From contig NZ_CP007140.1 of NCBI RefSeq assembly GCF_000816105.1, forward strand, positions 806,001 through 870,000: a stretch of DNA of 64,000 bases, written 5' to 3'. Positions 1 to 64,000 of the stretch are shown one piece after another (the first letter of the stretch is position 1; each line of letters begins with the position of its first letter). The position numbers were made by a program, and so were the translations under genes. This DNA is from Thermococcus guaymasensis DSM 11113 (GTDB lineage: Archaea > Methanobacteriota_B > Thermococci > Thermococcales > Thermococcaceae). Under the pieces are notes generated by a model, which ran no database searches, was not told where the DNA came from, and saw only the letters and a list, made by a program, of their open reading frames with translations.

Positions 1-531
1 CGAGTCATAAACCTCATCCATCATGACGAGCAGGTTGAGCTCGCTCTCCCAGTCCTCGTGGAGCATGCCCCAGTAGGGGATCTCGATGGGGTAGAAGTCT
101 TCAAGGATCAAGGCCCTAATCCCTATCCCCCTAACCCCCGGTGGAAGCTTACCGGCGGGTTCTATGCTGACAACATACTGGTCATAGAACTCTATGTTCT
201 CGGCACGAACCGTCAGGCCCCTCGAAAGCCTTGAGCGGAGGGGGACGAGCTGGAGGAAAAGGTTTTCCCTCTCGACGTCCCAGCTCGCGCTTATTGAAAC
301 GCCCTTCTTCGTGAAGAACTGGGTAATGTAACGGTCGTCTCTCTCCTCCCCCACCAAGGAGAACCCAAGCTTCCTCATTGCCCTTCCGAGAAAGTTCGGC
401 CTGGGGAGCTTCTGGTAGTTAATCAGGTACTCCCCAATCCACCCCGCCAATGGCATGGAGTACCCTATGAAAGCCTGCCTCTCGACGCGCAGGTAGGCAA
501 CGCTGGGAAGGAGCTTGAACTGGTCGAGCAT
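1..531 (-). CDS. Conserved hypothetical protein, N-terminal fragment (runs off left edge)
   Basis: An open frame of 177 codons starts at the ATG complementary to 529-531 and continues past base 1 without a stop. The visible protein begins MLDQFKLLPSVAYLRVERQ and is rich in beta-strand-like segments, with no signal peptide, membrane segment or motif I recognise. A TATA-like stretch (complement of 551-560) lies about 25 bases upstream and there is no clear Shine-Dalgarno sequence, so the mRNA may be leaderless. It lies downstream of the PolD operon on the same strand but appears to have its own promoter. Function unknown; the gene itself is fairly certain from uninterrupted coding. Confidence 0.7.
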   Translation of the reverse strand, partial: MLDQFKLLPSVAYLRVERQAFIGYSMPLAGWIGEYLINYQKLPRPNFLGRAMRKLGFSLVGEERDDRYITQFFTKKGVSISASWDVERENLFLQLVPLRSRLSRGLTVRAENIEFYDQYVVSIEPAGKLPPGVRGIGIRALILEDFYPIEIPYWGMLHEDWESELNLLVMMDEVYDS

Positions 532-573
532 CAAAGAAAGAGCGACATAATGATATATATGATTAACGGAAAA

Positions 574-3500
574 TTAAGGGCCGAAAAACTTGTCGAGACT
601 TATACCCTTTCTCTTCTTCTTGGCCTTCGCCTTCTCTTTCTTGACGTCCTTCGCAAGACTTTCAGAGGGCTTTTTCCCGGCCCGGACAGGTTTCTCTTTC
701 TTCCCAGCGCTTATACCGGACTTCTTCGTCGTCCCATTCTTTCCATTAAAGCCATCGAGGTAGCCGTTCTTGCCGTTGGACGTGCCCGTGCGCTCCTTAA
801 TCATCCTCTCGCAGACGTCCGCCGAGAAGCCGAGCAGAGTTCTCTGCTTTTCCGGCAAAACGGTCTCAAAGAGCGTCTTTATGTCCTTCTCCGTCAGGCA
901 AATCCTCTGCCTCGTGTAGTCCTTGACGTTGTATCTTGTGACCAGCATCTTAGCCGTCGGGAGGTACTTTTCAACCGCACCCTTGCTCACCGTCAGGACT
1001 ATCTTGCCGCCGCACTTCGGACAGCGCCCGGTGAGCGGGGGCCTTCTGTATTTGGTGTTGCACTTCACACAGCGGAACTCCTGCCTCGTGAAGCTCCTCA
1101 GGTTGCCCCTCAGGTCGGGAATCAGGTGGGAGTTGAGTATGGTTTCCGCAACGTGGTGCTCGTCAACAGCCCTTATGCGCTCTGCCAGGGCCAACTGGCG
1201 CTCCACCTTCTCGACCATGTCACCGAGCTGTTTGTACAGGCTCATCTTCGGGCCGAGGCCGATGTCGTCCGTATCGTGGGTGAACTTTATGCCCTCGTAC
1301 ATCTCGGGCTTTCCGAGACGGTCTTCAACGCGCTCGATGAACTTAACCTCCTTCGGGGACTTCATCTCGTAGGTGGCTTTGTAAAATTCCAGCGGATAAT
1401 AGCGGACTACGTCCATGTTGTGGACCTCGCTGTCAACCTCGCGCGGGTCAAGCCTTGTCGTAACGACCAGCGGGGCGTCCATCTTACCGCCGCGTTTTTC
1501 GGGCAAATAGTAACGGGAAAAGTTCAATAATGCATCCATAAGTAACATTACACTATCCTCATCCCCGTCGCAGTTGCGTCTTTTAGCGGCATGGTAATAC
1601 GGGTGCGCATAGCCCACGAGAACGTCCGAGAAGCCGATTATTCTGCCGATGATTCCAGCTGAAGTGTGTGGAGCAAGGCCGATGACGAGGTGGCCGATCA
1701 AATCTTCCATCTTCTCCGCGTTGTAGAACCTCGGCAGGCCGTAGAACTTCTCAAGCAGGTCGTCAATGAAGCGCGCGACCTTGAGGAGGTATTTACCCGC
1801 CTCGTAGGACAGGATTATGTCCTGGACTTTCAGCTCGACTATCTGGTCGTCCCTTTCGAGGGGCTTGCCCTCGAAGTCATGCGTATACCCGAGTTCGCGA
1901 AGCTTTTCAACGCTGACCCCTATCTCCTTCGGCTTGAAGTGGGTTATCGGCGCATCGGTGGCGTCGAAGCGGATTGTGCCGTCCTTGAAAACGTAAACAT
2001 CGTTCTTAACCCTCAGGAGGCCCTTTTCGAGGGGCTCGGCCATCTTGTAACCGGAGGTCATACCCTTGACGCCCTTGAGCCTGTCGATGCCGTAGACCTT
2101 GACGTTCTCCATCGCCTTTCTGAGCAGTTCGGAGGGCTTTATCTCCCGCTCCGCGTAGGGCCTCAGCTCGACGTCACAGCGCGGACAGCGGAAATCGAAC
2201 TCCTCCGCCTCGCTCTCGGGGTAGTCAACGTTGCACTTCGGGCAGTGCCAGAGGAGCTCCTTCCTCGTCCCGCAGACGGGGCAGAGGTGCTCGGGGCCAA
2301 CGTGTCCGCACTTCGGGCACTTGAAGAAGGCTATCTCGACCTTAGCTGTTTTTCCTTCCTCCGCGGCCTTCTTTATGTCCCTGCTCTGGCCTCCGGCCAA
2401 ACCTATCGGGAAGAGCACCTGGACAGGTGGCTTCATCTTCCTCTCCTTGGCCTTCTCGGGCCTGCCCATCCTCGCGCCTATCCAGCTTATTCCCCTGTCC
2501 CTGAGCTTTATCGGGTTGTTCTCGTTGATGATGTCTATGACGGTGTGGAACGGCTTTGCCCTGAACTCCCACTCGAGGTTGCCGAGGGGAGTTAAGAGCG
2601 CAGAGCTCCAGGGGTAGTCAACGACGATGACCTTTCTCCTGTCCTCTGTCCTTTCGAGCCTGTGGGGCAGGCCGAGAAGCTCAAGGTAGCGCTTGATTCT
2701 GGGGTCGTTGTCAAGAACGACCTTCCTCGCGAACTTCAGCTTCCTGAACTCGTCCCACTCTATCTGGGCGCTGAGGAGGGCCCTCTGGAGTTCCTCCACT
2801 TCCTCTGGCTTTAACGTGTTCCAGTAGAGGGTGTAGTAGGGGTGGAAGGGAATATCCAGAACCTTTGAGAGGTGTATCGCCAGCTCAACGCTCGGCCTGA
2901 CCCTGAGCGGGTCCTTCAAAAGGCTCTCAAGGAAATCGGGGTCTATTTCGAGGTACTCAGCGGCCTCTTCTATTGTCTCGCGCGGGTTGTCGGAGAACGG
3001 CTTGAGCTCGACCTCGTAGAGCTCCTCGATTGCCTTGGCCAGCTCCTGAACCCACCATTCCTCGACGTAGTTGGCTGGCAAAAGAGTCTGGTTGTTCTCG
3101 ACGAAGTCGCCGAAGTTGACCAAAGCGTCTCCAACGTAGAGAATCTCCTCAATCTCGTTTTTGACATTTAGAGCCGTCTCGTAGTCGTCAACGCGGACGA
3201 CGCTCCCGTCCTTGAGCTTCACTATCGGGCCCTCTACAGTGGTAGCCGGCGTCACGATACAGCCCTTTCCGGGCCTCTCGGTCTTCATCTGCGTCCCGAT
3301 GGCTATGAACTCGTCGAGGATTAGCATGGTGGCCGGGTTAACGCTCCACGTCGCGAAGCCGCTGACGCGGGAACGGCCGTAGCGCAGGCGGAAGCCACCG
3401 TTCTCTGAGGGTTCGGCGAAGAGGGGCCTGCCACCTATTATTTCCTTGGTGTACTTCTTGTTTGGGGCAATATTGGACCTAAATTTCTCGTAGAGCTCGT

Positions 3501-4458
3501 AGTAGAAGCCCTTCTCGACCTTCTCGGCAACTTCCTCCTTCGCCCCGGAAGCTTCGGCCTTGGATTTGTCGGCTTTGGGCTCCTCAGTGCTTTTGCCCTT
3601 CTCCTTGGCCTCGACAAACTCCTTTATCCAGTCCCAGCCTTCCACACCCATCTTGTCTATGTACTTAACGAGCTTTTTCGCCTTCTGGAGGACACCTTCA
3701 GCCAAAACGAGAATAGCACCACCGCGGAGGTGGTTCGTCTCAACGCCGGGAACGTTCCTGTGGGAGACCTCGACTTTATCCGTCTCTTCACCGGTTATCT
3801 CGATGGGAATGTTTCTCATCGCGAGCCTTACCTCATCGGCCTCGGGGTGATACTGCAGGCGCGTAACCGCGCGGTGGTAGAGGTCTACCTCCTCGACCAT
3901 CCTCTCAATGTGCTCCTGGCTCGGCTTGAAGCGGTCGAGGCCGAGCTTTTTCCTCACGTAGTCGCCGACGAGGACACTCAGTGCCTGGGCAGTTCCACCG
4001 GAACTCCTGATGGGACCGGCGTAGTAGAGCGCTAGGTACTCGCTGTTATCGGCCCACTCGTTGCGCTTGATTTTAACGTCAGCGATACCCTCCAGGGGTG
4101 CGGAGACTATACCCTCCGTGAGGATTGCCAGAGCAGTTCTAACCGCTTGCTCGGCGTACTTCTCCTTGCTACCCAGGTCACCGAACTTCCCCTCGATGAT
4201 TTCATCAACTACCTTGAGAGCTGCCAGCTCCTTGCCGTACTCCTTGACGAGCTCTCTAATCCTCTCGGCGACTCCAGGAGGACCGACGAGGCTCTCCACA
4301 CGGCCGGCCATGTCGGTTGCCTGGGGAACTTCAACGTCGAGGCTTGGGTCTTTCCCCTGGGCGCGGGCCTTTCTCGCTATCTCATAGGCCCTGTCTATCT
4401 CCCTCTGGAGTGATTCAAAGTAAGCCTTCATCTCGGGTGAGTATAGCTCCTCTCCCAT
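574..4458 (-). CDS. polC: DNA polymerase D large (catalytic) subunit DP2
   Basis: Catalytic subunit of the archaeal replicative polymerase PolD, which elongates DNA together with the small subunit encoded just upstream. The protein has 1294 residues. Visible features: zinc-binding cysteine clusters around 714-762 (CPKC, CPVC, CPKC, CPRC), the catalytic CDGDED motif at 963-968 whose Asp964 and Asp966 match the metal-binding aspartates of the family, a second zinc module at 1130-1149, and a lysine-rich tail ending in ISLDKFFGP, a PCNA-interacting (PIP) box. The ATG follows the TGA of polB directly and uses the GAGGGGG in the end of polB as ribosome-binding site, so the two subunits are probably co-translated. 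Several relatives carry an intein at the N-C junction of this CDGDED motif; here it is uninterrupted. Confidence 0.97.
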   Translation of the reverse strand: MGEELYSPEMKAYFESLQREIDRAYEIARKARAQGKDPSLDVEVPQATDMAGRVESLVGPPGVAERIRELVKEYGKELAALKVVDEIIEGKFGDLGSKEKYAEQAVRTALAILTEGIVSAPLEGIADVKIKRNEWADNSEYLALYYAGPIRSSGGTAQALSVLVGDYVRKKLGLDRFKPSQEHIERMVEEVDLYHRAVTRLQYHPEADEVRLAMRNIPIEITGEETDKVEVSHRNVPGVETNHLRGGAILVLAEGVLQKAKKLVKYIDKMGVEGWDWIKEFVEAKEKGKSTEEPKADKSKAEASGAKEEVAEKVEKGFYYELYEKFRSNIAPNKKYTKEIIGGRPLFAEPSENGGFRLRYGRSRVSGFATWSVNPATMLILDEFIAIGTQMKTERPGKGCIVTPATTVEGPIVKLKDGSVVRVDDYETALNVKNEIEEILYVGDALVNFGDFVENNQTLLPANYVEEWWVQELAKAIEELYEVELKPFSDNPRETIEEAAEYLEIDPDFLESLLKDPLRVRPSVELAIHLSKVLDIPFHPYYTLYWNTLKPEEVEELQRALLSAQIEWDEFRKLKFARKVVLDNDPRIKRYLELLGLPHRLERTEDRRKVIVVDYPWSSALLTPLGNLEWEFRAKPFHTVIDIINENNPIKLRDRGISWIGARMGRPEKAKERKMKPPVQVLFPIGLAGGQSRDIKKAAEEGKTAKVEIAFFKCPKCGHVGPEHLCPVCGTRKELLWHCPKCNVDYPESEAEEFDFRCPRCDVELRPYAEREIKPSELLRKAMENVKVYGIDRLKGVKGMTSGYKMAEPLEKGLLRVKNDVYVFKDGTIRFDATDAPITHFKPKEIGVSVEKLRELGYTHDFEGKPLERDDQIVELKVQDIILSYEAGKYLLKVARFIDDLLEKFYGLPRFYNAEKMEDLIGHLVIGLAPHTSAGIIGRIIGFSDVLVGYAHPYYHAAKRRNCDGDEDSVMLLMDALLNFSRYYLPEKRGGKMDAPLVVTTRLDPREVDSEVHNMDVVRYYPLEFYKATYEMKSPKEVKFIERVEDRLGKPEMYEGIKFTHDTDDIGLGPKMSLYKQLGDMVEKVERQLALAERIRAVDEHHVAETILNSHLIPDLRGNLRSFTRQEFRCVKCNTKYRRPPLTGRCPKCGGKIVLTVSKGAVEKYLPTAKMLVTRYNVKDYTRQRICLTEKDIKTLFETVLPEKQRTLLGFSADVCERMIKERTGTSNGKNGYLDGFNGKNGTTKKSGISAGKKEKPVRAGKKPSESLAKDVKKEKAKAKKKRKGISLDKFFGP

Positions 4459-6456
4459 TCAAACCCCCTCGCAGAACTGCTCGAAGTTTATAACCGCACG
4501 TAGGCGGGCAGTCTCAACGTCTATTATCGGCACGCGCGCGGGAGTGGGGACGATGTTGACCATCTTCTGGAACTCGGTCTGGGCCTGCCAGGTGCCGGTG
4601 TTTATGACGAAGACGCCGTTGTAGATCTTGTACTGCATAACGTGGACGTGGCCGGCCTGGAAGAGATCTGGAACACTCTCAATGACGAGCAAGTCTTCAG
4701 GATCCGGTGCAATAGGAACTTTTTCGCCAAACGTGGGCGCAAGATGTCTCAGTCTCAAGAGCTCGACCATTGCCTCGGCGGGGCGGTGGTGGCTTCTGTT
4801 GGGGATTTCTGTGACGACATCCTCGATTCCCCTGCCGTGTGCTATGAGGAAGTCCCTGCCGTGGAGCCTCACGACCGCAGGGTTGCTGATTACAGTGACG
4901 TTTTTAAGGCGGTATATCGGGCGGGCGTACTCTTCATAAAAGCCGGGCTGCGGAAGGGCAGTCCTCGCGGCGTCGTGGTTTCCAGGGCCAATAAAGATGT
5001 GAATGTGCTTCGGAACATTCCGGAGCAGGTTTGCAAGGGCCTCGTACTGGTCAAAAATGTCAGGGATAGCGAGCTCCTCGTACTGGCCAGGGTAAATACC
5101 AACACCGTCAACTGCGTCACCCGCTATGATCAGGTATTTAATCCTGCTGACAAGCTCGGCGTGGGTTTCATTTTCTACGTTGCCGTTGAGCCACTCAAGG
5201 AACTTCTCAAAGGCCTTCTCGCAGAACTTGTTAGAGCCCACGTGGATGTCGCTTAGAAGGACTGCGTAAACCTTCTCTTTGAGGGGTGGTTTGGGAGGAC
5301 GAACCTTAGGTACATCAGGTAGGTAGAGGTGGTCAGCGAATATCATGCCCCTTCCAGAGTATTTGCCAGAAACCGCAACGGCCGAGTCGTGCATAATGCT
5401 CATGACGAGCTTAGCATCCTCCCTGTCACGATTTATGAAAACCTTGATTCTGCCCGTCGCGTCCTCGAGCTCAAGAACGTAACCTTTATTTGTCTCCCTC
5501 TTATCGGTAAGCAAGCCGACGACCGTTACTTCGGAGCCTGGCTGGACATAGCTGAGCTTTCCGATGTCGATTATCCCACCGATCTCAGGGTTTTCCCGGA
5601 AAATCCGGCGCATCTTCTTCAGACGCGAACGGAAGTAGAGGCGGTACGCCTCAACGAGGAATTCCCCCTCTTTGCCGGCCGCGTTGCTAGCCTTCGGTGG
5701 AGAGAACTTAACGTTCTTAACATCGAACACGACCTCTGATTCAGCAGGCATCTCCGCAGCGCGATAGTGGAACTCTGGATTTGGCGTAATAACGACGTCT
5801 TCGTAAACAGAATAGCTCTTCTCTACCTCTGGAACTTCCTCCTCAACATAGGCTATTGGGACTCCATAATCGCCATAGACTACTTTTGGTTTGATCCCAT
5901 TTCCATTTTCTTCCACTCCAGTTTCTTCGGGTTCACCATTAATCTCGCTATTCGACTCCAGATCCACCTGAAGACCAGTGTTTTCTGAGCCAGTGTCTTC
6001 GGCAACCTCACCTATTTCCACTGGAAAAGAGTCCGCAGAAGCCCCAGTCCCATCGGATTCCGCAAGTTCTGATGGGGGTTCAAAAAGGGATTCATCCTCA
6101 CTGGTTCCAGTGGAAATCAAACTCTCCCCCTCAGAAAACACCTCATTTTCGGAGGCATTTTCGGGAATGGAAGGTTCTAAGGGCACTTCTACGCCCGCAT
6201 CTCCAGTGGAAATTGAACTTTCTCCCTCTCCCATCTCCGAGACTTCAACTGAATCAGAACCAGCGGTAGTTACAAGAAGGCCTTTGGACTCCAGGAACTC
6301 TTGGGCTATTGAAGATGTAATGACAAAAGAGCCCTTGGCCTTAGCGAATTTTATCAGCTCGGCCAGTGTAAAGTCCCGTTTGTAGTAGGGCTCAAGAAGG
6401 TAATAAGCGGAGGGCGTTATAAGGTAATTATTCTCCATTAGATCCTCAACGAGCAT
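4459..6456 (-). CDS. polB: DNA polymerase D small subunit DP1 (3'-5' exonuclease)
   Basis: Proofreading subunit of PolD, 665 residues. It has an N-terminal helical domain (1-65), an acidic Ser/Glu/Gly-rich linker (about 66-195), an OB fold (about 300-370) and a calcineurin-like phosphoesterase domain with all expected metal motifs: SDIHVG (402-407), GDAVDG (446-451), PGNHD (491-495), AHGRG (539-543) and GHVHV (602-606). The linker contains an imperfect 32-residue repeat (GEGESSISTG at about 76-85, SEGESLISTG at about 108-117). Its ISTG codons, and the SFPVEIG codons at 143-149, spell origin-recognition-box cores. The start codon overlaps the orc1/cdc6 stop by one base (TGATG), indicating coupling. 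Confidence 0.97.
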   Translation of the reverse strand: MLVEDLMENNYLITPSAYYLLEPYYKRDFTLAELIKFAKAKGSFVITSSIAQEFLESKGLLVTTAGSDSVEVSEMGEGESSISTGDAGVEVPLEPSIPENASENEVFSEGESLISTGTSEDESLFEPPSELAESDGTGASADSFPVEIGEVAEDTGSENTGLQVDLESNSEINGEPEETGVEENGNGIKPKVVYGDYGVPIAYVEEEVPEVEKSYSVYEDVVITPNPEFHYRAAEMPAESEVVFDVKNVKFSPPKASNAAGKEGEFLVEAYRLYFRSRLKKMRRIFRENPEIGGIIDIGKLSYVQPGSEVTVVGLLTDKRETNKGYVLELEDATGRIKVFINRDREDAKLVMSIMHDSAVAVSGKYSGRGMIFADHLYLPDVPKVRPPKPPLKEKVYAVLLSDIHVGSNKFCEKAFEKFLEWLNGNVENETHAELVSRIKYLIIAGDAVDGVGIYPGQYEELAIPDIFDQYEALANLLRNVPKHIHIFIGPGNHDAARTALPQPGFYEEYARPIYRLKNVTVISNPAVVRLHGRDFLIAHGRGIEDVVTEIPNRSHHRPAEAMVELLRLRHLAPTFGEKVPIAPDPEDLLVIESVPDLFQAGHVHVMQYKIYNGVFVINTGTWQAQTEFQKMVNIVPTPARVPIIDVETARLRAVINFEQFCEGV
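6015..6212. repeat. Three ORB-like cores inside the polB linker
   Basis: Three copies of the origin recognition box core lie in the linker-coding part of polB: TTTCCACTGGAAA at 6015-6027, TTCCAGTGGAAA at 6105-6116 and CTCCAGTGGAAA at 6201-6212. The last two point the same way, are exactly 96 bp (32 codons) apart, and both continue into an A-rich then C-rich stretch. The same core occurs in oriC at 7719, 8201 and 8476. That they are Orc1/Cdc6 sites is inference from sequence identity. Confidence 0.7.
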
Positions 6457-7700
6457 CAGATCAACCTCCTCTGGCGGGAGAGGTTAAGGGTAAGTAGAGG
6501 CCTGAGCTGATCATCCTGACTGAAAACTTTCTTGACTTTGTGAGGCGTCACATTAAGGCGAATTTCCTTCGTTCTGCCGTAGCGGCCCTTGCTCACGACT
6601 TTGGCGTTAATCACACCGAGCATATCGAGCTCGTTTATCAGATCACTTATCCTGCGCTGGGTGAGCGGGTCAAGGTCGATGTAATCACAGAGGGACTTGT
6701 AAATGGAATATACGTCCCCTGTGTTTGCAGGCAGTTCACCGTTCTCGTCGAGGAGCACTATCGCGTGCAGAAGGACCTTTGAATGGAGAGGTAGAGTCTT
6801 TATGACTTCTTCCATGGTGTCCTGCTCTATTTTCTCCTGCGCAAGCCATACGTGCCGCTCGGTTACCTTGCTTGCACCCTCACGTTCGGCTATTTCACCG
6901 GCCACCCTAAGAAGATCCAGCGCCCTCCTCGCATCACCGTGCTCTCTTGCAGCGAGGGCAGCACAGAGGGGAACAACGGCATCATCGAGGACTCCCTCAT
7001 TGAAAGCGTCCTTCGCACGCTGCATAAGGATGTCCCTGAGCTGGGTAGCGTCGTATGGCGGGAAGACAACTTCTTCCTCACTCAGACTTGACAGAACACG
7101 GGCATCAAGGTACTCTTTGAACTTGAGGTCGTTGGATATCCCAATGATGCTCACTTTGGCCCTTGAAAGCTCGGTGTTAATTCTCGTGAGGGAATAGAGA
7201 ATGTCATCTCCACTCTTCTTCACGAGCTTATCAATTTCGTCGAGGACTATGATCACGAAGCGCTCCCTTGAATCAACTACCTCCTTAAGCCGGGCATAGA
7301 CCTCGTCAGTGGGCCAGCCTACCAGAGGAACCTCAATACCGCTCTCCTCTTTGAAATGATTGACTATGTTTGCAAGAACGCGGTACTGCGTGTCAACTAT
7401 CTCACAGTTGATGTATATGACCTCAACGGGAACGTTATACTTCTCGGAGATTTTCTTGAGCTCCTCCGTAACGAACTTGATGGTAACAGTCTTTCCGGTT
7501 CCTGTCTTACCATACACGAAAACATTGGAGGGTGTTTCACCGCGCAAAACAGGGACGAGGATATGGGCGAGCTCTTCTATCTGCTCTTTTCGGTGGGGTA
7601 GCTCCTTCGGGGTGTAACTATGCCTAAGCACCTCTTTGTTTTTGAATATCTTTTTGGCGTGGAGGTACTTCTCGAATATTGAGCCCAGATAGTCGTCCAT
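6456..7700 (-). CDS. orc1/cdc6: Orc1/Cdc6 origin-binding initiator ATPase
   Basis: AAA+ initiator that binds ORB repeats, melts the origin and loads MCM. It shows Walker A GKTGTGKT (about 64-71), Walker B VLDEIDKL, sensor segment GISNDLKF and a C-terminal winged helix ending SRQRRLI. The open frame extends to 7742, but the ATG at 7700 is preceded by GGTGATGACA, the arrangement used by neighbouring genes, giving 414 residues; an ATG at 7706 is possible. Codons upstream of 7706 overlap an ORB (7719-7730), which argues against the longest start and suggests the initiator binds next to its own start. It is the first gene of the orc1-polB-polC operon. Confidence 0.95.
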   Translation of the reverse strand: MDDYLGSIFEKYLHAKKIFKNKEVLRHSYTPKELPHRKEQIEELAHILVPVLRGETPSNVFVYGKTGTGKTVTIKFVTEELKKISEKYNVPVEVIYINCEIVDTQYRVLANIVNHFKEESGIEVPLVGWPTDEVYARLKEVVDSRERFVIIVLDEIDKLVKKSGDDILYSLTRINTELSRAKVSIIGISNDLKFKEYLDARVLSSLSEEEVVFPPYDATQLRDILMQRAKDAFNEGVLDDAVVPLCAALAAREHGDARRALDLLRVAGEIAEREGASKVTERHVWLAQEKIEQDTMEEVIKTLPLHSKVLLHAIVLLDENGELPANTGDVYSIYKSLCDYIDLDPLTQRRISDLINELDMLGVINAKVVSKGRYGRTKEIRLNVTPHKVKKVFSQDDQLRPLLTLNLSRQRRLI

Positions 7701-7718
7701 TGTCATCACCGATTTTAG

Positions 7719-8076
7719 TTCCAGTGGAAATAAAACTCCCATACATTATTGGGGTACATTAATCAGATTTTACTGATACAGGCATGTTGAAATCGAACAT
7801 GTTTTTATAGACATACGTGCAATTATCTCCTAAGTTTAGGAACCACTGTTATGATCTTTTCCACCCGAAGCACTGGACACAGTGGAAAGCCAACCAATCT
7901 AGGATGAAGAGTTTATATCCTTTGTTTGTCATGAACCTGTCCAAATGGGATATCGGTTTCCACTGGATAAGCAAGGTGCTCCAAAGGAAATTTGGAACAT
8001 CCAATGAACAGAAATGAACACCAGATTTTACAAAGGTAAAGCAAACATAAATCGGCATATACAATTTCCACTGAAA
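7719..8076. repeat. Left mini-ORB cluster of oriC
   Basis: TTCCAGTGGAAA at 7719-7730 is a perfect core, continuing ATAAAACTCCC. Degenerate copies follow: CACAGTGGAAA (7878-7888), TTTCCACTGGA (7957-7967), TCCAAAGGAAA (7980-7990, fits TCCANWGGAAA) and TTTCCACTGAAA (8065-8076). They lie between orc1/cdc6 and the main inverted ORB pair. Confidence 0.7.
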
Positions 8077-8185
8077 GAAAAATGAACATAAATGTCTATC
8101 CAATATAGTGCATTAGTGTCCCATTCTAAGCATTGGAGTTAAACTAAAGAATTTGATAAACCCATATAGTTAAACAGAATTGTAG

Positions 8186-8216
8186 CCCCAGGGGGTTTTA
8201 TTTCCACTGGAACCGG
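8186..8216 (-). repeat. Long ORB, left member of the inverted pair
   Basis: On the minus strand the site reads TTCCAGTGGAAATAAAA followed by CCCCCTGGGG. It mirrors the copy at 8474-8502, so the G/C-rich ends of both point away from the AT-rich region between them. Confidence 0.85.
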
Positions 8217-8280
8217 GAAATGGCTACACCCAGTGTCTCGTCTTCTTTTGGTGAAAACACTCCCATTTTTTCTACGTCTT

Positions 8281-8415
8281 TGGCTTTTAATATTTTGCAT
8301 GAACAATGTTCATATAGCTCATGAGGATTTAAATAATTATGAATAGAGCAATAGATATTTGCTCGATTTCATAAAAAATACCCTGAACATAATATCATTT
8401 GCATACAAAAAATTC
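8281..8415. other. AT-rich duplex unwinding element of oriC
   Basis: This is a strongly AT-rich segment between the two long ORBs. It contains a perfect inverted repeat GAGCAA/TTGCTC (8346-8364, 7-base loop) and TGAAC/GTTCA (8300-8312). The position fits the site where Orc1/Cdc6 melts DNA. No gene is seen. Confidence 0.75.
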
Positions 8416-8473
8416 TTGCCAAACTCCTGTTTTCAAATGTAAGGCCTTTTTGACCCGTCCATTTCCCTATCCC

Positions 8474-8502
8474 GGTTCCAGTGGAAATGAAACTCTGGGG
8501 GG
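8474..8502 (+). repeat. Long ORB, right member of the inverted pair
   Basis: The site reads TTCCAGTGGAAATGAAACTC followed by TGGGGGG. The core, A-rich middle and terminal G-run match the extended archaeal ORB consensus. Confidence 0.87.
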
Positions 8503-8533
8503 TCTTTTCGATGAGCATCGAAAAAGACCTCTG

Positions 8534-8625
8534 TTTCCATTGGAAAAACTGTTCCTCGTAGTATCCTAATGACCATCGTTGAATTGTTTTGACTTTGGGG
8601 CATCTTTTTAAGGTTCGAGTGGAAA
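8534..8625. repeat. Right mini-ORBs of oriC
   Basis: TTTCCATTGGAAA at 8534-8546 and TTCGAGTGGAAA at 8614-8625 each differ from the ORB core by one base. The second overlaps the start codon of the potassium-channel gene. Confidence 0.65.
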
Positions 8626-9653
8626 TGAAGCCCATGATACCGGTCACCGTCGTGAGGCGACTGCTCCGCGTGAGGGTCAAGGTGAGCAGAAACCGGCTAA
8701 TCCAGATAGCTCTCGCGGTCCTGCTCCTGGCAATCGCGTTTGCGACGGCTTTTGCTTACTTTGAGGGCGTTGACTTTTTCACTGCCTTCTACTGGGCGAT
8801 TATTACAATGGCCACGATAGGCTACGGCGACGTCACTCCTTCAACTGAGGGAGGAAGAATCATTGCTATGGTAGCTTCAGTCGCCGGTATATCCACTTTT
8901 ACTGCCCTCATTTCTCTTTTGGCTGAGAACTTTATCTCTTCATCCATCAGGAGGATGATGGGCATGCACCGTGTTAGCTACTCCAATCATTATCTGGTAA
9001 TTGGCCAAGGAAGTAGCGTTTCAACCTGCGTTAACGAACTTATGAGCGCAATTGAGCGCGGTGAGCTAAAACTCGCCCCGATAGTGGTCCTCTTTCCCAG
9101 CGAGGAGGAGCGCAAGAAGGTTGAGCTTCCAGAGGAAATAGAGGTCCTCATTGGCGACCCCACCAACAGAGAGACCCTCGAAAGGGCCCGGGTTGACAGG
9201 GCTTCTCACGTAATCTTGGCCCTTGAAGACGACTCCAAAGCCGTCTTCGTGACCCTTATGGTGAAGAGGATGTCGAATGCAAAGGTTCTCGTCGAGGTTC
9301 TGAGCGAGGACAGTGTTGAGCTGCTCAAAGGGGCCGGTGCCGATAGGGTCATAGTGAGCAGAAGCTTGGCTGGAAGGCTTCTCGCGAGTTCAGTCTTCGA
9401 GCCGGAGGTGGTCGACGTCATAGACGACATAACGAGCTCGGTTAAGGGCTACGACGTCACAGTGATGGATGGGAAGGAGTTCTGGGGCAGGCCCTACATA
9501 GCGGCCCTCCGAGAGCTCAAAGAGGAAAGAAACCTCTTTCTCCTTGGCTACTACCTTGGTGCTCCGGTTCTCAATCCCCCACTCGACGAGCCGATTCCCG
9601 AGGGTGCCAGGCTGATAGTTTTGAGGGGCTCTGTTTCCACTGGAAAACTCTAA
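8625..9653 (+). CDS. Potassium channel with RCK/TrkA-N domain
   Basis: Two-helix potassium channel of 342 residues. After a basic N-terminus come TM1, a pore helix with the selectivity filter TIGYGD, and TM2. The cytoplasmic part has a Rossmann-like RCK domain starting HYLVIGQGSSVS and a C-terminal TrkA-C-like part. This MthK/Kch-type layout implies ligand-gated potassium flux across the membrane. I chose ATG 8625 because the longer TTG start at 8589 has no ribosome-binding site; ATG 8634 is also possible. A TATA-like CTTTTTAA lies just upstream, so the mRNA may be nearly leaderless. Its last codons contain a further ORB core. It separates oriC from radA and has no obvious role in replication. 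Confidence 0.9.
   Translation: MKPMIPVTVVRRLLRVRVKVSRNRLIQIALAVLLLAIAFATAFAYFEGVDFFTAFYWAIITMATIGYGDVTPSTEGGRIIAMVASVAGISTFTALISLLAENFISSSIRRMMGMHRVSYSNHYLVIGQGSSVSTCVNELMSAIERGELKLAPIVVLFPSEEERKKVELPEEIEVLIGDPTNRETLERARVDRASHVILALEDDSKAVFVTLMVKRMSNAKVLVEVLSEDSVELLKGAGADRVIVSRSLAGRLLASSVFEPEVVDVIDDITSSVKGYDVTVMDGKEFWGRPYIAALRELKEERNLFLLGYYLGAPVLNPPLDEPIPEGARLIVLRGSVSTGKL
9633..9647 (-). repeat. ORB core at the 3' end of the potassium-channel gene
   Basis: TTTCCACTGGAAAA begins at 9634 and is preceded by GAGGGGCTCTG. On the minus strand this is core, spacer and a C/G-rich end like the oriC ORBs. It encodes the terminal VSTGKL, which is not part of a conserved domain, so protein constraint is unlikely to explain it. 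Confidence 0.6.
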
Positions 9654-9712
9654 GTTAATAGCGTATCTCCGGTAGTTCTCTTTTTTCTAGGCTTTTCAAT
9701 AAAATCTAAGTG

Positions 9713-9740
9713 TTTATAAAGTTCGTTTCTCGAAACGGAC
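9713..9740 (+). promoter_or_regulatory. TATA box followed by a palindrome, upstream of radA
   Basis: TTTATAAA at 9713-9720 is directly followed by the near-perfect inverted repeat GTTCGTTTCTCGAAACGGAC (9721-9740). It lies about 95 bases upstream of radA. A second TATA (9782-9790, CTATTTAA) is better placed for the radA start. The palindrome may be an operator for an upstream radA promoter or a transcript hairpin. Confidence 0.45.
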
Positions 9741-9834
9741 GAAAGTCTTAAAAGATTGTCTTCTCGATTTTTCCAGGAAAAGCTATTTAACCCCCGAACT
9801 TTACCCCCATTAAGGGTATTCCCGGGTGAGTCTC

Positions 9835-10896
9835 ATGGCGAAGAAGAAAGTTGAAGAGGAAGTTAAAGAGCTTGAGGAGTTCGAGGAGCTTGAAATAGCC
9901 GAAAGCTCACCGTTATCGTCTTCAAAGAAGAAAAAAGGGAAGGAAATCAAAACTCTGGAGGATCTGCCAGGCGTTGGCCCTGCCACCGCTGAAAAACTTC
10001 GCGAGGCCGGTTATGACACGATCGAAGCAATTGCCGTTGCTTCCCCCCTCGAGCTCAAGGAGATAGCTGGAATAAGCGAGGGCGCCGCGCTCAAGATAAT
10101 CCAGGCCGCAAGGGAAGCTGCCAACATCGGAACCTTCATGCGCGCCGACGAGTATATGGAGAAGAGGAGGACCATAGGCAAGATTTCCACTGGAAGCAAA
10201 GCCCTCGACAAGCTCCTCGGTGGTGGAATAGAGACCCAGGCCATAACCGAGGTCTTTGGAGAGTTCGGAAGCGGAAAGACGCAGCTCGCCCACACCCTCG
10301 CGGTCATGGTCCAGAAACCGCCCGAGGAAGGCGGACTCGGCGGCTCCATTATCTGGATCGACACGGAGAACACCTTCAGGCCCGAGAGGATAAGGCAGAT
10401 AGCGGAGGCGAGGGGCCTCGATCCCGACGAGGTCCTCAAGAACATCTACGTGGCAAGGGCTTTCAACAGCAACCACCAGATGCTCCTCGTTGAGAGAGCC
10501 GAGGAGATAATCAAGGAGAAGGCCTCAACCGACAGACCGGTCAAGCTCCTCGTCGTTGACTCGCTCATGGCCCACTTCAGGAGCGAGTACGTCGGCAGGG
10601 GTTCCTTGGCCGAGAGACAGCAGAAGCTTGCCAAACACCTCGCAGACCTGCACCGCCTGGCGGACCTCTACGACATCGCGGTGTTCGTGACGAACCAGGT
10701 GCAGGCGAAGCCCGATGCCTTCTTCGGCGACCCGACGAGGCCCGTCGGTGGTCATATACTCGCTCATTCCGCAACGCTCAGGGTCTACCTCAGGAAGGGC
10801 AAGGCAGGCAAGCGCGTCGCCAGGCTCATAGACAGCCCGCACCTTCCGGAGGGAGAGGCCGTCTTCAGGATCACCGAGAAGGGAGTTGAGGACTAA
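9835..10896 (+). CDS. radA: DNA repair and recombination protein RadA
   Basis: Archaeal RecA/Rad51 recombinase that forms ATP-dependent filaments on single-stranded DNA and promotes strand exchange. The protein has 353 residues: a charged N-terminus, a helix-hairpin-helix DNA-binding domain (about 38-98), the polymerisation motif FMRAD (101-105), Walker A GEFGSGKT (about 142-149), Walker B LLVVDS, and an L2-region segment with [12 protein letters not shown]. The ATG at 9835 follows GGGTGA at good spacing; a GTG three codons earlier overlaps that site and is less likely. No intein is present. The gene heads a short repair cluster with nucS. Confidence 0.96.
10184..10195 (-). repeat. ORB-like core within radA
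   Basis: TTTCCACTGGAA encodes the ISTG part of the conserved RadA segment [10 protein letters not shown]. The protein is conserved here, so the match may be coincidental. Confidence 0.35.
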
Positions 10897-10926
10897 TCTT
10901 TTTAATTCCCTCTCCCACTTTTCTCC

Positions 10927-11676
10927 ATGCCCAAGGTCGAGCTCAGGGAGAACCCGTCTCCAGAGGAAATAAAGCTCCTCGTGGATTCTGCCGTATCCTC
11001 AGAGGGGATACTGACGATATTCGCCCGCTGTCGGGTTCACTACGACGGTAGAGCAAAGAGTGAACTCGGCCCCGGCGACAGGGTGATAATTGTCAAGCCC
11101 GACGGTTCTTTCCTCATACACCAGAAGGAGAAGCGCGAGCCCGTCAACTGGCAGCCGCCGGGGAGCGTCGTCAGGCTGGAGCTCCGCGAAAAGCCCGTTC
11201 TCGTCTCGGTCAGAAGGAAGCCGAGGGAAACCCTTGAGGTCGAGCTTGAGGAAGTTTACTTAATCACGGTCTTCCACGCCGAGGACTACGAGGAGCTCGC
11301 TTTAACTGGCAGCGAGGCGGAGATGGCCGAGCTCATCTTCGAGAATCCCGAGGTAATAGAGTTCGGCTTCAAGCCCCTTTACCGCGAGAAACCGATCAAG
11401 CACGGCATCGTTGATGTTTTGGGCGTTGATAGGGAAGGAAACATCGTCGTTCTGGAGCTGAAGCGTAGGCGGGCCGATTTACACGCGGTCAGCCAGCTCA
11501 AGCGCTATGTTGAGACGCTCCGCGAGGAGCACGAGAACGTCAGGGGAATCCTCGTTGCCCCTTCGCTCACATCTGGCGCCAAAAAACTGCTCGAAAAAGA
11601 GGGCCTGGAGTTCAGGAAGCTCGAACCGCCGAAAAGGGACAGGAAATCGAGGGGGAAACAGCTCAAGCTGTTTTAG
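10927..11676 (+). CDS. nucS: Endonuclease NucS/EndoMS (mismatch-specific)
   Basis: Dimeric endonuclease that cuts both strands at mismatches in archaea lacking MutS/MutL. The protein has 249 residues. The N-terminal domain includes Trp75 in VNWQPPGS, in the region that stacks on flipped bases. The C-terminal RecB-like nuclease shows Asp163 (GIVDVLG), Glu177 and Lys179 (VLELKR), the family catalytic triad. The tail GKQLKLF is a PCNA-interacting motif, linking the enzyme to the replication clamp. It starts 30 bases after radA. The NucS/EndoMS subfamily is well described in Pyrococcus and T. kodakarensis. Confidence 0.93.
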   Translation: MPKVELRENPSPEEIKLLVDSAVSSEGILTIFARCRVHYDGRAKSELGPGDRVIIVKPDGSFLIHQKEKREPVNWQPPGSVVRLELREKPVLVSVRRKPRETLEVELEEVYLITVFHAEDYEELALTGSEAEMAELIFENPEVIEFGFKPLYREKPIKHGIVDVLGVDREGNIVVLELKRRRADLHAVSQLKRYVETLREEHENVRGILVAPSLTSGAKKLLEKEGLEFRKLEPPKRDRKSRGKQLKLF

Positions 11677-12056
11677 CCCATGCTCATCTCGTGCGGGAGC
11701 AGTTCCCTCACCTTTGCGACAAGGATTCTTTCACTTCTCTCGACCTCGACGACCCTTCCGAGGCCGACCAGCTTCACCTTTGCCCTACAGACTGTTATCT
11801 CACGCTCGTCGCTCTCCTCCCATGGGATCCTTGTTTCAAGCTGCTTTGCCTCCACGAGGTCTGCGAGGAGGCCTTCCGTTCCTGTGGAGACGTCCTCAAA
11901 GGGCTCGTACGTCAGGAACAGCCTGAGGGCCTCGTCCATCGCCTTTTCCACCGCTAGAACGTTCCTCGCGCTCCTGAGCTCTATCGTCCTGTAGGGGTTC
12001 TTTAGGAGTTCGTCCAAGACGCGTTTTGCGATTCCGGCAAGGATTACCGCCTCCAT
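11673..12056 (-). CDS. Conserved hypothetical protein (DUF473-like?)
   Basis: 127 residues starting MEAVILAGIAKRVLDELLK, soluble and alpha/beta in character, with no motif I can assign. It may belong to the archaeal DUF473 family, but I am unsure. It ends convergently with nucS, the stop codons overlapping, and lies just downstream of the PAC2 gene on the same strand (9-base gap), so it is probably in that operon. Confidence 0.7.
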   Translation of the reverse strand: MEAVILAGIAKRVLDELLKNPYRTIELRSARNVLAVEKAMDEALRLFLTYEPFEDVSTGTEGLLADLVEAKQLETRIPWEESDEREITVCRAKVKLVGLGRVVEVERSERILVAKVRELLPHEMSMG

Positions 12057-12065
12057 GCTACCACC

Positions 12066-12794
12066 TCAGAGGTAAATGCTTTCGTACTGCTTCATCTCTT
12101 TCTTCCTCGCCCGCTCCATCTGCTCGTGCATCTTTCTGAGCTGTTCCTCGATCATCTCGGCCTCCTTGATGAGCGGTTCCGTCGAGACGTCAATCGGCGT
12201 GAGCTTCTTGAGGACCTCGATGACGTTGGCAGCCGCCCTTGGGTCTGGCCTATCTCCAAAGGTCTCGCCGAGGAGGACGTAGGCGTTTAAGCCCCTCTTT
12301 CCAGCCTCCCATAAGAGTTTCCCGCTCATACCCATAATCGAGCCGTACTGGAGTATCTTTGCCCCCGCCTCTTCAAGCTCCTTGTTGAGGTCATCCCTGG
12401 CCCCTACGCCCCAGACCTCCATCCTCTCCTTGAAGAAGCCTATGCCGATTCCGCCGATGGAGATTACCTTCTCGGCCTTCATCTCGCTGAGGTAGCTCGC
12501 GAGTTCCTTCGCTATCTCGTTCACCAGCGTCGGCGGAATGTAGATGTCCGCTATAGCTACGATTACGTTGTCCTTGCCGTAGAAGCGGAGCGGTGGGTTG
12601 GGCTTCCCTTCGAGGACTATGCTCATCGGCGGGAGGAACGGGCTCTCGACGTAACCTATCATCTCCATTCCCAGCTCTTTTGCAAGGAAGTTGCCCGCTA
12701 TGTGGCCAACGAGGCCTATTCCGGGATAGCCTTCGATGAATATCGGGTTCTTTACCTCCGGTAGGACGAGCTTGACCGGTCTCTCGTTCTCCAT
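12066..12794 (-). CDS. PAC2 family protein, proteasome assembly chaperone-like
   Basis: 242 residues. It begins with the PAC2 signature region FIEGYPGIGLVGHIAGNFLA, followed by a phosphorylase-like alpha/beta fold with IGGIGIG and GMSGKLLWEAG, and ends in a charged helical tail (about 205-242). Archaeal relatives of this size (PbaB-type) bind proteasome-family complexes through the C-terminus; that role here is inferred. A GGGGTGAGAG ribosome-binding site precedes the ATG. It probably forms a two-gene operon with the downstream hypothetical gene. Confidence 0.85.
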   Translation of the reverse strand: MENERPVKLVLPEVKNPIFIEGYPGIGLVGHIAGNFLAKELGMEMIGYVESPFLPPMSIVLEGKPNPPLRFYGKDNVIVAIADIYIPPTLVNEIAKELASYLSEMKAEKVISIGGIGIGFFKERMEVWGVGARDDLNKELEEAGAKILQYGSIMGMSGKLLWEAGKRGLNAYVLLGETFGDRPDPRAAANVIEVLKKLTPIDVSTEPLIKEAEMIEEQLRKMHEQMERARKKEMKQYESIYL

Positions 12795-12849
12795 TCTCTC
12801 ACCCCTTTTGAGTTTAGTTTCAAAAGGTTATTAAATTTTCGGAGTTTCA

Positions 12850-12862
12850 TTTCCACTGGAAA
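12850..12862 (-). repeat. Intergenic ORB upstream of the MTA phosphorylase gene
   Basis: TTTCCACTGGAAA preceded by GGAGTTTCA. On the minus strand this is the same core plus TGAAACTCC arm as the main oriC ORB at 8474. It lies in non-coding DNA about 4.4 kb from the origin centre, so coding constraint cannot explain it. Confidence 0.65.
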
Positions 12863-12908
12863 AGCAACCCTTAAATAACTCGGGCTTTATTTTTACAGGG
12901 TGATGACC

Positions 12909-13682
12909 ATGCCGAGGATAGGCATCATAGGTGGTTCCGGGGTTTACGGCGTCTTCGAGCCGAAGGAGACGGTCAAGGTTCACACGCCCTACGGAAGGCC
13001 TTCAGCTCCGGTGGAAATCGGCGAAATCGGGGGCGTTGAGGTGGCATTCATACCGAGGCACGGCAAGCACCACGAGTTCCCGCCGCATGAAGTCCCCTAC
13101 CGCGCGAACATCTGGGCGCTCAAGGAGCTGGGCGTTGAGCGCGTGATTGGCGTTACAGCAGTCGGCTCACTCCGCGAGGAGTACAAGCCCGGCGACATCG
13201 TCATAACCGACCAGTTCATTGACTTCACGAAGAAGCGCGACTACACCTTCTACAACGGGCCGAGGGTTGCCCACGTCTCGATGGCCGACCCCTTCTGTCC
13301 CGAGCTTAGGAAAATCTTCTACGAGACCGCTAAAGAGCTCGGCTTCCCCGTTCACGAGAAGGGCACCTACGTCTGCATAGAGGGGCCGCGCTTCTCAACC
13401 CGCGCCGAGAGCTTCATGTTCCGTCAGTACGCCCACATAATCGGAATGACCCTCGTTCCAGAGGTAAACCTTGCGCGCGAGCTCGGAATGTGCTACGTTA
13501 ACATAGCGACCGTCACAGACTACGACGTCTGGGCCGAGAAGCCAGTGGATGCCCAAGAGGTTCTCAAGGTCATGGCCGAGAACAACTACAAGGTCCAGGA
13601 GCTTCTCAAGAGGGGCATCCCGAGGATTCCCGAGGAGAGGAACTGCGGCTGTGCCGATGTCCTGAAGACGATGTTCGTCTGA
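12909..13682 (+). CDS. mtnP: S-methyl-5'-thioadenosine phosphorylase
   Basis: Cleaves methylthioadenosine with phosphate to adenine and 5-methylthioribose-1-phosphate, the first step of salvage from polyamine synthesis. The 257 residues match the Pyrococcus enzyme length. Visible motifs: GIIGGSGVY near the N-terminus (phosphate binding), [29 protein letters not shown] and VTDYDVW with the catalytic aspartate region. A cysteine-containing tail (RNCGCADV) resembles the CXC motif of hyperthermophilic homologues. The ATG at 12909 follows GGGTGATGACC; upstream GTG/ATG codons form that site. It is followed by the MTA/SAH deaminase gene. Confidence 0.93.
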
Positions 13683-13753
13683 TCTCTTTTCTCCGTCACC
13701 TTTTTAACTCCCGCCGGAAACATAGCTTTTCAAAGGAGTTCGGGGTGGTCTGA

Positions 13754-15028
13754 GTGAGCATTCTCATCAGGAACGGTTACGTGGTTTACGGTGAAAACCT
13801 TGAGGTTATTAAAGCAGACGTGCTAATCCAGGGCAACAGAATTGTCGAGGTCAAGAAAGGAATCAACGAGAGCGCCGATACAGTAATAGACGCGACCGGA
13901 AAGGTCGTTTCTCCTGGATTCGTCAATCTGCACACCCACTCGCCGATGGGCCTTCTGCGTGGTCTTGCCGACGATTTACCGCTGATGGAGTGGCTGGAGA
14001 AGCACATCTGGCCGAGGGAAGCGAAGCTAACGCGCGAGCACATCAAGGTCGGTGCCTACTTGGGAGCGCTTGAAATGATTAAGACCGGAACCACTACTTT
14101 CCTCGACATGTACTTCCAGATGGACGCGGTGGCTGAAGCAACCCTTGAGGCCGGCCTCCGTGGATACCTGAGCTACGGCATGATAGACCTTGGCGACCCC
14201 GAGCGAACGGAGAAGGAGCTCAACGAAGCCCTCCGCGAGATGAAGGCCATCGAGGGCCTCAACTCCGATAGGGTTCACTTCGTCTTTGGGCCCCACGCGC
14301 CCTACACATGTTCCTTAGCTCTGCTGAAGGAAGTTAGGAAGCTCGCGGACGAGCACGGGAAGCTTATAACGATCCACGTTGCCGAGACGATGGCCGAGCT
14401 CGGAAAGATTCAGGAGCGCTACGGGAAGAGCCCCGTCATTCTGCTCGATGAGATTGGCTTCCTCGGGAGCGACGTTATAATAGCGCACGGCGTCTGGCTC
14501 GACAGCAGGGACATACAGATTCTCGCGAGGAACGGCGTTACGGTTGCCCACAACCCCGGCAGCAACATGAAGCTCGCCAGCGGCGTGATGCCACTGCAGA
14601 GGCTTCTAAATGCGGGCGTCAATGTGGGTCTTGGAACCGACGGGAGTGCGAGCAACAACAACCTCGACATGGTTGAGGAGATGAAGTTAGCTGCCCTGCT
14701 CCACAAGGTTCATAACCTTGACCCGACGGTTGCGGATGCAAAGACTGTCTTCAGGATGGCCACGCTCAACGGTGCAAAAGCGCTCCGCCTCAACGCCGGC
14801 GTTATAAAGCCCGGCTACCTAGCCGATGTAGTTATCTTCAACTTCAACCAGCCCCATCTAAGACCGATAAACGACGTCGTGAGCCACATCGTCTATTCGG
14901 CAAACGGCAACGATGTCGAGACGACTATAGTTGACGGGAAAATCCTAATGCTCGACCGCGAAGTCCTTACGCTGGACGAGGAAAAGATACTCCAGAAGGT
15001 GGAGGAGGCGATTGAAAGCCTCTCCTGA
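13754..15028 (+). CDS. mtaD: 5-methylthioadenosine/S-adenosylhomocysteine deaminase
   Basis: Amidohydrolase of 424 residues that deaminates methylthioadenosine, SAH and related adenosines. Metal-binding motifs are in order: HTHSPMGLLRG (about 60-70), the FGPHAPYTCS segment, TIHVAET, AHGVWLD and LGTDGSASNNNLDM. A GTG start at 13754 follows GGGGTGG. Its position next to MTA phosphorylase suggests the two handle the same by-products of S-adenosylmethionine use. Other amino-hydrolases of the family can act on related purines, so exact substrate preference is inferred. Confidence 0.9.
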   Translation: MSILIRNGYVVYGENLEVIKADVLIQGNRIVEVKKGINESADTVIDATGKVVSPGFVNLHTHSPMGLLRGLADDLPLMEWLEKHIWPREAKLTREHIKVGAYLGALEMIKTGTTTFLDMYFQMDAVAEATLEAGLRGYLSYGMIDLGDPERTEKELNEALREMKAIEGLNSDRVHFVFGPHAPYTCSLALLKEVRKLADEHGKLITIHVAETMAELGKIQERYGKSPVILLDEIGFLGSDVIIAHGVWLDSRDIQILARNGVTVAHNPGSNMKLASGVMPLQRLLNAGVNVGLGTDGSASNNNLDMVEEMKLAALLHKVHNLDPTVADAKTVFRMATLNGAKALRLNAGVIKPGYLADVVIFNFNQPHLRPINDVVSHIVYSANGNDVETTIVDGKILMLDREVLTLDEEKILQKVEEAIESLS

Positions 15029-15030
15029 TT

Positions 15031-15318
15031 TTATCCTCCGAAGTACTCCTCTACGAGCTCCTTGGCGGACGGCTTATAAAGCTCCAGAACTTCAATTTTC
15101 TCTATAACGTTTCCCTCTCTAAGTTTGAGCTTTACCTTTCCCCCATAGACCTGAAGGTCGTCCAGCATTCCGTAGATTGCATCCTCTGCCTCCAGAGGGG
15201 TTTTGAATTTCATTATATACTCCTCGCCGTCGGGAAGTATGAGCTTGATCCAGTACTCGTTCTTTCTTTTGAAGGGACGAGTCACCTTTGGCTTGAAGTT
15301 CTTAACGATTATCTCCAC
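15031..15318 (-). CDS. Small hypothetical protein
   Basis: 95 residues starting MEIIVKNFKPKVTRPFKRKN, basic at the N-terminus, with alternating strand/helix character and no recognised motif. GGAGGTGATC precedes the ATG, which supports expression. It ends two bases from the convergent deaminase gene. Function unknown. Confidence 0.7.
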   Translation of the reverse strand: MEIIVKNFKPKVTRPFKRKNEYWIKLILPDGEEYIMKFKTPLEAEDAIYGMLDDLQVYGGKVKLKLREGNVIEKIEVLELYKPSAKELVEEYFGG

Positions 15319-15378
15319 GCGATCACCTCCGCACTCGATGACCTTGAGTTTCTCTAACCTTTTAGCCTTTATGAATTT

Positions 15379-16266
15379 TTAAGGGTTCCCATCGAACGGA
15401 AGGTTCAGATTAAGCTCCCTGCTCTTCTCCACTATCCTCTCGAGCGGCACAACTGCGCTCCTAGCCCCTACCTTCTGTACCGTCAGGTAGGCCAGTAACA
15501 TGCCCAGCTTTGCCGAATCCTCCAGAGACCAGCCGTTAAGAACTCCAAAAATAACGCCTGCCGCAAAGGAATCTCCGGCGCCAGTAGAATCAACTACCTC
15601 TGCGCTCAATCCTCTGACCTCTCTGACACGGCCTTTGCTGTCCCTGACTAGCGCACCTCCTCCGTTGAGGGTTATTATAAGGTTTTTCGCCGTTGAGAGG
15701 CTTGGATCCAAAGATCCGAACTTTCTCCTGTATTCGTCTTCATTCATCAGCAGGTAGTCTATTTTCTCCTCGATACCCGCTGGGAGGGGGGCTTCACCTA
15801 TGTCAACTGAAACTCCTATTCCGTTCTCGCTTGCAAACTCAACGGCTTCCTTTATTATTCTCTCCGGGTTTGAGGAAAGGTGGATGTGCCGTGCCTGTTT
15901 CATGTAATCAAAGTCCAGTTCCCTCTTTTCGTTTGCGCCGAGGTACTTAACGATCCTTTTGTCTTCCCCGTGGATTATCACCACCGCGATTCCGGAGGGG
16001 ACATCTACTACCTTTATTCCTCCTGTGTCAACCCCAATTTTCTTGAAGTATTCTATGTGAGCCCGTCCAACCTCGTCGTTCCCAACCGCCCCTATGAAGC
16101 CAGTTTTTAGCCCCATGTGAGCCAGCCATGTGATTGTGTTCCCTGCTGCACCTCCCAGCCCAAAGACCGCTTTCTTTGCCGATATCTTTTCATGGAACTC
16201 CGGGAACCTGTCCACCAGCATTATTATATCATAATTGAGGTTTCCGATCCCAATGACATCGAGCAT
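15379..16266 (-). CDS. PfkB/ribokinase-family sugar or nucleoside kinase
   Basis: 295 residues with the two family signatures: [17 protein letters not shown] near residue 36 (substrate side) and [16 protein letters not shown] near 220, which contains the catalytic aspartate and anion hole. GGGGGTGATAAA precedes the ATG. Members phosphorylate ribose, nucleosides or ADP-dependent sugars; the sequence alone does not show which. It faces away from the ATP synthase operon across a shared intergenic region. Confidence 0.85.
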
Positions 16267-16335
16267 TTTATCACCCCCTTCATTATTTGTTGTGTGGTCT
16301 TTTCTGGTTTTGGGCTTATGAATTGGACTACCACA

Positions 16336-16346
16336 AATTATTTAAA
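16336..16346 (+). promoter_or_regulatory. TATA box of the A-ATPase operon
   Basis: AAATTATTTAA lies about 62-72 bases upstream of the subunit H start. It is the only strong TATA ahead of the nine-gene operon, giving a leader of roughly 35-40 bases. Confidence 0.65.
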
Positions 16347-16407
16347 GTTGATTAGGTTAGCCAAAGGCGAGGTTAGAGCTTATTTTCAATCTCACGGGGG
16401 GCCAATC

Positions 16408-16719
16408 ATGGAGGAGGTCATCAAGCGCATTGTTAATGCTGAAAAGGAAGCGGAAGCTCGGATTGAAGCGGCAAAGGCGGAAGCGAAGAAGATAATCGAA
16501 CAAGCTAAATCAGAGGCCAAGCTCATTGAGGAGGAAATAATCAGAGAGGCAAACCTCCAGGGTGAGAAACTGGTTGAAGATGCTAGGCTTGAAGGTGAGG
16601 GAGAGGCCAAGAAGATCATTGAGGGCGGGGAAACGGAAATCGAGGAAATGAAAGTCAAAGCCACCCAGAACTTTGAGAATGCTGTTTCTGTTGCGATACA
16701 ACTCGTGAGAGGGAGTTGA
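16408..16719 (+). CDS. atpH: A-type ATP synthase subunit H
   Basis: 103-residue, almost wholly helical coiled-coil protein with heptad-like Ala/Glu/Lys repeats (AEARIEAAKAEAKKIIEQAK). It pairs with subunit E to form the peripheral stalk of the A1Ao ATP synthase. The open frame extends 97 codons upstream, but the ATG at 16408 follows GGGGGG and the TATA box lies within the upstream extension, so the short form is correct. First gene of the H-I-K-E-C-F-A-B-D operon. Confidence 0.9.
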   Translation: MEEVIKRIVNAEKEAEARIEAAKAEAKKIIEQAKSEAKLIEEEIIREANLQGEKLVEDARLEGEGEAKKIIEGGETEIEEMKVKATQNFENAVSVAIQLVRGS

Positions 16720-16721
16720 GC

Positions 16722-18728
16722 ATGTTCCGGCCGGCAGAGATGCTTAAAGTTGATCTCATAACTCTAGAAAGATACAAGGACAAGTTACTCACGTACCTCC
16801 ACGAGGCCGGTGTTGTGGAGATTCGGGAAGTGGACGTCAAGATAGCTCAGAGGGACGCCCCCAACGAGTTCTACCGCAAGGCCGCTTCCTATGCGATTAC
16901 AATATCGAGAATGGCCGATTTTCTCAGGAACTATTTCCCCGAGAAGAGCGGGGGACTCAAGGAGTTTATATCTCCCAAAGAGCCTGAAAAAAAGGAGTAC
17001 CACTACAGGGGCATAGAAGAGCTCATAAGGGATACAGAAAGGTTCCTTGAGGAAGTTGAGCCCCGTATCAAGGCCGTAGAAAGCAAGATGAGCTCAATAA
17101 ACTCTGAAATAGAGGAAATCAAGGCCGACATAAAGACCCTTGAAATGCTCTCATCGTTTAACATTGATATCTCTTATCTCAAGCACAGCGGAACTGTTAT
17201 GGTTCTTGCTGGCACAGTCGAAAAAACTAAGTTCCCGGTTCTTAAAGAGGAGCTGTCTTCCGCCCTTGAGGGCAGAGTTGCCCTCGTTTACAGGGAGCTT
17301 AAGGACACCGTGGTTCTTGCGGTGGTGTTCCTGTCCGAAGACTATGACAAAGCCAATCCCATCCTTGCGAAGCACTCATTCGAGAGGTTTGAGATCCCCG
17401 AGGGGGAGGGAACCCCTTCCCAGCTCCTCAAGGATTACCAGGCAATGCTCTCTGAAAAGCTCAACGAGCTTGAGAACGTCAAAAGAGAGGCCAGTGAAAT
17501 AGCTAGGAAGTATTACAGGGATGTCCTTTTCTACCTTGAGCTCGTTGAGAACGAGCGCGACAAGGCCGGTGCCCTTAACCTCCTTGCCAGAACCAACATG
17601 ACGTTCGCCCTAACCGGCTGGGTTCCAGAAGAAGACGCAAAAAGGGTGGAGGAGGGCATCAAAAAGGTAACTGAGGGCAAGGTCTACCTTTCCATCAGGA
17701 AGCCTAGGGCGGAGGAGCTTGAGGAGGCTCCTGTAAAGCTCAAGAACCCCCGCTGGGCCAGGCCGTTTGAAATGATCACCGAGATGTACGGTGTGCCGAA
17801 GCACGACGAGATAGACCCAACGCCAATTGTAGCCTTCACCTACTCGTTCTTCTTCGGTTTTATGCTCACCGACTTCTTCTATGGTCTTATCGTCGGAATA
17901 ATCGCGGCGTTGCTCGTCAAGGGTCACAAGAAGTTCAACGACGGAACCTACAAGTTTGCTTACACCCTTCTCTGGAGCTCGGTCTTCACGATGCTCATGG
18001 GAGCCCTCTTCGGCAGTTACTTCGGCAACGCGGGGGATATACTCCTCCAGTACATCACCGGCAACCCGAACGCCCACTTCCCGCGCATAGCTGACCCGCT
18101 CGGACAGCCGATGATCGTGCTGATGATGGCCCTCGCCATAGGTTTGGCTCACCTCTTCATGGGTTACACCACGGGCTTTATCCTCAAGTGGAAGAACGGC
18201 GACGTCAAGGGTGCAGTGTTTGAACAGCTTCCATGGATGCTAATTATAATCGCCATAGTCCTCCTTGCAACTAGGAATGCCTCACTGGCAATGCCCGCCA
18301 AGGCCCTCTTCGGAGTCGGTCTAGTACTCTTCGTGATAGGGGAGATAGCCAGCAACGGCGGACTCGCGGCCCTGATGTTAATCTCGGACTTCTTTGGCTT
18401 CGTGGGCAACTGGCTCAGCTACGCCCGTTTGATGGCTTTAGCCCTTGCAACCAGCGGAATAGCGATGGTCATCAACCTCTTGGCGAAAATGGTGTGGGGA
18501 ATCAAGATAAGCGTCGTTCCCATTGGGGTTGTTGTAGGTTTAATTATCTTCCTCGGAGGACAGTTGTTTTCAATAGCAATAAACGCCCTCGGTGCTTTCG
18601 TTCACTCTCTCCGCCTTCACTATGTTGAATTTTTCGGGACGTTTTATTCCGGTGATGGAAAGCCCTTCGAGCCTTTCAGGGCAAGGAGGGTGTTTTCAAA
18701 ACTTAAGCTTGAAAGTGGAACCGAATGA
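16722..18728 (+). CDS. atpI: A-type ATP synthase subunit I (a subunit)
   Basis: 668-residue membrane stator. The N-terminal half (to about 340) is soluble, with a long coiled coil anchoring the E/H stalks. The C-terminal half has about eight membrane segments including the ion-channel helices around FFGFVGNWLSYARLMALALA, whose arginine is the conserved essential residue. With the K ring it forms the ion path; Na+ rather than H+ is likely from the family. ATG 16722 follows GGGAG; the preceding TTG would overlap the site. Confidence 0.93.
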   Translation: MFRPAEMLKVDLITLERYKDKLLTYLHEAGVVEIREVDVKIAQRDAPNEFYRKAASYAITISRMADFLRNYFPEKSGGLKEFISPKEPEKKEYHYRGIEELIRDTERFLEEVEPRIKAVESKMSSINSEIEEIKADIKTLEMLSSFNIDISYLKHSGTVMVLAGTVEKTKFPVLKEELSSALEGRVALVYRELKDTVVLAVVFLSEDYDKANPILAKHSFERFEIPEGEGTPSQLLKDYQAMLSEKLNELENVKREASEIARKYYRDVLFYLELVENERDKAGALNLLARTNMTFALTGWVPEEDAKRVEEGIKKVTEGKVYLSIRKPRAEELEEAPVKLKNPRWARPFEMITEMYGVPKHDEIDPTPIVAFTYSFFFGFMLTDFFYGLIVGIIAALLVKGHKKFNDGTYKFAYTLLWSSVFTMLMGALFGSYFGNAGDILLQYITGNPNAHFPRIADPLGQPMIVLMMALAIGLAHLFMGYTTGFILKWKNGDVKGAVFEQLPWMLIIIAIVLLATRNASLAMPAKALFGVGLVLFVIGEIASNGGLAALMLISDFFGFVGNWLSYARLMALALATSGIAMVINLLAKMVWGIKISVVPIGVVVGLIIFLGGQLFSIAINALGAFVHSLRLHYVEFFGTFYSGDGKPFEPFRARRVFSKLKLESGTE

Positions 18729-18740
18729 GGAGGTGTGTGA

Positions 18741-19229
<489 letters not shown>

Positions 19230-19265
19230 GCCATCTCCTTTTTTACAGCCCGAGGAGGACTGAAG

Positions 19266-19859
19266 ATGGATGGTGCAGAACTCATAATTCAGGAGATAAA
19301 CAGGGCGGCGGAGCAGAAGATTCAGTATATCCTCAGTGAGGCAAGGGAAGAGGCTGAGAAGCTCAAGGAAGAGGCCCGAAAAAGAGCTCAGGCCCAGGCT
19401 GAGTGGATACTCAGAAAAGCCAAAACCCGTGCTGCGATAGAGAAGCAGAGGATAATAGCCAACGCAAAGCTTGAAGTCAGGAAGAAAAAGCTCGCCGTTC
19501 AGGAGGAGTTGATTGGGGAAGTCCTCTCTGCCATGAAGGAGAAGCTCGCAGCCCTTCCAGAGGATGAGTACTTTGAAGTCCTCGTTGGCCTTGCAAAGGA
19601 GGCCGTTGGAGAGCTTGGAATCGAGAAAATCATCGTCCGCTCCAACGAGAAAACCCTTAGACTCATAGAGTCCAGGATCAATGAGTTCTCAGAGAGAGTT
19701 GGCGCCGACGTTTCCGCGGGTGAACCCATCGAGTGCATCGGTGGGGTACTTGTCGAGAGCCCAGACGGTACCATTAAGGTGGATAATACCTTCGATGGGA
19801 GAATAGAGAGACTTGAGAGCGAGCTGAGGGCTGCCATTGCCAAGGCCCTCTTCGGGTGA
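19266..19859 (+). CDS. atpE: A-type ATP synthase subunit E
   Basis: 197-residue peripheral-stalk protein: a long N-terminal helix rich in Ala/Glu/Lys (about 1-100) that pairs with subunit H, then a globular alpha/beta C-terminal domain with ECIGGVLVESPDG and VDNTFDGRIE, which caps the A3B3 head. GGAGGACTGAAG precedes the ATG. The gene lies 36 bases after atpK, the largest gap within the operon. Confidence 0.93.
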   Translation: MDGAELIIQEINRAAEQKIQYILSEAREEAEKLKEEARKRAQAQAEWILRKAKTRAAIEKQRIIANAKLEVRKKKLAVQEELIGEVLSAMKEKLAALPEDEYFEVLVGLAKEAVGELGIEKIIVRSNEKTLRLIESRINEFSERVGADVSAGEPIECIGGVLVESPDGTIKVDNTFDGRIERLESELRAAIAKALFG

Positions 19860-19864
19860 GGACC

Positions 19865-20968
19865 ATGGGAGCCGAGAGTGCGGTAACAGTCATCCTTGAT
19901 ACAACCTTGGGTGTGGTCTTCACATGGGTTGGCTGGAAAACGGTTAAGATGCTCAGGAAGTACACCCCCTACTCCTACCCCAATGCCAGGATCAATGCAA
20001 TGGAAGTCAAATTGCTGAGTGAGCAGAGGTTCAACGAGCTGGCCGAGAGCAGAACACTCCAGAACTTCATCGTGAGCCTTGAGGACACTGACTACAAGGT
20101 TCATCTCTCAGGCGTTGCAGAGGATCCCGTTGAGATCGAGAGGGCCTTCGAAAGGGCGCTGGCTTCAACTTACCTCCTAATGGAGGAGATACTCCCCAAG
20201 AGGGTCAAGGGATTCTTCCGGCTCCTCCTTGAGGAATGGGACGTCAGGAACATAGCGAGCGTCGTTAAGGCCAAGGTCAGAGACGAGCCAGCAATTGATT
20301 ACGTGGTGGAGGTCGGAACCATCGTTCCAAAGGTCAAGGCCATTGCAGAGGCAAAGACGATGGAAGAGATCCTCGTCATCCTTGAGGGCACGCCCTATGA
20401 GAAGCACTGTCAGAGGCTCTTCCTCGGCGAGATAAGCGTTGATCAGTTTGAGACAGAGCTCTACAAGGACTACTACTCCCGCTTACTAGACTACGCCACA
20501 TCAAGGAAAGAAGAAGAGAGGATAATCTTGGAAGAGTTCGTCAGGACGAAGATAGACATAAGGAACATCGTTACACTGTTGAGAGCAAAGAGGGCAGGGC
20601 TTCCTGGAAAAGCCATTAGGGAACACCTCATCCCCGGCGGCAGCGTGGATCTTGACACCGTCTTGAACATCGATGACCTCAACATGGTTCTGGCGGAGCT
20701 CGATTCGACCAAGTACGGCAAAGTCCTGAAGGAAAACAAAGAGAGGATCGAGAAAGACATCACGGTCGTTGAGTCAGTGCTCTGGAACTATCTCCTGCGT
20801 AGAGTGAAGGATCTGGAGAGGTTCTATCCGCTCAGCATTGCAACGCCCCTGAGCTACATCCTGAAGAAAGAGCGGGAGATAAAGAAGCTGAAGGCGATGG
20901 CCAAGCTCATCGCGGACGATGTCGAGCCTGAGAAAATCAAAGAAATAATCGGGGAGGAGTTGGCATGA
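19865..20968 (+). CDS. atpC: A-type ATP synthase subunit C
   Basis: 367-residue, mostly helical protein of the V-ATPase d/C family that couples the central rotor D/F shaft to the membrane K ring. Typical segments are [15 protein letters not shown] near the N-terminus and the repeated helical layout ending [12 protein letters not shown]. The ATG at 19865 follows GGGTGAGG; the frame also opens at a GTG that overlaps the atpE stop. It overlaps atpF by four bases (ATGA). Confidence 0.92.
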
Positions 20969-21273
20969 AGATAGCCGTCATTGGGGATCCCGATACTGCT
21001 CTGGGCTTTAAGCTGGCCGGGGCTCATGAGGTTTACTCCTTTGGATCCACTCCCCTTGAGGTTCAGATGGCCAACAACAAGCTGAAGGAGCTCGTCGAGC
21101 GGGAAGATGTGGGTATAGTGCTAATTACTGAGACCCTCGCCCAGAGGGTTGAGCTCCCCGAGGTAGAATTTCCGATTATCCTTCAGATTCCAGACAAGTC
21201 TGGTTCAAGGTTTGGAGAGGCACAGCTTCAGGAGATAGTTAGGAGGGCAATTGGTGTTGAGATCAAGAGGTGA
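20965..21273 (+). CDS. atpF: A-type ATP synthase subunit F
   Basis: 102 residues with a Rossmann-like fold beginning [19 protein letters not shown], then [14 protein letters not shown] and [11 protein letters not shown]. It binds the D subunit of the central shaft and regulates rotation. The start overlaps the atpC stop (ATGA), with GGAGGAG as ribosome-binding site. Confidence 0.93.
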
Positions 21274-21279
21274 AGGGAA

Positions 21280-23037
21280 ATGGGAAGGATAATTCGTGTT
21301 ACGGGACCACTCGTCGTTGCGGACGACATGAAAGGAAGCAAGATGTATGAGGTCGTTCGCGTCGGTGAGATGGGCCTCATAGGAGAAATAATTCGTCTCG
21401 AAGGTAACAAGGCTGTCATTCAGGTCTACGAGGAAACTGCCGGCGTAAGGCCGGGTGAGCCTGTTAAGGGAACGGGTGCTTCCTTAACCGTCGAGCTCGG
21501 TCCGGGACTACTGACATCAATCTACGATGGTATTCAGAGGCCCCTTGAGATTCTCAGAGAGAAGAGCGGTGACTTCATAGCGAGGGGTCTTACCGCCCCT
21601 GCCCTTCCGAGGGACAAGAAGTGGCACTTCACGCCAAAGGTTAAGGTTGGCGACAAGGTAGTTGGTGGAGACGTCCTCGGTGTCGTCCCTGAAACCAGCA
21701 TCATCGAGCACAAAATCCTCGTTCCGCCCTGGGTTGAGGGTGAGATAGTCGAGATAGTCGAGGAGGGCGACTACACCGTCGAAGAAGTCATAGCCAAGGT
21801 CAGGAAACCCGACGGAAGCATAGAGGAGCTCAAGATGTACCACAAGTGGCCCGTCCGTGCCAAGAGGCCCTATAAGAACAAGCTCCCGCCAGAAGTTCCG
21901 CTCATCACGGGACAGAGAACGATAGACACCTTCTTCTCGATAGCCAAGGGTGGAACCGCGGCAATCCCTGGACCCTTCGGCTCGGGGAAGACCGTCACCC
22001 AGCACCAGCTCGCCAAGTGGAGCGACGCCAACGTCGTCGTCTACATAGGTTGCGGTGAGCGCGGAAACGAGATGACAGATGTGCTTGAGGAGTTCCCCAA
22101 GCTCAAGGACCCGAAGACCGGAAAGCCGCTCATGGAGAGAACGGTTTTGATAGCCAACACCTCCAACATGCCGGTCGCCGCGCGTGAGGCTTCGATCTAC
22201 ACGGGAATCACCATCGCCGAGTACTTCCGCGACCAGGGCTACGACGTCGCTCTCATGGCCGACTCAACGAGCAGGTGGGCCGAGGCGCTCCGTGAGATTT
22301 CGGGCCGTCTGGAAGAGATGCCAGGTGAGGAAGGTTACCCCGCCTACCTTGCGAGCAGGATAGCGGACTTCTACGAGCGTGCTGGTCACGTCCTCACTCT
22401 CGGAAGCGAGCCGAGGGTCGGTAGCGTCTCCGTCATCGGTGCCGTTTCACCGCCCGGCGGTGACCTCAGCGATCCTGTCGTCCAGAACACCCTGCGTGTC
22501 GTCAAGGTCTTCTGGGCCCTCGACGCCGACCTCGCGAGGAGGAGGCACTTCCCTGCCATCAACTGGCTGAGGAGCTACTCGCTTTACCTCGATGCCGTCC
22601 AGAACTGGTGGCAGGAGAACGTTGACCCAGAGTGGAGGAAGATGCGCGACACTGCTATGGCCCTCCTCCAGAAGGAGGCTGAGCTACAGGAGATTGTCAG
22701 AATCGTTGGTCCTGACGCGCTACCGGACAGGGAGAAGGCGATACTCTTAGTTACCAGGATGCTCCGTGAGGACTACCTCCAGCAGGATGCTTTCGACGAG
22801 GTCGACACCTACTGCCCGCCGAAGAAGCAGGTTACGATGATGCGCGTAATCCTCAACTTCTACGACAAGACGATGGAGGCCGTTGACAGGGGCGTTCCGG
22901 TTGACGAGATAGCCAAGCTCCCGGTCAGGGAGAAGATTGGACGTATGAAGTTCGAGCCCGACATTGAAAAGATTAGGGCGCTCATAGACGAAACCAACGC
23001 CCAGTTTGAGGAGCTCTTCAAGAAGTACGGGGTGTGA
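21280..23037 (+). CDS. atpA: A-type ATP synthase catalytic subunit A
   Basis: 585-residue catalytic subunit. It has the A-specific non-homologous insert (about 115-200), Walker A GPFGSGKT (about 232-239), the catalytic-glutamate region [13 protein letters not shown], and [24 protein letters not shown]. Pyrococcus relatives can carry an intein in this gene; here it is continuous. The ATG follows GAAGGGAA, seven bases after atpF. Its stop overlaps the ribosome-binding region of atpB. Confidence 0.96.
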
Positions 23038-23042
23038 TGCTC

Positions 23043-24434
23043 ATGCCGGGAATGGAGTACTCCACCGTTAGCAAGATTTACGGCCCGCTGATGATCGTTG
23101 AGGGCGTTAAAGGCGTAGCTTACGGTGAGGTCGTCGAGATAGAGACCGAGAGTGGGGAGAAAAGGAAGGGACAGGTCCTTGAGGCCAGGGAGAACCTAGC
23201 GATAGTCCAGGTCTTCGAGGGAACGCGCGATTTGGACGTCAAAACAACGAGCGTCCGCTTTACCGGCGAAACCCTCAAGGTTCCCGTTTCAATGGACATG
23301 CTTGGAAGGGTCTTCAACGGTATCGGTAAGCCCATCGACGGCGGGCCGGAAATCATCCCCGAGGACAGGCGCGACGTCCACGGTGCCCCGCTCAATCCAG
23401 TCGCCCGTGCCTACCCGAGGGACTTCATCCAGACAGGTATCTCCGCTATAGACGGTATGAACACCCTCGTTAGGGGTCAGAAGCTACCAATCTTCAGCGG
23501 TTCAGGTCTGCCACACAACATGCTCGCGGCCCAGATAGCCAGGCAGGCAAAGGTTCTCGGTGAGGAGGAGCAGTTCGCCGTTGTCTTTGCTGCCATGGGT
23601 ATCACCTACGAGGAGGCCAACTTCTTCAAGAAGAGCTTCGAGGAGGCCGGAGCAATAGAAAGGACGGTTCTATTCCTGAACCTCGCCGACGACCCGGCCA
23701 TTGAGCGCATCATCACCCCGCGTATGGCCCTTACCGTCGCTGAGTACCTTGCCTTCGACTACGATATGCAGGTTCTGGTTATCCTCACCGACATGACCAA
23801 CTACGCGGAAGCTCTGCGTGAGATTTCCGCTGCCAGGGAAGAGGTTCCCGGAAGGCGCGGTTATCCGGGTTACATGTACACCGACCTCGCCACAATCTAC
23901 GAGCGTGCTGGAAGGGTCAGGGGCAAGAAAGGCTCGATAACGCAGATGCCAATCCTCACGATGCCCGACGACGACATCACCCACCCGATTCCCGACCTGA
24001 CCGGTTACATCACCGAGGGCCAGATAGTCCTCAGCAGGGAACTCCACAGGAAGGGCATCTATCCACCAATCGATGTCCTTCCGTCACTCAGCCGTCTGAT
24101 GAAGGACGGTATCGGTAAGGGAAGAACGAGGGAAGACCACCCGCAGCTGGCCCAGCAGCTCTACGCCGCCTACGCCGAGGGACGCTCCCTTAGGGACCTC
24201 GTGGCAGTCGTCGGTGAAGAAGCTTTAAGCGAGACCGACAGGAAGTACCTCAAGTTCGCGGACAGGTTTGAGAAAGAATTCGTTGCCCAGCGCTACGACG
24301 AGGACAGGAGCATCTTCGAGACCCTCGACCTCGGCTGGGAGCTCCTCGCCGAGCTTCCGGAGAGCGAGCTCAAGCGTGTCAGGAAGGAGTACATCCTCAA
24401 GTACCACCCCAAGTACAGGAAGAGGGGCTCTTAA
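23043..24434 (+). CDS. atpB: A-type ATP synthase regulatory subunit B
   Basis: 463-residue non-catalytic head subunit alternating with A in the A3B3 hexamer. It shows a beta-barrel N-domain, a nucleotide-binding domain with a degenerate P-loop ([11 protein letters not shown]) and [20 protein letters not shown]. The frame opens at GTG 23034 within the atpA stop; ATG 23043 is preferred because GGTGTGATG then serves as ribosome-binding site and the length matches relatives. Confidence 0.95.
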
Positions 24435-24458
24435 CTTTCAACCTTTTAGGTGGTCAAG

Positions 24459-25106
24459 ATGGCAGAGCTGCTCAACGTGAAGCCGACGCGAATGGAGCTC
24501 CTCAACCTCAAGAGGCGCATTAGCCTCGCCAAGAAGGGCCACAAGCTCCTCAAGGACAAGCAGGACGCCTTGGTCATGGAGTTCTTTACGATCTACGACG
24601 AAGCGCTCCAGCTCAGGCGGGAGCTGAATGAGAAAATGGCAATAGCCTTTGAGACTCTAACACGGGCTCAGGTTGAGGCCGGAACTCTGCCCCTTAGGGA
24701 AGCCGCACTCGCGGTGAAACCCAACAAGGAAATAGAGATGAAGAAAAGGAACGTCATGGGAGTTTCGGTTCCGCTGATCGAGGCCGAGAGCTTCAAAAGG
24801 AATGCCAGCGAGCGCGGTTACGCCTTCGTTTCGACGAGTCCATTCGTTGATATCGCAGCGGAGAAGTTCGAGGAGGTTCTTGATCTAGCTGTCCGCCTCG
24901 CCGAGGTCGAGGAGACCCTCAAGAGGCTCGCGAAGGAGATAGAGGTCACCAAGAGGCGTGTCAACGCGCTCGAGTACATCATAATCCCGCGCATGGAGGC
25001 GACGGTTAAGTTCATCAAGCAGAGGCTCGACGAGATGGAGCGCGAGAACTTCTTCAGGCTCAAGAGGGTTAAGGCGTTAATCGAGGCAAGAGCCCAGGCC
25101 GAATGA
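24459..25106 (+). CDS. atpD: A-type ATP synthase subunit D
   Basis: 215-residue central rotor shaft, two long helices forming an antiparallel coiled coil (about 15-75 and 120-205) with the family segment [15 protein letters not shown] at the start and [20 protein letters not shown] in the second helix. It transmits rotation between F/C and the A3B3 head. ATG 24459 follows AGGTGGTC. Last gene of the operon. Confidence 0.94.
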
Positions 25107-25159
25107 GCTTGAGACAACAACCTTTTATTTCCACTCTTCCTTTTCTCTCCGGTGATGAC

Positions 25160-26389
25160 ATGACCGAGAAGCTCTTTTATGCTGACCCGTACCTTCGGGA
25201 GACGGATGCGGGAGTGCTGGAGGTTGAGGTAGGGAAAGACGGCAAAAGGATAAAACTCCTCCTCGACAGGACGATTTTCTACCCTGAGGGAGGCGGACAG
25301 CCCTCGGACAGGGGTTTAATCAAGGGGGACGGATTTCGGGTTCTTGTGGAGAACGTCTCTGGAAAAGATGAGATATGGCATGAGGGGAAGCTTGAGGGTA
25401 GGATCCCCCAGAAAGGCGAGGAAGTAAGATTGATCCTCGACTGGGAGTGGCGCTATGAGAACATGAAGGCCCACACCGGCCAGCACGTCCTTTCTGCTGT
25501 CATAAAGGGCCTCATTGGCGCCGACACGACTGGCTTTCAAATATTCCCCGACTACAGCAAGATCGAGATAGACTACCCGGGAGAACTGACCTGGGAATTA
25601 ATCAACGAGATCGAGAGGAAGACCAACAAGGTCATCTGGGGAGACGTCGAGGTTGAAGTCGAAGTTTATGAAGAGCTTCCGGAAGATCTCTCGGCAAGGC
25701 TAAGGAAGGCAGTCTCGGAGAAGATAAAGCCTCCAATAAGGATAGTTAGGATTGGAACCGTTGACGTAACACCCTGTGGGGGTACCCACGTGAAGAGCAC
25801 GCGTGAGGTGGGCATCGTTAAAGTCCTTAACTTCTATCGCAAGAGCCGGAAACTCTGGAGGATAGAGTTTGCGGCCGGCAACAGGGCTTTGAGGGCACTC
25901 AACGAGTTCCTTGAGGATTACTGGGAGGCTTTGGACGAAATGCCAAACAAAAACAGGCCCCTCGTCGAGCGTGTTAAGGAACTTAAGACTGAGATTGAGA
26001 AGCTTGAAGAGGAGAAGGATGGCCTCAGGAGAGAGCTCTGGCGCTGGAAGGCCAAGGCCCTGTTGGAGAACGCAGAAGAAATCAAGGGGATAAAGGTCGT
26101 TTCCTATATTGAGGATGCTGATATGAAGGAGGCCCAGGCCTTTGTTGTCTATCTCGTCGATAAGAACTCCGGGACGATAGCCCTTGTTGCAGGGAGGAAC
26201 TACTTGATTTTTGCAAAGAACCGGGATGTAGAAGGCATAGCTATGAATGAACTCCTCAAGAAAGTCCTTGCCGAGTCCGGTGGGGGTGGCGGCGGAAGTG
26301 AAGTGCTCGCGAGGGGAGGAGGGTTCAAGCTTCCGCCGGAGGAAGTTTTGAGGAAGGCCCAGGAGATTCTGAGGGCTTCCCTGCAGTGA
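25160..26389 (+). CDS. alaX: Alanyl-tRNA editing protein AlaX-L
   Basis: Free-standing editing enzyme that deacylates Ser-tRNA(Ala) or Gly-tRNA(Ala), correcting AlaRS errors. 409 residues. Metal-site motifs: His105 and His109 (HTGQH), Cys206 and His210 (CGGTH). An AlaRS second-additional-like beta domain precedes these. A coiled coil (about 275-320) and a Gly-rich C-terminal DHHA1-like segment (GGGGGGSE, ARGGGF) give the AlaX-L layout. The frame extends upstream to 25103, but GGTGATGAC directly precedes ATG 25160. A TATA-like CTTTTATT lies about 35 bases upstream, so it is probably separate from the ATPase operon. Confidence 0.92.
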   Translation: MTEKLFYADPYLRETDAGVLEVEVGKDGKRIKLLLDRTIFYPEGGGQPSDRGLIKGDGFRVLVENVSGKDEIWHEGKLEGRIPQKGEEVRLILDWEWRYENMKAHTGQHVLSAVIKGLIGADTTGFQIFPDYSKIEIDYPGELTWELINEIERKTNKVIWGDVEVEVEVYEELPEDLSARLRKAVSEKIKPPIRIVRIGTVDVTPCGGTHVKSTREVGIVKVLNFYRKSRKLWRIEFAAGNRALRALNEFLEDYWEALDEMPNKNRPLVERVKELKTEIEKLEEEKDGLRRELWRWKAKALLENAEEIKGIKVVSYIEDADMKEAQAFVVYLVDKNSGTIALVAGRNYLIFAKNRDVEGIAMNELLKKVLAESGGGGGGSEVLARGGGFKLPPEEVLRKAQEILRASLQ

Positions 26390-26407
26390 TTTTATTTCTT
26401 GTCTCCT

Positions 26408-27238
26408 TTAGTCCAATGCGGACATATCGAGTCCAAGCTTGGAGTAAACGAGCTTTCTCTGTTCATCAGGCACGTGGGGTTTTGTCACTTTCCTTTCCGC
26501 TTTCTCTCTGTCCATGAGTCCATAGCGGACGAGGGCCGCTATCCTCCTGTGCTCAAAGGAATGGCCGTGCTTTTCCCAGTAGCGCTCCAACGCCGGGCCG
26601 AGGACGAGGCAGTTGGTCGTGTAACCCGGCAGCTCTGGGAACTCGAAGGGGAGCTCTTTCAGTATTTCAAAGCGCTCCTCTTCGGTCATAAGGGAGAGCA
26701 AACGTATCTGAATAACACCCCTGCTCATGAGCCGGTAGGGGTGGTGGCCGAACGGCAGCTCGTGGCCGGTGATGATGTAGCGGTAGCCGTTTTTGAGGGC
26801 ATACTTCCTGAGCTTTTCCATCGTCCTCTTGGAACAGCGCCTGCAGGGGGATTCACCCTTTAGCAGGGCCTCTCTAAAGATGTCCGAGTAGTCATAGCGA
26901 AGAACCTTGAACGGAACTCCCAGCGCCTCGGCGATTCTCTTGGCGTTTTCTATCGCCTCTTCTGCCATGAGCCCGTGGTCTATCATGACTGCTTCAAGCT
27001 CCGGCACCTTGTAGACTTCCTTTGCGAGGTACAGTGCAACGACGCTATCCTTGCCGCCTGAGTAAGCAACTACGGCTCTATTAACGTCTCTCATAAGCTC
27101 GTCGAGCTCTTTTCTGACTTTCTCTCTGTCTATCGGGTGCCTGAGATAGACCTGACACTCCCTGCATATTGGCTCCCCGTTGATGATGTCTATTTTGGCT
27201 GTCCTTTCATCGTGGACGCAGAGTGAGCACTTGAGCAT
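26408..27238 (-). CDS. PP-loop ATPase, TtcA/TtuA-like tRNA thiolation enzyme
   Basis: 276 residues. An N-terminal zinc ribbon (Cys4, Cys7, Cys25, Cys28) precedes the PP-loop SGGKDS (60-65), which adenylates a substrate base. Cys132 and Cys135 (PCRRC) and Cys210 (TTNC) have the spacing of the three cysteines that hold a [4Fe-4S] cluster in TtuA and TtcA tRNA 2-thiolation enzymes. Unlike TtuA, no second zinc ribbon is seen at the C-terminus. A tRNA thiolase or close relative is likely; the target base cannot be told from sequence. It stands alone, convergent with alaX. Confidence 0.75.
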   Translation of the reverse strand: MLKCSLCVHDERTAKIDIINGEPICRECQVYLRHPIDREKVRKELDELMRDVNRAVVAYSGGKDSVVALYLAKEVYKVPELEAVMIDHGLMAEEAIENAKRIAEALGVPFKVLRYDYSDIFREALLKGESPCRRCSKRTMEKLRKYALKNGYRYIITGHELPFGHHPYRLMSRGVIQIRLLSLMTEEERFEILKELPFEFPELPGYTTNCLVLGPALERYWEKHGHSFEHRRIAALVRYGLMDREKAERKVTKPHVPDEQRKLVYSKLGLDMSALD

Positions 27239-27307
27239 GGTGAAAGAAATGAGAGGGCGGTTAAAAACCTTGGGTAGTTCTATGGATCGTGTCCTTTAGT
27301 TTTTATT

Positions 27308-28636
27308 TCAGACCTTAATAAACTCCTCCTCTATCCAGGTCGCGACGAGCATAAACGATATTGCGAGCACTCCTATGGATATTCCCACCGGCAGAACTTG
27401 CCACCAGTTGAACCGGTAAGCGTAGAGGGACCCCATAATCACCGTCTGGGACATTAGACTGCCCCAGTTGAAGCCTGGGGTTATAGAGAAGAACCCTAGC
27501 AGGGTAAGGATGGCTAGAACCCGTGGAATTGCGAGTGAAAGCTGGTGGAGTGAATACGGTGCGAGAACCCTTGAGACGTGCCTCTTAAGTATCCACCACA
27601 TATTTCCACCGATGGCCACGGAGGACTCCACGTACCCCTTTCTGAGTTCTCCTTTGACAATGGCTCGGATGTTTCTGGAGGCCTCCCCCGAAAGCAGGAA
27701 GCCCAGAAGCACGGAGAGCCATATGGGGTCCGTCTCTATGGTTGCGTCGGGGCCAATCTGCCCAAGAGCAATGGCCATCGCTCCTGCAAACGGGAGGAGG
27801 GGGATGATAGTTATGCCCCTCGAAATGAGGTTTGCGAGACTACCGGCGATTCCAGGGATGGCTCCAATGGTTCCGAGGAGGAGGGCGAAGACTATCGTCA
27901 TAACGGCACCCATAACGGCGATCAGGATGCTTTCACGGGTGCTCCCAAGGAACCCGGCCCACACATCCCTGCCGATAGGATCAGTGCCGAGGACACCGTA
28001 GCTCCTCCCTTGGATCATTATCTTGATGGTCTCATTGGGCTCAAGAGTTACACTCTTTCTTCTTGTGGAAAATGCCTCTACGATTATTTTATACGTTCCG
28101 TGTACAAGCTCGGGGTTTTCAAGGCAGTCCTCCTTGGGCTTTGAAAAGATTATGTTTAAAACAGGTTTGAATATCAGAGTATATGCTGGGGCATTGCCAC
28201 ACCTCTTCAGCATGAGCCTCTCGTAGAAGGGATAGTTTCTAGCGAGAAACACACCCTCGTTTAGTCCATAGGGATAGCCCTTGAAAATGACTATGCTGTC
28301 GTTTAGGGGAGTTACAACGGTTACCTTCAGCTGTTTTTTGACGTCTGAAAAGAGAATAATGTCAGCGGGGACCTCGCTGTACTTAAAATTATACTCAAAG
28401 ATAAACCTGCCGTCAGCATAAGTTCCTTCGAGCCACTCCGTAGGGGGGAGGTTTTTCAGAGTGCCGTAAAATGTAGGCACGGCGTTGGAGGGGTTGTGTT
28501 GCCAGTACGTCTTGTTGTTCCAGTTTTGAATATGCTCGGTATCTGCAAGATACGGCCCAAAGACTGCCAGGAGGAGGTAGAAAGAAATTATCGCAATGGC
28601 CACTGCAACTCTTTTAGGGACCTTACGCTTCTTCAT
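27308..28636 (-). CDS. Peptide-type ABC transporter permease (DppC-like)
   Basis: 442 residues. One N-terminal membrane helix (about 12-30) is followed by an extracytoplasmic insert of roughly 170 residues, then GTDPIGRDVWAGFLGSTRES, the signature entry to the DppC permease core, and about five more helices. The ATP-binding-protein contact loop lies near GYVESSVAIGGN. The GTG/ATG further upstream is rejected in favour of ATG 28636, which follows GGGAGG. It overlaps the partner permease by 14 bases. No solute-binding protein or ATPase gene is adjacent. Confidence 0.8.
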   Translation of the reverse strand: MKKRKVPKRVAVAIAIISFYLLLAVFGPYLADTEHIQNWNNKTYWQHNPSNAVPTFYGTLKNLPPTEWLEGTYADGRFIFEYNFKYSEVPADIILFSDVKKQLKVTVVTPLNDSIVIFKGYPYGLNEGVFLARNYPFYERLMLKRCGNAPAYTLIFKPVLNIIFSKPKEDCLENPELVHGTYKIIVEAFSTRRKSVTLEPNETIKIMIQGRSYGVLGTDPIGRDVWAGFLGSTRESILIAVMGAVMTIVFALLLGTIGAIPGIAGSLANLISRGITIIPLLPFAGAMAIALGQIGPDATIETDPIWLSVLLGFLLSGEASRNIRAIVKGELRKGYVESSVAIGGNMWWILKRHVSRVLAPYSLHQLSLAIPRVLAILTLLGFFSITPGFNWGSLMSQTVIMGSLYAYRFNWWQVLPVGISIGVLAISFMLVATWIEEEFIKV

Positions 28637-29657
28637 GAACCTCCCTCCTCGGGTCAAGGCGGAGATAAAGGGCCTCCATTACAGTGGAATTTATGAAGTA
28701 GAGGATCGTCATGACTAGGGCAACGAAGAAGATGCCCTCCCCAAAGAAATAAAATTGCTGCGTCCATGTTCCCTCCGCTGTCCGTACAAAGTACTTGCCC
28801 ACGGATCTGCTCAGGACGTACCCTATCCCTGGGACATCAAAGAGCTTCTCGATGGCCATCTCGTTTATCATAAGGTTGAGGAAGTTGTAGCTGGTAAAAG
28901 TTAAGAACGCGGGGAAGACCGTTCTAAGGAGCTTCCTGCGGATCTTTCTGTCGGGAAGACCTTTGAGTACATCCACCAGAAAATACCCTTCGTGAGCCTC
29001 CTGTTTTACGAGGTTCCTGACGTTGAAAGCATATATTGTGATGTTTGCAAAGGTCAGGGCCAGTACTGGGATTAACAGGCCTACGAGGTGATCAACGAGC
29101 CCTACCGAACCGTGTGCCTCCGCTTTCTGAATGTGATTGATGTAACTAATCGTGCCTATGTCAAACCGCCACCACAGAATCCACAGAAACATGAGGCCCC
29201 AGAACCATCCTGGAAATCCTGAAAAGACGGGGGCAAGCAGGAGGAGAATCCTGTCAGGGATTCCACCCTTGTGCCCGGCTTTTAGCCCCCAGTAAAGGCC
29301 TAGGGGGAAGATGATAGCCATGCTGAGGAGTAAAATTGAGATAGTTATTGCAATGCACTTTTCGGGGGTTATTTTTAACCACTCAATGAATATCTCTCGT
29401 GGGGGAGGATAATAGTACTGGTATGTTGTACCATTGTACTCAATTTCAACAATCGTTCCGTTTTTGTCCTTATCAAAAAGCCCTACTGAAAACTCTACGT
29501 AGTGTTTTACCCCTTTAATCATATCTGTTATGCTCTTCTCCTGTGTATAGCCCCCGCGCGCACTTAGGACTTTATCATCCGCGAGCTGGATAGCAATGCC
29601 CGTGACCAAAAGTACAACAACAAGTAGTGCAATGTTTTGGGCTACCTTACCTAGCAA
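28623..29657 (-). CDS. Peptide-type ABC transporter permease (DppB-like)
   Basis: 344 residues with an N-terminal helix, an extracytoplasmic segment of about 75 residues (30-105) and the DppB permease core with five further helices. The coupling region is KGLPDRKIRRKLLRTVFPAF, and VPGIGYVLSRSVG is typical of the family. First gene of a two-gene operon. A TATA-like AATTTAAAAAT lies on the minus strand near 29693-29703. The usual partners DppA, DppD and DppF are not in the neighbourhood. Confidence 0.8.
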   Translation of the reverse strand: MLGKVAQNIALLVVVLLVTGIAIQLADDKVLSARGGYTQEKSITDMIKGVKHYVEFSVGLFDKDKNGTIVEIEYNGTTYQYYYPPPREIFIEWLKITPEKCIAITISILLLSMAIIFPLGLYWGLKAGHKGGIPDRILLLLAPVFSGFPGWFWGLMFLWILWWRFDIGTISYINHIQKAEAHGSVGLVDHLVGLLIPVLALTFANITIYAFNVRNLVKQEAHEGYFLVDVLKGLPDRKIRRKLLRTVFPAFLTFTSYNFLNLMINEMAIEKLFDVPGIGYVLSRSVGKYFVRTAEGTWTQQFYFFGEGIFFVALVMTILYFINSTVMEALYLRLDPRREVHEEA

Positions 29658-29784
29658 GTTAACCCCTTATTTGAATGAGCATGAATTATTTTTAAATTTT
29701 TGTGTAAATGACCTTGCAGTTAGGTTTTTTGATAGAATTGTGGAATTGAATAAAGGCGAAAAACATTGACAGATAACTTTTCTA

Positions 29785-30696
29785 TTAAAACCCCTCTCTG
29801 CTCCTCTTGACAAGCGGGACGACGTCCCTCGCAACGCGCCTCGCGCCGAAGAGGGTCAGCGGGTCCATTGTGCGGTATATAGCTAACTGGCAGCCGCTTA
29901 TGCGGACGTCGATGTACTTCTTCGCTTCCATCGCCGTCTTGAGGAGCTCCCTAACGCTCTCGGCCCTCTCGAAGTCGAGGCCAGCTTTCTTCAATCGCTC
30001 TACGTTTAGCTCGTGAATCGTCAGGGGCTGGAGCATCATCTCGTCTACCCCGAGGGAAGATGCAAGCTCGGCTATTTTAGGTATGTCCTCGTCGTTTATC
30101 CCGGGCATGAAGATCGTCCTGACGACCGAGCGGATGCTTTTATCGGCGCCGACTATTCTGAGCGCGTTTACCACGGCGTCAAAGGTGTCGGCGTTGGTTA
30201 TCTTCATGTGTTTTTCACGAGTCGCCGCATCGAGGCTTATCATCACGAGGTCGAAGTCGAGCTTCTCCCACAGCTCCTCGGTGAGGAGCGAGCCGTTAGT
30301 CTGGAGGTCGAGCCTCGCGTTCGGAAAGCGCTCGCGGAGCATTCTGTTTACCTTGACTATCCTCTTGCTCAGCAGGGGCTCTCCGTACTGCGAAACGGTG
30401 ATTGCCTTTGGGTTCTCCCAGCCGTAGTAGCCGGGTTTCGGGACCTTTCCGAGCTTCACCGCGACGTTGGAGTAGCAGAATATGCAGTCGTGGTTGCACG
30501 CGGGGGTTAGCTCGTAGCTCGGGTGGTGGACCGGATTCGGGTTGCTCAAATCGAGGCCCTGACAGCCGATGCAGTGGGTTGGAACTTTCAGATCCATGAC
30601 AAACTTCTTGAGGAGCCTCGCCTCCTTGTTCTCCAGAATCTGGGGCTCCACTCCCATGCTTCTTGCGAACTCCTCCCAGCTCATCTTTATGCCCAT
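29785..30696 (-). CDS. Radical SAM protein of unknown function
   Basis: 303 residues. The N-terminal part has two extra cysteines (HCIGCQG), followed by the radical SAM cluster motif CNHDCIFC, then SQYGEPLLS, LDLQTNGSLL and VMISLDAAT, which outline the partial TIM barrel. The C-terminus has a lone Cys in ISGCQLAIYR. GGTGGTGAC precedes the ATG. It is similar in style to activating or peptide-modifying enzymes, but I see no partner gene to suggest a substrate. Confidence 0.82.
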   Translation of the reverse strand: MGIKMSWEEFARSMGVEPQILENKEARLLKKFVMDLKVPTHCIGCQGLDLSNPNPVHHPSYELTPACNHDCIFCYSNVAVKLGKVPKPGYYGWENPKAITVSQYGEPLLSKRIVKVNRMLRERFPNARLDLQTNGSLLTEELWEKLDFDLVMISLDAATREKHMKITNADTFDAVVNALRIVGADKSIRSVVRTIFMPGINDEDIPKIAELASSLGVDEMMLQPLTIHELNVERLKKAGLDFERAESVRELLKTAMEAKKYIDVRISGCQLAIYRTMDPLTLFGARRVARDVVPLVKRSREGF

Positions 30697-30837
30697 GTCA
30701 CCACCTACACCCGAATCGAAAAAGCTCTTTAAAAGGTTGGCTGGACTGATATGGGAAGTGGTGCGTTTTGGGTCATTCTAAGGAGTTTAAGAAAAAGTTA
30801 AAACCAAATGGAACCAGAAGTTATAATGGGTGTTGAG

Positions 30838-31059
30838 ATGAGCAAAATCATAACGCTTTCTGTTCCCGACTGGGTTGATGAGAAGAGGTTCAAAGAGGCC
30901 TTTATAAGAGCACTACTGGAGAGTACTCCTGAGAGAATGACCGTGGAGGAGCTTAGAAGGTTACTCGGGATTAAGGAGACTGAAGACAAGATCGAAGTTC
31001 CCGAAGAGGTCAAGAACGTGAGGAAAAAGGACATGGAGCGGATTAAATGGTTGTCATAG
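30838..31059 (+). CDS. VapB-type antitoxin
   Basis: 73 residues starting MSKIITLSVPDWVDEKRFKE: a beta strand then helices, followed by a charged tail (PEEVKNVRKKDMERIKWLS). The start follows GGGTGTTGAG. It overlaps by 13 bases the start of a PIN-domain toxin gene, the normal VapBC arrangement. The toxin is frameshifted, so this antitoxin may be a relic. Confidence 0.7.
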   Translation: MSKIITLSVPDWVDEKRFKEAFIRALLESTPERMTVEELRRLLGIKETEDKIEVPEEVKNVRKKDMERIKWLS

Positions 31060-31377
31060 ACACAAACGTTGCCATAGAACGTATTAGGAAGGGAGAGGAA
31101 ATAGATGAGAGCATAACTGGAGTTACCTTTGTGGAGTTTCCAAGGATTGTGAGATATTCGCGTTTCAAAGGAGACGTTCTTTTTCCAAATCTCGATGATT
31201 ACATTCTTGCCCATGAGCTCCAGGAAAAACTTCTCAAGAGAGGCAGGAGAGAGGCTTTGCAGATTTACTTATAGCGTCGATATGTATCAACAGGGCGAAG
31301 AGCTGATAACTTACGATTCAGACGTTGAAGAGATAGCCAGAGTCTCTTCTCTGAAACTGATTCTTCTCAAACGTTAA
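31047..31377 (+). pseudogene. VapC PIN-domain toxin, broken by two frameshifts
   Basis: A PIN ribonuclease can be read only across three frames. From 31047 the first frame gives MVVIDTNVAIERI and FVEFPRIVRYS, carrying the first acidic residues. From about 31253 the next frame gives GFADLLIASICINRA. From about 31297 the third gives EELITYDSDVEEIARVSSL, ending at 31377. Joined, these make a normal VapC of about 108 residues with the acidic D, E, D, D positions present. Each change corresponds to one missing base, near 31245-31253 and 31296. Inactivation or sequencing error are both possible; the antitoxin upstream is intact. Confidence 0.75.
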
Positions 31378-31407
31378 GCCTTTAAACTTTTTCCAGAACT
31401 CAGAACC

Positions 31408-32016
31408 ATGTTCCTCTACACGAAAAACTTCGACGAGCAGAAGGCGAAGGCGATGGAAGGCCTCAGGCAGGCCTTGGAAGAGGGGAAGGTTGATGAGGAC
31501 ATAATAACCCTGCTCGAGAAAATCAACGCGCTCGAAAACTACTTCACAACCTCCTCCTGCTCGGGCAGGATTTCGGTCATGGAGATGCCCCACTTCGGCG
31601 ACAAGGTTAATTCCGTCTGGCTCGGCAAGTGGCACAGGGAAGTTACCGTCGAGGAGGTTCTTGAGGCCATCGGAAGGCACGAGAAGGGTCAGCTCTGGTT
31701 CCTCGTGAGGAGCCCTATTCTTCACGTCGGGGCGAGAACGCTCGATGATGCCGTTAAACTGCTGAACCTCGCCATCGGGCTGGGCTTCAAGTACAGCAAC
31801 ATCAAGAGCGTGAGCCATAAGAAGCTCCTCGTCGAGATTCGCTCCACCGAGAGGATGGACGTCCCGCTCGGCGCGGACGGAAGGTTATGGGTGAGCGAGG
31901 ACTACATCGAGAGAATCGTGGGCATAGCGAACGACCAGCTGAGACGCTTCAAGGGAAAGCTGAAGAGGCTGGAGGAAGAGGCTGAGAAGATAGAAAACAC
32001 CCACCAGCTCCTTTAA
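31408..32016 (+). CDS. taw3: tRNA wybutosine-synthesising protein 3 (Taw3)
   Basis: N-methyltransferase of the wyosine pathway that modifies the hypermodified G37 of tRNA(Phe). 202 residues with the family motifs SSCSGRISV (about 49-57), LWFLVRSPILHVGARTLDDA and FKYSNIKSV, and a basic coiled tail. No ribosome-binding site is obvious and a TATA-like CTTTAAAC lies only about 30 bases upstream, which suggests a leaderless mRNA. It ends convergently with the DUF1464 gene, overlapping by four bases. Confidence 0.9.
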   Translation: MFLYTKNFDEQKAKAMEGLRQALEEGKVDEDIITLLEKINALENYFTTSSCSGRISVMEMPHFGDKVNSVWLGKWHREVTVEEVLEAIGRHEKGQLWFLVRSPILHVGARTLDDAVKLLNLAIGLGFKYSNIKSVSHKKLLVEIRSTERMDVPLGADGRLWVSEDYIERIVGIANDQLRRFKGKLKRLEEEAEKIENTHQLL

Positions 32017-33080
32017 ACATCAATCGGGAGCTTTACGTACTCGAGGATGCTTCCGCGGCTCTTCTTTATCTCCACGTGCTCCACGAGTTCCTTAAACTGC
32101 CCTCCAGCGAGGCCGTCGCCGATTATGGCACTCCCCTGGGCGGCCTCTTTAGCCTTGCCCTCAAGACCCCTCAGTCTGACGACGGGAAGGTCAAAGAGCT
32201 CCTCGAAGGTATCCTTCACGTCCTTCCTCAGCTCGTCCATGCGCATCAGCCGGCCGGAGAGGATTATCTCCTGGGCATTTCCAACGACGGCAAGTTCCCC
32301 CGCCACAGCCTTAATGAAGCCGTCCTTCATGGCCTCCCAGGCCCTTGAGAAGGGCTCCTCGTCGAGGCGCTTTGTAAACTCTTCGGGCGGTAGTATCTCG
32401 TTGGCCGCTATTACAGTTGCTCCACCCCAGAAGAGGTGCTGCTTCTTTATCCTTCCCATAAGGTATGCCACCTCGCTGTCAAGGGCACCGCTGTTTACAT
32501 AAGCAGGGCCCGGGAATATAGTCCCGCCGATGCCATCAACGATTTTTCCTCCCTTCACAGCTCCCGCATAGTTGTAGCCGAAGCCCACCTCCAGAAGGAC
32601 GAAGGAGACATCGCCGTAATCAATCCCGAGCCTCTTCGCTTGGTCGTAGATGCCGAGCACGGTTATCGCCATTTTATCGGCCGTTCCCATGTCCACCTTA
32701 TTGTATTTCCTCCACTCCGGAACCGTTGGAAGGTGAATAACGCCCGGAATGAACCAGACGTTCATGCCCTTCTGTGCCATCTGGTCGACCATTTCCTGCA
32801 ATCCAAGGAGAACGGGGATCTCCTTCATTTCCTCCTCTCTCACGAGTGTCATCTCGAAGCGGTCTCTGTCCGTAAGCTGGCTTATATGCTTCAGTGGGAC
32901 TCCATAGCCGGAGGGCCCGATTATGACCTCGGCGTTGAAGTCCTCTATGGCCTCAACTATTTTCCCCGGGTCTTCGGCAACGACCTCGCTCGGAAACGTT
33001 AAATCGAGCTTTATCTTTCCGTCCTCAAGGCCTATAACATCGAAGCTCTTGGTTCCAGGGTCAACCCCAACAGCCCTCAC
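32013..33080 (-). CDS. DUF1464 family protein (ASKHA-fold, kinase-like)
   Basis: 355 residues with the actin-like ATPase pattern: phosphate-1-like VGVDPGTKSFDV at the N-terminus, LLEVGFGYNYAGAV as a second phosphate motif, and EIILSGRLMRM near the adenosine site. DUF1464 proteins have been suggested to be butyrate-kinase-like, without firm proof. The start is GTG 33080 with GGAGGG upstream. That GGAGG lies in one arm of a perfect 10-bp inverted repeat. It lies downstream of the thermosome gene and seems to have its own TATA (33129-33137). Confidence 0.8.
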   Translation of the reverse strand: MRAVGVDPGTKSFDVIGLEDGKIKLDLTFPSEVVAEDPGKIVEAIEDFNAEVIIGPSGYGVPLKHISQLTDRDRFEMTLVREEEMKEIPVLLGLQEMVDQMAQKGMNVWFIPGVIHLPTVPEWRKYNKVDMGTADKMAITVLGIYDQAKRLGIDYGDVSFVLLEVGFGYNYAGAVKGGKIVDGIGGTIFPGPAYVNSGALDSEVAYLMGRIKKQHLFWGGATVIAANEILPPEEFTKRLDEEPFSRAWEAMKDGFIKAVAGELAVVGNAQEIILSGRLMRMDELRKDVKDTFEELFDLPVVRLRGLEGKAKEAAQGSAIIGDGLAGGQFKELVEHVEIKKSRGSILEYVKLPIDV

Positions 33081-33087
33081 GAGAAAC

Positions 33088-33125
33088 CCTCCACTCCAGA
33101 TTTTGTCCTCATTCAGGAGTGGAGG
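33088..33125 (-). promoter_or_regulatory. Ten-bp inverted repeat ahead of the DUF1464 gene
   Basis: CCTCCACTCC (33088-33097) and GGAGTGGAGG (33116-33125) are perfect inverted copies with an 18-base loop. In the transcript the arm nearest the start holds the GGAGG ribosome-binding site. If transcription starts about 25 bases from the TATA at 33129-33137, only part of the repeat would be transcribed, so it could instead be a DNA operator at the start site. Confidence 0.6.
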
Positions 33126-33225
33126 ACACGTTTAAAAAACTGCGCCAAGCCTCAAAACCCTGCACAGGTCAGACAAGAAACAAGAACAGAATTAGAAAAG
33201 TGGGAAGGGTCAAAACTCAGCGCCT

Positions 33226-34866
33226 TCAGTCGAGGTCGCTGCTAAAGTCCTCGCTTCCGCCCTTGCCGCCTTCCTTGTCCTTCTCAAGCTTGCTGGCGGC
33301 GATGACGTCGTCGATCCTGAGGATCATTATGGCAGCCTCGCTAGCGCTCTTGATGGCCTGCTTGGTTACTCTGACCGGCGCAATGACGCCGCGCTCCATC
33401 ATGTCGGCCGGCTCGCCCTCGAAGACGTCGATACCGATGGTCGGTCCCTTCTCCTTGTGGGCGGCGATGACCTTCACGAGTGTCTCGATCGGGTCAAGAC
33501 CGGCGTTCTCGGCGAGAGTCCTCGGGATGACCTTGAGGGCCTCCGCGAAGTTCTCGATGGCGAGCTGCTCCTTGCCGCCGACCTCCTTGGCGTACTCGTC
33601 GAGCTTGATGGCGAGCTCAATCTCCGGAGCACCCCCGGCGGCGACGATCTTGCCGTCCTCGACGATGTCCTTGACGACCTTGACGGCGTCCTCAAGGGCC
33701 CTCTCGACCTCGTCGACCACGTGCTCGGTACCGCCCCTGATGAGTATGGTCACAGCCTTCGGGTTCTTGCAACCCTCAACGAAGATCATGTTCTCGCCGG
33801 CGACCTTCCTCTGCTCGACGAGCTCGGCCTCACCGAGGTCCTCGGCAGTTAGGTCGCGGACGTTGGTGACGATCTTGGCGCCGGTGGCTTTGGCGAGCTT
33901 CTCCATGTCGCTCTTCTTGACGCGCCTCACGGCCATTATGCCGTACTTGGCCAGATAGTGCTGGGCAAGGTCGTCAATACCCTTCTGGACGAAGACGACG
34001 TTCGCTCCAACCTCCTTGATCTTGTCGACCATCTCCCTGAGCATCTTCTCCTCCTGCTCAAGGAAGGCCTGGAGCTGCTCCGGGCTGGTGATCCTTATCT
34101 CGGCGTCGGTCTCGGTCTCCTTGACCTCAAGGGCCTCGTTTATGAGGGCGATCTTGGCGTTCTCGACCCTCTTTGGCATTCCCGGGTGGACAACTTCCTT
34201 GTCGATGACGACGCCCCTGATGAGCTTGGTGTCCCGGACGCTGCCGCCCTCCTTCTTTTCGAACTTGATGTTGTCGAGGTCGACCTTGTAGGTGCCGTCG
34301 ACCTTCTCGGCGACCTGCCTGACGGCCTCAACGGCGATCTCGGCGAGGTACTCGCGCTCCTCCTCGGCGGCCTTACCGGTGATGGCGGTGACGGCGGCCT
34401 TCTTGAGCATCTCAACGTCATCAACGTCAACGTCCTTGGCTATCTGGTCGAGTATCTCCTGGGCCTTGTCAGCTGCAAGGGCGTAACCCTTTATGATTAT
34501 GCTCGGGTGGATGTTCTGGTCGAGGAGCTCCTCGGCCTTCCTGAGAAGCTCACCAGCGATGACGACTGCAGTAGTAGTACCATCACCAGCCTCCTTGTCC
34601 TGAGTCTTCGCAACCTCAACCATCATCTTCGCAGCCGGGTGCTGGATGTCCATCTCGTCGAGTATTGTTGCACCGTCGTTGGTTATGACGATGTCACCGA
34701 GGCTGTCGACGAGCATTTTATCCATTCCCTTCGGGCCGAGGGTGGTTCTAACGGTCTCGGCTATGATTCTCGCGGCGAGAATGTTGAGCCTCTGGGCGTC
34801 CCTACCAACGTACCTCTGGGTTCCCTCAGGCAGAATAACAACCGGCTGTCCAGCGAGCTGGGCCAT
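33226..34866 (-). CDS. cpkB: Thermosome (group II chaperonin) subunit, CpkB-like
   Basis: 546-residue subunit of the ATP-driven double-ring protein-folding chamber. Motifs: [28 protein letters not shown] (ATP-binding loop with catalytic Asp) and GGAPEIELA. The tail ends SEDFSSDLD, like the heat-inducible CpkB subunit of T. kodakarensis rather than cold-type CpkA, whose C-terminus is Gly/Met-rich. GGAGGTGA is the ribosome-binding site, six bases from ATG. The leader contains a hairpin over this site and a Phr-like half-site, and a strong TATA lies at 34954-34963. Only one chaperonin gene is in the window. Confidence 0.94.
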
Positions 34867-34875
34867 CTCCCCTCA

Positions 34876-34907
34876 CCTCCGTCTATCTTTATTTTTATCG
34901 ACGGAGG
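34876..34907 (-). promoter_or_regulatory. cpkB leader hairpin covering the Shine-Dalgarno sequence
   Basis: In the mRNA, CCUCCGUC (34907-34900) can pair perfectly with GACGGAGG (34883-34876), an 8-bp stem with a 16-base A-rich loop. The downstream arm contains GGAGG of the GGAGGUGA ribosome-binding site. With the TATA at 34954-34963, both arms are expected to be in the leader. Confidence 0.65.
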
Positions 34908-34910
34908 ACT

Positions 34911-34925
34911 TTTAGTTACAATTAG
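34911..34925 (+). promoter_or_regulatory. Phr-like heat-shock regulator half-site
   Basis: TTTAGTTACAATTAG matches the left half and centre of the published Phr consensus TTTnnTnnCnnnnnG. The right half (nnAnnAAA) does not match. It lies just downstream of the expected cpkB transcription start, the usual place for Phr. Confidence 0.35.
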
Positions 34926-34953
34926 TGTTTCCGCTTTATGGTTCCTTTGGACT

Positions 34954-34963
34954 ATTTATAAAG
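34954..34963 (-). promoter_or_regulatory. TATA box of cpkB
   Basis: CTTTATAAAT on the minus strand with a purine-rich BRE-like CCGAAAA upstream. It predicts a transcription start near 34931-34934 and a leader of about 65 bases. Confidence 0.7.
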
Positions 34964-35027
34964 TTTTCGGTCAGCTTCTGGGGTAATGAGGACCTTATGA
35001 CGGCTGAGGAAGTCAGGAGAGGGTCGG

Positions 35028-35783
35028 TTAAGCCCGACCGGGAATTTTTCTGCCCGTATGTCTACTGTGGAGCTCGAAAAACTGGTTCACGTGAACCTGG
35101 ACGCCGAGCTCTTCAAGTTTTTTCCTGAGTTCCTCGACCTCCCCCTCCGGCCAGCAGTGTTCCGAGCACCACTCCTCATCCCTCGGGTTGGTCAGGGGTT
35201 TTCCAACGAGCGGGTTCAGGACGACGTAGAAGTCCGATTCAATTCTCCCCAGACCCATCTCGATGTAGGGCCACGCGTTCAAGCCCCTCGCCACAGGAAT
35301 CCTGAGCTCCAGCGGAATTCCGTAGTCGGAAACCACCTCAAGTCCCCTCAGGAAGAGCCTCCAGAGCTTTTTCGCTGGCTTCTCAGGGAGGCCGTAGAGC
35401 TCTGGCGGTGCCTTGAGGTCGGTCGCTACGTGGTCAACCAGACCCGCCTTCAGGAGCTTTTCCAGGGGCCCGACGAGAGTGAGGTTTGTGTTGAGGCTCA
35501 TGGGGATGTCAAGGAGCTTCACCTCTGCGAGGAGCGAGCTTAACTCCCTCCACTGCATCAGCGGTTCGCCACCTGTGACGTGAAAGTAATCGACGAGAAA
35601 CGCGCTCGCCTCAAGCTCGTCGAGGAGGGCTTCTCTATCGAGGGGAAAGCAGTCGAGGCCCTCAGCGATGCGCCAGTTGTGGCAGAAGGGGCACTTGAGG
35701 TTGCACCCGCAGAGCCAGAGCGTGAAGGTCACCCTGCCGTGGACGTCCACCATGCTGACGCTCTTCCACCCGCTCGTGAGCAT
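35028..35783 (-). CDS. nrdG: Anaerobic ribonucleotide reductase activating enzyme NrdG
   Basis: 251-residue radical SAM enzyme that makes the glycyl radical on NrdD. The cluster motif is CNLKCPFC (about 27-34), followed by FHVTGGEPLMQ and LNTNLTLV. GGAGGTGG precedes the ATG. It is directly downstream of nrdD (22-base gap) on the same strand. Length is larger than the roughly 155-residue bacterial NrdG, as in other archaeal forms. Confidence 0.9.
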   Translation of the reverse strand: MLTSGWKSVSMVDVHGRVTFTLWLCGCNLKCPFCHNWRIAEGLDCFPLDREALLDELEASAFLVDYFHVTGGEPLMQWRELSSLLAEVKLLDIPMSLNTNLTLVGPLEKLLKAGLVDHVATDLKAPPELYGLPEKPAKKLWRLFLRGLEVVSDYGIPLELRIPVARGLNAWPYIEMGLGRIESDFYVVLNPLVGKPLTNPRDEEWCSEHCWPEGEVEELRKKLEELGVQVHVNQFFELHSRHTGRKIPGRA

Positions 35784-35805
35784 TCAACCACCTCCAGAAA
35801 AGAAA

Positions 35806-37650
35806 TCAGGAGGAGTAGTGCCTCCTCGTCCAGAACTCCTTCTTCCTGAAGGGGTTCCAGTTCTTGAGCGGTCTGTAGTAGCCGATTATCCTGCTCCATA
35901 TCTCGACGTTCTCGCTTCCGCAGCGCGGGCAGTGGGTGTGCAGGCCCGTTGTTGAGTAACCGCAGGCGTTGCAGACGGTAACCGCCGGGGTGTAGCTCCA
36001 GTAGACGAGCTGGGTTCTCATGAGCCTCTTCGTGAGCCTGGCTAACGCCTCCGGATCCGGCTCCTCGCCGAGGAATATGTGCATCATAACTCCACCCGTG
36101 AAGCTCCTCTGGACCTTCTCCTCTACGCGTATTCTGTCGGCCAGCTCAAGGGAACCGTAGTAGGGAGCTATACTGGTGGAGTAAATCGGGTTCTCCGGGT
36201 CGCTGAGGTACTCCCTAAGCTCCGGGAACTCGCAAAGGTCCTTTATAGCGAGCTTCGCTGCGGCGCTCTCGCCAGGGACCTCCTCCACGTTCCAGGGCGT
36301 CCCGCTCTCGCGCATCCACTCCCTCGCCTTTGCTGTCGCGAACTCGACCATCTCCTTCATCAGCTCCGCCGCTTTCATCCACTCCTTTCTCGTCCCTTCC
36401 TCCCAGAGCCTCGGCTCGTTGAGGTAAATGGCAACCGCTTCTGGAAGGCCGAGGATTCCGACGGTGTTGAAGTGGCTGCCCGGGAACTCCCCGAGGTAGA
36501 GGTGAATCATGCTGTACACCTGCCCGTAAGAGGTAATCAGCCTCACGTAGCGCTCCCTGAACCAGTCGGTTGTGGCTCTAACAACGTCAAGAACCCTCTC
36601 GTACTCCTCCCAGAACCTGTCATCATCTCCTTTGGCCTTCAAAGCCAGCCTCGGGAGGTTCACGGTCGTAACGTTCACCGAGCCCGTGACGTCGGGCATC
36701 GCCCAGAGTCCGCCGAAGCGCTGCCTCTCAACTTCTTTAAGCCACTGCTCTTTGGTATCTTCTGCATTGAAGCCAAAAGCGTACATAAACTCACTTTTGT
36801 CGATATTCAGGCGGCAGCACATCGCATAGCTCGCGTTCGGGTCAACGACGTTCGTGTTCAACCAGTAGAAGCTCCCGCGCTTCGATGCAGTTTTAAAGAC
36901 AGCCTCAAAGATCTCCGGGTCGTCCCAGAGCATCTTGGCGGTCACCATCAGCGTTGGAATCGGGAATGTGAAGGGCTGGCCGAGCGCGTCCCCTTCCCTA
37001 AGAACCTCCGTTAGGGCTATGAAGAACTCCTTCGCCTCCTTCTCGTACTCGCCGAGCGGTTCGACTTTCTCTCCAGCATAAACCGCGTGGTCGCCATCAA
37101 GCATCCTCTTTGGAGCATCCAAAGTTACGGTGAAGTTCGTGAAAGGAGTTTGAAGGCCAATTCTCGTTGGATAGTTGAGGTTGTAAACCAGCCTCTGAAT
37201 CCCCTGTCTGATTTTACGCCTGTCAATACCGTCTTTCCTAATAAATGGGCCAGCATACCACTCGACCGAGCTCAGGGCCTGGGCGCCGCTGAAGTAGTGC
37301 TGCATCGTTATGAGGTAGTTCGCTATGTGGTCGACGTAGGTGTCGAAGTGCCTGGCCGGTCGGGAGACTATGGTCGGCGTCTTGAGGCCCTTTTCGAGCA
37401 ACCTCGCCGTGCTGTGGCCTGTGCAATAGGGAATGTAGAGGCTGTAGGGGAGCTTGTGAATGTATATATCCCCCGAAAAGTGTGCCTCTCTGCCTTCCCT
37501 TGGCACGAGGGAGATGCTCTCCTTCAATGCCTCCTCCATCACGTAGGCGAAGAAGCCCGTCGGCCCGGGGTATCTGTTGGCGTTTTCCAACACATCCAAG
37601 CTATCCCAGCTGGTATATTCTTGGATTATGTCCTTTTTCGTTGTTTCCAT
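35806..37650 (-). CDS. nrdD: Anaerobic (class III) ribonucleoside-triphosphate reductase
   Basis: 614-residue glycyl-radical enzyme that reduces ribonucleotides to deoxyribonucleotides without oxygen. Visible: the active-site cysteine region around YAMCCRLNI, a C-terminal zinc site (CNACGY and HCPRCG) and the glycyl-radical loop RIIGYYRP with the radical glycine near residue 590. No ATP-cone domain is apparent at the N-terminus, so the usual ATP/dATP overall activity control may be absent. ATG 37650 follows GGTGATAAGA. No intein. The promoter contains a palindrome at 37663-37681. Confidence 0.93.
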   Translation of the reverse strand: METTKKDIIQEYTSWDSLDVLENANRYPGPTGFFAYVMEEALKESISLVPREGREAHFSGDIYIHKLPYSLYIPYCTGHSTARLLEKGLKTPTIVSRPARHFDTYVDHIANYLITMQHYFSGAQALSSVEWYAGPFIRKDGIDRRKIRQGIQRLVYNLNYPTRIGLQTPFTNFTVTLDAPKRMLDGDHAVYAGEKVEPLGEYEKEAKEFFIALTEVLREGDALGQPFTFPIPTLMVTAKMLWDDPEIFEAVFKTASKRGSFYWLNTNVVDPNASYAMCCRLNIDKSEFMYAFGFNAEDTKEQWLKEVERQRFGGLWAMPDVTGSVNVTTVNLPRLALKAKGDDDRFWEEYERVLDVVRATTDWFRERYVRLITSYGQVYSMIHLYLGEFPGSHFNTVGILGLPEAVAIYLNEPRLWEEGTRKEWMKAAELMKEMVEFATAKAREWMRESGTPWNVEEVPGESAAAKLAIKDLCEFPELREYLSDPENPIYSTSIAPYYGSLELADRIRVEEKVQRSFTGGVMMHIFLGEEPDPEALARLTKRLMRTQLVYWSYTPAVTVCNACGYSTTGLHTHCPRCGSENVEIWSRIIGYYRPLKNWNPFRKKEFWTRRHYSS

Positions 37651-37662
37651 TCTTATCACCTA

Positions 37663-37681
37663 ATTGGATATTTTATCCAAT
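37663..37681. promoter_or_regulatory. Palindromic operator candidate of nrdDG
   Basis: ATTGGATA-TTT-TATCCAAT is a perfect 8-bp inverted repeat with a 3-base centre. It lies between a TATA-like CTTTTTAG (minus strand, 37684-37691) and the nrdD ribosome-binding site, where a repressor would block initiation. Confidence 0.6.
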
Positions 37682-37885
37682 ACTAAAAAGCCTCCCTGGA
37701 GTCTAAAATGGTTACTGTTTACCATGACGGATAGTTGGCAAAAGCGTGCTAAATAAAAGTTAAAATGACAGGTATGCTTAAAAATCTAATGAAAAATATG
37801 TATAAAACATCAGACTCTGATTTCACTCTTTTCTAAATGTATAATGTAGCTCGTCCGAATTTTAGCATTTTGTCAATTAATTCAT

Positions 37886-40192
37886 TCAGTTCTGGACATC
37901 GAATTTAAGTGTAGTAATTTCAAAAGGTTTAACCTCAAAGTTCCACTCTTCCAAGGGCCTCTCTAAGAGGTTCACCTTGTAAACCCCTGTATAATCGAAG
38001 TTCCTCTTCATTGTAGATTTTGTCTCCTTGCCTAACGTCTCAAAGAACCTAAGGACAATTCCTTCTTTGCTCTTCCTGAAAGCTGTCATTACCAGATTAT
38101 CATCAAGCTCAAGAGCCCAGTCCCTCTCAGGCAGCTCTCCAACACCGTGTTGAACGAATACAGGAGCGTTGTGGGAATAGGCGAGCTTTGGAATGTCGTT
38201 CTCCTTCCAGCTTCCCTTGTATGGAACCAGTGCGTATCTGAACTCGTGCTCCCCGATCATCAGGGCGTTCGGAGTGTACCTCCTCCAAGAAACCAGGTCA
38301 ACGCTTCTCAGGAGGGTCATCTTTATTATTCCCTCCTCGATCCTGTGCTCGGGGATTCCAAGGTTTATCACTGCAACTCCCCTACTTCCGTCTTCATAAG
38401 CCATCCAGTTCTGAACGGCAAAGTTATCGTACTTCTCAACCCAATCGGAGTCATCAACGTCCAAGTCAACCTCACACACTCCTCCCGGAATCTCTGCATA
38501 GGCTTTTCCTTCGATGTCCGTTGGGAATAGAACTATTAAATCCGTGTGAGGCTGGTTGAAGTAAACCTTGGCCCTGAAGTCTATTCTCGGAATTCCCTTA
38601 GTGAGCTGAACCTCAAATGAAAGCCTCAGGAGGGTTTCTCCTCTCCATTCAGCTTTAATTGTGTACCTCAAAACTTCTCTAAACTCCGACTTCTCGGCCC
38701 TCGCATCTACAACTTCAAACCCTATCTCGTTCATATCCCTCAAATACTCAGGCTTTGAAATCGCTTCGCTAACCCTCGTTCTGTAGTTTTTCCCTGGAAC
38801 TCTGGAGTAATACAGGTTACCGCAATCCGAGACAATTTCAATATCGTTGCCATCCTTGATCACAAGCTCCCCGTCCATGAATACCTCAAGGGTTCCCCTC
38901 TCGGTTAGCCTCACTCTGAAAAACTCGTTCTCTATTTCGAGTTCCCCTTTCTTCACTTTCTCTTCTTTTTCTCCCTCTGTAACTATGTACCCCAAAGGGG
39001 GAAGCTCCGCACTTACAACCTTTCCATCAGCAACCTCAATTACCTCCCTCCTCTTCCAGGGTAGAGGATTGAAAAGCAGGAACTTCTCTTTGTTTCCACT
39101 GAAGAAGCCCAGCGATGAGTTAAGAACTTCCAGGGCTATTTCCTCGGCTTCTCTGAACCGCTCTTCAGCCTCTTTATAAATCTCATCTATTCCGCATCCG
39201 CATATCGTGTCATGAAAAGAATTCATCAGCAAGAGCTTCCAAGCCTTTTCAAGCTTCTCCTCCTCGCTTTTTCCACCTTTGAGTGACACGAAGGTATTTA
39301 AAGCTTCAACGCTTTGAAGAAGGAACTCCAGCTTTCTGAATTTAACCTTGATGTTCATTCTCGAACTTCTGCATCCTGGCAGAACGGGATGGTATCTTCC
39401 AAATACCATCTCATCCCTCACAACCGGAACTTCACAGTTCTTGACCTCCTCAAAGTACTCTCCAGGTGTAGCAACCCTTATGTCATAACCGCTCAGCTCT
39501 CTCGCCCTTTTAACAATCTTGGAAAGGATTGGATTCGGTGGTGCAAAATCAGAACCTGCTAGTAACATTATGCAGTCATTTAGGGCGTAGGGTTTGGCTT
39601 TCTCAATCATCTCAAGGAGGATTTTTGCCCCAAGCTCGACGTCATCGTGAGGAAGCCAAAGGGGATCATAACCAAAGAGCATGTAGTGGACGAAGATTCT
39701 GCTCCCATCTAAGCCTTCCCAGATGAAGTTCATCGTTTTTTCTCCTCTGTATCCCCTCTTGAATGTATAAAACTCAAAACCGGCCTTTTTAAAAATCTGA
39801 GGAATTTGAGAGTGATGACCAAAACAGTCTATCATCCATCCGACTTTAACTTCCTTTCCGCTCAACCCCTCCATTACGGGCTTTGCATAGAGTATTTCCC
39901 TTATCTGAGTCTCCAGCCCGGGGATCAGATTGTCGGGCATCAGGTAAATCCCGCCAACAAGCTCAATTCTACCTTCTCTTATCCTCTCCAAGAGTTCATT
40001 CCAGAGCTCTGGTTTTCTTTCCTTAAACAGCTCTAAGAGAAACAGCTGGTCGAAGAGATACTTGAATTCCCCGTCTTTGCGCATTATTTCAAGAACTTTT
40101 TCCATGTTGCTGAGGGTTAATTCTGCAAACTCTTCCTTTGTCCGTACCCATTCCAAGTCGTAGTGGAAGTGTGGAACGACAAACACCTTCAT
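37886..40192 (-). CDS. Glycoside hydrolase family 38 alpha-mannosidase
   Basis: 768-residue retaining alpha-mannosidase. The N-terminal catalytic domain starts with a zinc-site motif HFHYDLEW (His8, His10, Asp12; canonical HxHxDxGW). The nucleophile region is GWMIDCFGHHSQIP (Asp122), and NSFHDTICGCG carries a further metal-site histidine. Beta-rich C-terminal domains follow. No signal peptide is seen, so it should act in the cytoplasm. ATG 40192 follows AAGGTGGC; the longer frame has no support. The gene looks more AT-rich than its neighbours and has an AT-rich, gene-free flank of about 200 bases at 37687-37885, in which I see no gene. Confidence 0.88.
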   Translation of the reverse strand: MKVFVVPHFHYDLEWVRTKEEFAELTLSNMEKVLEIMRKDGEFKYLFDQLFLLELFKERKPELWNELLERIREGRIELVGGIYLMPDNLIPGLETQIREILYAKPVMEGLSGKEVKVGWMIDCFGHHSQIPQIFKKAGFEFYTFKRGYRGEKTMNFIWEGLDGSRIFVHYMLFGYDPLWLPHDDVELGAKILLEMIEKAKPYALNDCIMLLAGSDFAPPNPILSKIVKRARELSGYDIRVATPGEYFEEVKNCEVPVVRDEMVFGRYHPVLPGCRSSRMNIKVKFRKLEFLLQSVEALNTFVSLKGGKSEEEKLEKAWKLLLMNSFHDTICGCGIDEIYKEAEERFREAEEIALEVLNSSLGFFSGNKEKFLLFNPLPWKRREVIEVADGKVVSAELPPLGYIVTEGEKEEKVKKGELEIENEFFRVRLTERGTLEVFMDGELVIKDGNDIEIVSDCGNLYYSRVPGKNYRTRVSEAISKPEYLRDMNEIGFEVVDARAEKSEFREVLRYTIKAEWRGETLLRLSFEVQLTKGIPRIDFRAKVYFNQPHTDLIVLFPTDIEGKAYAEIPGGVCEVDLDVDDSDWVEKYDNFAVQNWMAYEDGSRGVAVINLGIPEHRIEEGIIKMTLLRSVDLVSWRRYTPNALMIGEHEFRYALVPYKGSWKENDIPKLAYSHNAPVFVQHGVGELPERDWALELDDNLVMTAFRKSKEGIVLRFFETLGKETKSTMKRNFDYTGVYKVNLLERPLEEWNFEVKPFEITTLKFDVQN

Positions 40193-40253
40193 GTATGCCA
40201 CCTTGCCATACGTTTTTAACTCCTGAAATAAACTTTTCCCTCGGTGATATGAA

Positions 40254-41276
40254 ATGAACGTCAAGGAAGAGTGGGAGAAGGCCTTAGCGGAGAAGGACTG
40301 TGAGAAACTGCTCGAGCTCTTTGACGATTACATTGACATCATCGAGGACGAGGAGACCCTCAGGAAGGAGCTGAAAAGGCTTGGAGAGGTGGCAGTTCAG
40401 TGCGACGACCCCTACGACCTGCTCCACGAGATTGGGCACGTTTACGCTCACCTCGATGATGCCGAGGCTGGGATCGAGCTCTACAAAAAGGTGGTAGAGA
40501 GGAAAAAGGACGACCCAGAGGAGTACGCGACGGCGCTCTACTACTTAGCCGACGCCTACGAGAACTTCGGTATGCCAAAGAATGCAATAGAGACATACGA
40601 AAGGCTCCTTAAACTGGAGGAGGAAGTCCTGAAGAGCGAGAGGGAGATAGCACTAACATTGGCCAACCTCGCGATAAACTACGACGATCTCGGCGAGACC
40701 GAGAAGGCCATCGAACTCATGGAGCGCGCGAGGGAGATTTTTGAGAAGCTCAACGATGAAAAGAACCACATGATAAGCCTCATAGACCTCGCCCACTTCC
40801 ACTACGAGCTTGGGGACTACGACACCGCGGAGGCCCTTATCAAGAAAGTCCTCCGGAACCCGCGCGACGATGAGATTGAGATAAACGCCAAGCTGGTCGA
40901 GGCCGAAATCCACGCCGGCAGGGAGGACTATGATAAGGCCTTCAAGGCCCTCCGTGATGCCCTGCTTAAGGCCATCAACGTGAACGACGACGTGTTTGGA
41001 CTCGTCTTCGATACGCTGGTTGACTTCATCGAGGGTCTCTTTAACGAGAACGCTTACGAGACGATAGCAAAGAACATGGAGGGCTTCGCCGAGCTGTTTG
41101 AGGACGATACAAGGCATTTCTTCAGGGCGATAGCCGAGCTGGCGCGCTGGAGGGCTGGAGACGACGCGGCGAAGAAGCGCTTCGATGAGCTTTATGCAAA
41201 GGTAGGAAACGAGGAGCTTCGCTCGATACTCGACGAGTGGAAGAGGCCTAAGCTTAGCCTGAGCTTGGGACTTTGA
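40254..41276 (+). CDS. Tetratricopeptide-repeat protein
   Basis: 340 residues built of paired helices. TPR-like units are clear at AEAGIELYKKVVERKKDD, YYLADAYENFGMPKNAIETY and LAINYDDLGETEKAIELM. The protein is strongly acidic. TPRs are scaffolds for protein contacts; no enzyme domain is present and the partner is unknown. GGTGATATGA precedes the ATG. It is divergent from the alpha-mannosidase gene across about 60 bases. Confidence 0.85.
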   Translation: MNVKEEWEKALAEKDCEKLLELFDDYIDIIEDEETLRKELKRLGEVAVQCDDPYDLLHEIGHVYAHLDDAEAGIELYKKVVERKKDDPEEYATALYYLADAYENFGMPKNAIETYERLLKLEEEVLKSEREIALTLANLAINYDDLGETEKAIELMERAREIFEKLNDEKNHMISLIDLAHFHYELGDYDTAEALIKKVLRNPRDDEIEINAKLVEAEIHAGREDYDKAFKALRDALLKAINVNDDVFGLVFDTLVDFIEGLFNENAYETIAKNMEGFAELFEDDTRHFFRAIAELARWRAGDDAAKKRFDELYAKVGNEELRSILDEWKRPKLSLSLGL

Positions 41277-41352
41277 CTCACTTTTTAATTCTCTTTTGGG
41301 AATCTGGAAGAAAAAGTGAACCGGAATTAATGTCAAAAGGAGGGCAAAGCCC

Positions 41353-41628
41353 TCAAATCCTCGAAACGGTCTCAACCTCAGCGCTCTCGACGTTTTCGAC
41401 CTTCCTGAAGGCCTCAAGAACCTGCTCGAGGTCGTAGCCCTCCTCGTCCTTAGCGAGGACGTAGAACTTGAGGGCGACGAGGCCGAAGGCTATGGGCTCG
41501 CGCTCGACCTTGGCGAGGCCGAACTTCTCAGGAAGAGCCTCCTTGAGTTTTGCCTCGAGCTCGTCGAGGTTGACGTCCGGGTCGGTCGGCATGATCTTGA
41601 CAACCGCAACCATATTGTAGTCGCTCAT
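41353..41628 (-). CDS. ef1b: Translation elongation factor 1-beta (aEF1B)
   Basis: 91-residue guanine-nucleotide exchange factor for aEF1A. It shows the family start VAVVKIMPTDPDVNLDELEA, the central PIAFGLVALKFYVLAKDEEG, and the end VENVESAEVETVSRI. ATG 41628 follows GGAGGTGAAGAAG; an upstream ATG three codons earlier overlaps that site. It is 17 bases downstream of the zinc-ribbon gene, with which it probably forms an operon, as is usual in Thermococcales. Confidence 0.93.
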   Translation of the reverse strand: MSDYNMVAVVKIMPTDPDVNLDELEAKLKEALPEKFGLAKVEREPIAFGLVALKFYVLAKDEEGYDLEQVLEAFRKVENVESAEVETVSRI

Positions 41629-41645
41629 CTTCTTCACCTCCTAAT

Positions 41646-41831
41646 TCACGGCCCCTCCCATCCGCACTTGGGGCACTTGTAGGGAACGCTGAGGACCCTG
41701 CAGGATTCGCAGCGCCAGATGATAGCTTCGCCGCAGTTCGGGCAGACGAAGTGAGTGGCGTGCTCCCTTGGGGTTATCTCCTTTCCGCATGAGGTGCATA
41801 CGGGTATCTCGAACTTCATTTCTTCAGCCAC
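41646..41831 (-). CDS. Small zinc-ribbon protein, translation-linked
   Basis: 61 residues with four zinc knuckles: CTSC, CPNC, CESC and CPKC, making two zinc ribbons. Relatives are annotated as zinc-ribbon RNA-binding proteins involved in translation. Start taken as GTG 41831, preceded by GGAGGTGTTC; the frame opens five codons earlier at a TTG that would destroy this site. A strong TATA (GATTTATAAAAG, minus strand, about 41888-41899) lies upstream. Confidence 0.82.
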
Positions 41832-41906
41832 TGCGAACACCTCCAAGAAAGGTGGTTTTTACCCACTGCTCACCGTTTCAAGGAATCTTTTATAAATCTT
41901 TCGAAA

Positions 41907-41964
41907 GGGCTCATAAATCCTCGCCTCATCATGAAATCAGAAAGGAGAACGCCAATCATCGCCC
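41907..41964 (-). ncRNA. Candidate C/D box sRNA (2'-O-methylation guide)
   Basis: On the minus strand a 58-base segment shows terminal pairing GGGC/GCCC, a C box GCGATGA (one change from RTGATGA), a 15-base guide region, a perfect D' box CTGA, a 4-base spacer, a perfect C' box ATGATGA, an 11-base guide region GGCGAGGATTT and a D box ATGA (one change from CTGA). Order and spacing fit archaeal C/D guides. It lies seven bases after the Lrp gene stop. The rRNA or tRNA target was not determined. Confidence 0.5.
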
Positions 41965-41970
41965 TTCCTC

Positions 41971-42423
41971 TCAGATCTCCTCTTTAACCGAGACAAAGGA
42001 CACCATGGTGACGGTTTGTCCGATTCCCTTTATCTCCCTTAGTTTGTCTATGACGATCTTTCCGATTTCCTCAGAGTTTTTTGCCCTGACTTTTATCAGG
42101 AGGTCCCATTCTCCCGTGATTATGTGCACCTCATAGACCCCATCGAGCGTTGCAACGCGTTTGGCAACTTCTCTTTGGTTTACCCCTGACTCCGGGTCAT
42201 ACCTGGCGAGGATGAAGGCAGTTGTTCCAAGGTCAAGCTTCCTGTAGTTCGGCTTTATCGTGAACTTTTCGATAACCCCTTCTTCGACGAGTTTCTTTAT
42301 CCTGTAGTGCACTGTCGTCCTTGGTATCCCGATCTTCTTGCTCAGTGTTGCTATGTTCTCTCGCGCATTCCTTCTTAACTCCTCAAGCAGTCTCATGTCA
42401 ATCTCATCGAGCAGTTCTGGCAT
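41971..42423 (-). CDS. Lrp/AsnC family transcriptional regulator
   Basis: 150 residues: an N-terminal winged helix-turn-helix (LLEELRRNARENIATLSKKI and PRTTVHYRIKKLVEEGVIE) and a C-terminal RAM domain (YEVHIITGEWDLLIKVRAKN). Such proteins form octamers and respond to amino acids. ATG 42423 follows GGAGGGTGCGGG. An inverted repeat TACAA-N8-TTGTA at 42445-42462 lies just upstream and could be an autoregulation site. Confidence 0.9.
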   Translation of the reverse strand: MPELLDEIDMRLLEELRRNARENIATLSKKIGIPRTTVHYRIKKLVEEGVIEKFTIKPNYRKLDLGTTAFILARYDPESGVNQREVAKRVATLDGVYEVHIITGEWDLLIKVRAKNSEEIGKIVIDKLREIKGIGQTVTMVSFVSVKEEI

Positions 42424-42444
42424 CCCGCACCCTCCTGTCATTCG

Positions 42445-42462
42445 TACAATTTAGCCTTTGTA
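42445..42462. promoter_or_regulatory. Inverted repeat upstream of the Lrp gene
   Basis: TACAA-N8-TTGTA, 5-bp arms, between a TATA-like CTATTTAAG (42479-42487, minus-strand reading CTTAAATAG) and the ribosome-binding site. Candidate autoregulatory site; short and unproven. Confidence 0.35.
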
Positions 42463-42478
42463 TCTTGGTCGCTCTTTG

Positions 42479-43033
42479 CTATTTAAGATTTTCTTTGAGC
42501 CAAGTGGCAAAGGCCTTTAGAGCCCTCCCCCTGTGGGATATTTTGTTCTTCTCCTCTGTTGTCATTTCGGCAAAGGTTCTGTCGAAGCCTTCGGGCTTAA
42601 ATATGGGATCGAACCCAAAACCGCCGCTTCCCTTGGGCTCCGTCGTTATCTCACCGTCGGCCCTTCCGGTGAAGATGTGAAGCTCCCCGTCCCAGTAGGC
42701 TATGACGCTCTTGAAGTATGCTCTTCTGTTGCTTTCACCTTCGAGGAGCTTGAGAATGCCCCAATAACCAAGCGTCTTGTAGACGTAGGCGGAGTAAACT
42801 CCGGGGAACCCTTTTAGGGCCTCAACGAAGAGGCCGGAGTCGTCGAGGAAGAAAGGGCCTTCAACTCTCTCTGCCAGCCACCTCGCACCGTATTCCGCAA
42901 CTTCTTCAAGCGTATCCGCCTGTATTTCGGGATAGCTCATGTGGAGCTGGTAAACTTCAATACCGAGGGGTTCAAAGTACTTTTTGGCCTCCTCAGCCTT
43001 GCCAGGATTGGAAGTTATAAACGCCAGCCTCAT
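42479..43033 (-). CDS. rdgB: XTP/dITP pyrophosphatase (Ham1/RdgB)
   Basis: 184-residue house-cleaning enzyme that hydrolyses non-canonical ITP, dITP and XTP. Family motifs: [15 protein letters not shown] at the N-terminus, [21 protein letters not shown], and [13 protein letters not shown] with [18 protein letters not shown]. The open frame extends 44 codons upstream, but ATG 43033 is preceded by GGTGGTTGT and starts the conserved domain. Confidence 0.93.
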
Positions 43034-43073
43034 ACAACCACCGGAGAAGGGGAGGAGAGAAGGGTTAAAAGCT

Positions 43074-43562
43074 TTAGTCAAGGATATACCCGATCTTCTC
43101 GACAAGCTCTCTGCGCTCTTTCTTCTGCTCCTCAGTTTCGATCTTGTTGGCAGCCTTGCCATCAACGACTCCGAGGACGCTCCTTCCGAGGTCTGTCTCG
43201 GCTACGATGACCTGGAACGGGTTCTCGCTGGCACCGTAGACCATCGCCACTGCGGGGTGATTCTTGACGGTGTTCAGGACGTTAATCGGGAAGGCGTTCC
43301 TCATGAGTATCACGAAGACGTGGCCGGCTCCTATCTTAACTGCGTTCTTGGCTGCAAGCTCTTCTAACTCTTTGTCGTTTCCGGTGTAGCGCGTGAGCTG
43401 TGGCTTAGCCTCGTTCATTGCTATGCCGAATTTTATTCCTGGTACTGCTGTGAGTAATGCCCTTGCAAGGTCATCAACAGTGAATATTGAGAAGTTGCCC
43501 TGTCCGATTATGACTTCAACTCCCTCTGGTTTTTCGATATCGACAACGTCGATCTTCACCAT
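43074..43562 (-). CDS. Adenosine-specific kinase-like protein (DUF355 type)
   Basis: 162 residues: [20 protein letters not shown], then [26 protein letters not shown] and the stretch [20 protein letters not shown]. This matches the small archaeal/bacterial family called adenosine-specific kinase from a structural-genomics study; biological role is poorly known. ATG 43562 follows GGTGATGAAA; longer starts lack support. Divergent from the HTH regulator across 54 bases containing both promoters. Confidence 0.75.
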
Positions 43563-43616
43563 TTTCATCACCGATAAAGATTTAATGTTCATTGATTTAA
43601 CTTTTTCGTGGTTGGT

Positions 43617-44531
43617 ATGCAGGATGTTAATCCTGAGGAAATTCAGTTCCTTGTGGAGATATTGAACAAGCACCCAACCGAGAGCCTGAAGAGAATAGCG
43701 GAGCTTGAGAGCTTGGATTATTACAAGCTTACCCGGGTTTATAACCGGTACTATGGTAAGTATGTCTTTGTTAACGCACTATACGATATCAAGAAGCTTG
43801 GTTTGAAAAGTTACATTGCTTTTGTCTCAGTCCCTAAGGAGAGGCTTCGAGAGGTTGCAGCCAGGATGAGGGAAAATCCCTTTATCCTCGATGTTACCGC
43901 AATGTTTGGCTTCAAAAACGGCATTTCCGCTATACTCCATGTTCCAAAAGACCAAGTTGATCTTCTCGATGAGGTTATGAAGAATTACTCCGATGATTAC
44001 GAATACTACGAAGTCCGTGCTTACCCACCATCTAACGATGATGATTTTGGTGGATGGAACCTTTCTTACCAGTACGCCGTTTTGATGGACATCCTTAAAT
44101 GGGACGCCAGAACACCCCTTTCTGAGATTGCAAGGGAGCTCGGGAAAAGCAGACCCACGGTACGTTTTATGATTAAGACTCTCATGCAGAAGGGTATTCT
44201 CATTGGTTATATAGCCACGGTGGAGAATACTGAACACGATAGGGGAGTGCTAGGTATAGCAAGTGAGCTGAGAGAGGACGTCCTCAGCAGGTTCGCCGAG
44301 TATGAAATAAACGTCGGTGTTCTCCTCGGTGTAGGTTATCTTCTTGAGTGGTACTTCTCATCGAAGGAAGACCTGGCCCAGAAGCTCTTTGAGTTCAGCG
44401 GCTACGTTGAGAAGCTTGCTATCGAATATTTTGATATGCTAGCCGATGTAAGGGACATGTACCCCAGACAGAGGTTCAGTAGGATGGTAAGAAGGGATGG
44501 AAAAGGTTACAGGTCTATCCTCGAATTTTAG
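43617..44531 (+). CDS. Lrp-like regulator with two helix-turn-helix segments
   Basis: 304 residues. A first HTH-like region (about 8-50, LVEILNKHPTESLKRIAELE) is followed by a RAM-like alpha/beta segment (YIAFVSVPKERLREVAARMR). A second HTH (about 160-205, ILKWDARTPLSEIARELGKS and PTVRFMIKTLMQKG) is followed by a second RAM-like part. This looks like two Lrp/AsnC modules in one chain. ATG 43617 follows GTGGTTGGT. It converges with, and overlaps by four bases, the SPASM-domain gene; the pair may be functionally linked. Confidence 0.78.
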   Translation: MQDVNPEEIQFLVEILNKHPTESLKRIAELESLDYYKLTRVYNRYYGKYVFVNALYDIKKLGLKSYIAFVSVPKERLREVAARMRENPFILDVTAMFGFKNGISAILHVPKDQVDLLDEVMKNYSDDYEYYEVRAYPPSNDDDFGGWNLSYQYAVLMDILKWDARTPLSEIARELGKSRPTVRFMIKTLMQKGILIGYIATVENTEHDRGVLGIASELREDVLSRFAEYEINVGVLLGVGYLLEWYFSSKEDLAQKLFEFSGYVEKLAIEYFDMLADVRDMYPRQRFSRMVRRDGKGYRSILEF

Positions 44532-45475
44532 GGCATCGGGCAGTACTCGATTCCCCTGATGTCGCCGCTGGCCTGGTATTCAAGGGCCCTGCAATCGTGG
44601 CATACATACCTGAACGGACAGGTGGAGCAACCCTCAATTTTGTCCTTTGTCATGCTCCAGAACTCTCTGAGCTTCTTGCTCTTTCCAACTATCCATTTGA
44701 AGCTCTTCTCTCTGAGGTCTCCGATGATGGTGTTCCTCAGGAGGGGACAGGGTAGCACGAAGCCGTCAGCTGTGACGGCGACTGTTCCAGCAAGGCAATC
44801 GTGGTACTTGGTACTGGTTGGATTGGCTATCCTCCTGAGCTCTATTAGGTTGAAGTTCACGTGCCTCAAGGACTTTGGATAAAGAACGTCGATGTAGACG
44901 TTGAAGTCATCATCACCCTTAACTTTTTGAATGAAATCTCCGGCCTCCTTCAGCTCCTCGGGAGTTACAATTACTAGAACCCCTCTAATCCAGAGTTTCA
45001 TTGCGGCTGAGATTATTGCGTCAGGGTCGTATTCGAGCTCGGCTATGTACTCAATCCCATCGATGGGGTCTATCCTCTCGATGTCCTCAAAGAGAAAAAC
45101 AGCCTTTATTTCTTCGATACCTACTTTGAATGCAATCCTCGCTACCCTGTTGAGTTCTTCAGGGGAATCGTAGTTAGTTATCCAGACCTCGGTTCCACCC
45201 ATGGATTTGAAATCCCTCAGAATTCCCTCTATCTCACTTTCTCTTAGCTTTTCTCTTCTGAGGATGAACTGGTTGTTCCCGATACATCCAATTGATCGGG
45301 GTATGCCATAGAGCTCGTTGAACTTTCCTTTGCCTGCCCCCAGCTGGAGGATAAGTCTTTCAAGGGTTCCTGCATGAGGCAATTCACTCCATGGAGGCTT
45401 TCCAACGAACACATCCTCAACTTTTGGCTTGGCCTGTAGAACAACCATCGATCCGACCTTTGTACTCTCCGCCAT
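44528..45475 (-). CDS. Pseudo-radical-SAM protein with C-terminal SPASM domain
   Basis: 315 residues. The C-terminus is a good SPASM domain: DCLAGTVAVTADGFVLPCPL, then CSTCPFRYVCHDCRALEYQ and IEYCP, enough cysteines for auxiliary iron-sulfur clusters. The N-terminal part resembles a TIM barrel (GGTEVWITNYDSPEELNRVA) but has only a single cysteine (GCIGNN) and no CxxxCxxC, so SAM cleavage is not expected. Such pseudo-rSAM/SPASM proteins exist in peptide-modification and heme-related loci. ATG 45475 follows GGTGAAGC. Function unknown. Confidence 0.72.
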   Translation of the reverse strand: MAESTKVGSMVVLQAKPKVEDVFVGKPPWSELPHAGTLERLILQLGAGKGKFNELYGIPRSIGCIGNNQFILRREKLRESEIEGILRDFKSMGGTEVWITNYDSPEELNRVARIAFKVGIEEIKAVFLFEDIERIDPIDGIEYIAELEYDPDAIISAAMKLWIRGVLVIVTPEELKEAGDFIQKVKGDDDFNVYIDVLYPKSLRHVNFNLIELRRIANPTSTKYHDCLAGTVAVTADGFVLPCPLLRNTIIGDLREKSFKWIVGKSKKLREFWSMTKDKIEGCSTCPFRYVCHDCRALEYQASGDIRGIEYCPMP

Positions 45476-45570
45476 CAGCTTCACCGAAAAAGAGTATGCA
45501 ATCGTCGGTTATATACTTTTTCTATGCATATTTTACTCACTACTAAAAATAGTTAACAAAAGTTGAAAAA

Positions 45571-46014
45571 CTAGACCCCGTGGTAATTTTCAGGTATTGT
45601 TCTGTCCCCCTCTATCCAGAACGTGCCCTCGTTTGTGACCTCCCTCTTCCACACTGGCACCCTCTTCTTGACTTCGTCAATCGCCCACCTGCAGGCCTTG
45701 AACGCCTCCTCTCTGTGAGAACCGCTTGCCACTATCAATATGGTGTCTTCTCCAACGTTTAGTTCGCCAACTCTGTGCCAGATGATGAGATCTAAGATGG
45801 GAAACTTCTCAAGGGCTTCTTTTCGGATTCTTTTCATTTCCTGTAGGGCCATCTCCTCGTAGGCTTCATAGATGAGCTTTATCACCTTTCTTCCTTTATT
45901 CTCATTTCTGACTTTTCCGAGAAAGACCACGTAACCTCCTGCCCTGGGGTCTTCTATCAGTTTTATCGCTTCATCGATGCTGAAGGGCTCACTCGTAACC
46001 TTGACCTTTGCCAT
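45571..46014 (-). CDS. moaE: Molybdopterin synthase catalytic subunit MoaE
   Basis: 147 residues. It transfers sulfur from MoaD thiocarboxylate into precursor Z to make molybdopterin, here presumably for tungstopterin. Motifs: GGYVVFLGKVRNENKGRKV, LIYEAYEEMALQEMKRI, WHRVGELNVGEDTILIVASG and the active-site VPVWKREV region with WIEGD. ATG 46014 follows GGGTGATCC. MoaD is not adjacent; the E1-like enzyme 1 kb away may be its activator. Confidence 0.92.
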   Translation of the reverse strand: MAKVKVTSEPFSIDEAIKLIEDPRAGGYVVFLGKVRNENKGRKVIKLIYEAYEEMALQEMKRIRKEALEKFPILDLIIWHRVGELNVGEDTILIVASGSHREEAFKACRWAIDEVKKRVPVWKREVTNEGTFWIEGDRTIPENYHGV

Positions 46015-46106
46015 TTGGATCACCCTTCTGTTTTTCCCGGGCCTCTTAAATAAATGTTTGTCCACAACATTTTTTAGGTCGAGCGAGAGTTTCAGCTGGT
46101 GATAAA

Positions 46107-46988
46107 GTGAGGAGTAAGCTCATTGCAATTGCTTTGGTTTTCATAATCTTTGTATCAGGCTGCTTGGGAGGCTCTGGAAAGGATAGAGAGAGCTCTGACC
46201 AGACGTCCCTTTCAGATGGAACTTCAACGACCTCGGGGGCTTCCTCTTCAATTTTAACCTCAACAACTTCTTCATTCCATTCCACGACATCCACGACAAC
46301 CGGGTGGGAAATAACTTCCACGACCCCTGCTGTAGACTACACCGGAAAGCTTCTCGATGCCCTCCGGGGAATTTCCTCGTATCTGGCGTTCGTGAATACC
46401 ACTATCAATTCCACGGTGCAGATAGAGGGTGGTGGAGCCGTCAAGGTGGAGAACGTCTCAGTCTTTTCAAACTCCACGGTCCGTTACAACCTCGCCGACA
46501 ATAGAATGGACATGAACATGACAGTCCATACGGAGCCCGCTGGCGGCAGGGTCTTTACGAGAATCCTCCTCTTGGGAGACGTTGCAAGGGTGTATTCCCT
46601 TGGAGAGTGGAAGGAGTTCAGGAGGGGTGATGAGGGTTTCACCGTTATAGAAAAGACCTTTGAGTCAAATCCTCTGTCTCTTGCCCTTAGCGCCTCCAGT
46701 GGCGGTGAATGTCAGGTGAGTACTGGCCAATATTACATCCTGCGCTGCACCAACAAAAACGCCTTTAGGGAACTGATAGAAGCCACTGTAGGTGTCCCGA
46801 AGGGTTCTGAGGTCTCTGTTACCATGGGCGCTATAGAAGTCGTCTTCTACGGGCTTCAGCCGGTAAGCGGGAAGATAGAGGTCGGGTTTGAGATCTCTAC
46901 GACCTACACTGACGCTTCGGGGGAGTCCTTCAAGATGCTCCAAAAGGGAAAGATCGAGGAGACCTTTACCATCCTCCAGAAGGGCTAA
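46107..46988 (+). CDS. Predicted lipoprotein
   Basis: 293 residues. A signal sequence MRSKLIAIALVFIIFVSGC ends in a lipobox cysteine (Cys19), so the protein should be lipid-anchored outside the membrane. A Ser/Thr-rich, probably glycosylated linker (about 30-75) leads to a beta-rich domain with NTTINSTVQIEGGG and many N-glycosylation sequons. The overall form resembles LolA/LppX-type or DUF-type surface lipoproteins, but I cannot assign a family. GTG start with GGTGATAAA upstream. Confidence 0.82.
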   Translation: MRSKLIAIALVFIIFVSGCLGGSGKDRESSDQTSLSDGTSTTSGASSSILTSTTSSFHSTTSTTTGWEITSTTPAVDYTGKLLDALRGISSYLAFVNTTINSTVQIEGGGAVKVENVSVFSNSTVRYNLADNRMDMNMTVHTEPAGGRVFTRILLLGDVARVYSLGEWKEFRRGDEGFTVIEKTFESNPLSLALSASSGGECQVSTGQYYILRCTNKNAFRELIEATVGVPKGSEVSVTMGAIEVVFYGLQPVSGKIEVGFEISTTYTDASGESFKMLQKGKIEETFTILQKG

Positions 46989-47680
46989 AGTTCGACGATC
47001 TCGTAGATGTTGTGGGCTAGGTCTAGTATCAGGAGTTTGTTTAGGAGCGGCTCTCCGAGGCCGGTTATCAGCTTCACGACTTCCATTGCCTGAATCGAGC
47101 CGACAACTCCAGCGGTGGCCCCAATTATTGGGAATTTTTCTTTTCTCCCCTTCACCCTGGGGAATATCTCCCTCAGCGTTTTTGTCTTTCCAGGGACTAT
47201 CGTGGTTACCTGTCCGTACGTTCCTTCTATGGCGCCATGTACCAGTGGCTTTCCAGTCCTCTGGGAGTATTCATCAAGAAGGAAGCGCGTCTCAAAGTTG
47301 TCGAGGCAGTCAACTATAATGTCCGCTTCCCCAAGTACTTCATCGATGTTCGCTCTGTCCAGCTTAATGGGCTTTGCAATGATCTCAACGTCCGAATTAA
47401 ACCGTTCAAGCTTCCACTTCGCAGACATGGCTTTTGGCCTCTTTCTGAGGTCTTCTTCCCAGTGGAGGATCTGTCTGTTGAGGTTGCTGAGCTCGGGATT
47501 CTCTGAGTCCACGAGGATCAATTTGCCTACCCCTGCCGCTGTGAGGTAGAACGAGACCGGTGAGCCGAGACCGCCGACGCCGACGACTGCAACGGTGCTC
47601 TCCTTTAGTCTCTCCTGCCCCTCGGTTCCGATTATCATTATCTGCCTGTCGTACCTTTGAAGTTCTCTATCTGTAAGCAT
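46985..47680 (-). CDS. E1-like activating enzyme (MoeB/ThiF/UbaA family)
   Basis: 231 residues that adenylate the C-terminus of ubiquitin-like proteins such as MoaD or SAMP. Motifs: VAVVGVGGLGSPVSFYLTAA (ATP loop), LSNLNRQILH with the conserved Arg, and DCLDNFETRFLLDEY. The CxxC pairs that bind zinc in E. coli MoeB and ThiF are absent, as the region after GQVTTIVPG shows. The proximity of moaE suggests cofactor synthesis. Ends convergently with the lipoprotein gene (four-base overlap). Confidence 0.85.
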   Translation of the reverse strand: MLTDRELQRYDRQIMIIGTEGQERLKESTVAVVGVGGLGSPVSFYLTAAGVGKLILVDSENPELSNLNRQILHWEEDLRKRPKAMSAKWKLERFNSDVEIIAKPIKLDRANIDEVLGEADIIVDCLDNFETRFLLDEYSQRTGKPLVHGAIEGTYGQVTTIVPGKTKTLREIFPRVKGRKEKFPIIGATAGVVGSIQAMEVVKLITGLGEPLLNKLLILDLAHNIYEIVEL

Positions 47681-47758
47681 GGGATCACCTTATCCCCTTA
47701 ACACGCCCGACCTTATGAATGTTGGGCAAACTTTTTGGGCCGCCGTTTCCAATCTCCA

Positions 47759-48088
47759 ATGGTGAAGGGAGTGAAGTGGGATGAATTCAGGGGGCAGCTT
47801 CTGTCGGAGGGTTTCGTTGAGCTTGGGGATTTTCGGATAGAACTCACCCTAGACAACACTTTCATGGATATTGCGTACATTCCGAGGATAGCGGTGTACT
47901 CGAGAGGAAGGGGCAAGTGGTACGTCCTGAGGAATTCTATAAAATCTGGAAATAAACTTGACGAGGGCTGGGAAAACGCCGTTGAAGTCCTTAAGAAAAT
48001 AATCTCCGGTGATGTGCAGCCCGATTTTAACGACCCCGATCTGGAGATGAAGTTCGTTGAAAGCCTGAGGAAATATGTGGAGCTGTAG
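47759..48088 (+). CDS. Hypothetical protein
   Basis: 109 residues starting MVKGVKWDEFRGQLLSEGFV, alpha/beta, with FMDIAYIPRIAVYSRGRGKWY in the middle and a helical C-terminus. No motif recognised. The ATG is preceded by little ribosome-binding sequence, and a TATA-like AACTTTTT lies about 30 bases upstream, so it may be leaderless. It is followed by deoC, which has its own promoter. Confidence 0.62.
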   Translation: MVKGVKWDEFRGQLLSEGFVELGDFRIELTLDNTFMDIAYIPRIAVYSRGRGKWYVLRNSIKSGNKLDEGWENAVEVLKKIISGDVQPDFNDPDLEMKFVESLRKYVEL

Positions 48089-48096
48089 CAAAACCG

Positions 48097-48106
48097 CTAT
48101 ATACCT
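48097..48106 (+). promoter_or_regulatory. TATA box of deoC
   Basis: GCTATATACC, about 35 bases upstream of the deoC start, after the stop of the preceding gene. Confidence 0.55.
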
Positions 48107-48136
48107 TAAAATCGCATTATCCATGGGTGGGGGAAG

Positions 48137-48805
48137 ATGGACATAGCGAAGTATATTGATCACACAAATCTAAAACCTTACGCAACGAAGGAGGACATCA
48201 TTAAGCTCTGCGATGAGGCCATCCAGTACGGCTTCTACGCGGTCTGTGTGAACCCCTACCGCGTCAAGCTCGCCAAGGACTACCTGAGAGAGAAGAAGGC
48301 CGACGTCAAGGTAGCAAGCGTTATAGGCTTCCCGCTCGGGGCAACCCCGACCGAGGTCAAGGTCTTCGAGGCAAAGAAGGCCCTTGACGATGGTGCCGAT
48401 GAGCTTGACATGGTCATCAACATAGGGGCGCTCAAGGATGGGGACTACGAGTACGTGAAAAACGACATAGCCGAGGTCGTTAAGGTTGCCCATGGGAGGG
48501 GGGCGAAGGTTAAGGTCATCATCGAGACCTGCTACCTCACCGAGGAGGAAAAGGTCAAGGCCTGCGAGCTGGCGAAAGAAGCTGGAGCCGATTTCGTTAA
48601 GACCTCAACAGGCTTCGGAACCGGCGGTGCGACGGTCGAGGATGTAAGGCTTATGAGGAAGGTGGTGGGGCCTGAGATGGGCGTCAAAGCCGCTGGGGGA
48701 ATCAGGACTTACGAGCAGGCTCTGGCCATGATAGAGGCCGGTGCGAACAGGATTGGCACATCCAGCGGTGTGAAGATCGTGGAGGGCACGAAGAATGCCA
48801 AGTAA
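48137..48805 (+). CDS. deoC: Deoxyribose-phosphate aldolase
   Basis: 222-residue class I aldolase that splits 2-deoxyribose-5-phosphate to acetaldehyde and glyceraldehyde-3-phosphate, used in deoxynucleoside breakdown. Motifs: [15 protein letters not shown], the Schiff-base lysine in [10 protein letters not shown], and [29 protein letters not shown] precedes the ATG. It overlaps the next small gene by 11 bases, so the two are probably co-expressed. Confidence 0.95.
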
Positions 48806-49082
48806 GGAGGAGATCCTTGAACTTATCGAACGGGCATCTCAGGAGTTGAAGGAGGGAGGTGTTAACCCGGACATCCTTTTAGCCGGTCCCGGGTTCGTTG
48901 AAGTTTTGGGCGAGATCATGGACGTTCTCAACCTCTCGATCTATATCATTAAGGAGCTGGAGTACGACGCCGTCATAGCCGATTCAAGGTATCTCGGCCA
49001 AGTTAGGAAGGCTTCAAAACGGATCTCCATCGAGCCTCTCCTTGTCGAAGAAGAAGTCTGGAAAGAAATTAAAAATCTCTAA
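48795..49082 (+). CDS. Small conserved protein of unknown function (DUF1884-like?)
   Basis: 95 residues starting [20 protein letters not shown]: helix, then alternating strands and helices with [19 protein letters not shown]. It resembles short Thermococcales proteins filed as DUF1884, though I cannot be sure. Overlap with deoC and AAGGAGGAG upstream support co-translation. Confidence 0.68.
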
Positions 49083-49661
49083 TCACTTCTTTCTTTCTAT
49101 TGGCTCGGGCCATCTTTCAAGATTTCTCACGTAAAACGCTATCGCCGTCCCAATGACAACGCCTGTTACAACAGATACCGTTTTGGGGGCAAGGGCCGTT
49201 AGGGGTGTGGGCATGCCGGTTATCACCAGATACCCGTAGTTACCACAGAGGACCGTTATCCCGGCGAGGACCGACGCCAAAAGAAGGTTTGAAAACTCCT
49301 GGCTTCTTTTTGCAAGGGTTCCTGCTATGCCTCCGGCTGTTGCACAGACTACCAAGCACAGGGCCACATCTTGGATCTCTGCCCCCATGGAATAAGCTGC
49401 TACTGCTATTCCAAATGCCCCTGATATTCCACCTATCCATCCGAAAGCCAGGCTTGAGAATATCAGCCCAACGTAGCCCATATTCATTCCGTTTTTCTCA
49501 AAGAGAGCAAGTGCCATAGAGAGGGCGAACGAGATCGCAACCGCAGAGATGACCACTCCGTTACCAACGTTAAAATTTCCTCTGTTTCTTACTAGGAACC
49601 CAATGTACACCGTGAGAATGAGAAGCATGAGCCCCTTTAGCCAGAGCGGATCTATTTCCAT
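49083..49661 (-). CDS. Integral membrane protein of unknown function
   Basis: 192 residues with about six hydrophobic helices (for example LMLLILTVYIGFLV, VVISAVAISFALSMALAL and VSVVTGVVIGTAIAFYV) and a charged C-terminus. Small-residue motifs (GWIGGISGAFGIAVAAYSMG) suggest tight helix packing. No transporter signature. Its stop abuts that of the preceding convergent gene. Confidence 0.7.
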   Translation of the reverse strand: MEIDPLWLKGLMLLILTVYIGFLVRNRGNFNVGNGVVISAVAISFALSMALALFEKNGMNMGYVGLIFSSLAFGWIGGISGAFGIAVAAYSMGAEIQDVALCLVVCATAGGIAGTLAKRSQEFSNLLLASVLAGITVLCGNYGYLVITGMPTPLTALAPKTVSVVTGVVIGTAIAFYVRNLERWPEPIERKK

Positions 49662-49730
49662 TTTTCATCCCGGCAGGGATAAGGCTTTTCTCTTAAATCC
49701 TTTTCTCAGAAAAGAAAGGGGAGGAGGGCA

Positions 49731-51098
<1,368 letters not shown>

Positions 51099-51206
51099 CT
51101 ATATAACTCTATGCTCAATGATGAACATCTTTGGCCGAAAGTTTTTCGAAAAGAGGGGAGAGGCCGACAGCTAAGTTCAGAAAATAGTTGAGAAGGGTGA
51201 AACCCT

Positions 51207-52199
51207 TCACTCCCCGTTCTTCTCGGTCCACTTTTCAAGGAACTCCTTGGCCGAGTTCGCCGCGATGGCTCCCTGGCCGACGGCAACGGCGATCTGCTTG
51301 AAGACGTTGGTTATATCGCCGGCCGCGAATATGCCCGGAACTTTCGTGCGCATGTACATGTCCACCGGGATGTAGCCGTACTCGTCGGTTATGCCGAGGT
51401 GCTTGACGAAGTCGGTCTTCGGCTCGTAGCCGATGAATATGAAGACTCCGTCGACTTTCATCTCGGTCTCCTCGCCTGTTACGCGGTTCTTCAGCTTAAC
51501 TGCTTCGACCTTGTTGGTTCCCTTGATCTCCGTGACAACGGTGTTGAGTATAGTTGGAATTCCGCTCTCCTTGAAGCGATCCTGGAGTATCTTGTCGGCC
51601 CTGAACTCCTCGCGCCTGTGGACGAGGGTAACGTCAACGCCGATGCTCTTGAGGTAGAGGGCCTCCTGGAGCGCGGTGTTGCCACCGCCCACAACTACCA
51701 CCTTCTTGCCCTTGAAGAGCGGGCCGTCGCAGGTGGCGCAGTAGGAGACCCCCTTGCCCGTGAACTCCTCCTCGCCTGGAACGTGTAGCTTTCTCGGGGC
51801 GGCGCCGACTGCTATGATTATAGTTCTTCCCTTGTACTCCTTGCCGTTCTTCGTCCTGACAACGAACTTGCACGGGCCCTCGTAGTAGGCGCACTCGGCC
51901 GGGTCAACCCTCTCGACCTCGTCAAAGATTACCTCAACGCCGAGCTTCTTGACGTGCTCGTGCATCCTGTTTGTCAGCTCCGAGCCGCTGATTCCTTCGG
52001 GGAATCCTGGGTAGTTCTCTATGAGATCGGTCAGCGCCATGTTTCCGCCGAGGTCTTTGCTGATGATCAGTGTCTCAAGGCCGAAGCGAGCCGCGTATAT
52101 AGCCGCGGTAAATCCAGCTGGCCCCGCTCCGATGATGAGCACGTCCCAGGTCTTGCTTTCATATTCCCCTCCGCGTGAAAACCCTCCCAGGCTGAACAT
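51207..52199 (-). CDS. trxB: Thioredoxin reductase (TrxR)
   Basis: 330-residue flavoprotein passing electrons from NAD(P)H to thioredoxin or protein disulfide oxidoreductase. FAD motif VLIIGAGPAGFTAAIYAARFG, redox-active cysteines Cys154 and Cys157 (CATC), pyridine-nucleotide motif VVVVGGGNTALQEALYL and the terminal FAD motif GIFAAGDIT. ATG 52199 follows GGAGGTGAG; the frame opens 19 codons earlier. A SurR-type operator sits in the promoter. Confidence 0.93.
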   Translation of the reverse strand: MFSLGGFSRGGEYESKTWDVLIIGAGPAGFTAAIYAARFGLETLIISKDLGGNMALTDLIENYPGFPEGISGSELTNRMHEHVKKLGVEVIFDEVERVDPAECAYYEGPCKFVVRTKNGKEYKGRTIIIAVGAAPRKLHVPGEEEFTGKGVSYCATCDGPLFKGKKVVVVGGGNTALQEALYLKSIGVDVTLVHRREEFRADKILQDRFKESGIPTILNTVVTEIKGTNKVEAVKLKNRVTGEETEMKVDGVFIFIGYEPKTDFVKHLGITDEYGYIPVDMYMRTKVPGIFAAGDITNVFKQIAVAVGQGAIAANSAKEFLEKWTEKNGE

Positions 52200-52213
52200 C
52201 TTTCTCACCTCCA

Positions 52214-52230
52214 GTTTCAAACTTTTGGTT
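52214..52230 (+). promoter_or_regulatory. SurR-type operator in the trxB promoter
   Basis: GTTTCAAACTTTTGGTT fits exactly the published SurR consensus GTTn3AACn5GTT. It lies between the TATA (52234-52244, minus-strand GCTTTTAAGTA) and the trxB ribosome-binding site, at the expected transcription start. SurR is the sulfur-responsive redox regulator of Thermococcales. Confidence 0.65.
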
Positions 52231-52268
52231 GAATACTTAAAAGCATTATTGCCCAAAAATGGGTAAAA

Positions 52269-52802
52269 TTAAATCAGCTTGAGAGAGCCGTCAAGGAGCA
52301 GGTGGAGTGTATAGCCGAGGAACGCTGCGAGCCCAACGTAGAGCCCTTCATCGGGACTCAGTGTCAGACCGTATCCGACAAGGATAAATGCCAGCAGCCC
52401 GTAAACGGTTGCAAAGAGTAGGGAGTGCACTACTCCCCTGTGCTTGGGCATCAGGACAGTGAACAGGTACCATCCTGCGAGCCCTGCGACTGCCCCGACC
52501 ACCCACGCAACTACTGGGCTGAGCCATTCCGGGCTGAGGCTTACCTTATCGCTGGCCCAGAGAAATATAGCGCTTCCAGCTGCAACGCTCACTATCGGCT
52601 TTGAGCCCCTGTGAATCAAAGCGTTTGGGTGATCCATGTCCGGCAGGTCGCTTCCAAGGACGTAGAACGCGTAGCCCAAAACCAGCGCTATCGGAGTTAG
52701 TTTAAGGGGAAGGTTTAGGTATGTCTTCATAAGCTCTCCAAGGAGTACGGCTATCGGATACGTTGCCACACCGCTGAGCACGTGAGTGTCGTAGTTTGGC
52801 AA
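52269..52802 (-). CDS. Membrane protein, YdjM/DUF457 metal-dependent hydrolase-like
   Basis: 177 residues: MPNYDTHVLSGVATYPIAVL, then several membrane helices and the histidine/aspartate motifs GSDLPDMDHPNAL, MPKHRGVVHSLLF and YTLHLLLDG typical of the YdjM (DUF457) family. Start taken as TTG 52802, with GGGGGAG in the end of the upstream gene as ribosome-binding site; the longer frame overlaps that gene by 71 bases. Function unknown, possibly a membrane hydrolase. Confidence 0.75.
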   Translation of the reverse strand: MPNYDTHVLSGVATYPIAVLLGELMKTYLNLPLKLTPIALVLGYAFYVLGSDLPDMDHPNALIHRGSKPIVSVAAGSAIFLWASDKVSLSPEWLSPVVAWVVGAVAGLAGWYLFTVLMPKHRGVVHSLLFATVYGLLAFILVGYGLTLSPDEGLYVGLAAFLGYTLHLLLDGSLKLI

Positions 52803-52806
52803 GACT

Positions 52807-53997
52807 TCACTCCCCCTTCTCTTCGAGGAACTTCCTGACGTAGTGCGGCACCTTGTAGTTTCCTCCAGGGTCTCCAACGAGGAAGCCTATTGTGACGAGC
52901 TTGTTCAGGGCCTCATAAACCTGGTTGGCTGGCCTCTTCAGCTCCTTGGCAACGCTTATGTAGCTTACCGGTCCGCCGTTGAACTTTTCGACTATGACCT
53001 TTACGAGGTCGCGGTAGTCCTTTGGAACCCTCCGGAGGTACTCTTCAAGGCTCTTTGGTTCCTCAAGGATGGTGGTAACGACGAGCTCATCTATCGGGTC
53101 GAAAGCGCGCTTTGCCGCCTCGCTCAGGACGTAGTGGAGCAGTCTTAGGATCTGTCTCGGATTGCCCTTTGCGAGATCATGGATGAGTCTTATCGCCTCT
53201 TCCGTGAATGGGTATATCGGGTCGTCGGTGTCCCTTATGCGGACGCGGTTGAGCCTCTTCTTCACGAGCTCGAAGGTCTCTTCGACGCTCATCGGCCTGA
53301 GCTTGAACTCGTAGTGAAGGCGCATGAAGAAAGCCGGGAAGATCTTGGAGTACTCCTCGTAGGCCTCGGGAATGCAGGCGAAGGCAACAATGCATCCCGG
53401 CGGCATCGTACTTATGACGTGCCTGAGCATCTCGAAAAACTGTATCTTCTCCTGCTCCCTCGCGCCCTGCATGTTTTCGAGCTCGTCAAGGAGAAGAGTG
53501 GAATATGGATACTTGCGGAGTTGCTGAACAAGGAGTTCTGCGATGTCCCTGCTCTTGTATTCCTTCGTATCACTGAGCATTTTTTCAAGCCTGTCTATGA
53601 ACCCGAGCTTTCTGCTGAGATTCTCCAGAAAGATGTTGGTTCTGCTCCTCGGGGGCTTCAGCGCGTAGAATATATCGCGGGTGAGCTTTAATATGTCGTT
53701 TGTATCGACTTTGACGTATATGGCCTTTCCTCCTTCCTTCTCAATTGCACGGGCAATGCTCTTTAACCTCTGGGTTTTTCCCATTCCCAGCGGCCCCACT
53801 ATGCTCATCGCTATCGAGCTCTTGTTGCCTATGACCTCTGAGATTATCGTGGAGAGCTTCATATCGACTTCCTGGTACACGTGAATTGCCTCGACGTCGT
53901 CTATCCCCTCACTCGCGAGCTGTTCGAAAGGGTTCCTGGAGAGGCCGTAGATCTCATAGGTTTGAACGGGATAAACTTTAAGTTCCTCGCTCTCCAT
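52807..53997 (-). CDS. AAA+ ATPase with C-terminal winged helix (Orc/Cdc6-like)
   Basis: 396 residues: P-loop GPLGMGKTQ (about 68-76), Walker B LLLDELENM, an arginine-finger-type segment GNPRQILRLLHYVL and a C-terminal winged helix (VSYISVAKELKRPANQVYEALNKL in two halves). It differs from the true initiator at 6.5 kb and has no ORB sites nearby. The class is found across Thermococcales; role unknown, perhaps DNA-linked given the winged helix. Confidence 0.78.
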   Translation of the reverse strand: MESEELKVYPVQTYEIYGLSRNPFEQLASEGIDDVEAIHVYQEVDMKLSTIISEVIGNKSSIAMSIVGPLGMGKTQRLKSIARAIEKEGGKAIYVKVDTNDILKLTRDIFYALKPPRSRTNIFLENLSRKLGFIDRLEKMLSDTKEYKSRDIAELLVQQLRKYPYSTLLLDELENMQGAREQEKIQFFEMLRHVISTMPPGCIVAFACIPEAYEEYSKIFPAFFMRLHYEFKLRPMSVEETFELVKKRLNRVRIRDTDDPIYPFTEEAIRLIHDLAKGNPRQILRLLHYVLSEAAKRAFDPIDELVVTTILEEPKSLEEYLRRVPKDYRDLVKVIVEKFNGGPVSYISVAKELKRPANQVYEALNKLVTIGFLVGDPGGNYKVPHYVRKFLEEKGE

Positions 53998-54058
53998 TTA
54001 AACCACCCGGATTAATTTGTCGATTGAGATATAAAAGTTTGTCCACCGGTGAGCCAAG

Positions 54059-54544
54059 ATGGTTGTCCTTATCGTTACCTGTCCACCTGGACGGGAAGGA
54101 GATGCGATCCTTGAGCTGGAATGGGCCCTTGAGGGGGTTCGCGTCAGGGGAACTGACTGGAGAGGGCTTCTGATAGCTGAAAGTCTGCTCTCGAAGGAGG
54201 AGACAATTGAAAGATTAAAAAGGTTTGAAACCCAGGCCATTCAGCGGGTCGTCCTCCTTGACCTCCTTGTTCTCGCTTCCCCTGAGGTGATAGAACAGAG
54301 GGCGATTGAGCTCATGAGGGGCAAAAAAGGGACATTTGCAGTAAGAGCAAGGGTGAGAGGGAACAAGAGGCTGAAAGAAAAGGATTTAGAAAGAAGTGTG
54401 GGAGCGGCGGTGGTAAAGGCCTACGGGTTGAAGGTGAACCTGACTGATCCGGACTGGACGGTCGTTATTGAGGTTCTCGGAAAGAAGGCCGGTGTTGGAG
54501 TGCTCGGCAGGAATGAAATCCTGAGGTTCCAAGTAGTTGAGTAA
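54059..54544 (+). CDS. THUMP-domain RNA-binding protein
   Basis: 161 residues. An N-terminal ferredoxin-like part (LIVTCPPGREGDAILELEWA) is followed by a THUMP domain (about 80-158: TFAVRARVRGNKRLKEKDLE, VGAAVVKAYG and VNLTDPDWTVVIEVLGKKAG). It resembles TAN1, the partner of tRNA cytidine acetyltransferase. A TATA-like ATATAAAAG lies about 30 bases upstream, so the mRNA is probably almost leaderless. The ASCH gene follows after 12 bases. Confidence 0.85.
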   Translation: MVVLIVTCPPGREGDAILELEWALEGVRVRGTDWRGLLIAESLLSKEETIERLKRFETQAIQRVVLLDLLVLASPEVIEQRAIELMRGKKGTFAVRARVRGNKRLKEKDLERSVGAAVVKAYGLKVNLTDPDWTVVIEVLGKKAGVGVLGRNEILRFQVVE

Positions 54545-54556
54545 GGGGGTGTTGCT

Positions 54557-54907
54557 GTGAGACGCTGGAAGATGGGCCTCCAGGAGGAGTATCTCAGGGC
54601 GATAGCAGAGGGGAAAAAGAGGATTGAAGGCAGATTGTACGACGAGAAGAGGCAGGTGATAAAGCCCGGAGACGAAATAGTCTTCGAGAACAAGCTCGTC
54701 TGTGTCGTCAAAGACATGAGGGTCTACTCGTCCTTCAGGGAGATGCTGGAGAAGGAGGGCCTTGAGAACGTCCTGCCGGGAGTGAAGAGCATCGAGGAGG
54801 GCGTTAAGGTCTACAGGCGCTTTTATTCGGAGGAGAAGGAGAAGAAGTACGGGGTCGTTGCAATAGAGGTCGAGCCGGTGGCGTGGATTGGGGAGCCGTT
54901 AGAATGA
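54557..54907 (+). CDS. ASCH-domain protein
   Basis: 116 residues with the PUA-like ASCH fold: MRRWKMGLQEEYLRAIAEGK, KRIEGRLYDEKRQVIKPGDE and VVAIEVEPVAW. ASCH proteins bind RNA, and some hydrolyse N4-acetylcytidine. Pairing with a TAN1-like THUMP protein, whose relatives help make N4-acetylcytidine in tRNA, is suggestive but unproven. GTG start preceded by GGGGGTGTTG. Confidence 0.82.
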   Translation: MRRWKMGLQEEYLRAIAEGKKRIEGRLYDEKRQVIKPGDEIVFENKLVCVVKDMRVYSSFREMLEKEGLENVLPGVKSIEEGVKVYRRFYSEEKEKKYGVVAIEVEPVAWIGEPLE

Positions 54908-55081
54908 GGTAATCCCCTGTTCCCATTTCTCGAACTCTTCCTCAACAGTTTTGAGGGTTTCAAGGGCTATGAGGTACTCCTCCTCGCTCAGAATTCCCAT
55001 GATTTTCTCAAGCACCCAAAGCGTTTCCTTCCTTTTCTTCCATAACAACACCCCTGCAAAGACTACATAAATAAACTGCAA
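54899..55081 (-). CDS. Possible small protein
   Basis: 60 codons between the ASCH and DUF433 genes on the opposite strand. The C-terminal half is amphipathic and protein-like (MGILSEEEYLIALETLKTVE); the N-terminal start is uncertain, with no good ribosome-binding site and internal GTG, TTG and ATG alternatives. A TATA-like TTTATTTATG (minus strand, about 55062-55072) lies upstream of the internal starts. It overlaps the ASCH 3' end by nine bases. Confidence 0.35.
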   Translation of the reverse strand: MQFIYVVFAGVLLWKKRKETLWVLEKIMGILSEEEYLIALETLKTVEEEFEKWEQGITSF

Positions 55082-55115
55082 AAAGCGTTTTAAGGTTACG
55101 GCTTAAGATACAAAC

Positions 55116-55352
55116 ATGATGATTGACGACAGAATTGAGATAAACCCCAAGAAAATGGGCGGTAAGCCCGTCATCAAGGGGACGAGGATTCCCGTTTACT
55201 TCATACTCGAACTCCTCGCCAACGGCTGGAGCTTTGAGGATATACTTGAGAGCTACCCTCAGCTGACGAAGGAAGACCTAAATGCTCTTCTAGAAGGTTA
55301 TAAAGAAAGAAGAAATCACAGATACCTCTCCTTCACCCACCTGATGAAGTAG
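55116..55352 (+). CDS. DUF433-type antitoxin, apparently without toxin
   Basis: 78 residues with the DUF433 pattern: IEINPKKMGGKPVIKGTRIP, LANGWSFEDILESYPQLTKE and DLNALLEGY. These are VapB-like antitoxins usually followed by a DUF5615 or Mut7-C PIN-like toxin. Here the reading frame ends inside the 3' end of the convergent carboxypeptidase gene and no toxin follows. The final dozen residues (NHRYLSFTHLMK) look non-native, suggesting the original end was lost. Confidence 0.75.
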   Translation: MMIDDRIEINPKKMGGKPVIKGTRIPVYFILELLANGWSFEDILESYPQLTKEDLNALLEGYKERRNHRYLSFTHLMK

Positions 55353-56815
55353 TCCGGGTTCAGCTCCTCGCCGATGGCCTTCTTCAGGAGCTCCTTCGGC
55401 GGGTAGATGCTTCCCCAGCGGTGTATCTTCTCCCTCAACCAGGCCTTGATGGGCTCGAACTCCGCTTTAGCAACTTTTTCCTCGAAGTCGGGGATGTCCT
55501 TCTTCATGTGATAGTAGAACTGAGCCGAGAGGAGCGTTCCGATACTGTAGGTCGGGAAGTAGCCTATCGTTCCGTGCGCCCAGTGGATGTCCTGGAGTAT
55601 TCCCTCGGCGTAGGTCTTCGGCCTTATGCCGAGGAGCCTCTCCATCTCCTCGTTCCAGAGCTCTGGTAAGTCTTTGGCCTTAACGCCCTCGTTGAGCATC
55701 ATCCTCTCGAGCTTGAAGCGGAGCAGTATGTGGAAGTTGTAGGTGACGACATCTGATTCAGTCCTTATGAAGTCCGGCCTGACCATGTTGAAGTACAGGT
55801 AGACGTCCTCGGGCGTGTAGTTGCTTATGAAAGGCAGGTTCTCCTTCAGGACTGGGTAGATAAGCCCGGCAAACTCCCTTGAGCGTCCAATTATGTTCTC
55901 CCAGAACCTGCTCTGGCTCTCGTGGATTCCGAGGGAAACCCCGCCGGCTATCGGGCTGAACATGAACCTCTCGTCCCCCTGGAGCTCGTAGAGCGCGTGT
56001 CCGAACTCATGGACGGTGCTCAGGACAGTCCTCCTGAAGTCGTAGCCCTCGTAGCGGGTGGTTATTCTAACGTCGCGGATTCCAAACTCTGTGGTGAACG
56101 GGTGGGCCGAAACGTCGAGCCTTGAACGGACGCCGAGCGGGAAGCCGAACTTCTGGAGAATCCAGAGGTTGACCTTTTCCATCTGCTCTTTCTCATAGCG
56201 CTCCTTCTCGAGCGGGTGGCTCTGCGGGACTTTGCCCTCCTCCATTATCTTCTCAAGGAGGGGCTTTAGTTCTTTTTCGAGCTTGTCGAACATGCGCTCG
56301 ACGTCCTTGGTGGTAGTCCCCTCCTCGTAGAGGTCGAGAAGGGCATCGTAGGGTTCGTCCTCGTAGCCGAGATACTCGGCGGCCCTCTTGGCGAGGTCTA
56401 TGATTTTGTCGAGCCAGGGCTCGAACTTTGAGTAGTCGTCGGTTCTCTTAGCCTCCTCCCAGGCCTTGGTCGCCTGGCTCGTTACCTCGCTCATCTCCCT
56501 GAGGAACTCTGGCGGGAAGGCCTTGTTAATCCTTATCTGCCTGTCGAGAACCCTAACAACACCGCGCTCGTATTCGTTGAGGTTCTCAAGGCCCTTGGCT
56601 TTCTCGACGAGTTCCACAAAGTCCGGTTTGAGGAGGAACTCTTGGCTGAGAACTGAGAGTTCTCCTTGGGCAACGCTCCTCTCAAGGATTCCCTCCTTCG
56701 GCATGTTGACCTCCATGTCCCAGCTGAGAACGCTCTGGGCGTGGCCGATGGCCCAGATGCGCCTGTACTTGGTCAGAATCTCTTTAATAGTTTCGTTCTG
56801 GAAAACGGTCTCCAT
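55316..56815 (-). CDS. Thermostable carboxypeptidase, M32 (Taq) family
   Basis: 499 residues, the usual length of the Pyrococcus enzyme. It removes C-terminal amino acids with a broad specificity. Zinc site HEFGHALYE with a downstream conserved glutamate region GIHESQSRFWENIIGRS, plus DVRITTRY and the M32 end motif TYSIGTLLSAQFY. ATG 56815 is preceded by GGTGGTATC; the open frame extends 40 codons further without support. Cytoplasmic, peptide catabolism. Confidence 0.93.
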   Translation of the reverse strand: METVFQNETIKEILTKYRRIWAIGHAQSVLSWDMEVNMPKEGILERSVAQGELSVLSQEFLLKPDFVELVEKAKGLENLNEYERGVVRVLDRQIRINKAFPPEFLREMSEVTSQATKAWEEAKRTDDYSKFEPWLDKIIDLAKRAAEYLGYEDEPYDALLDLYEEGTTTKDVERMFDKLEKELKPLLEKIMEEGKVPQSHPLEKERYEKEQMEKVNLWILQKFGFPLGVRSRLDVSAHPFTTEFGIRDVRITTRYEGYDFRRTVLSTVHEFGHALYELQGDERFMFSPIAGGVSLGIHESQSRFWENIIGRSREFAGLIYPVLKENLPFISNYTPEDVYLYFNMVRPDFIRTESDVVTYNFHILLRFKLERMMLNEGVKAKDLPELWNEEMERLLGIRPKTYAEGILQDIHWAHGTIGYFPTYSIGTLLSAQFYYHMKKDIPDFEEKVAKAEFEPIKAWLREKIHRWGSIYPPKELLKKAIGEELNPDYFIRWVKERYL

Positions 56816-56961
56816 GAGATACCACCGAAAAATTTTGGACGTAGTAACTTTTAAACCTTTTCGATGGACATCTAAACGGAGGGGTAGAAGTCGATTACTC
56901 AACCGGAAACCGCTTAAAGGGACGGTCGTAGTCACCGAAAAACGCGCAGTTGGTGGTGAGG

Positions 56962-57795
56962 ATGAAGCTCGACTTAGTCGTCCTGGGACACGTTTCCGTT
57001 GACCATATCATATTTCCGGGAAAGGAAGAGATACTCCTGCCTGGCGGAGCTGCGGCGGCCGTTGCGACCTCTGCTGCCCTTGCCGGTGCAAGAGTGGGTC
57101 TCGTGACCAAAGTCGGCGAGGACTTTCCCGAGGAATGGATGGAAAAGCTAGCTTCTCTCCTCGACGTGCGGGGAGTCCAGATCCTGCCTGGAAAGACCAT
57201 CCACATCTACATGATTTACCACGAGGACGGGAGCGTTGATGCACCGGTAGATATGGGAGTAGCCGAGAAGATGGGGGAGACACCGATTCCAGAGGAGTAC
57301 ATGGAAGCAGAGGTCTTCCACATAGCCCCTATTCCGCCGGAGGAGCAGTTGAAGGCCGTTAAAAGGCTTGAAGGGAAGAGGATAAGCCTCGACTTCAACC
57401 CGACGTATATGGACGACTATCGGGAGAAAAGAGACCTCATGAGAGAAATCGTCTCGCGGGCCGAGGTGGTCTTCCCGAACGAGAGGGAGGCACTTGTCAT
57501 AACCCGCGCGGAGAGCGTTGAGGAGGCCGCAGAGGTTCTCCACGACTGGGGGGCAAAAATCGTTGTCATAACCCGTGGCGAGAAGGGAGTCCTTGTCTAC
57601 GACGGGCAGTTCAGGGAGTTCCCTGCACTTCCAATAAGGCCCGAGGAAATCGTTGACCCCACCGGTGCAGGGGACGCCTTTGCAGGAGGCTTCCTGGCAG
57701 GCTACTCCGGGGGAGAGCCACTGGAAGTCTGCGTAAAGCTCGGACTGGAGCTGGCGAGGGAAGTCCTGAAGAAAAAGGGGAGCTGGAGCGTTTAG
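56962..57795 (+). CDS. PfkB-family kinase (second copy)
   Basis: 277 residues, only distantly similar to the 15 kb copy. Signatures: LPGGAAAAVATSAALAGARV near residue 28 and DPTGAGDAFAGGFLAGYSGG near 232 with the catalytic aspartate. ATG 56962 follows GGTGGTGAGG; TATA-like CGCTTAAAG lies about 50 bases upstream. The substrate may be a nucleoside or a sugar. Confidence 0.85.
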   Translation: MKLDLVVLGHVSVDHIIFPGKEEILLPGGAAAAVATSAALAGARVGLVTKVGEDFPEEWMEKLASLLDVRGVQILPGKTIHIYMIYHEDGSVDAPVDMGVAEKMGETPIPEEYMEAEVFHIAPIPPEEQLKAVKRLEGKRISLDFNPTYMDDYREKRDLMREIVSRAEVVFPNEREALVITRAESVEEAAEVLHDWGAKIVVITRGEKGVLVYDGQFREFPALPIRPEEIVDPTGAGDAFAGGFLAGYSGGEPLEVCVKLGLELAREVLKKKGSWSV

Positions 57796-58223
57796 CCCTC
57801 CCCTGCGGTTTTTGTAAACAGGTAAAGGGCCAGCACGAGGCCGGCCGCTATTGCGGTGACCTCCAGTTTGGGCAGGAAGGGGGATATCGTGTAGATCAAC
57901 AGGTACGTTGGAATGCTCAGGAAAGTTGCCAGTACCAGAACGGCGTAATGCTCATAAGGGGCCCTCTCCCTGTCCATCTGCCCCATTTCAACAGCCAGAA
58001 GTGCCAGTGCGACGATGGACAGCCCGAGTACTCCCCCGATATTTTTGTAAACGAGTATTATCCCCGTCCCAATCAGGAATATCATGCCAAAGAAGTGCCA
58101 GTGTATTCCTATCAACGCCAGCGGGAAAAGAAGGAGGGCCCATTCTCCTGCTGTGGTATAGAGCAGGTAACCTGAGAACACCAGGGGAATCAACGAGTAG
58201 AGCCTCCTTTGGAGCCTTCTCAT
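57792..58223 (-). CDS. Small membrane protein of the MoxR operon
   Basis: 143 residues with four to five hydrophobic helices, for example LIPLVFSGYLLYTTAGEWAL and VLGLSIVALALLAVEMG, and an HWHFFG motif. It overlaps the DUF58 gene by four bases (ATGA), so it is translationally coupled. No known family recognised. Confidence 0.72.
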   Translation of the reverse strand: MRRLQRRLYSLIPLVFSGYLLYTTAGEWALLLFPLALIGIHWHFFGMIFLIGTGIILVYKNIGGVLGLSIVALALLAVEMGQMDRERAPYEHYAVLVLATFLSIPTYLLIYTISPFLPKLEVTAIAAGLVLALYLFTKTAGEG

Positions 58224-59470
58224 AGGCGGATCACCTCTGCGATGGCGGCTTTTAGAGGTTTCTTGACATCCCAGTCTATTATAATGCCGTGGGCGGCCAT
58301 CTTTTTGAGGTGCGCCTTCCTCTTGAGCCTCAGTAGCTTGAGGGCCAGCTCTTCTTCCTTAGTTTTGGGCTCTACACCACTGTACGGATCTGGGGAAATC
58401 ACAACGACGCGGTAGCCGTAGGAAGCCATGGTTCTGAGGGCCTCCCTGCTCTCCTCGGTCTGAAGGGTGGAAAAGTAAAGGAGCTGTGCCCTGGGGGGAA
58501 AACGAGACCTGATAAGGTGCTCGACCTGGTAGGCTATCATATTGTTTTTGTCGGGCCGGGCCGTGCTGAGGAAGTCAATGCACTTGAAGAAGTGCCTCTT
58601 CCCGTAGTCAACGCGAACCCACAGGGGCACTGCCTCGGCCAGGAGCAGACCAAAGCTCGTTCCATTGTTTAGGGCGTTGAGCATTAGCGAGGCCGCAGCT
58701 CGGATGAGATAATCAAAGACCCTCTGGCTTTTGTAAGAGGCATCGACTATGAAAATGACGTCCACCTTTCTTTCGCTCTCGTATTCGTTGGCCATTATCC
58801 TGCCCGTCTTTGCGGTTGCCTTCCAGTTGATTATCTTCAGCGGGTCTCCTGGCTGGTAATCCCTTATTGCGTGGAACTCGACTCCTTCTCCGACTCTGGG
58901 AGATGGGAGCGGGCCCGCGGTGATCTTGGTGCCCTTGGTTGAGTAGGGTGTTGGGACGTCCTCGATGAGGGGCATACCTATGAGTTCCGTGTAGTGCTCT
59001 ATGAAGTGATCGAGCTTGAAGAAGCCCATTGGATCCCGGTAACTCACCCTCACGCCGTTGAATTCATGTATCCCTCGTTTGACCCTAACCTTGTACGTTA
59101 TTACCCGTTCTTCATCTTTTCCAAGCGAGAACACGTGTTCTCTGCTCCCCTCGACCAGTTCAAGGCCCTCCGGGAGGTCTTCTTCGATTTTGAGACTGGG
59201 TATCCTTGTACTGGACTTTATCCTAAGCTTTATCTCCGCGATCTCTCCTTCGAGCATCCTATCGTGGGGGATCTCCCTCTGGATTTCGAGCTTTATCCCC
59301 GGCCTGAAGAAGAACAGCGACACGAAGAATACCCAGAGTATTGGGAGCATCAGGTAGACTAACTCCCAGCGCAGGAACAAAAAGGCGGAGATCATTATAA
59401 CCCACATCGCGAACAGGGTCTCTGCCCCTCTCTCTGTCAGTTCGGGCTTGATTTCCTCTGCCATAGCCAT
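58220..59470 (-). CDS. DUF58 family protein
   Basis: 416 residues: two N-terminal membrane helices (about 22-58), an Ig-like segment (LEGEIAEIKLRIKSS), then the DUF58 core with FHAIRDYQPGDPLKIINWKA and a vWA-like fold (VDVIFIVDASYKS). Proteins of this type work with MoxR ATPases in membrane-associated complex assembly. The start overlaps the moxR stop (TGATG). Confidence 0.88.
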   Translation of the reverse strand: MAMAEEIKPELTERGAETLFAMWVIMISAFLFLRWELVYLMLPILWVFFVSLFFFRPGIKLEIQREIPHDRMLEGEIAEIKLRIKSSTRIPSLKIEEDLPEGLELVEGSREHVFSLGKDEERVITYKVRVKRGIHEFNGVRVSYRDPMGFFKLDHFIEHYTELIGMPLIEDVPTPYSTKGTKITAGPLPSPRVGEGVEFHAIRDYQPGDPLKIINWKATAKTGRIMANEYESERKVDVIFIVDASYKSQRVFDYLIRAAASLMLNALNNGTSFGLLLAEAVPLWVRVDYGKRHFFKCIDFLSTARPDKNNMIAYQVEHLIRSRFPPRAQLLYFSTLQTEESREALRTMASYGYRVVVISPDPYSGVEPKTKEEELALKLLRLKRKAHLKKMAAHGIIIDWDVKKPLKAAIAEVIRL

Positions 59471-60423
59471 CACTCGAACTTTGGAACTGGAACCCGGTCG
59501 AGGACCTTCTCCATTATACTCTCTTGACTGACCCTTGTGTACCAGAGCTCGCGCTTGAGGATGAGCCTGTGACTCAGTGCGGGAACGGCAACGGCTTTGA
59601 CGTCATCGGGGATTACGTAGTCCCTTCCGTTGAGTGCCGCGTATGCCCTAGAGAGCTTGAGCAGGGCCAAGCTTCCCCTTGGGGATGCACCAACCTCGAT
59701 CTCCTTCTTGTCCTCTCGCGTTGCGGTGACGATGTTGGTTATGTACTCTAGAATCGCATCGCTTACGTAGACGTCTTCGATGGCTTTCTGCATCTCCACG
59801 ACTTCCCTGGGCGTCGTTACAGACTGGATATCTACCTCTTCCTTCTTCCTTTCCATCCTCCGGCGCAGTATCTCGATTTCTTCCTCCTTGCTTGGATAGC
59901 CGACGCGCAGTCTGACGAGGAAACGGTCGAGCTGGGCCTCGGGCAGGGGATAAGTGCCCTCCTGTTCTATCGGGTTCTGTGTGGCTATAACTATGAAGGG
60001 CTCTGGGAGCTCGTAGGTCTTGCCTTCAACCGTCACCTGTCTCTCCTGCATTGCTTCAAGCAGAGCGGACTGGGTCTTCGGGGGAGCGCGGTTTATCTCG
60101 TCCGCGAGGAGGACGTTGGTGAAGACAGGTCCCTTCCTGAACTCGAACTCAAGGGTTTTCTGGTTGAAGACTGAAACGCCGAGTATATCGCTTGGGAGCA
60201 GATCCGGCGTAAACTGGACACGCCTGAACTCGACCCCAAGGGCTCTGGCGAAGCTCTTGGCCATGAGGGTCTTTGCAAGGCCTGGCAGATCCTCCAGCAG
60301 GATGTGGCCGTCTGCCAGGATCGTCGTCAGTATAAGCTTGAGCACCTCGTCCTTTCCAACTATTGCCTTCTTAACTTCCTTAAGGACTTCGTTACCCTTC
60401 AGTTGAACTTCCTCAACTTTCAT
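59470..60423 (-). CDS. moxR: MoxR-family AAA+ ATPase
   Basis: 317 residues. The P-loop DLPGLAKT is slightly unusual, as in many MoxR proteins. Walker [21 protein letters not shown], sensor 1 [20 protein letters not shown], arginine finger [10 protein letters not shown] and sensor 2 [11 protein letters not shown] are all present. MoxR chaperones help mature metal-containing or membrane complexes. Third gene of a five-gene operon (DUF4129-like, small TM, MoxR, DUF58, small TM). Confidence 0.93.
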
Positions 60424-60844
60424 TTATGTCCACCTCAACAACCTTCAAGGCCTTCTCAAGGTTCTCCAAAAAATCCCCCTCCTTCTCAAGTAGGAGGAGG
60501 GCTTTGTTGGGCTTTTCATGGAGCCCCCTATATGTCTTGGCTTGATCGTCCGAAAGGGTCATGTAGATCTCGATTATTTGCTCTTTCAGTATTGACCTGG
60601 AGAGGGGGCTTTTCTTTGCTTTCTCGATTATCTTGGCGATCCTTTTGACTTCGTCTCTTCTCTTTACACTCTGCCTTCTGGTAACGGAGGGGTACGAAAT
60701 CTTTAGCTCTTCTCCGAAGAGGTATGCGAGTGTGATAAGCGATAATGCCAGCACAGAGAGCCACCTGAGCATATATGTCCCAAACACCACGCCCCCTATC
60801 AGGGGCAGGGAGATTAGGATCAGAAACGATTTACGTATTTTCAT
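60413..60844 (-). CDS. Membrane-anchored helical protein of the MoxR operon
   Basis: 143 residues with two hydrophobic helices near the N-terminus ([20 protein letters not shown] and [16 protein letters not shown]) and a charged, helical C-terminal domain ([19 protein letters not shown]). It overlaps the genes on both sides by 11-14 bases. Family not recognised. Confidence 0.72.
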
Positions 60845-61682
60845 CCATCCCCCTCCTGATCTCCCTGTAGAGGCTCAAAGCCCGTTCAGCGTCTTCCCAG
60901 GTTACTTTTTCGGGTGCGTACTTGGCCTTCTCAAACAGTCTTGTCAGCTCGGTGAAGGCTTCCTTCCTGAACCTTACCCGCCTCGCGTGCTCCCAGTGAG
61001 TCCAGCTCTCCTTGTATGGAACGCCGAGCACCTCAAGCCAGAGGACAGCGTTCTTGTATATTCCAACAACGGCCTCCCTCGGGTCGCTGAACATATCGAG
61101 ACCCAGCTCCCCCACTTTTCTGTCGAAAAGCTCGGCCCTGCGCCTCATCTCCCGAAGCTTCCTTTTCTTGAGGGCATCGCGGTAGTAGGCAACCGCAAAG
61201 TAAGCAACAACCACTACAAAAACGATAATGGTGGCGTAGAGAATGTAAACGGGCGAAGAAAAGACTGTGGAGGTAGCGTTTGTTGAAGTGACGTTATATT
61301 TGGGAAGCGCCGGTCCGCTCACGGAAGCGTGGTTGGTGGTGGCGTTGAAGGACGAGTTGGAAGGGAGGGGAGTCTTTTTTTGACCCATAACAAAGAAAAC
61401 AAAATAATATCCGAGAAGCCCGATAAAAATTGCAATCCACGAAATCGAAGACGAGAGTTTAGATTCCCTCTTGGAACTGATGTCTCGCCAGCTTAGGAAT
61501 ATAAAGAGGAGGGCCAGCACCGAGACTATCGTGGCGGCACTCAGAAGGATTCCTATTGATGACCCTATTGATGACGCAGAAGTTCTTTTCAACTCCTCCG
61601 TCTTTACGCTGTACCCCATTAGAAGTGTCATCAATAAAAACAGAAGAACCAGCAGGAGCAGTGACTTTACCCGGATGGACAT
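60831..61682 (-). CDS. DUF4129-type membrane protein
   Basis: 283 residues with an N-terminal helix, two middle helices, a Ser/Thr/Asn-rich external loop (NSSFNATTNHASVSG) and a fourth helix (ILYATIIVFVVVVAYFAVAY). The C-terminal DUF4129-like domain runs DPREAVVGIYKNAVLWLEVL and [16 protein letters not shown] 61682 (MSIRVKSLL) follows GTGATG. First gene of the MoxR operon, transcribed from a promoter shared with the divergent DUF2118 gene. Confidence 0.78.
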   Translation of the reverse strand: MSIRVKSLLLLVLLFLLMTLLMGYSVKTEELKRTSASSIGSSIGILLSAATIVSVLALLFIFLSWRDISSKRESKLSSSISWIAIFIGLLGYYFVFFVMGQKKTPLPSNSSFNATTNHASVSGPALPKYNVTSTNATSTVFSSPVYILYATIIVFVVVVAYFAVAYYRDALKKRKLREMRRRAELFDRKVGELGLDMFSDPREAVVGIYKNAVLWLEVLGVPYKESWTHWEHARRVRFRKEAFTELTRLFEKAKYAPEKVTWEDAERALSLYREIRRGMDENT

Positions 61683-61710
61683 TTTCATCACATACAGTGG
61701 GAAGAGCACG

Positions 61711-61727
61711 TTTAAAAGCTTTTATGC
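61711..61727. promoter_or_regulatory. Back-to-back TATA boxes
   Basis: TTTAAAAGCTTTTATGC can serve as TATA element in both directions, for the MoxR operon to the left and the DUF2118 gene to the right. Confidence 0.5.
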
Positions 61728-61748
61728 AAGTTAAACCTTGGTGGTAGC

Positions 61749-62243
61749 ATGGAGAAGGTTCCAAAGCTCTACGTCGAGAGCACAAGGGAGGAGTGCGTGA
61801 AGGACGGGAAAGTAACCGGCGACTGCGTGATAATAGACGGCAACGTAGAGGCGTGGCTCAGGAAGGGAGAGCCCGTGCCTGAGTTCGTGAGCGAGAAGGC
61901 AAAGTTCCTCATCAAGGAAGTCTACGACCGCTTTTACCTCTACGTTGACAGGACAGAGCACAAGATGAGCGCAGACGCTATCCTCGTTCTCCCTGATGGC
62001 AGGACAAGGATTTACCTCAAGAAGGGCGACGAGCTGATGCTTCTTCCCGTTGAAGGCTTCACGAAGACATTGATAGCGAACGTCGGGAACAGGGTGAGGA
62101 CGGGCGATGCCTTCGCGGCGGTAACGACAAGAAAAGGAGAAGTCCACTACCTGAAGCCGCCGAGGAACGGGACGGTGGTCTTCATAGACGAGATAACCAA
62201 CAGGCCCCACTACGTCTACTACATCCTCCCGGAGGAGTACTGA
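61749..62243 (+). CDS. DUF2118 family protein
   Basis: 164 residues, an archaeal family with a biotinyl/lipoyl-like hammerhead: GNRVRTGDAFAAVTTRKGEV and VHYLKPPRNGTVVFIDE. The usual lysine-carrying MKM motif is absent; KPPRNG occupies that turn. Function unknown. GGTGGTAGC precedes the ATG. The TnpB element begins just after its stop. Confidence 0.82.
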   Translation: MEKVPKLYVESTREECVKDGKVTGDCVIIDGNVEAWLRKGEPVPEFVSEKAKFLIKEVYDRFYLYVDRTEHKMSADAILVLPDGRTRIYLKKGDELMLLPVEGFTKTLIANVGNRVRTGDAFAAVTTRKGEVHYLKPPRNGTVVFIDEITNRPHYVYYILPEEY

Positions 62244-62264
62244 CCTCCTCCCCACCTTGGAAGG

Positions 62265-63578
62265 CTAACCCCTCGCCAACGGCAGGGAGGTTTGAGGGGT
62301 TCTCATTAAGGAACCCGTTAAAACGGGTTCTTCGAACCCCTCTGGCCCGGCCTCAGGCCAGTTACCCCTACCCGCCGTTAAACCCGGCAGGCTCGGGGTT
62401 ATCGTTCTAACAACCTTCTTCAAAATATTAAACGCTCCAACCAAGTCAGCATTCATTACAACGCCCTCTCTACGGCACTTAAACAAACCCCTAAAAATAC
62501 GCCCATCAGGATGACGTTGGCCGCAGAGAGGGCAGGCTTGAGAGGTGAAAGCCTCATCAACCAAGACGATACGAATGCCATACTCCTCAGCAACTTCCTT
62601 CAAGCGTTTGATAACGTAGTTAAAACGCCAGACGTGAGAGAGGATGAAGTTCTGCCTCCTGCTCTTGTCAGAATTTCTTGCGATTTCCTTTGGATAGCCA
62701 ACGACAATTCTTGAGACTCCCAACTGGTAGAGTCTTTCAACGGTTTGCCTGACTGCGGTATTAATGTAGTGTTTAGCCTGAAGTTTCGCCTTCTCGTGCA
62801 TTCTCCTGAGTTTCCGGCACGTTTTAGCACCAGATTTATTGAGTTTTGACTGGTAGTCGGCAATCTTCTTCCTCCAGTAGAAGTCAATGCTTTTCAGCGG
62901 TCTTCCGTTTACAAGGAAGCTTTCACCGTTTTCCACGTAAACGGCCATTAAATTGTTCACTCCAAGGTCAATTCCTGCAGAGAGGTTCCCTCTCGGAGTT
63001 CTTGGGAGTGAAACCCAAGAAGTACCTTCCAGCTTCTCTTCGACGGTGTAGCTAATGTGAGCGTACCACTTGCGTTTAACTTCGTCGTAAACAATCTCTA
63101 AACGCCCCTGCTTGCCCTTCAGGTGTATTCTCCCCTTGAACTGGACTTTTAATCGTCCAAACTTTCCGAGGCGTCTCAACTCGATTGTGTTACTCCCAAT
63201 CCTGTACTGGTCGTTCCTCAATGGTATGATAAAGAGTTTTCTCCCGTGCTTTTCCCTGACAAACTTTGGGGGTCTTGGTTTAAACCAAGAGGGGAGTTCT
63301 CCAGACTTTTTCTTCTTTATGAGGGTGAAGAAGCTCCTCCAAGCTTCGGCGTTTTTCCTCGCTAACTGTTGGACTGTTGAGCCTCCAATCCAGTTCTTGA
63401 AAGTGTAGTAGGCTTCTTTCTCTGTTGTTGCGAAGTCTATTTTCCCGAATTCTTTGAGTTGTTTTAATCGCTCGTAGTTGATTTTGTTCCATATTATTGC
63501 CGTGGCTTGGGCTAACTCGAAGAGGATTTTCTCTTGTTCTTTTGAGGGCTGGAGTTTGAGGGTTACTGCCCTCTTCAT
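62265..63578 (-). CDS. tnpB: TnpB RNA-guided nuclease (IS605 OrfB)
   Basis: 437 residues. The RuvC catalytic residues are intact: Asp204 (GIDLGVNN), Glu342 (VDEAFTS) and Asp378 (NADLVGAFN). A zinc knuckle shows Cys349, Cys352 and Cys368; the expected second CxxC is replaced by CRREG. An N-terminal helical domain opens TLKLQPSKEQEKILFELA. The C-terminal 45 residues (to SLPLARG) are probably encoded by DNA that also forms the guide-RNA scaffold. ATGA overlaps the end of the upstream RHH gene. Confidence 0.92.
   Translation of the reverse strand: MKRAVTLKLQPSKEQEKILFELAQATAIIWNKINYERLKQLKEFGKIDFATTEKEAYYTFKNWIGGSTVQQLARKNAEAWRSFFTLIKKKKSGELPSWFKPRPPKFVREKHGRKLFIIPLRNDQYRIGSNTIELRRLGKFGRLKVQFKGRIHLKGKQGRLEIVYDEVKRKWYAHISYTVEEKLEGTSWVSLPRTPRGNLSAGIDLGVNNLMAVYVENGESFLVNGRPLKSIDFYWRKKIADYQSKLNKSGAKTCRKLRRMHEKAKLQAKHYINTAVRQTVERLYQLGVSRIVVGYPKEIARNSDKSRRQNFILSHVWRFNYVIKRLKEVAEEYGIRIVLVDEAFTSQACPLCGQRHPDGRIFRGLFKCRREGVVMNADLVGAFNILKKVVRTITPSLPGLTAGRGNWPEAGPEGFEEPVLTGSLMRTPQTSLPLARG
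62294..62342 (-). ncRNA. Candidate omega-RNA scaffold hairpins at the tnpB 3' end
   Basis: Nested inverted repeats: outer GAGGGGTTC (62294-62302) with GAACCCCTC (62334-62342), and inner GAACCCGTT (62311-62319) with AACGGGTTC (62322-62330), lie inside the last codons of tnpB. TnpB guide RNAs come from exactly this place, with the guide taken from flanking DNA past the element end (below 62244). No expression evidence available. Confidence 0.5.
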
Positions 63579-63730
63579 TCTCCCTCTTCCTCGACTTTTT
63601 TGATCCAGAGTTTCATTGCTTCGGTTATGGCTACGCCCAGGGCTCCTCTGATTTTGCCGTATTTTTTCTGCACGAGTTCTCTGAACTTTTTCTCGACTTC
63701 ATCATCAACGGATGTTGTTATGACGCCCAT
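63575..63730 (-). CDS. Small ribbon-helix-helix protein coupled to tnpB
   Basis: 51 residues: MGVITTSVDDEVEKKFRELV, a beta strand plus helix, then a helix with EAMKLWIKKVEEEGE, the CopG/VapB-like ribbon-helix-helix pattern. The ATG follows GGTGGGG, with TATA TTTAAATACT (minus strand, 63761-63770) upstream. It ends in TGA overlapping the tnpB ATG (ATGA), so translation of tnpB depends on it. Likely a DNA-binding repressor or antitoxin-like protein; role inferred. Too short for common gene cut-offs. Confidence 0.7.
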   Translation of the reverse strand: MGVITTSVDDEVEKKFRELVQKKYGKIRGALGVAITEAMKLWIKKVEEEGE

Positions 63731-63819
63731 ATCCCCACCAATTAAACATTAATAAACACAAGTATTTAAACATTCCTCTGCTTTCCTCAATACCCGCTAA
63801 TCTTTTGAAGACTGTACCC

Positions 63820-63833
63820 CGCCCTAAAGGGCG
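63820..63833. repeat. Terminal palindrome of the tnpB element
   Basis: CGCCCTAAAGGGCG, a perfect palindrome with a short AT centre, in a CCCCGCCC...GGGCGAGG context. Such hairpins are typical of IS200/IS605 ends. It is upstream of the RHH gene, next to the stop of the right-edge gene. Confidence 0.6.
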
Positions 63834-63854
63834 AGGCTTGAAAAAAGAAGAAAG

Positions 63855-63998
63855 TCACTCACCTTTTATCCCTTTTATCATCGCGTCGATGCTCGACCTC
63901 AACGCGAGGTTTATGGCGTCGAGCCTTTCCATTCCCTTTATCGTGCGCGTGTTGTGGGGGCTCGTTATGATCAGCGACCACTTGTAGATTTCGTCCTT
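63855..63998 (-). CDS. C-terminal fragment of an unidentified protein (runs off right edge)
   Basis: 47 codons to a TGA at 63855-63857, continuing past base 64000. The readable part includes KDEIYKWSLIITSPHNTRTI and ends SIDAMIKGIKGE. No family recognised from this short piece. The tnpB element sits immediately downstream of its stop codon. Confidence 0.65.
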   Translation of the reverse strand, partial: KDEIYKWSLIITSPHNTRTIKGMERLDAINLALRSSIDAMIKGIKGE

Positions 63999-64000
63999 AA

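Follow-up and report, generated by a model that had tools for sequence, protein, structure and literature searches.

The 64,000-nt stretch of DNA analyzed here (the window) carries a gene for a cpkB-type thermosome subunit, and both the gene and its mRNA lie on the minus strand, a point that the preliminary description of this locus had left out. From upstream to downstream, the promoter, the leader, and the gene are arranged as follows.

34963-34969, minus strand: A-rich BRE, CGAAAAC, which precedes the TATA box (direct sequence reading)
34953-34962, minus strand: TATA box, TTTATAAATA (direct sequence reading; conserved in orthologs)
34932, minus strand: predicted transcription start site (TSS), the G that follows C 34933 at the junction between GC and GGAAAC (from TATA spacing and the pyrimidine(-1)/purine(+1) rule)
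34910-34921, minus strand: Phr-operator-like sequence, TTGTAACTAAAA, at +12 to +23 relative to the predicted TSS, resembling the Phr consensus TGGTAA...AAAA (PMC9133787)
34900-34907, minus strand: 5′ arm of the hairpin, CCUCCGUC, complementary to the arm that carries the Shine-Dalgarno (SD) sequence
34884-34899, minus strand: A-rich loop of 16 nt, GAUAAAAAUAAAGAUA (direct sequence reading; A-rich in all orthologs)
34876-34883, minus strand: 3′ arm of the hairpin, GACGGAGG, which carries the GGAGG core of the SD and is paired in the minimum free energy fold of the sense strand
34873-34880, minus strand: SD, GGAGGUGA, 6 nt before the AUG (34866-34864), which fits the Thermococcus ribosome-binding-site consensus GGDGRD (PMC4247193)
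33226-34866, minus strand: coding sequence of the cpkB-type thermosome subunit, 546 aa (matches to NF041083, TIGR02339, and PF00118)

In a profile search, the coding sequence matches NF041083 (thermosome_beta) with 883 bits, and it is up to 97% identical to its orthologs; on these sequence grounds, the product is a true thermosome subunit. The only other thermosome gene in the genome (G000:C1:1622022-1623629) encodes a paralog of the cpkA type that is 81% identical.

The predicted TSS lies upstream of the 5′ arm rather than inside or downstream of it, which is the arrangement on which the preliminary description had made its proposal depend. In T. kodakarensis, the spacing between the TATA box and the TSS has a median of 23 bp (PMC4247193), and the TSSs of Thermococcus are purine-rich with a pyrimidine at position -1 (PMC5316973). 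The BRE and TATA box form a strong element. Since the TATA spacing and the purine/pyrimidine rule agree on G 34932, the leader is predicted to be approximately 66 nt long. The hairpin should be contained in this leader, given a start that is predicted from the sequence. The predicted length is long against the median leader lengths reported for T. kodakarensis (16 nt; PMC4247193) and T. onnurineus (12 nt; PMC5316973).

As originally described, an 8-bp stem places the GGAGG of the SD in its 3′ arm, opposite a 5′ arm from which it is separated by an A-rich loop. The stem is perfect and, together with its loop, occupies exactly 34876-34907; the 3′ arm covers most of the SD. The hairpin is the best structure of the folded sense strand, and folding of the plus strand gives the same complementarity. 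To this, the preliminary description had added the argument that perfect pairing would not be expected by chance, and the shuffles bear it out. When the leader block preceding the 3′ arm was randomized and the 3′ arm was kept, a perfect stem of at least 8 bp covering at least four bases of the SD core was obtained in none of 20,000 mononucleotide and in 143 of 20,000 dinucleotide shuffles. This rarity argues against an explanation by chance or composition, according to which a pyrimidine-rich leader opposite a G-rich SD pairs without having a function of its own, an alternative to which we return below.

The masking of the SD is strong also relative to other genes. Opening the cpkB SD costs 12.1 kcal/mol at 37 °C, which is the highest value with a fixed 7-nt window, and ranks second when every gene's own SD is used, among 298 SD-bearing ORFs from a 464-kb sample of the 1,920,914-bp genome (the ORFs were called roughly and probably include some that are not genes). 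In two further ORFs, at 8867-9653 (plus strand) and 49730-51068 (minus strand), whose starts were assigned mechanically, an SD-like sequence is also strongly paired, and opening it costs more than 10 kcal/mol at 37 °C. Among the other heat-shock genes of the same genome, hsp20 and two Cdc48/VAT genes have no comparable hairpin, and a thermometer common to all heat-shock genes is rejected on this ground. With respect to known families, a search with Rfam over 34800-35030 gave no family at the gathering score, the best match being far below the cut-off, and hence no ROSE element was recognized. A fourU thermometer is excluded, the 5′ arm having no run of four U residues against the SD.

Thermococcus grows at about 60 to 95 °C. 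The hairpin was originally proposed to open near the upper end of the growth range and thereby act as an RNA thermometer. The free energy calculated for the isolated stem rises from -13.4 kcal/mol at 37 °C through -7.5 (60 °C) and -1.0 (85 °C) to +0.25 (90 °C) and crosses zero at about 89 °C; all melting figures extrapolate parameters that hold for 37 °C and 1 M salt. Within the predicted leader, the SD has a mean unpaired probability of 0.09 at 60 °C, which climbs to 0.33 (85 °C) and 0.51 (95 °C); the predicted half-melting temperatures blend several structures. The calculated melting range fits the growth range of Thermococcus, and a melting point far below growth temperature, which was seen as fatal to the proposal, is not what these calculations predict. 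They also bear on a second alternative, in which heat induction is purely transcriptional, acting through a Phr-type operator in the leader, and the stem keeps translation constitutively low, as a brake that does not switch with temperature. Such a brake needs no stem with a calculated stability that reaches zero inside the growth range.

Leaders of cpkB were gathered from Thermococcales genomes of five genera (g1 to g5, where g1 is Thermococcus, the genus of the source genome). Because the distance between the Phr-like site and the AUG is 52 nt in 66 of the 69 leaders, the columns could be aligned free of gaps; a few leaders (e.g., L022 and L036) were trimmed or adjusted to the common length. 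Scored against the source genome, the 44 Thermococcus leaders reach an SD-opening percentile of 0.97 in the median, and 33 of them are above the 90th percentile. On the same background, the medians are 0.997 in g4, 0.99 in g2, and 0.98 in g5, and only 0.74 in g3, while the leaders of the cpkA-type (cold-type) paralogs have a median of 0.35 (n = 41). The sharp difference in masking between the heat-type and the cold-type paralogs is a second point against the stem being a constitutive brake. Pairing is weak or lacking in several orthologs (L014, L016, L035, and L102), some Thermococcus genomes do without it, and L011 has its own version of the hairpin.

The genera differ in how, and whether, the SD is masked. 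In Thermococcus, and partly in g4, the SD pairs with an upstream arm, and this pairing exceeds that of composition-matched shuffles (mean z of 2.06 in g1 and 1.19 in g4). Upstream-arm pairing is no better than in such shuffles in g3 and g5, and the masking is absent from the Pyrococcus-like (g3) genomes. Each g3 genome has one thermosome match, versus two in most others, and the coincidence of a single gene with absent masking counts as just one contrast in evolution. The partner of the SD region in g2 and g5 is instead the beginning of the coding sequence (UGGGC or UGGGU with GCCCA). This coding-start pairing ranks first among 48 synonymous versions in the g2 leader L045 and in four of the five g5 genomes; g1 uses the same first codons, and codon choice alone therefore does not show that pairing was selected for. 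In the g2 and g5 leaders L045, L052, L053, L056, and L057, the pairing of the SD with the first codons makes a different masking hairpin, whose loop holds the AUG.

Whether the pairing is kept by compensatory change was a check named in the preliminary description, and it was addressed with the 38 distinct g1 leaders and a tree built from coding sequences. In these leaders, 80.3% of the stem cells are paired versus 51 to 66% in slid registers, and the covariation score is 0.262 versus at most 0.148 in slid registers, a score reached in 2 of 500 shuffles. Column pair 17-38 occurs as four Watson-Crick types (U-A 13, G-C 7, A-U 3, and C-G 1). Opposite the SD core, U and C are each conserved in 41 of 43 Thermococcus, and this conservation of the pyrimidine-rich arm is another argument against a stem without function. 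Resimulation of the 3′ columns along the tree, at the rates and composition of these columns, reached the observed pairing in 4 of 500 cases. For resimulated 5′ columns, the counts out of 500 that reached the observed values were 16 for pairing at the variable pairs, 131 for total pairing, and 171 for the opening energy. Because the resimulated 5′ columns often match the observed total pairing and opening energy, much of the effect is attributable to the base composition of the 5′ arm, and the last of these counts speaks for chance and composition. The lack of an RNAalifold consensus structure for the 38 distinct Thermococcus leaders points the same way; this null result arises because up to a third of the sequences break individual pairs. 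With the substitutions moved to random columns, the observed pairing was reached in 0 of 300 cases, but this null is too lenient, since substitutions may land on the SD columns, and the column resimulation carries more weight. Cognate arms beat permuted arms, with 1 of 300 permutations as good, by a statistic that ignores phylogeny. The tree-based and shuffle tests all point to maintained pairing, and we regard pairing by chance or composition as improbable. Collectively, the leaders suggest a masking structure that is maintained in most Thermococcus but is drifting, and the support for this is real but modest (phylogeny-aware p of about 0.01 to 0.03). Of the expected covariation, then, the retention of pairing in relatives with some compensatory change stands, but it does not extend to all lineages and its phylogeny-corrected significance is modest.

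The drift has implications for a third alternative, namely that a protein, a ligand, or a small RNA binds the hairpin (e.g., feedback by an RNA-binding protein), with temperature acting only indirectly. Lineages differ in the sequence and the register of the stem but retain its complementarity to the SD, a pattern that fits masking better than a fixed motif, and the absence of an Rfam family match is a further point against such a site. Conversely, the 52-nt distance between the Phr-like site and the AUG is found also in the hairpin-less Pyrococcus-like leaders, which suggests a constraint other than the stem and gives the binding-site model some footing. Even so, we judge it to be quite improbable.

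Part of the evidence for transcriptional control comes from the Phr-like site. The Phr consensus comprises TTTA, TGGTAA, and AAAA around the TSS; in cpkB, the Phr-like sequence lies at +12 to +23, and the upstream TTTA part is not recognized. The TAACTAAAA motif or a close variant is kept in nearly all cpkB orthologs of the five genera, including those that lack the hairpin, as a purely transcriptional mechanism would lead one to expect. Between this motif and the AUG (34867-34918), the intervening sequence varies freely. In the same genome, hsp20 (L177), one of the genes without a comparable hairpin, has a fuller, classical Phr-like site, TTTAGTAACTACTGGTAACCAAAA, close to its predicted start, which again is in keeping with heat induction by transcription alone. 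At G000:C1:50238 (L132), GGTAACTAAAA and a TATA-like box immediately precede a gene that has an SD and a short leader, a candidate for a further Phr target.

Moreover, the P. furiosus thermosome is up at the RNA level on heat shock (log2FC of 2.7) as part of the Phr-directed response (PMC10746257). Because of this induction, transcription may explain most of the heat induction of cpkB, in which case the hairpin may act mainly to keep CpkB low in the cooler part of the growth range. CpkB has been described as heat-shock-induced and CpkA as cold-induced (PMC7137780; the same sentence calls both of them small heat shock proteins, an apparent slip), in line with the premise of heat induction in the preliminary description, but in the T. 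kodakarensis proteome both thermosome subunits increased about 3-fold under heat (PMC4473059). Taking the points on both sides together, we consider a purely transcriptional induction with a constitutive brake unlikely, although it deserves to be taken seriously.

The best-supported reading is, in our view, a zipper-type RNA thermometer that operates on top of transcriptional control, and we place its probability at about the midpoint between true and false. In this model, an anti-SD-like 5′ arm in the cpkB leader of approximately 66 nt would pair with the SD in a short GC-rich hairpin. At about 60 to 80 °C, the stem would be stable and initiation on cpkB would be held back, and the cpkA paralog, with its open leader, would be translated meanwhile. 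At about 85 to 95 °C, that is, towards and above the optimum, the stem would open progressively and CpkB would be made. The hairpin would thus act after a Phr-type transcriptional control, as a translational gate. The thermometer reading draws support from the SD-masking hairpin and its strength among the genes sampled, from the relatives that keep the pairing, and from the contrast with cpkA; it is tempered by the lineages that do not keep the pairing, by the modest significance, by the heat-shock genes that have no such hairpin, by the P. furiosus and proteome data, and by a temperature effect that is calculated. A broader version of this proposal is more tentative, and we hold it to be somewhat less probable than its negation: a natural archaeal thermometer, operating at about 60 to 95 °C, would divide the labor between heat-type and cold-type chaperonins, would be absent in genomes of the Pyrococcus type with a single gene, and would be replaced in other Thermococcales genera by the SD hairpin at the coding start.

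RNA thermometers are common in bacteria. Among the open-access papers searched, including those on heat shock in Thermococcales and other archaea, we found no description of a natural archaeal RNA thermometer and none that operates near 90 °C, which agrees with the remark in the preliminary description that a thermometer in a hyperthermophile is not established. If the thermometer reading is correct, cpkB would provide a natural archaeal RNA thermometer and would indicate that RNA helices can be tuned as heat sensors at the upper end of life's temperature range. In addition, the heat-shock response, for which Phr has so far been the main explanation, would gain a translational layer. For genetic work, T. 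kodakarensis is a tractable host.

Zipper-type bacterial RNA thermometers are single SD-masking hairpins, e.g., that of hsp17 of Synechocystis. The cpkB candidate is like these in being a single short hairpin that pairs with the SD of a heat-shock gene from within its 5′ UTR and has a calculated melting near the upper growth range. Unlike these, it belongs to an archaeal thermosome gene and has a GC-rich, perfect 8-bp stem with a calculated melting near 89 °C, compared with about 40 °C. The synthetic thermometer of Methanosarcina mazei, reported in 2024 and called by its authors the first to be used in an archaeon (PMC11549558), is likewise an archaeal 5′ UTR element, and it gives more protein on warming from 30 to 40 °C; however, it was designed, whereas the cpkB candidate is natural and is found in a hyperthermophile. 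The predicted fluoride and preQ1 riboswitches of Thermococcales are, like the cpkB hairpin, structured leaders with a possible role in the control of expression (PMC4247193). The cpkB leader differs from them in having neither a recognized ligand-binding domain nor an Rfam match. The 2014 paper on the T. kodakarensis transcriptome noted that in vivo regulation by attenuators or riboswitches had no direct experimental backing in Archaea (PMC4247193). As to the Phr regulon of Thermococcales (PMC9133787, PMC10746257), cpkB is likewise a heat-shock gene with a Phr-like site in its leader, although this site is positioned approximately 12 nt downstream of where the consensus would place it. Phr acts on DNA at the initiation of transcription, whereas the cpkB hairpin would act on the mRNA at the initiation of translation.
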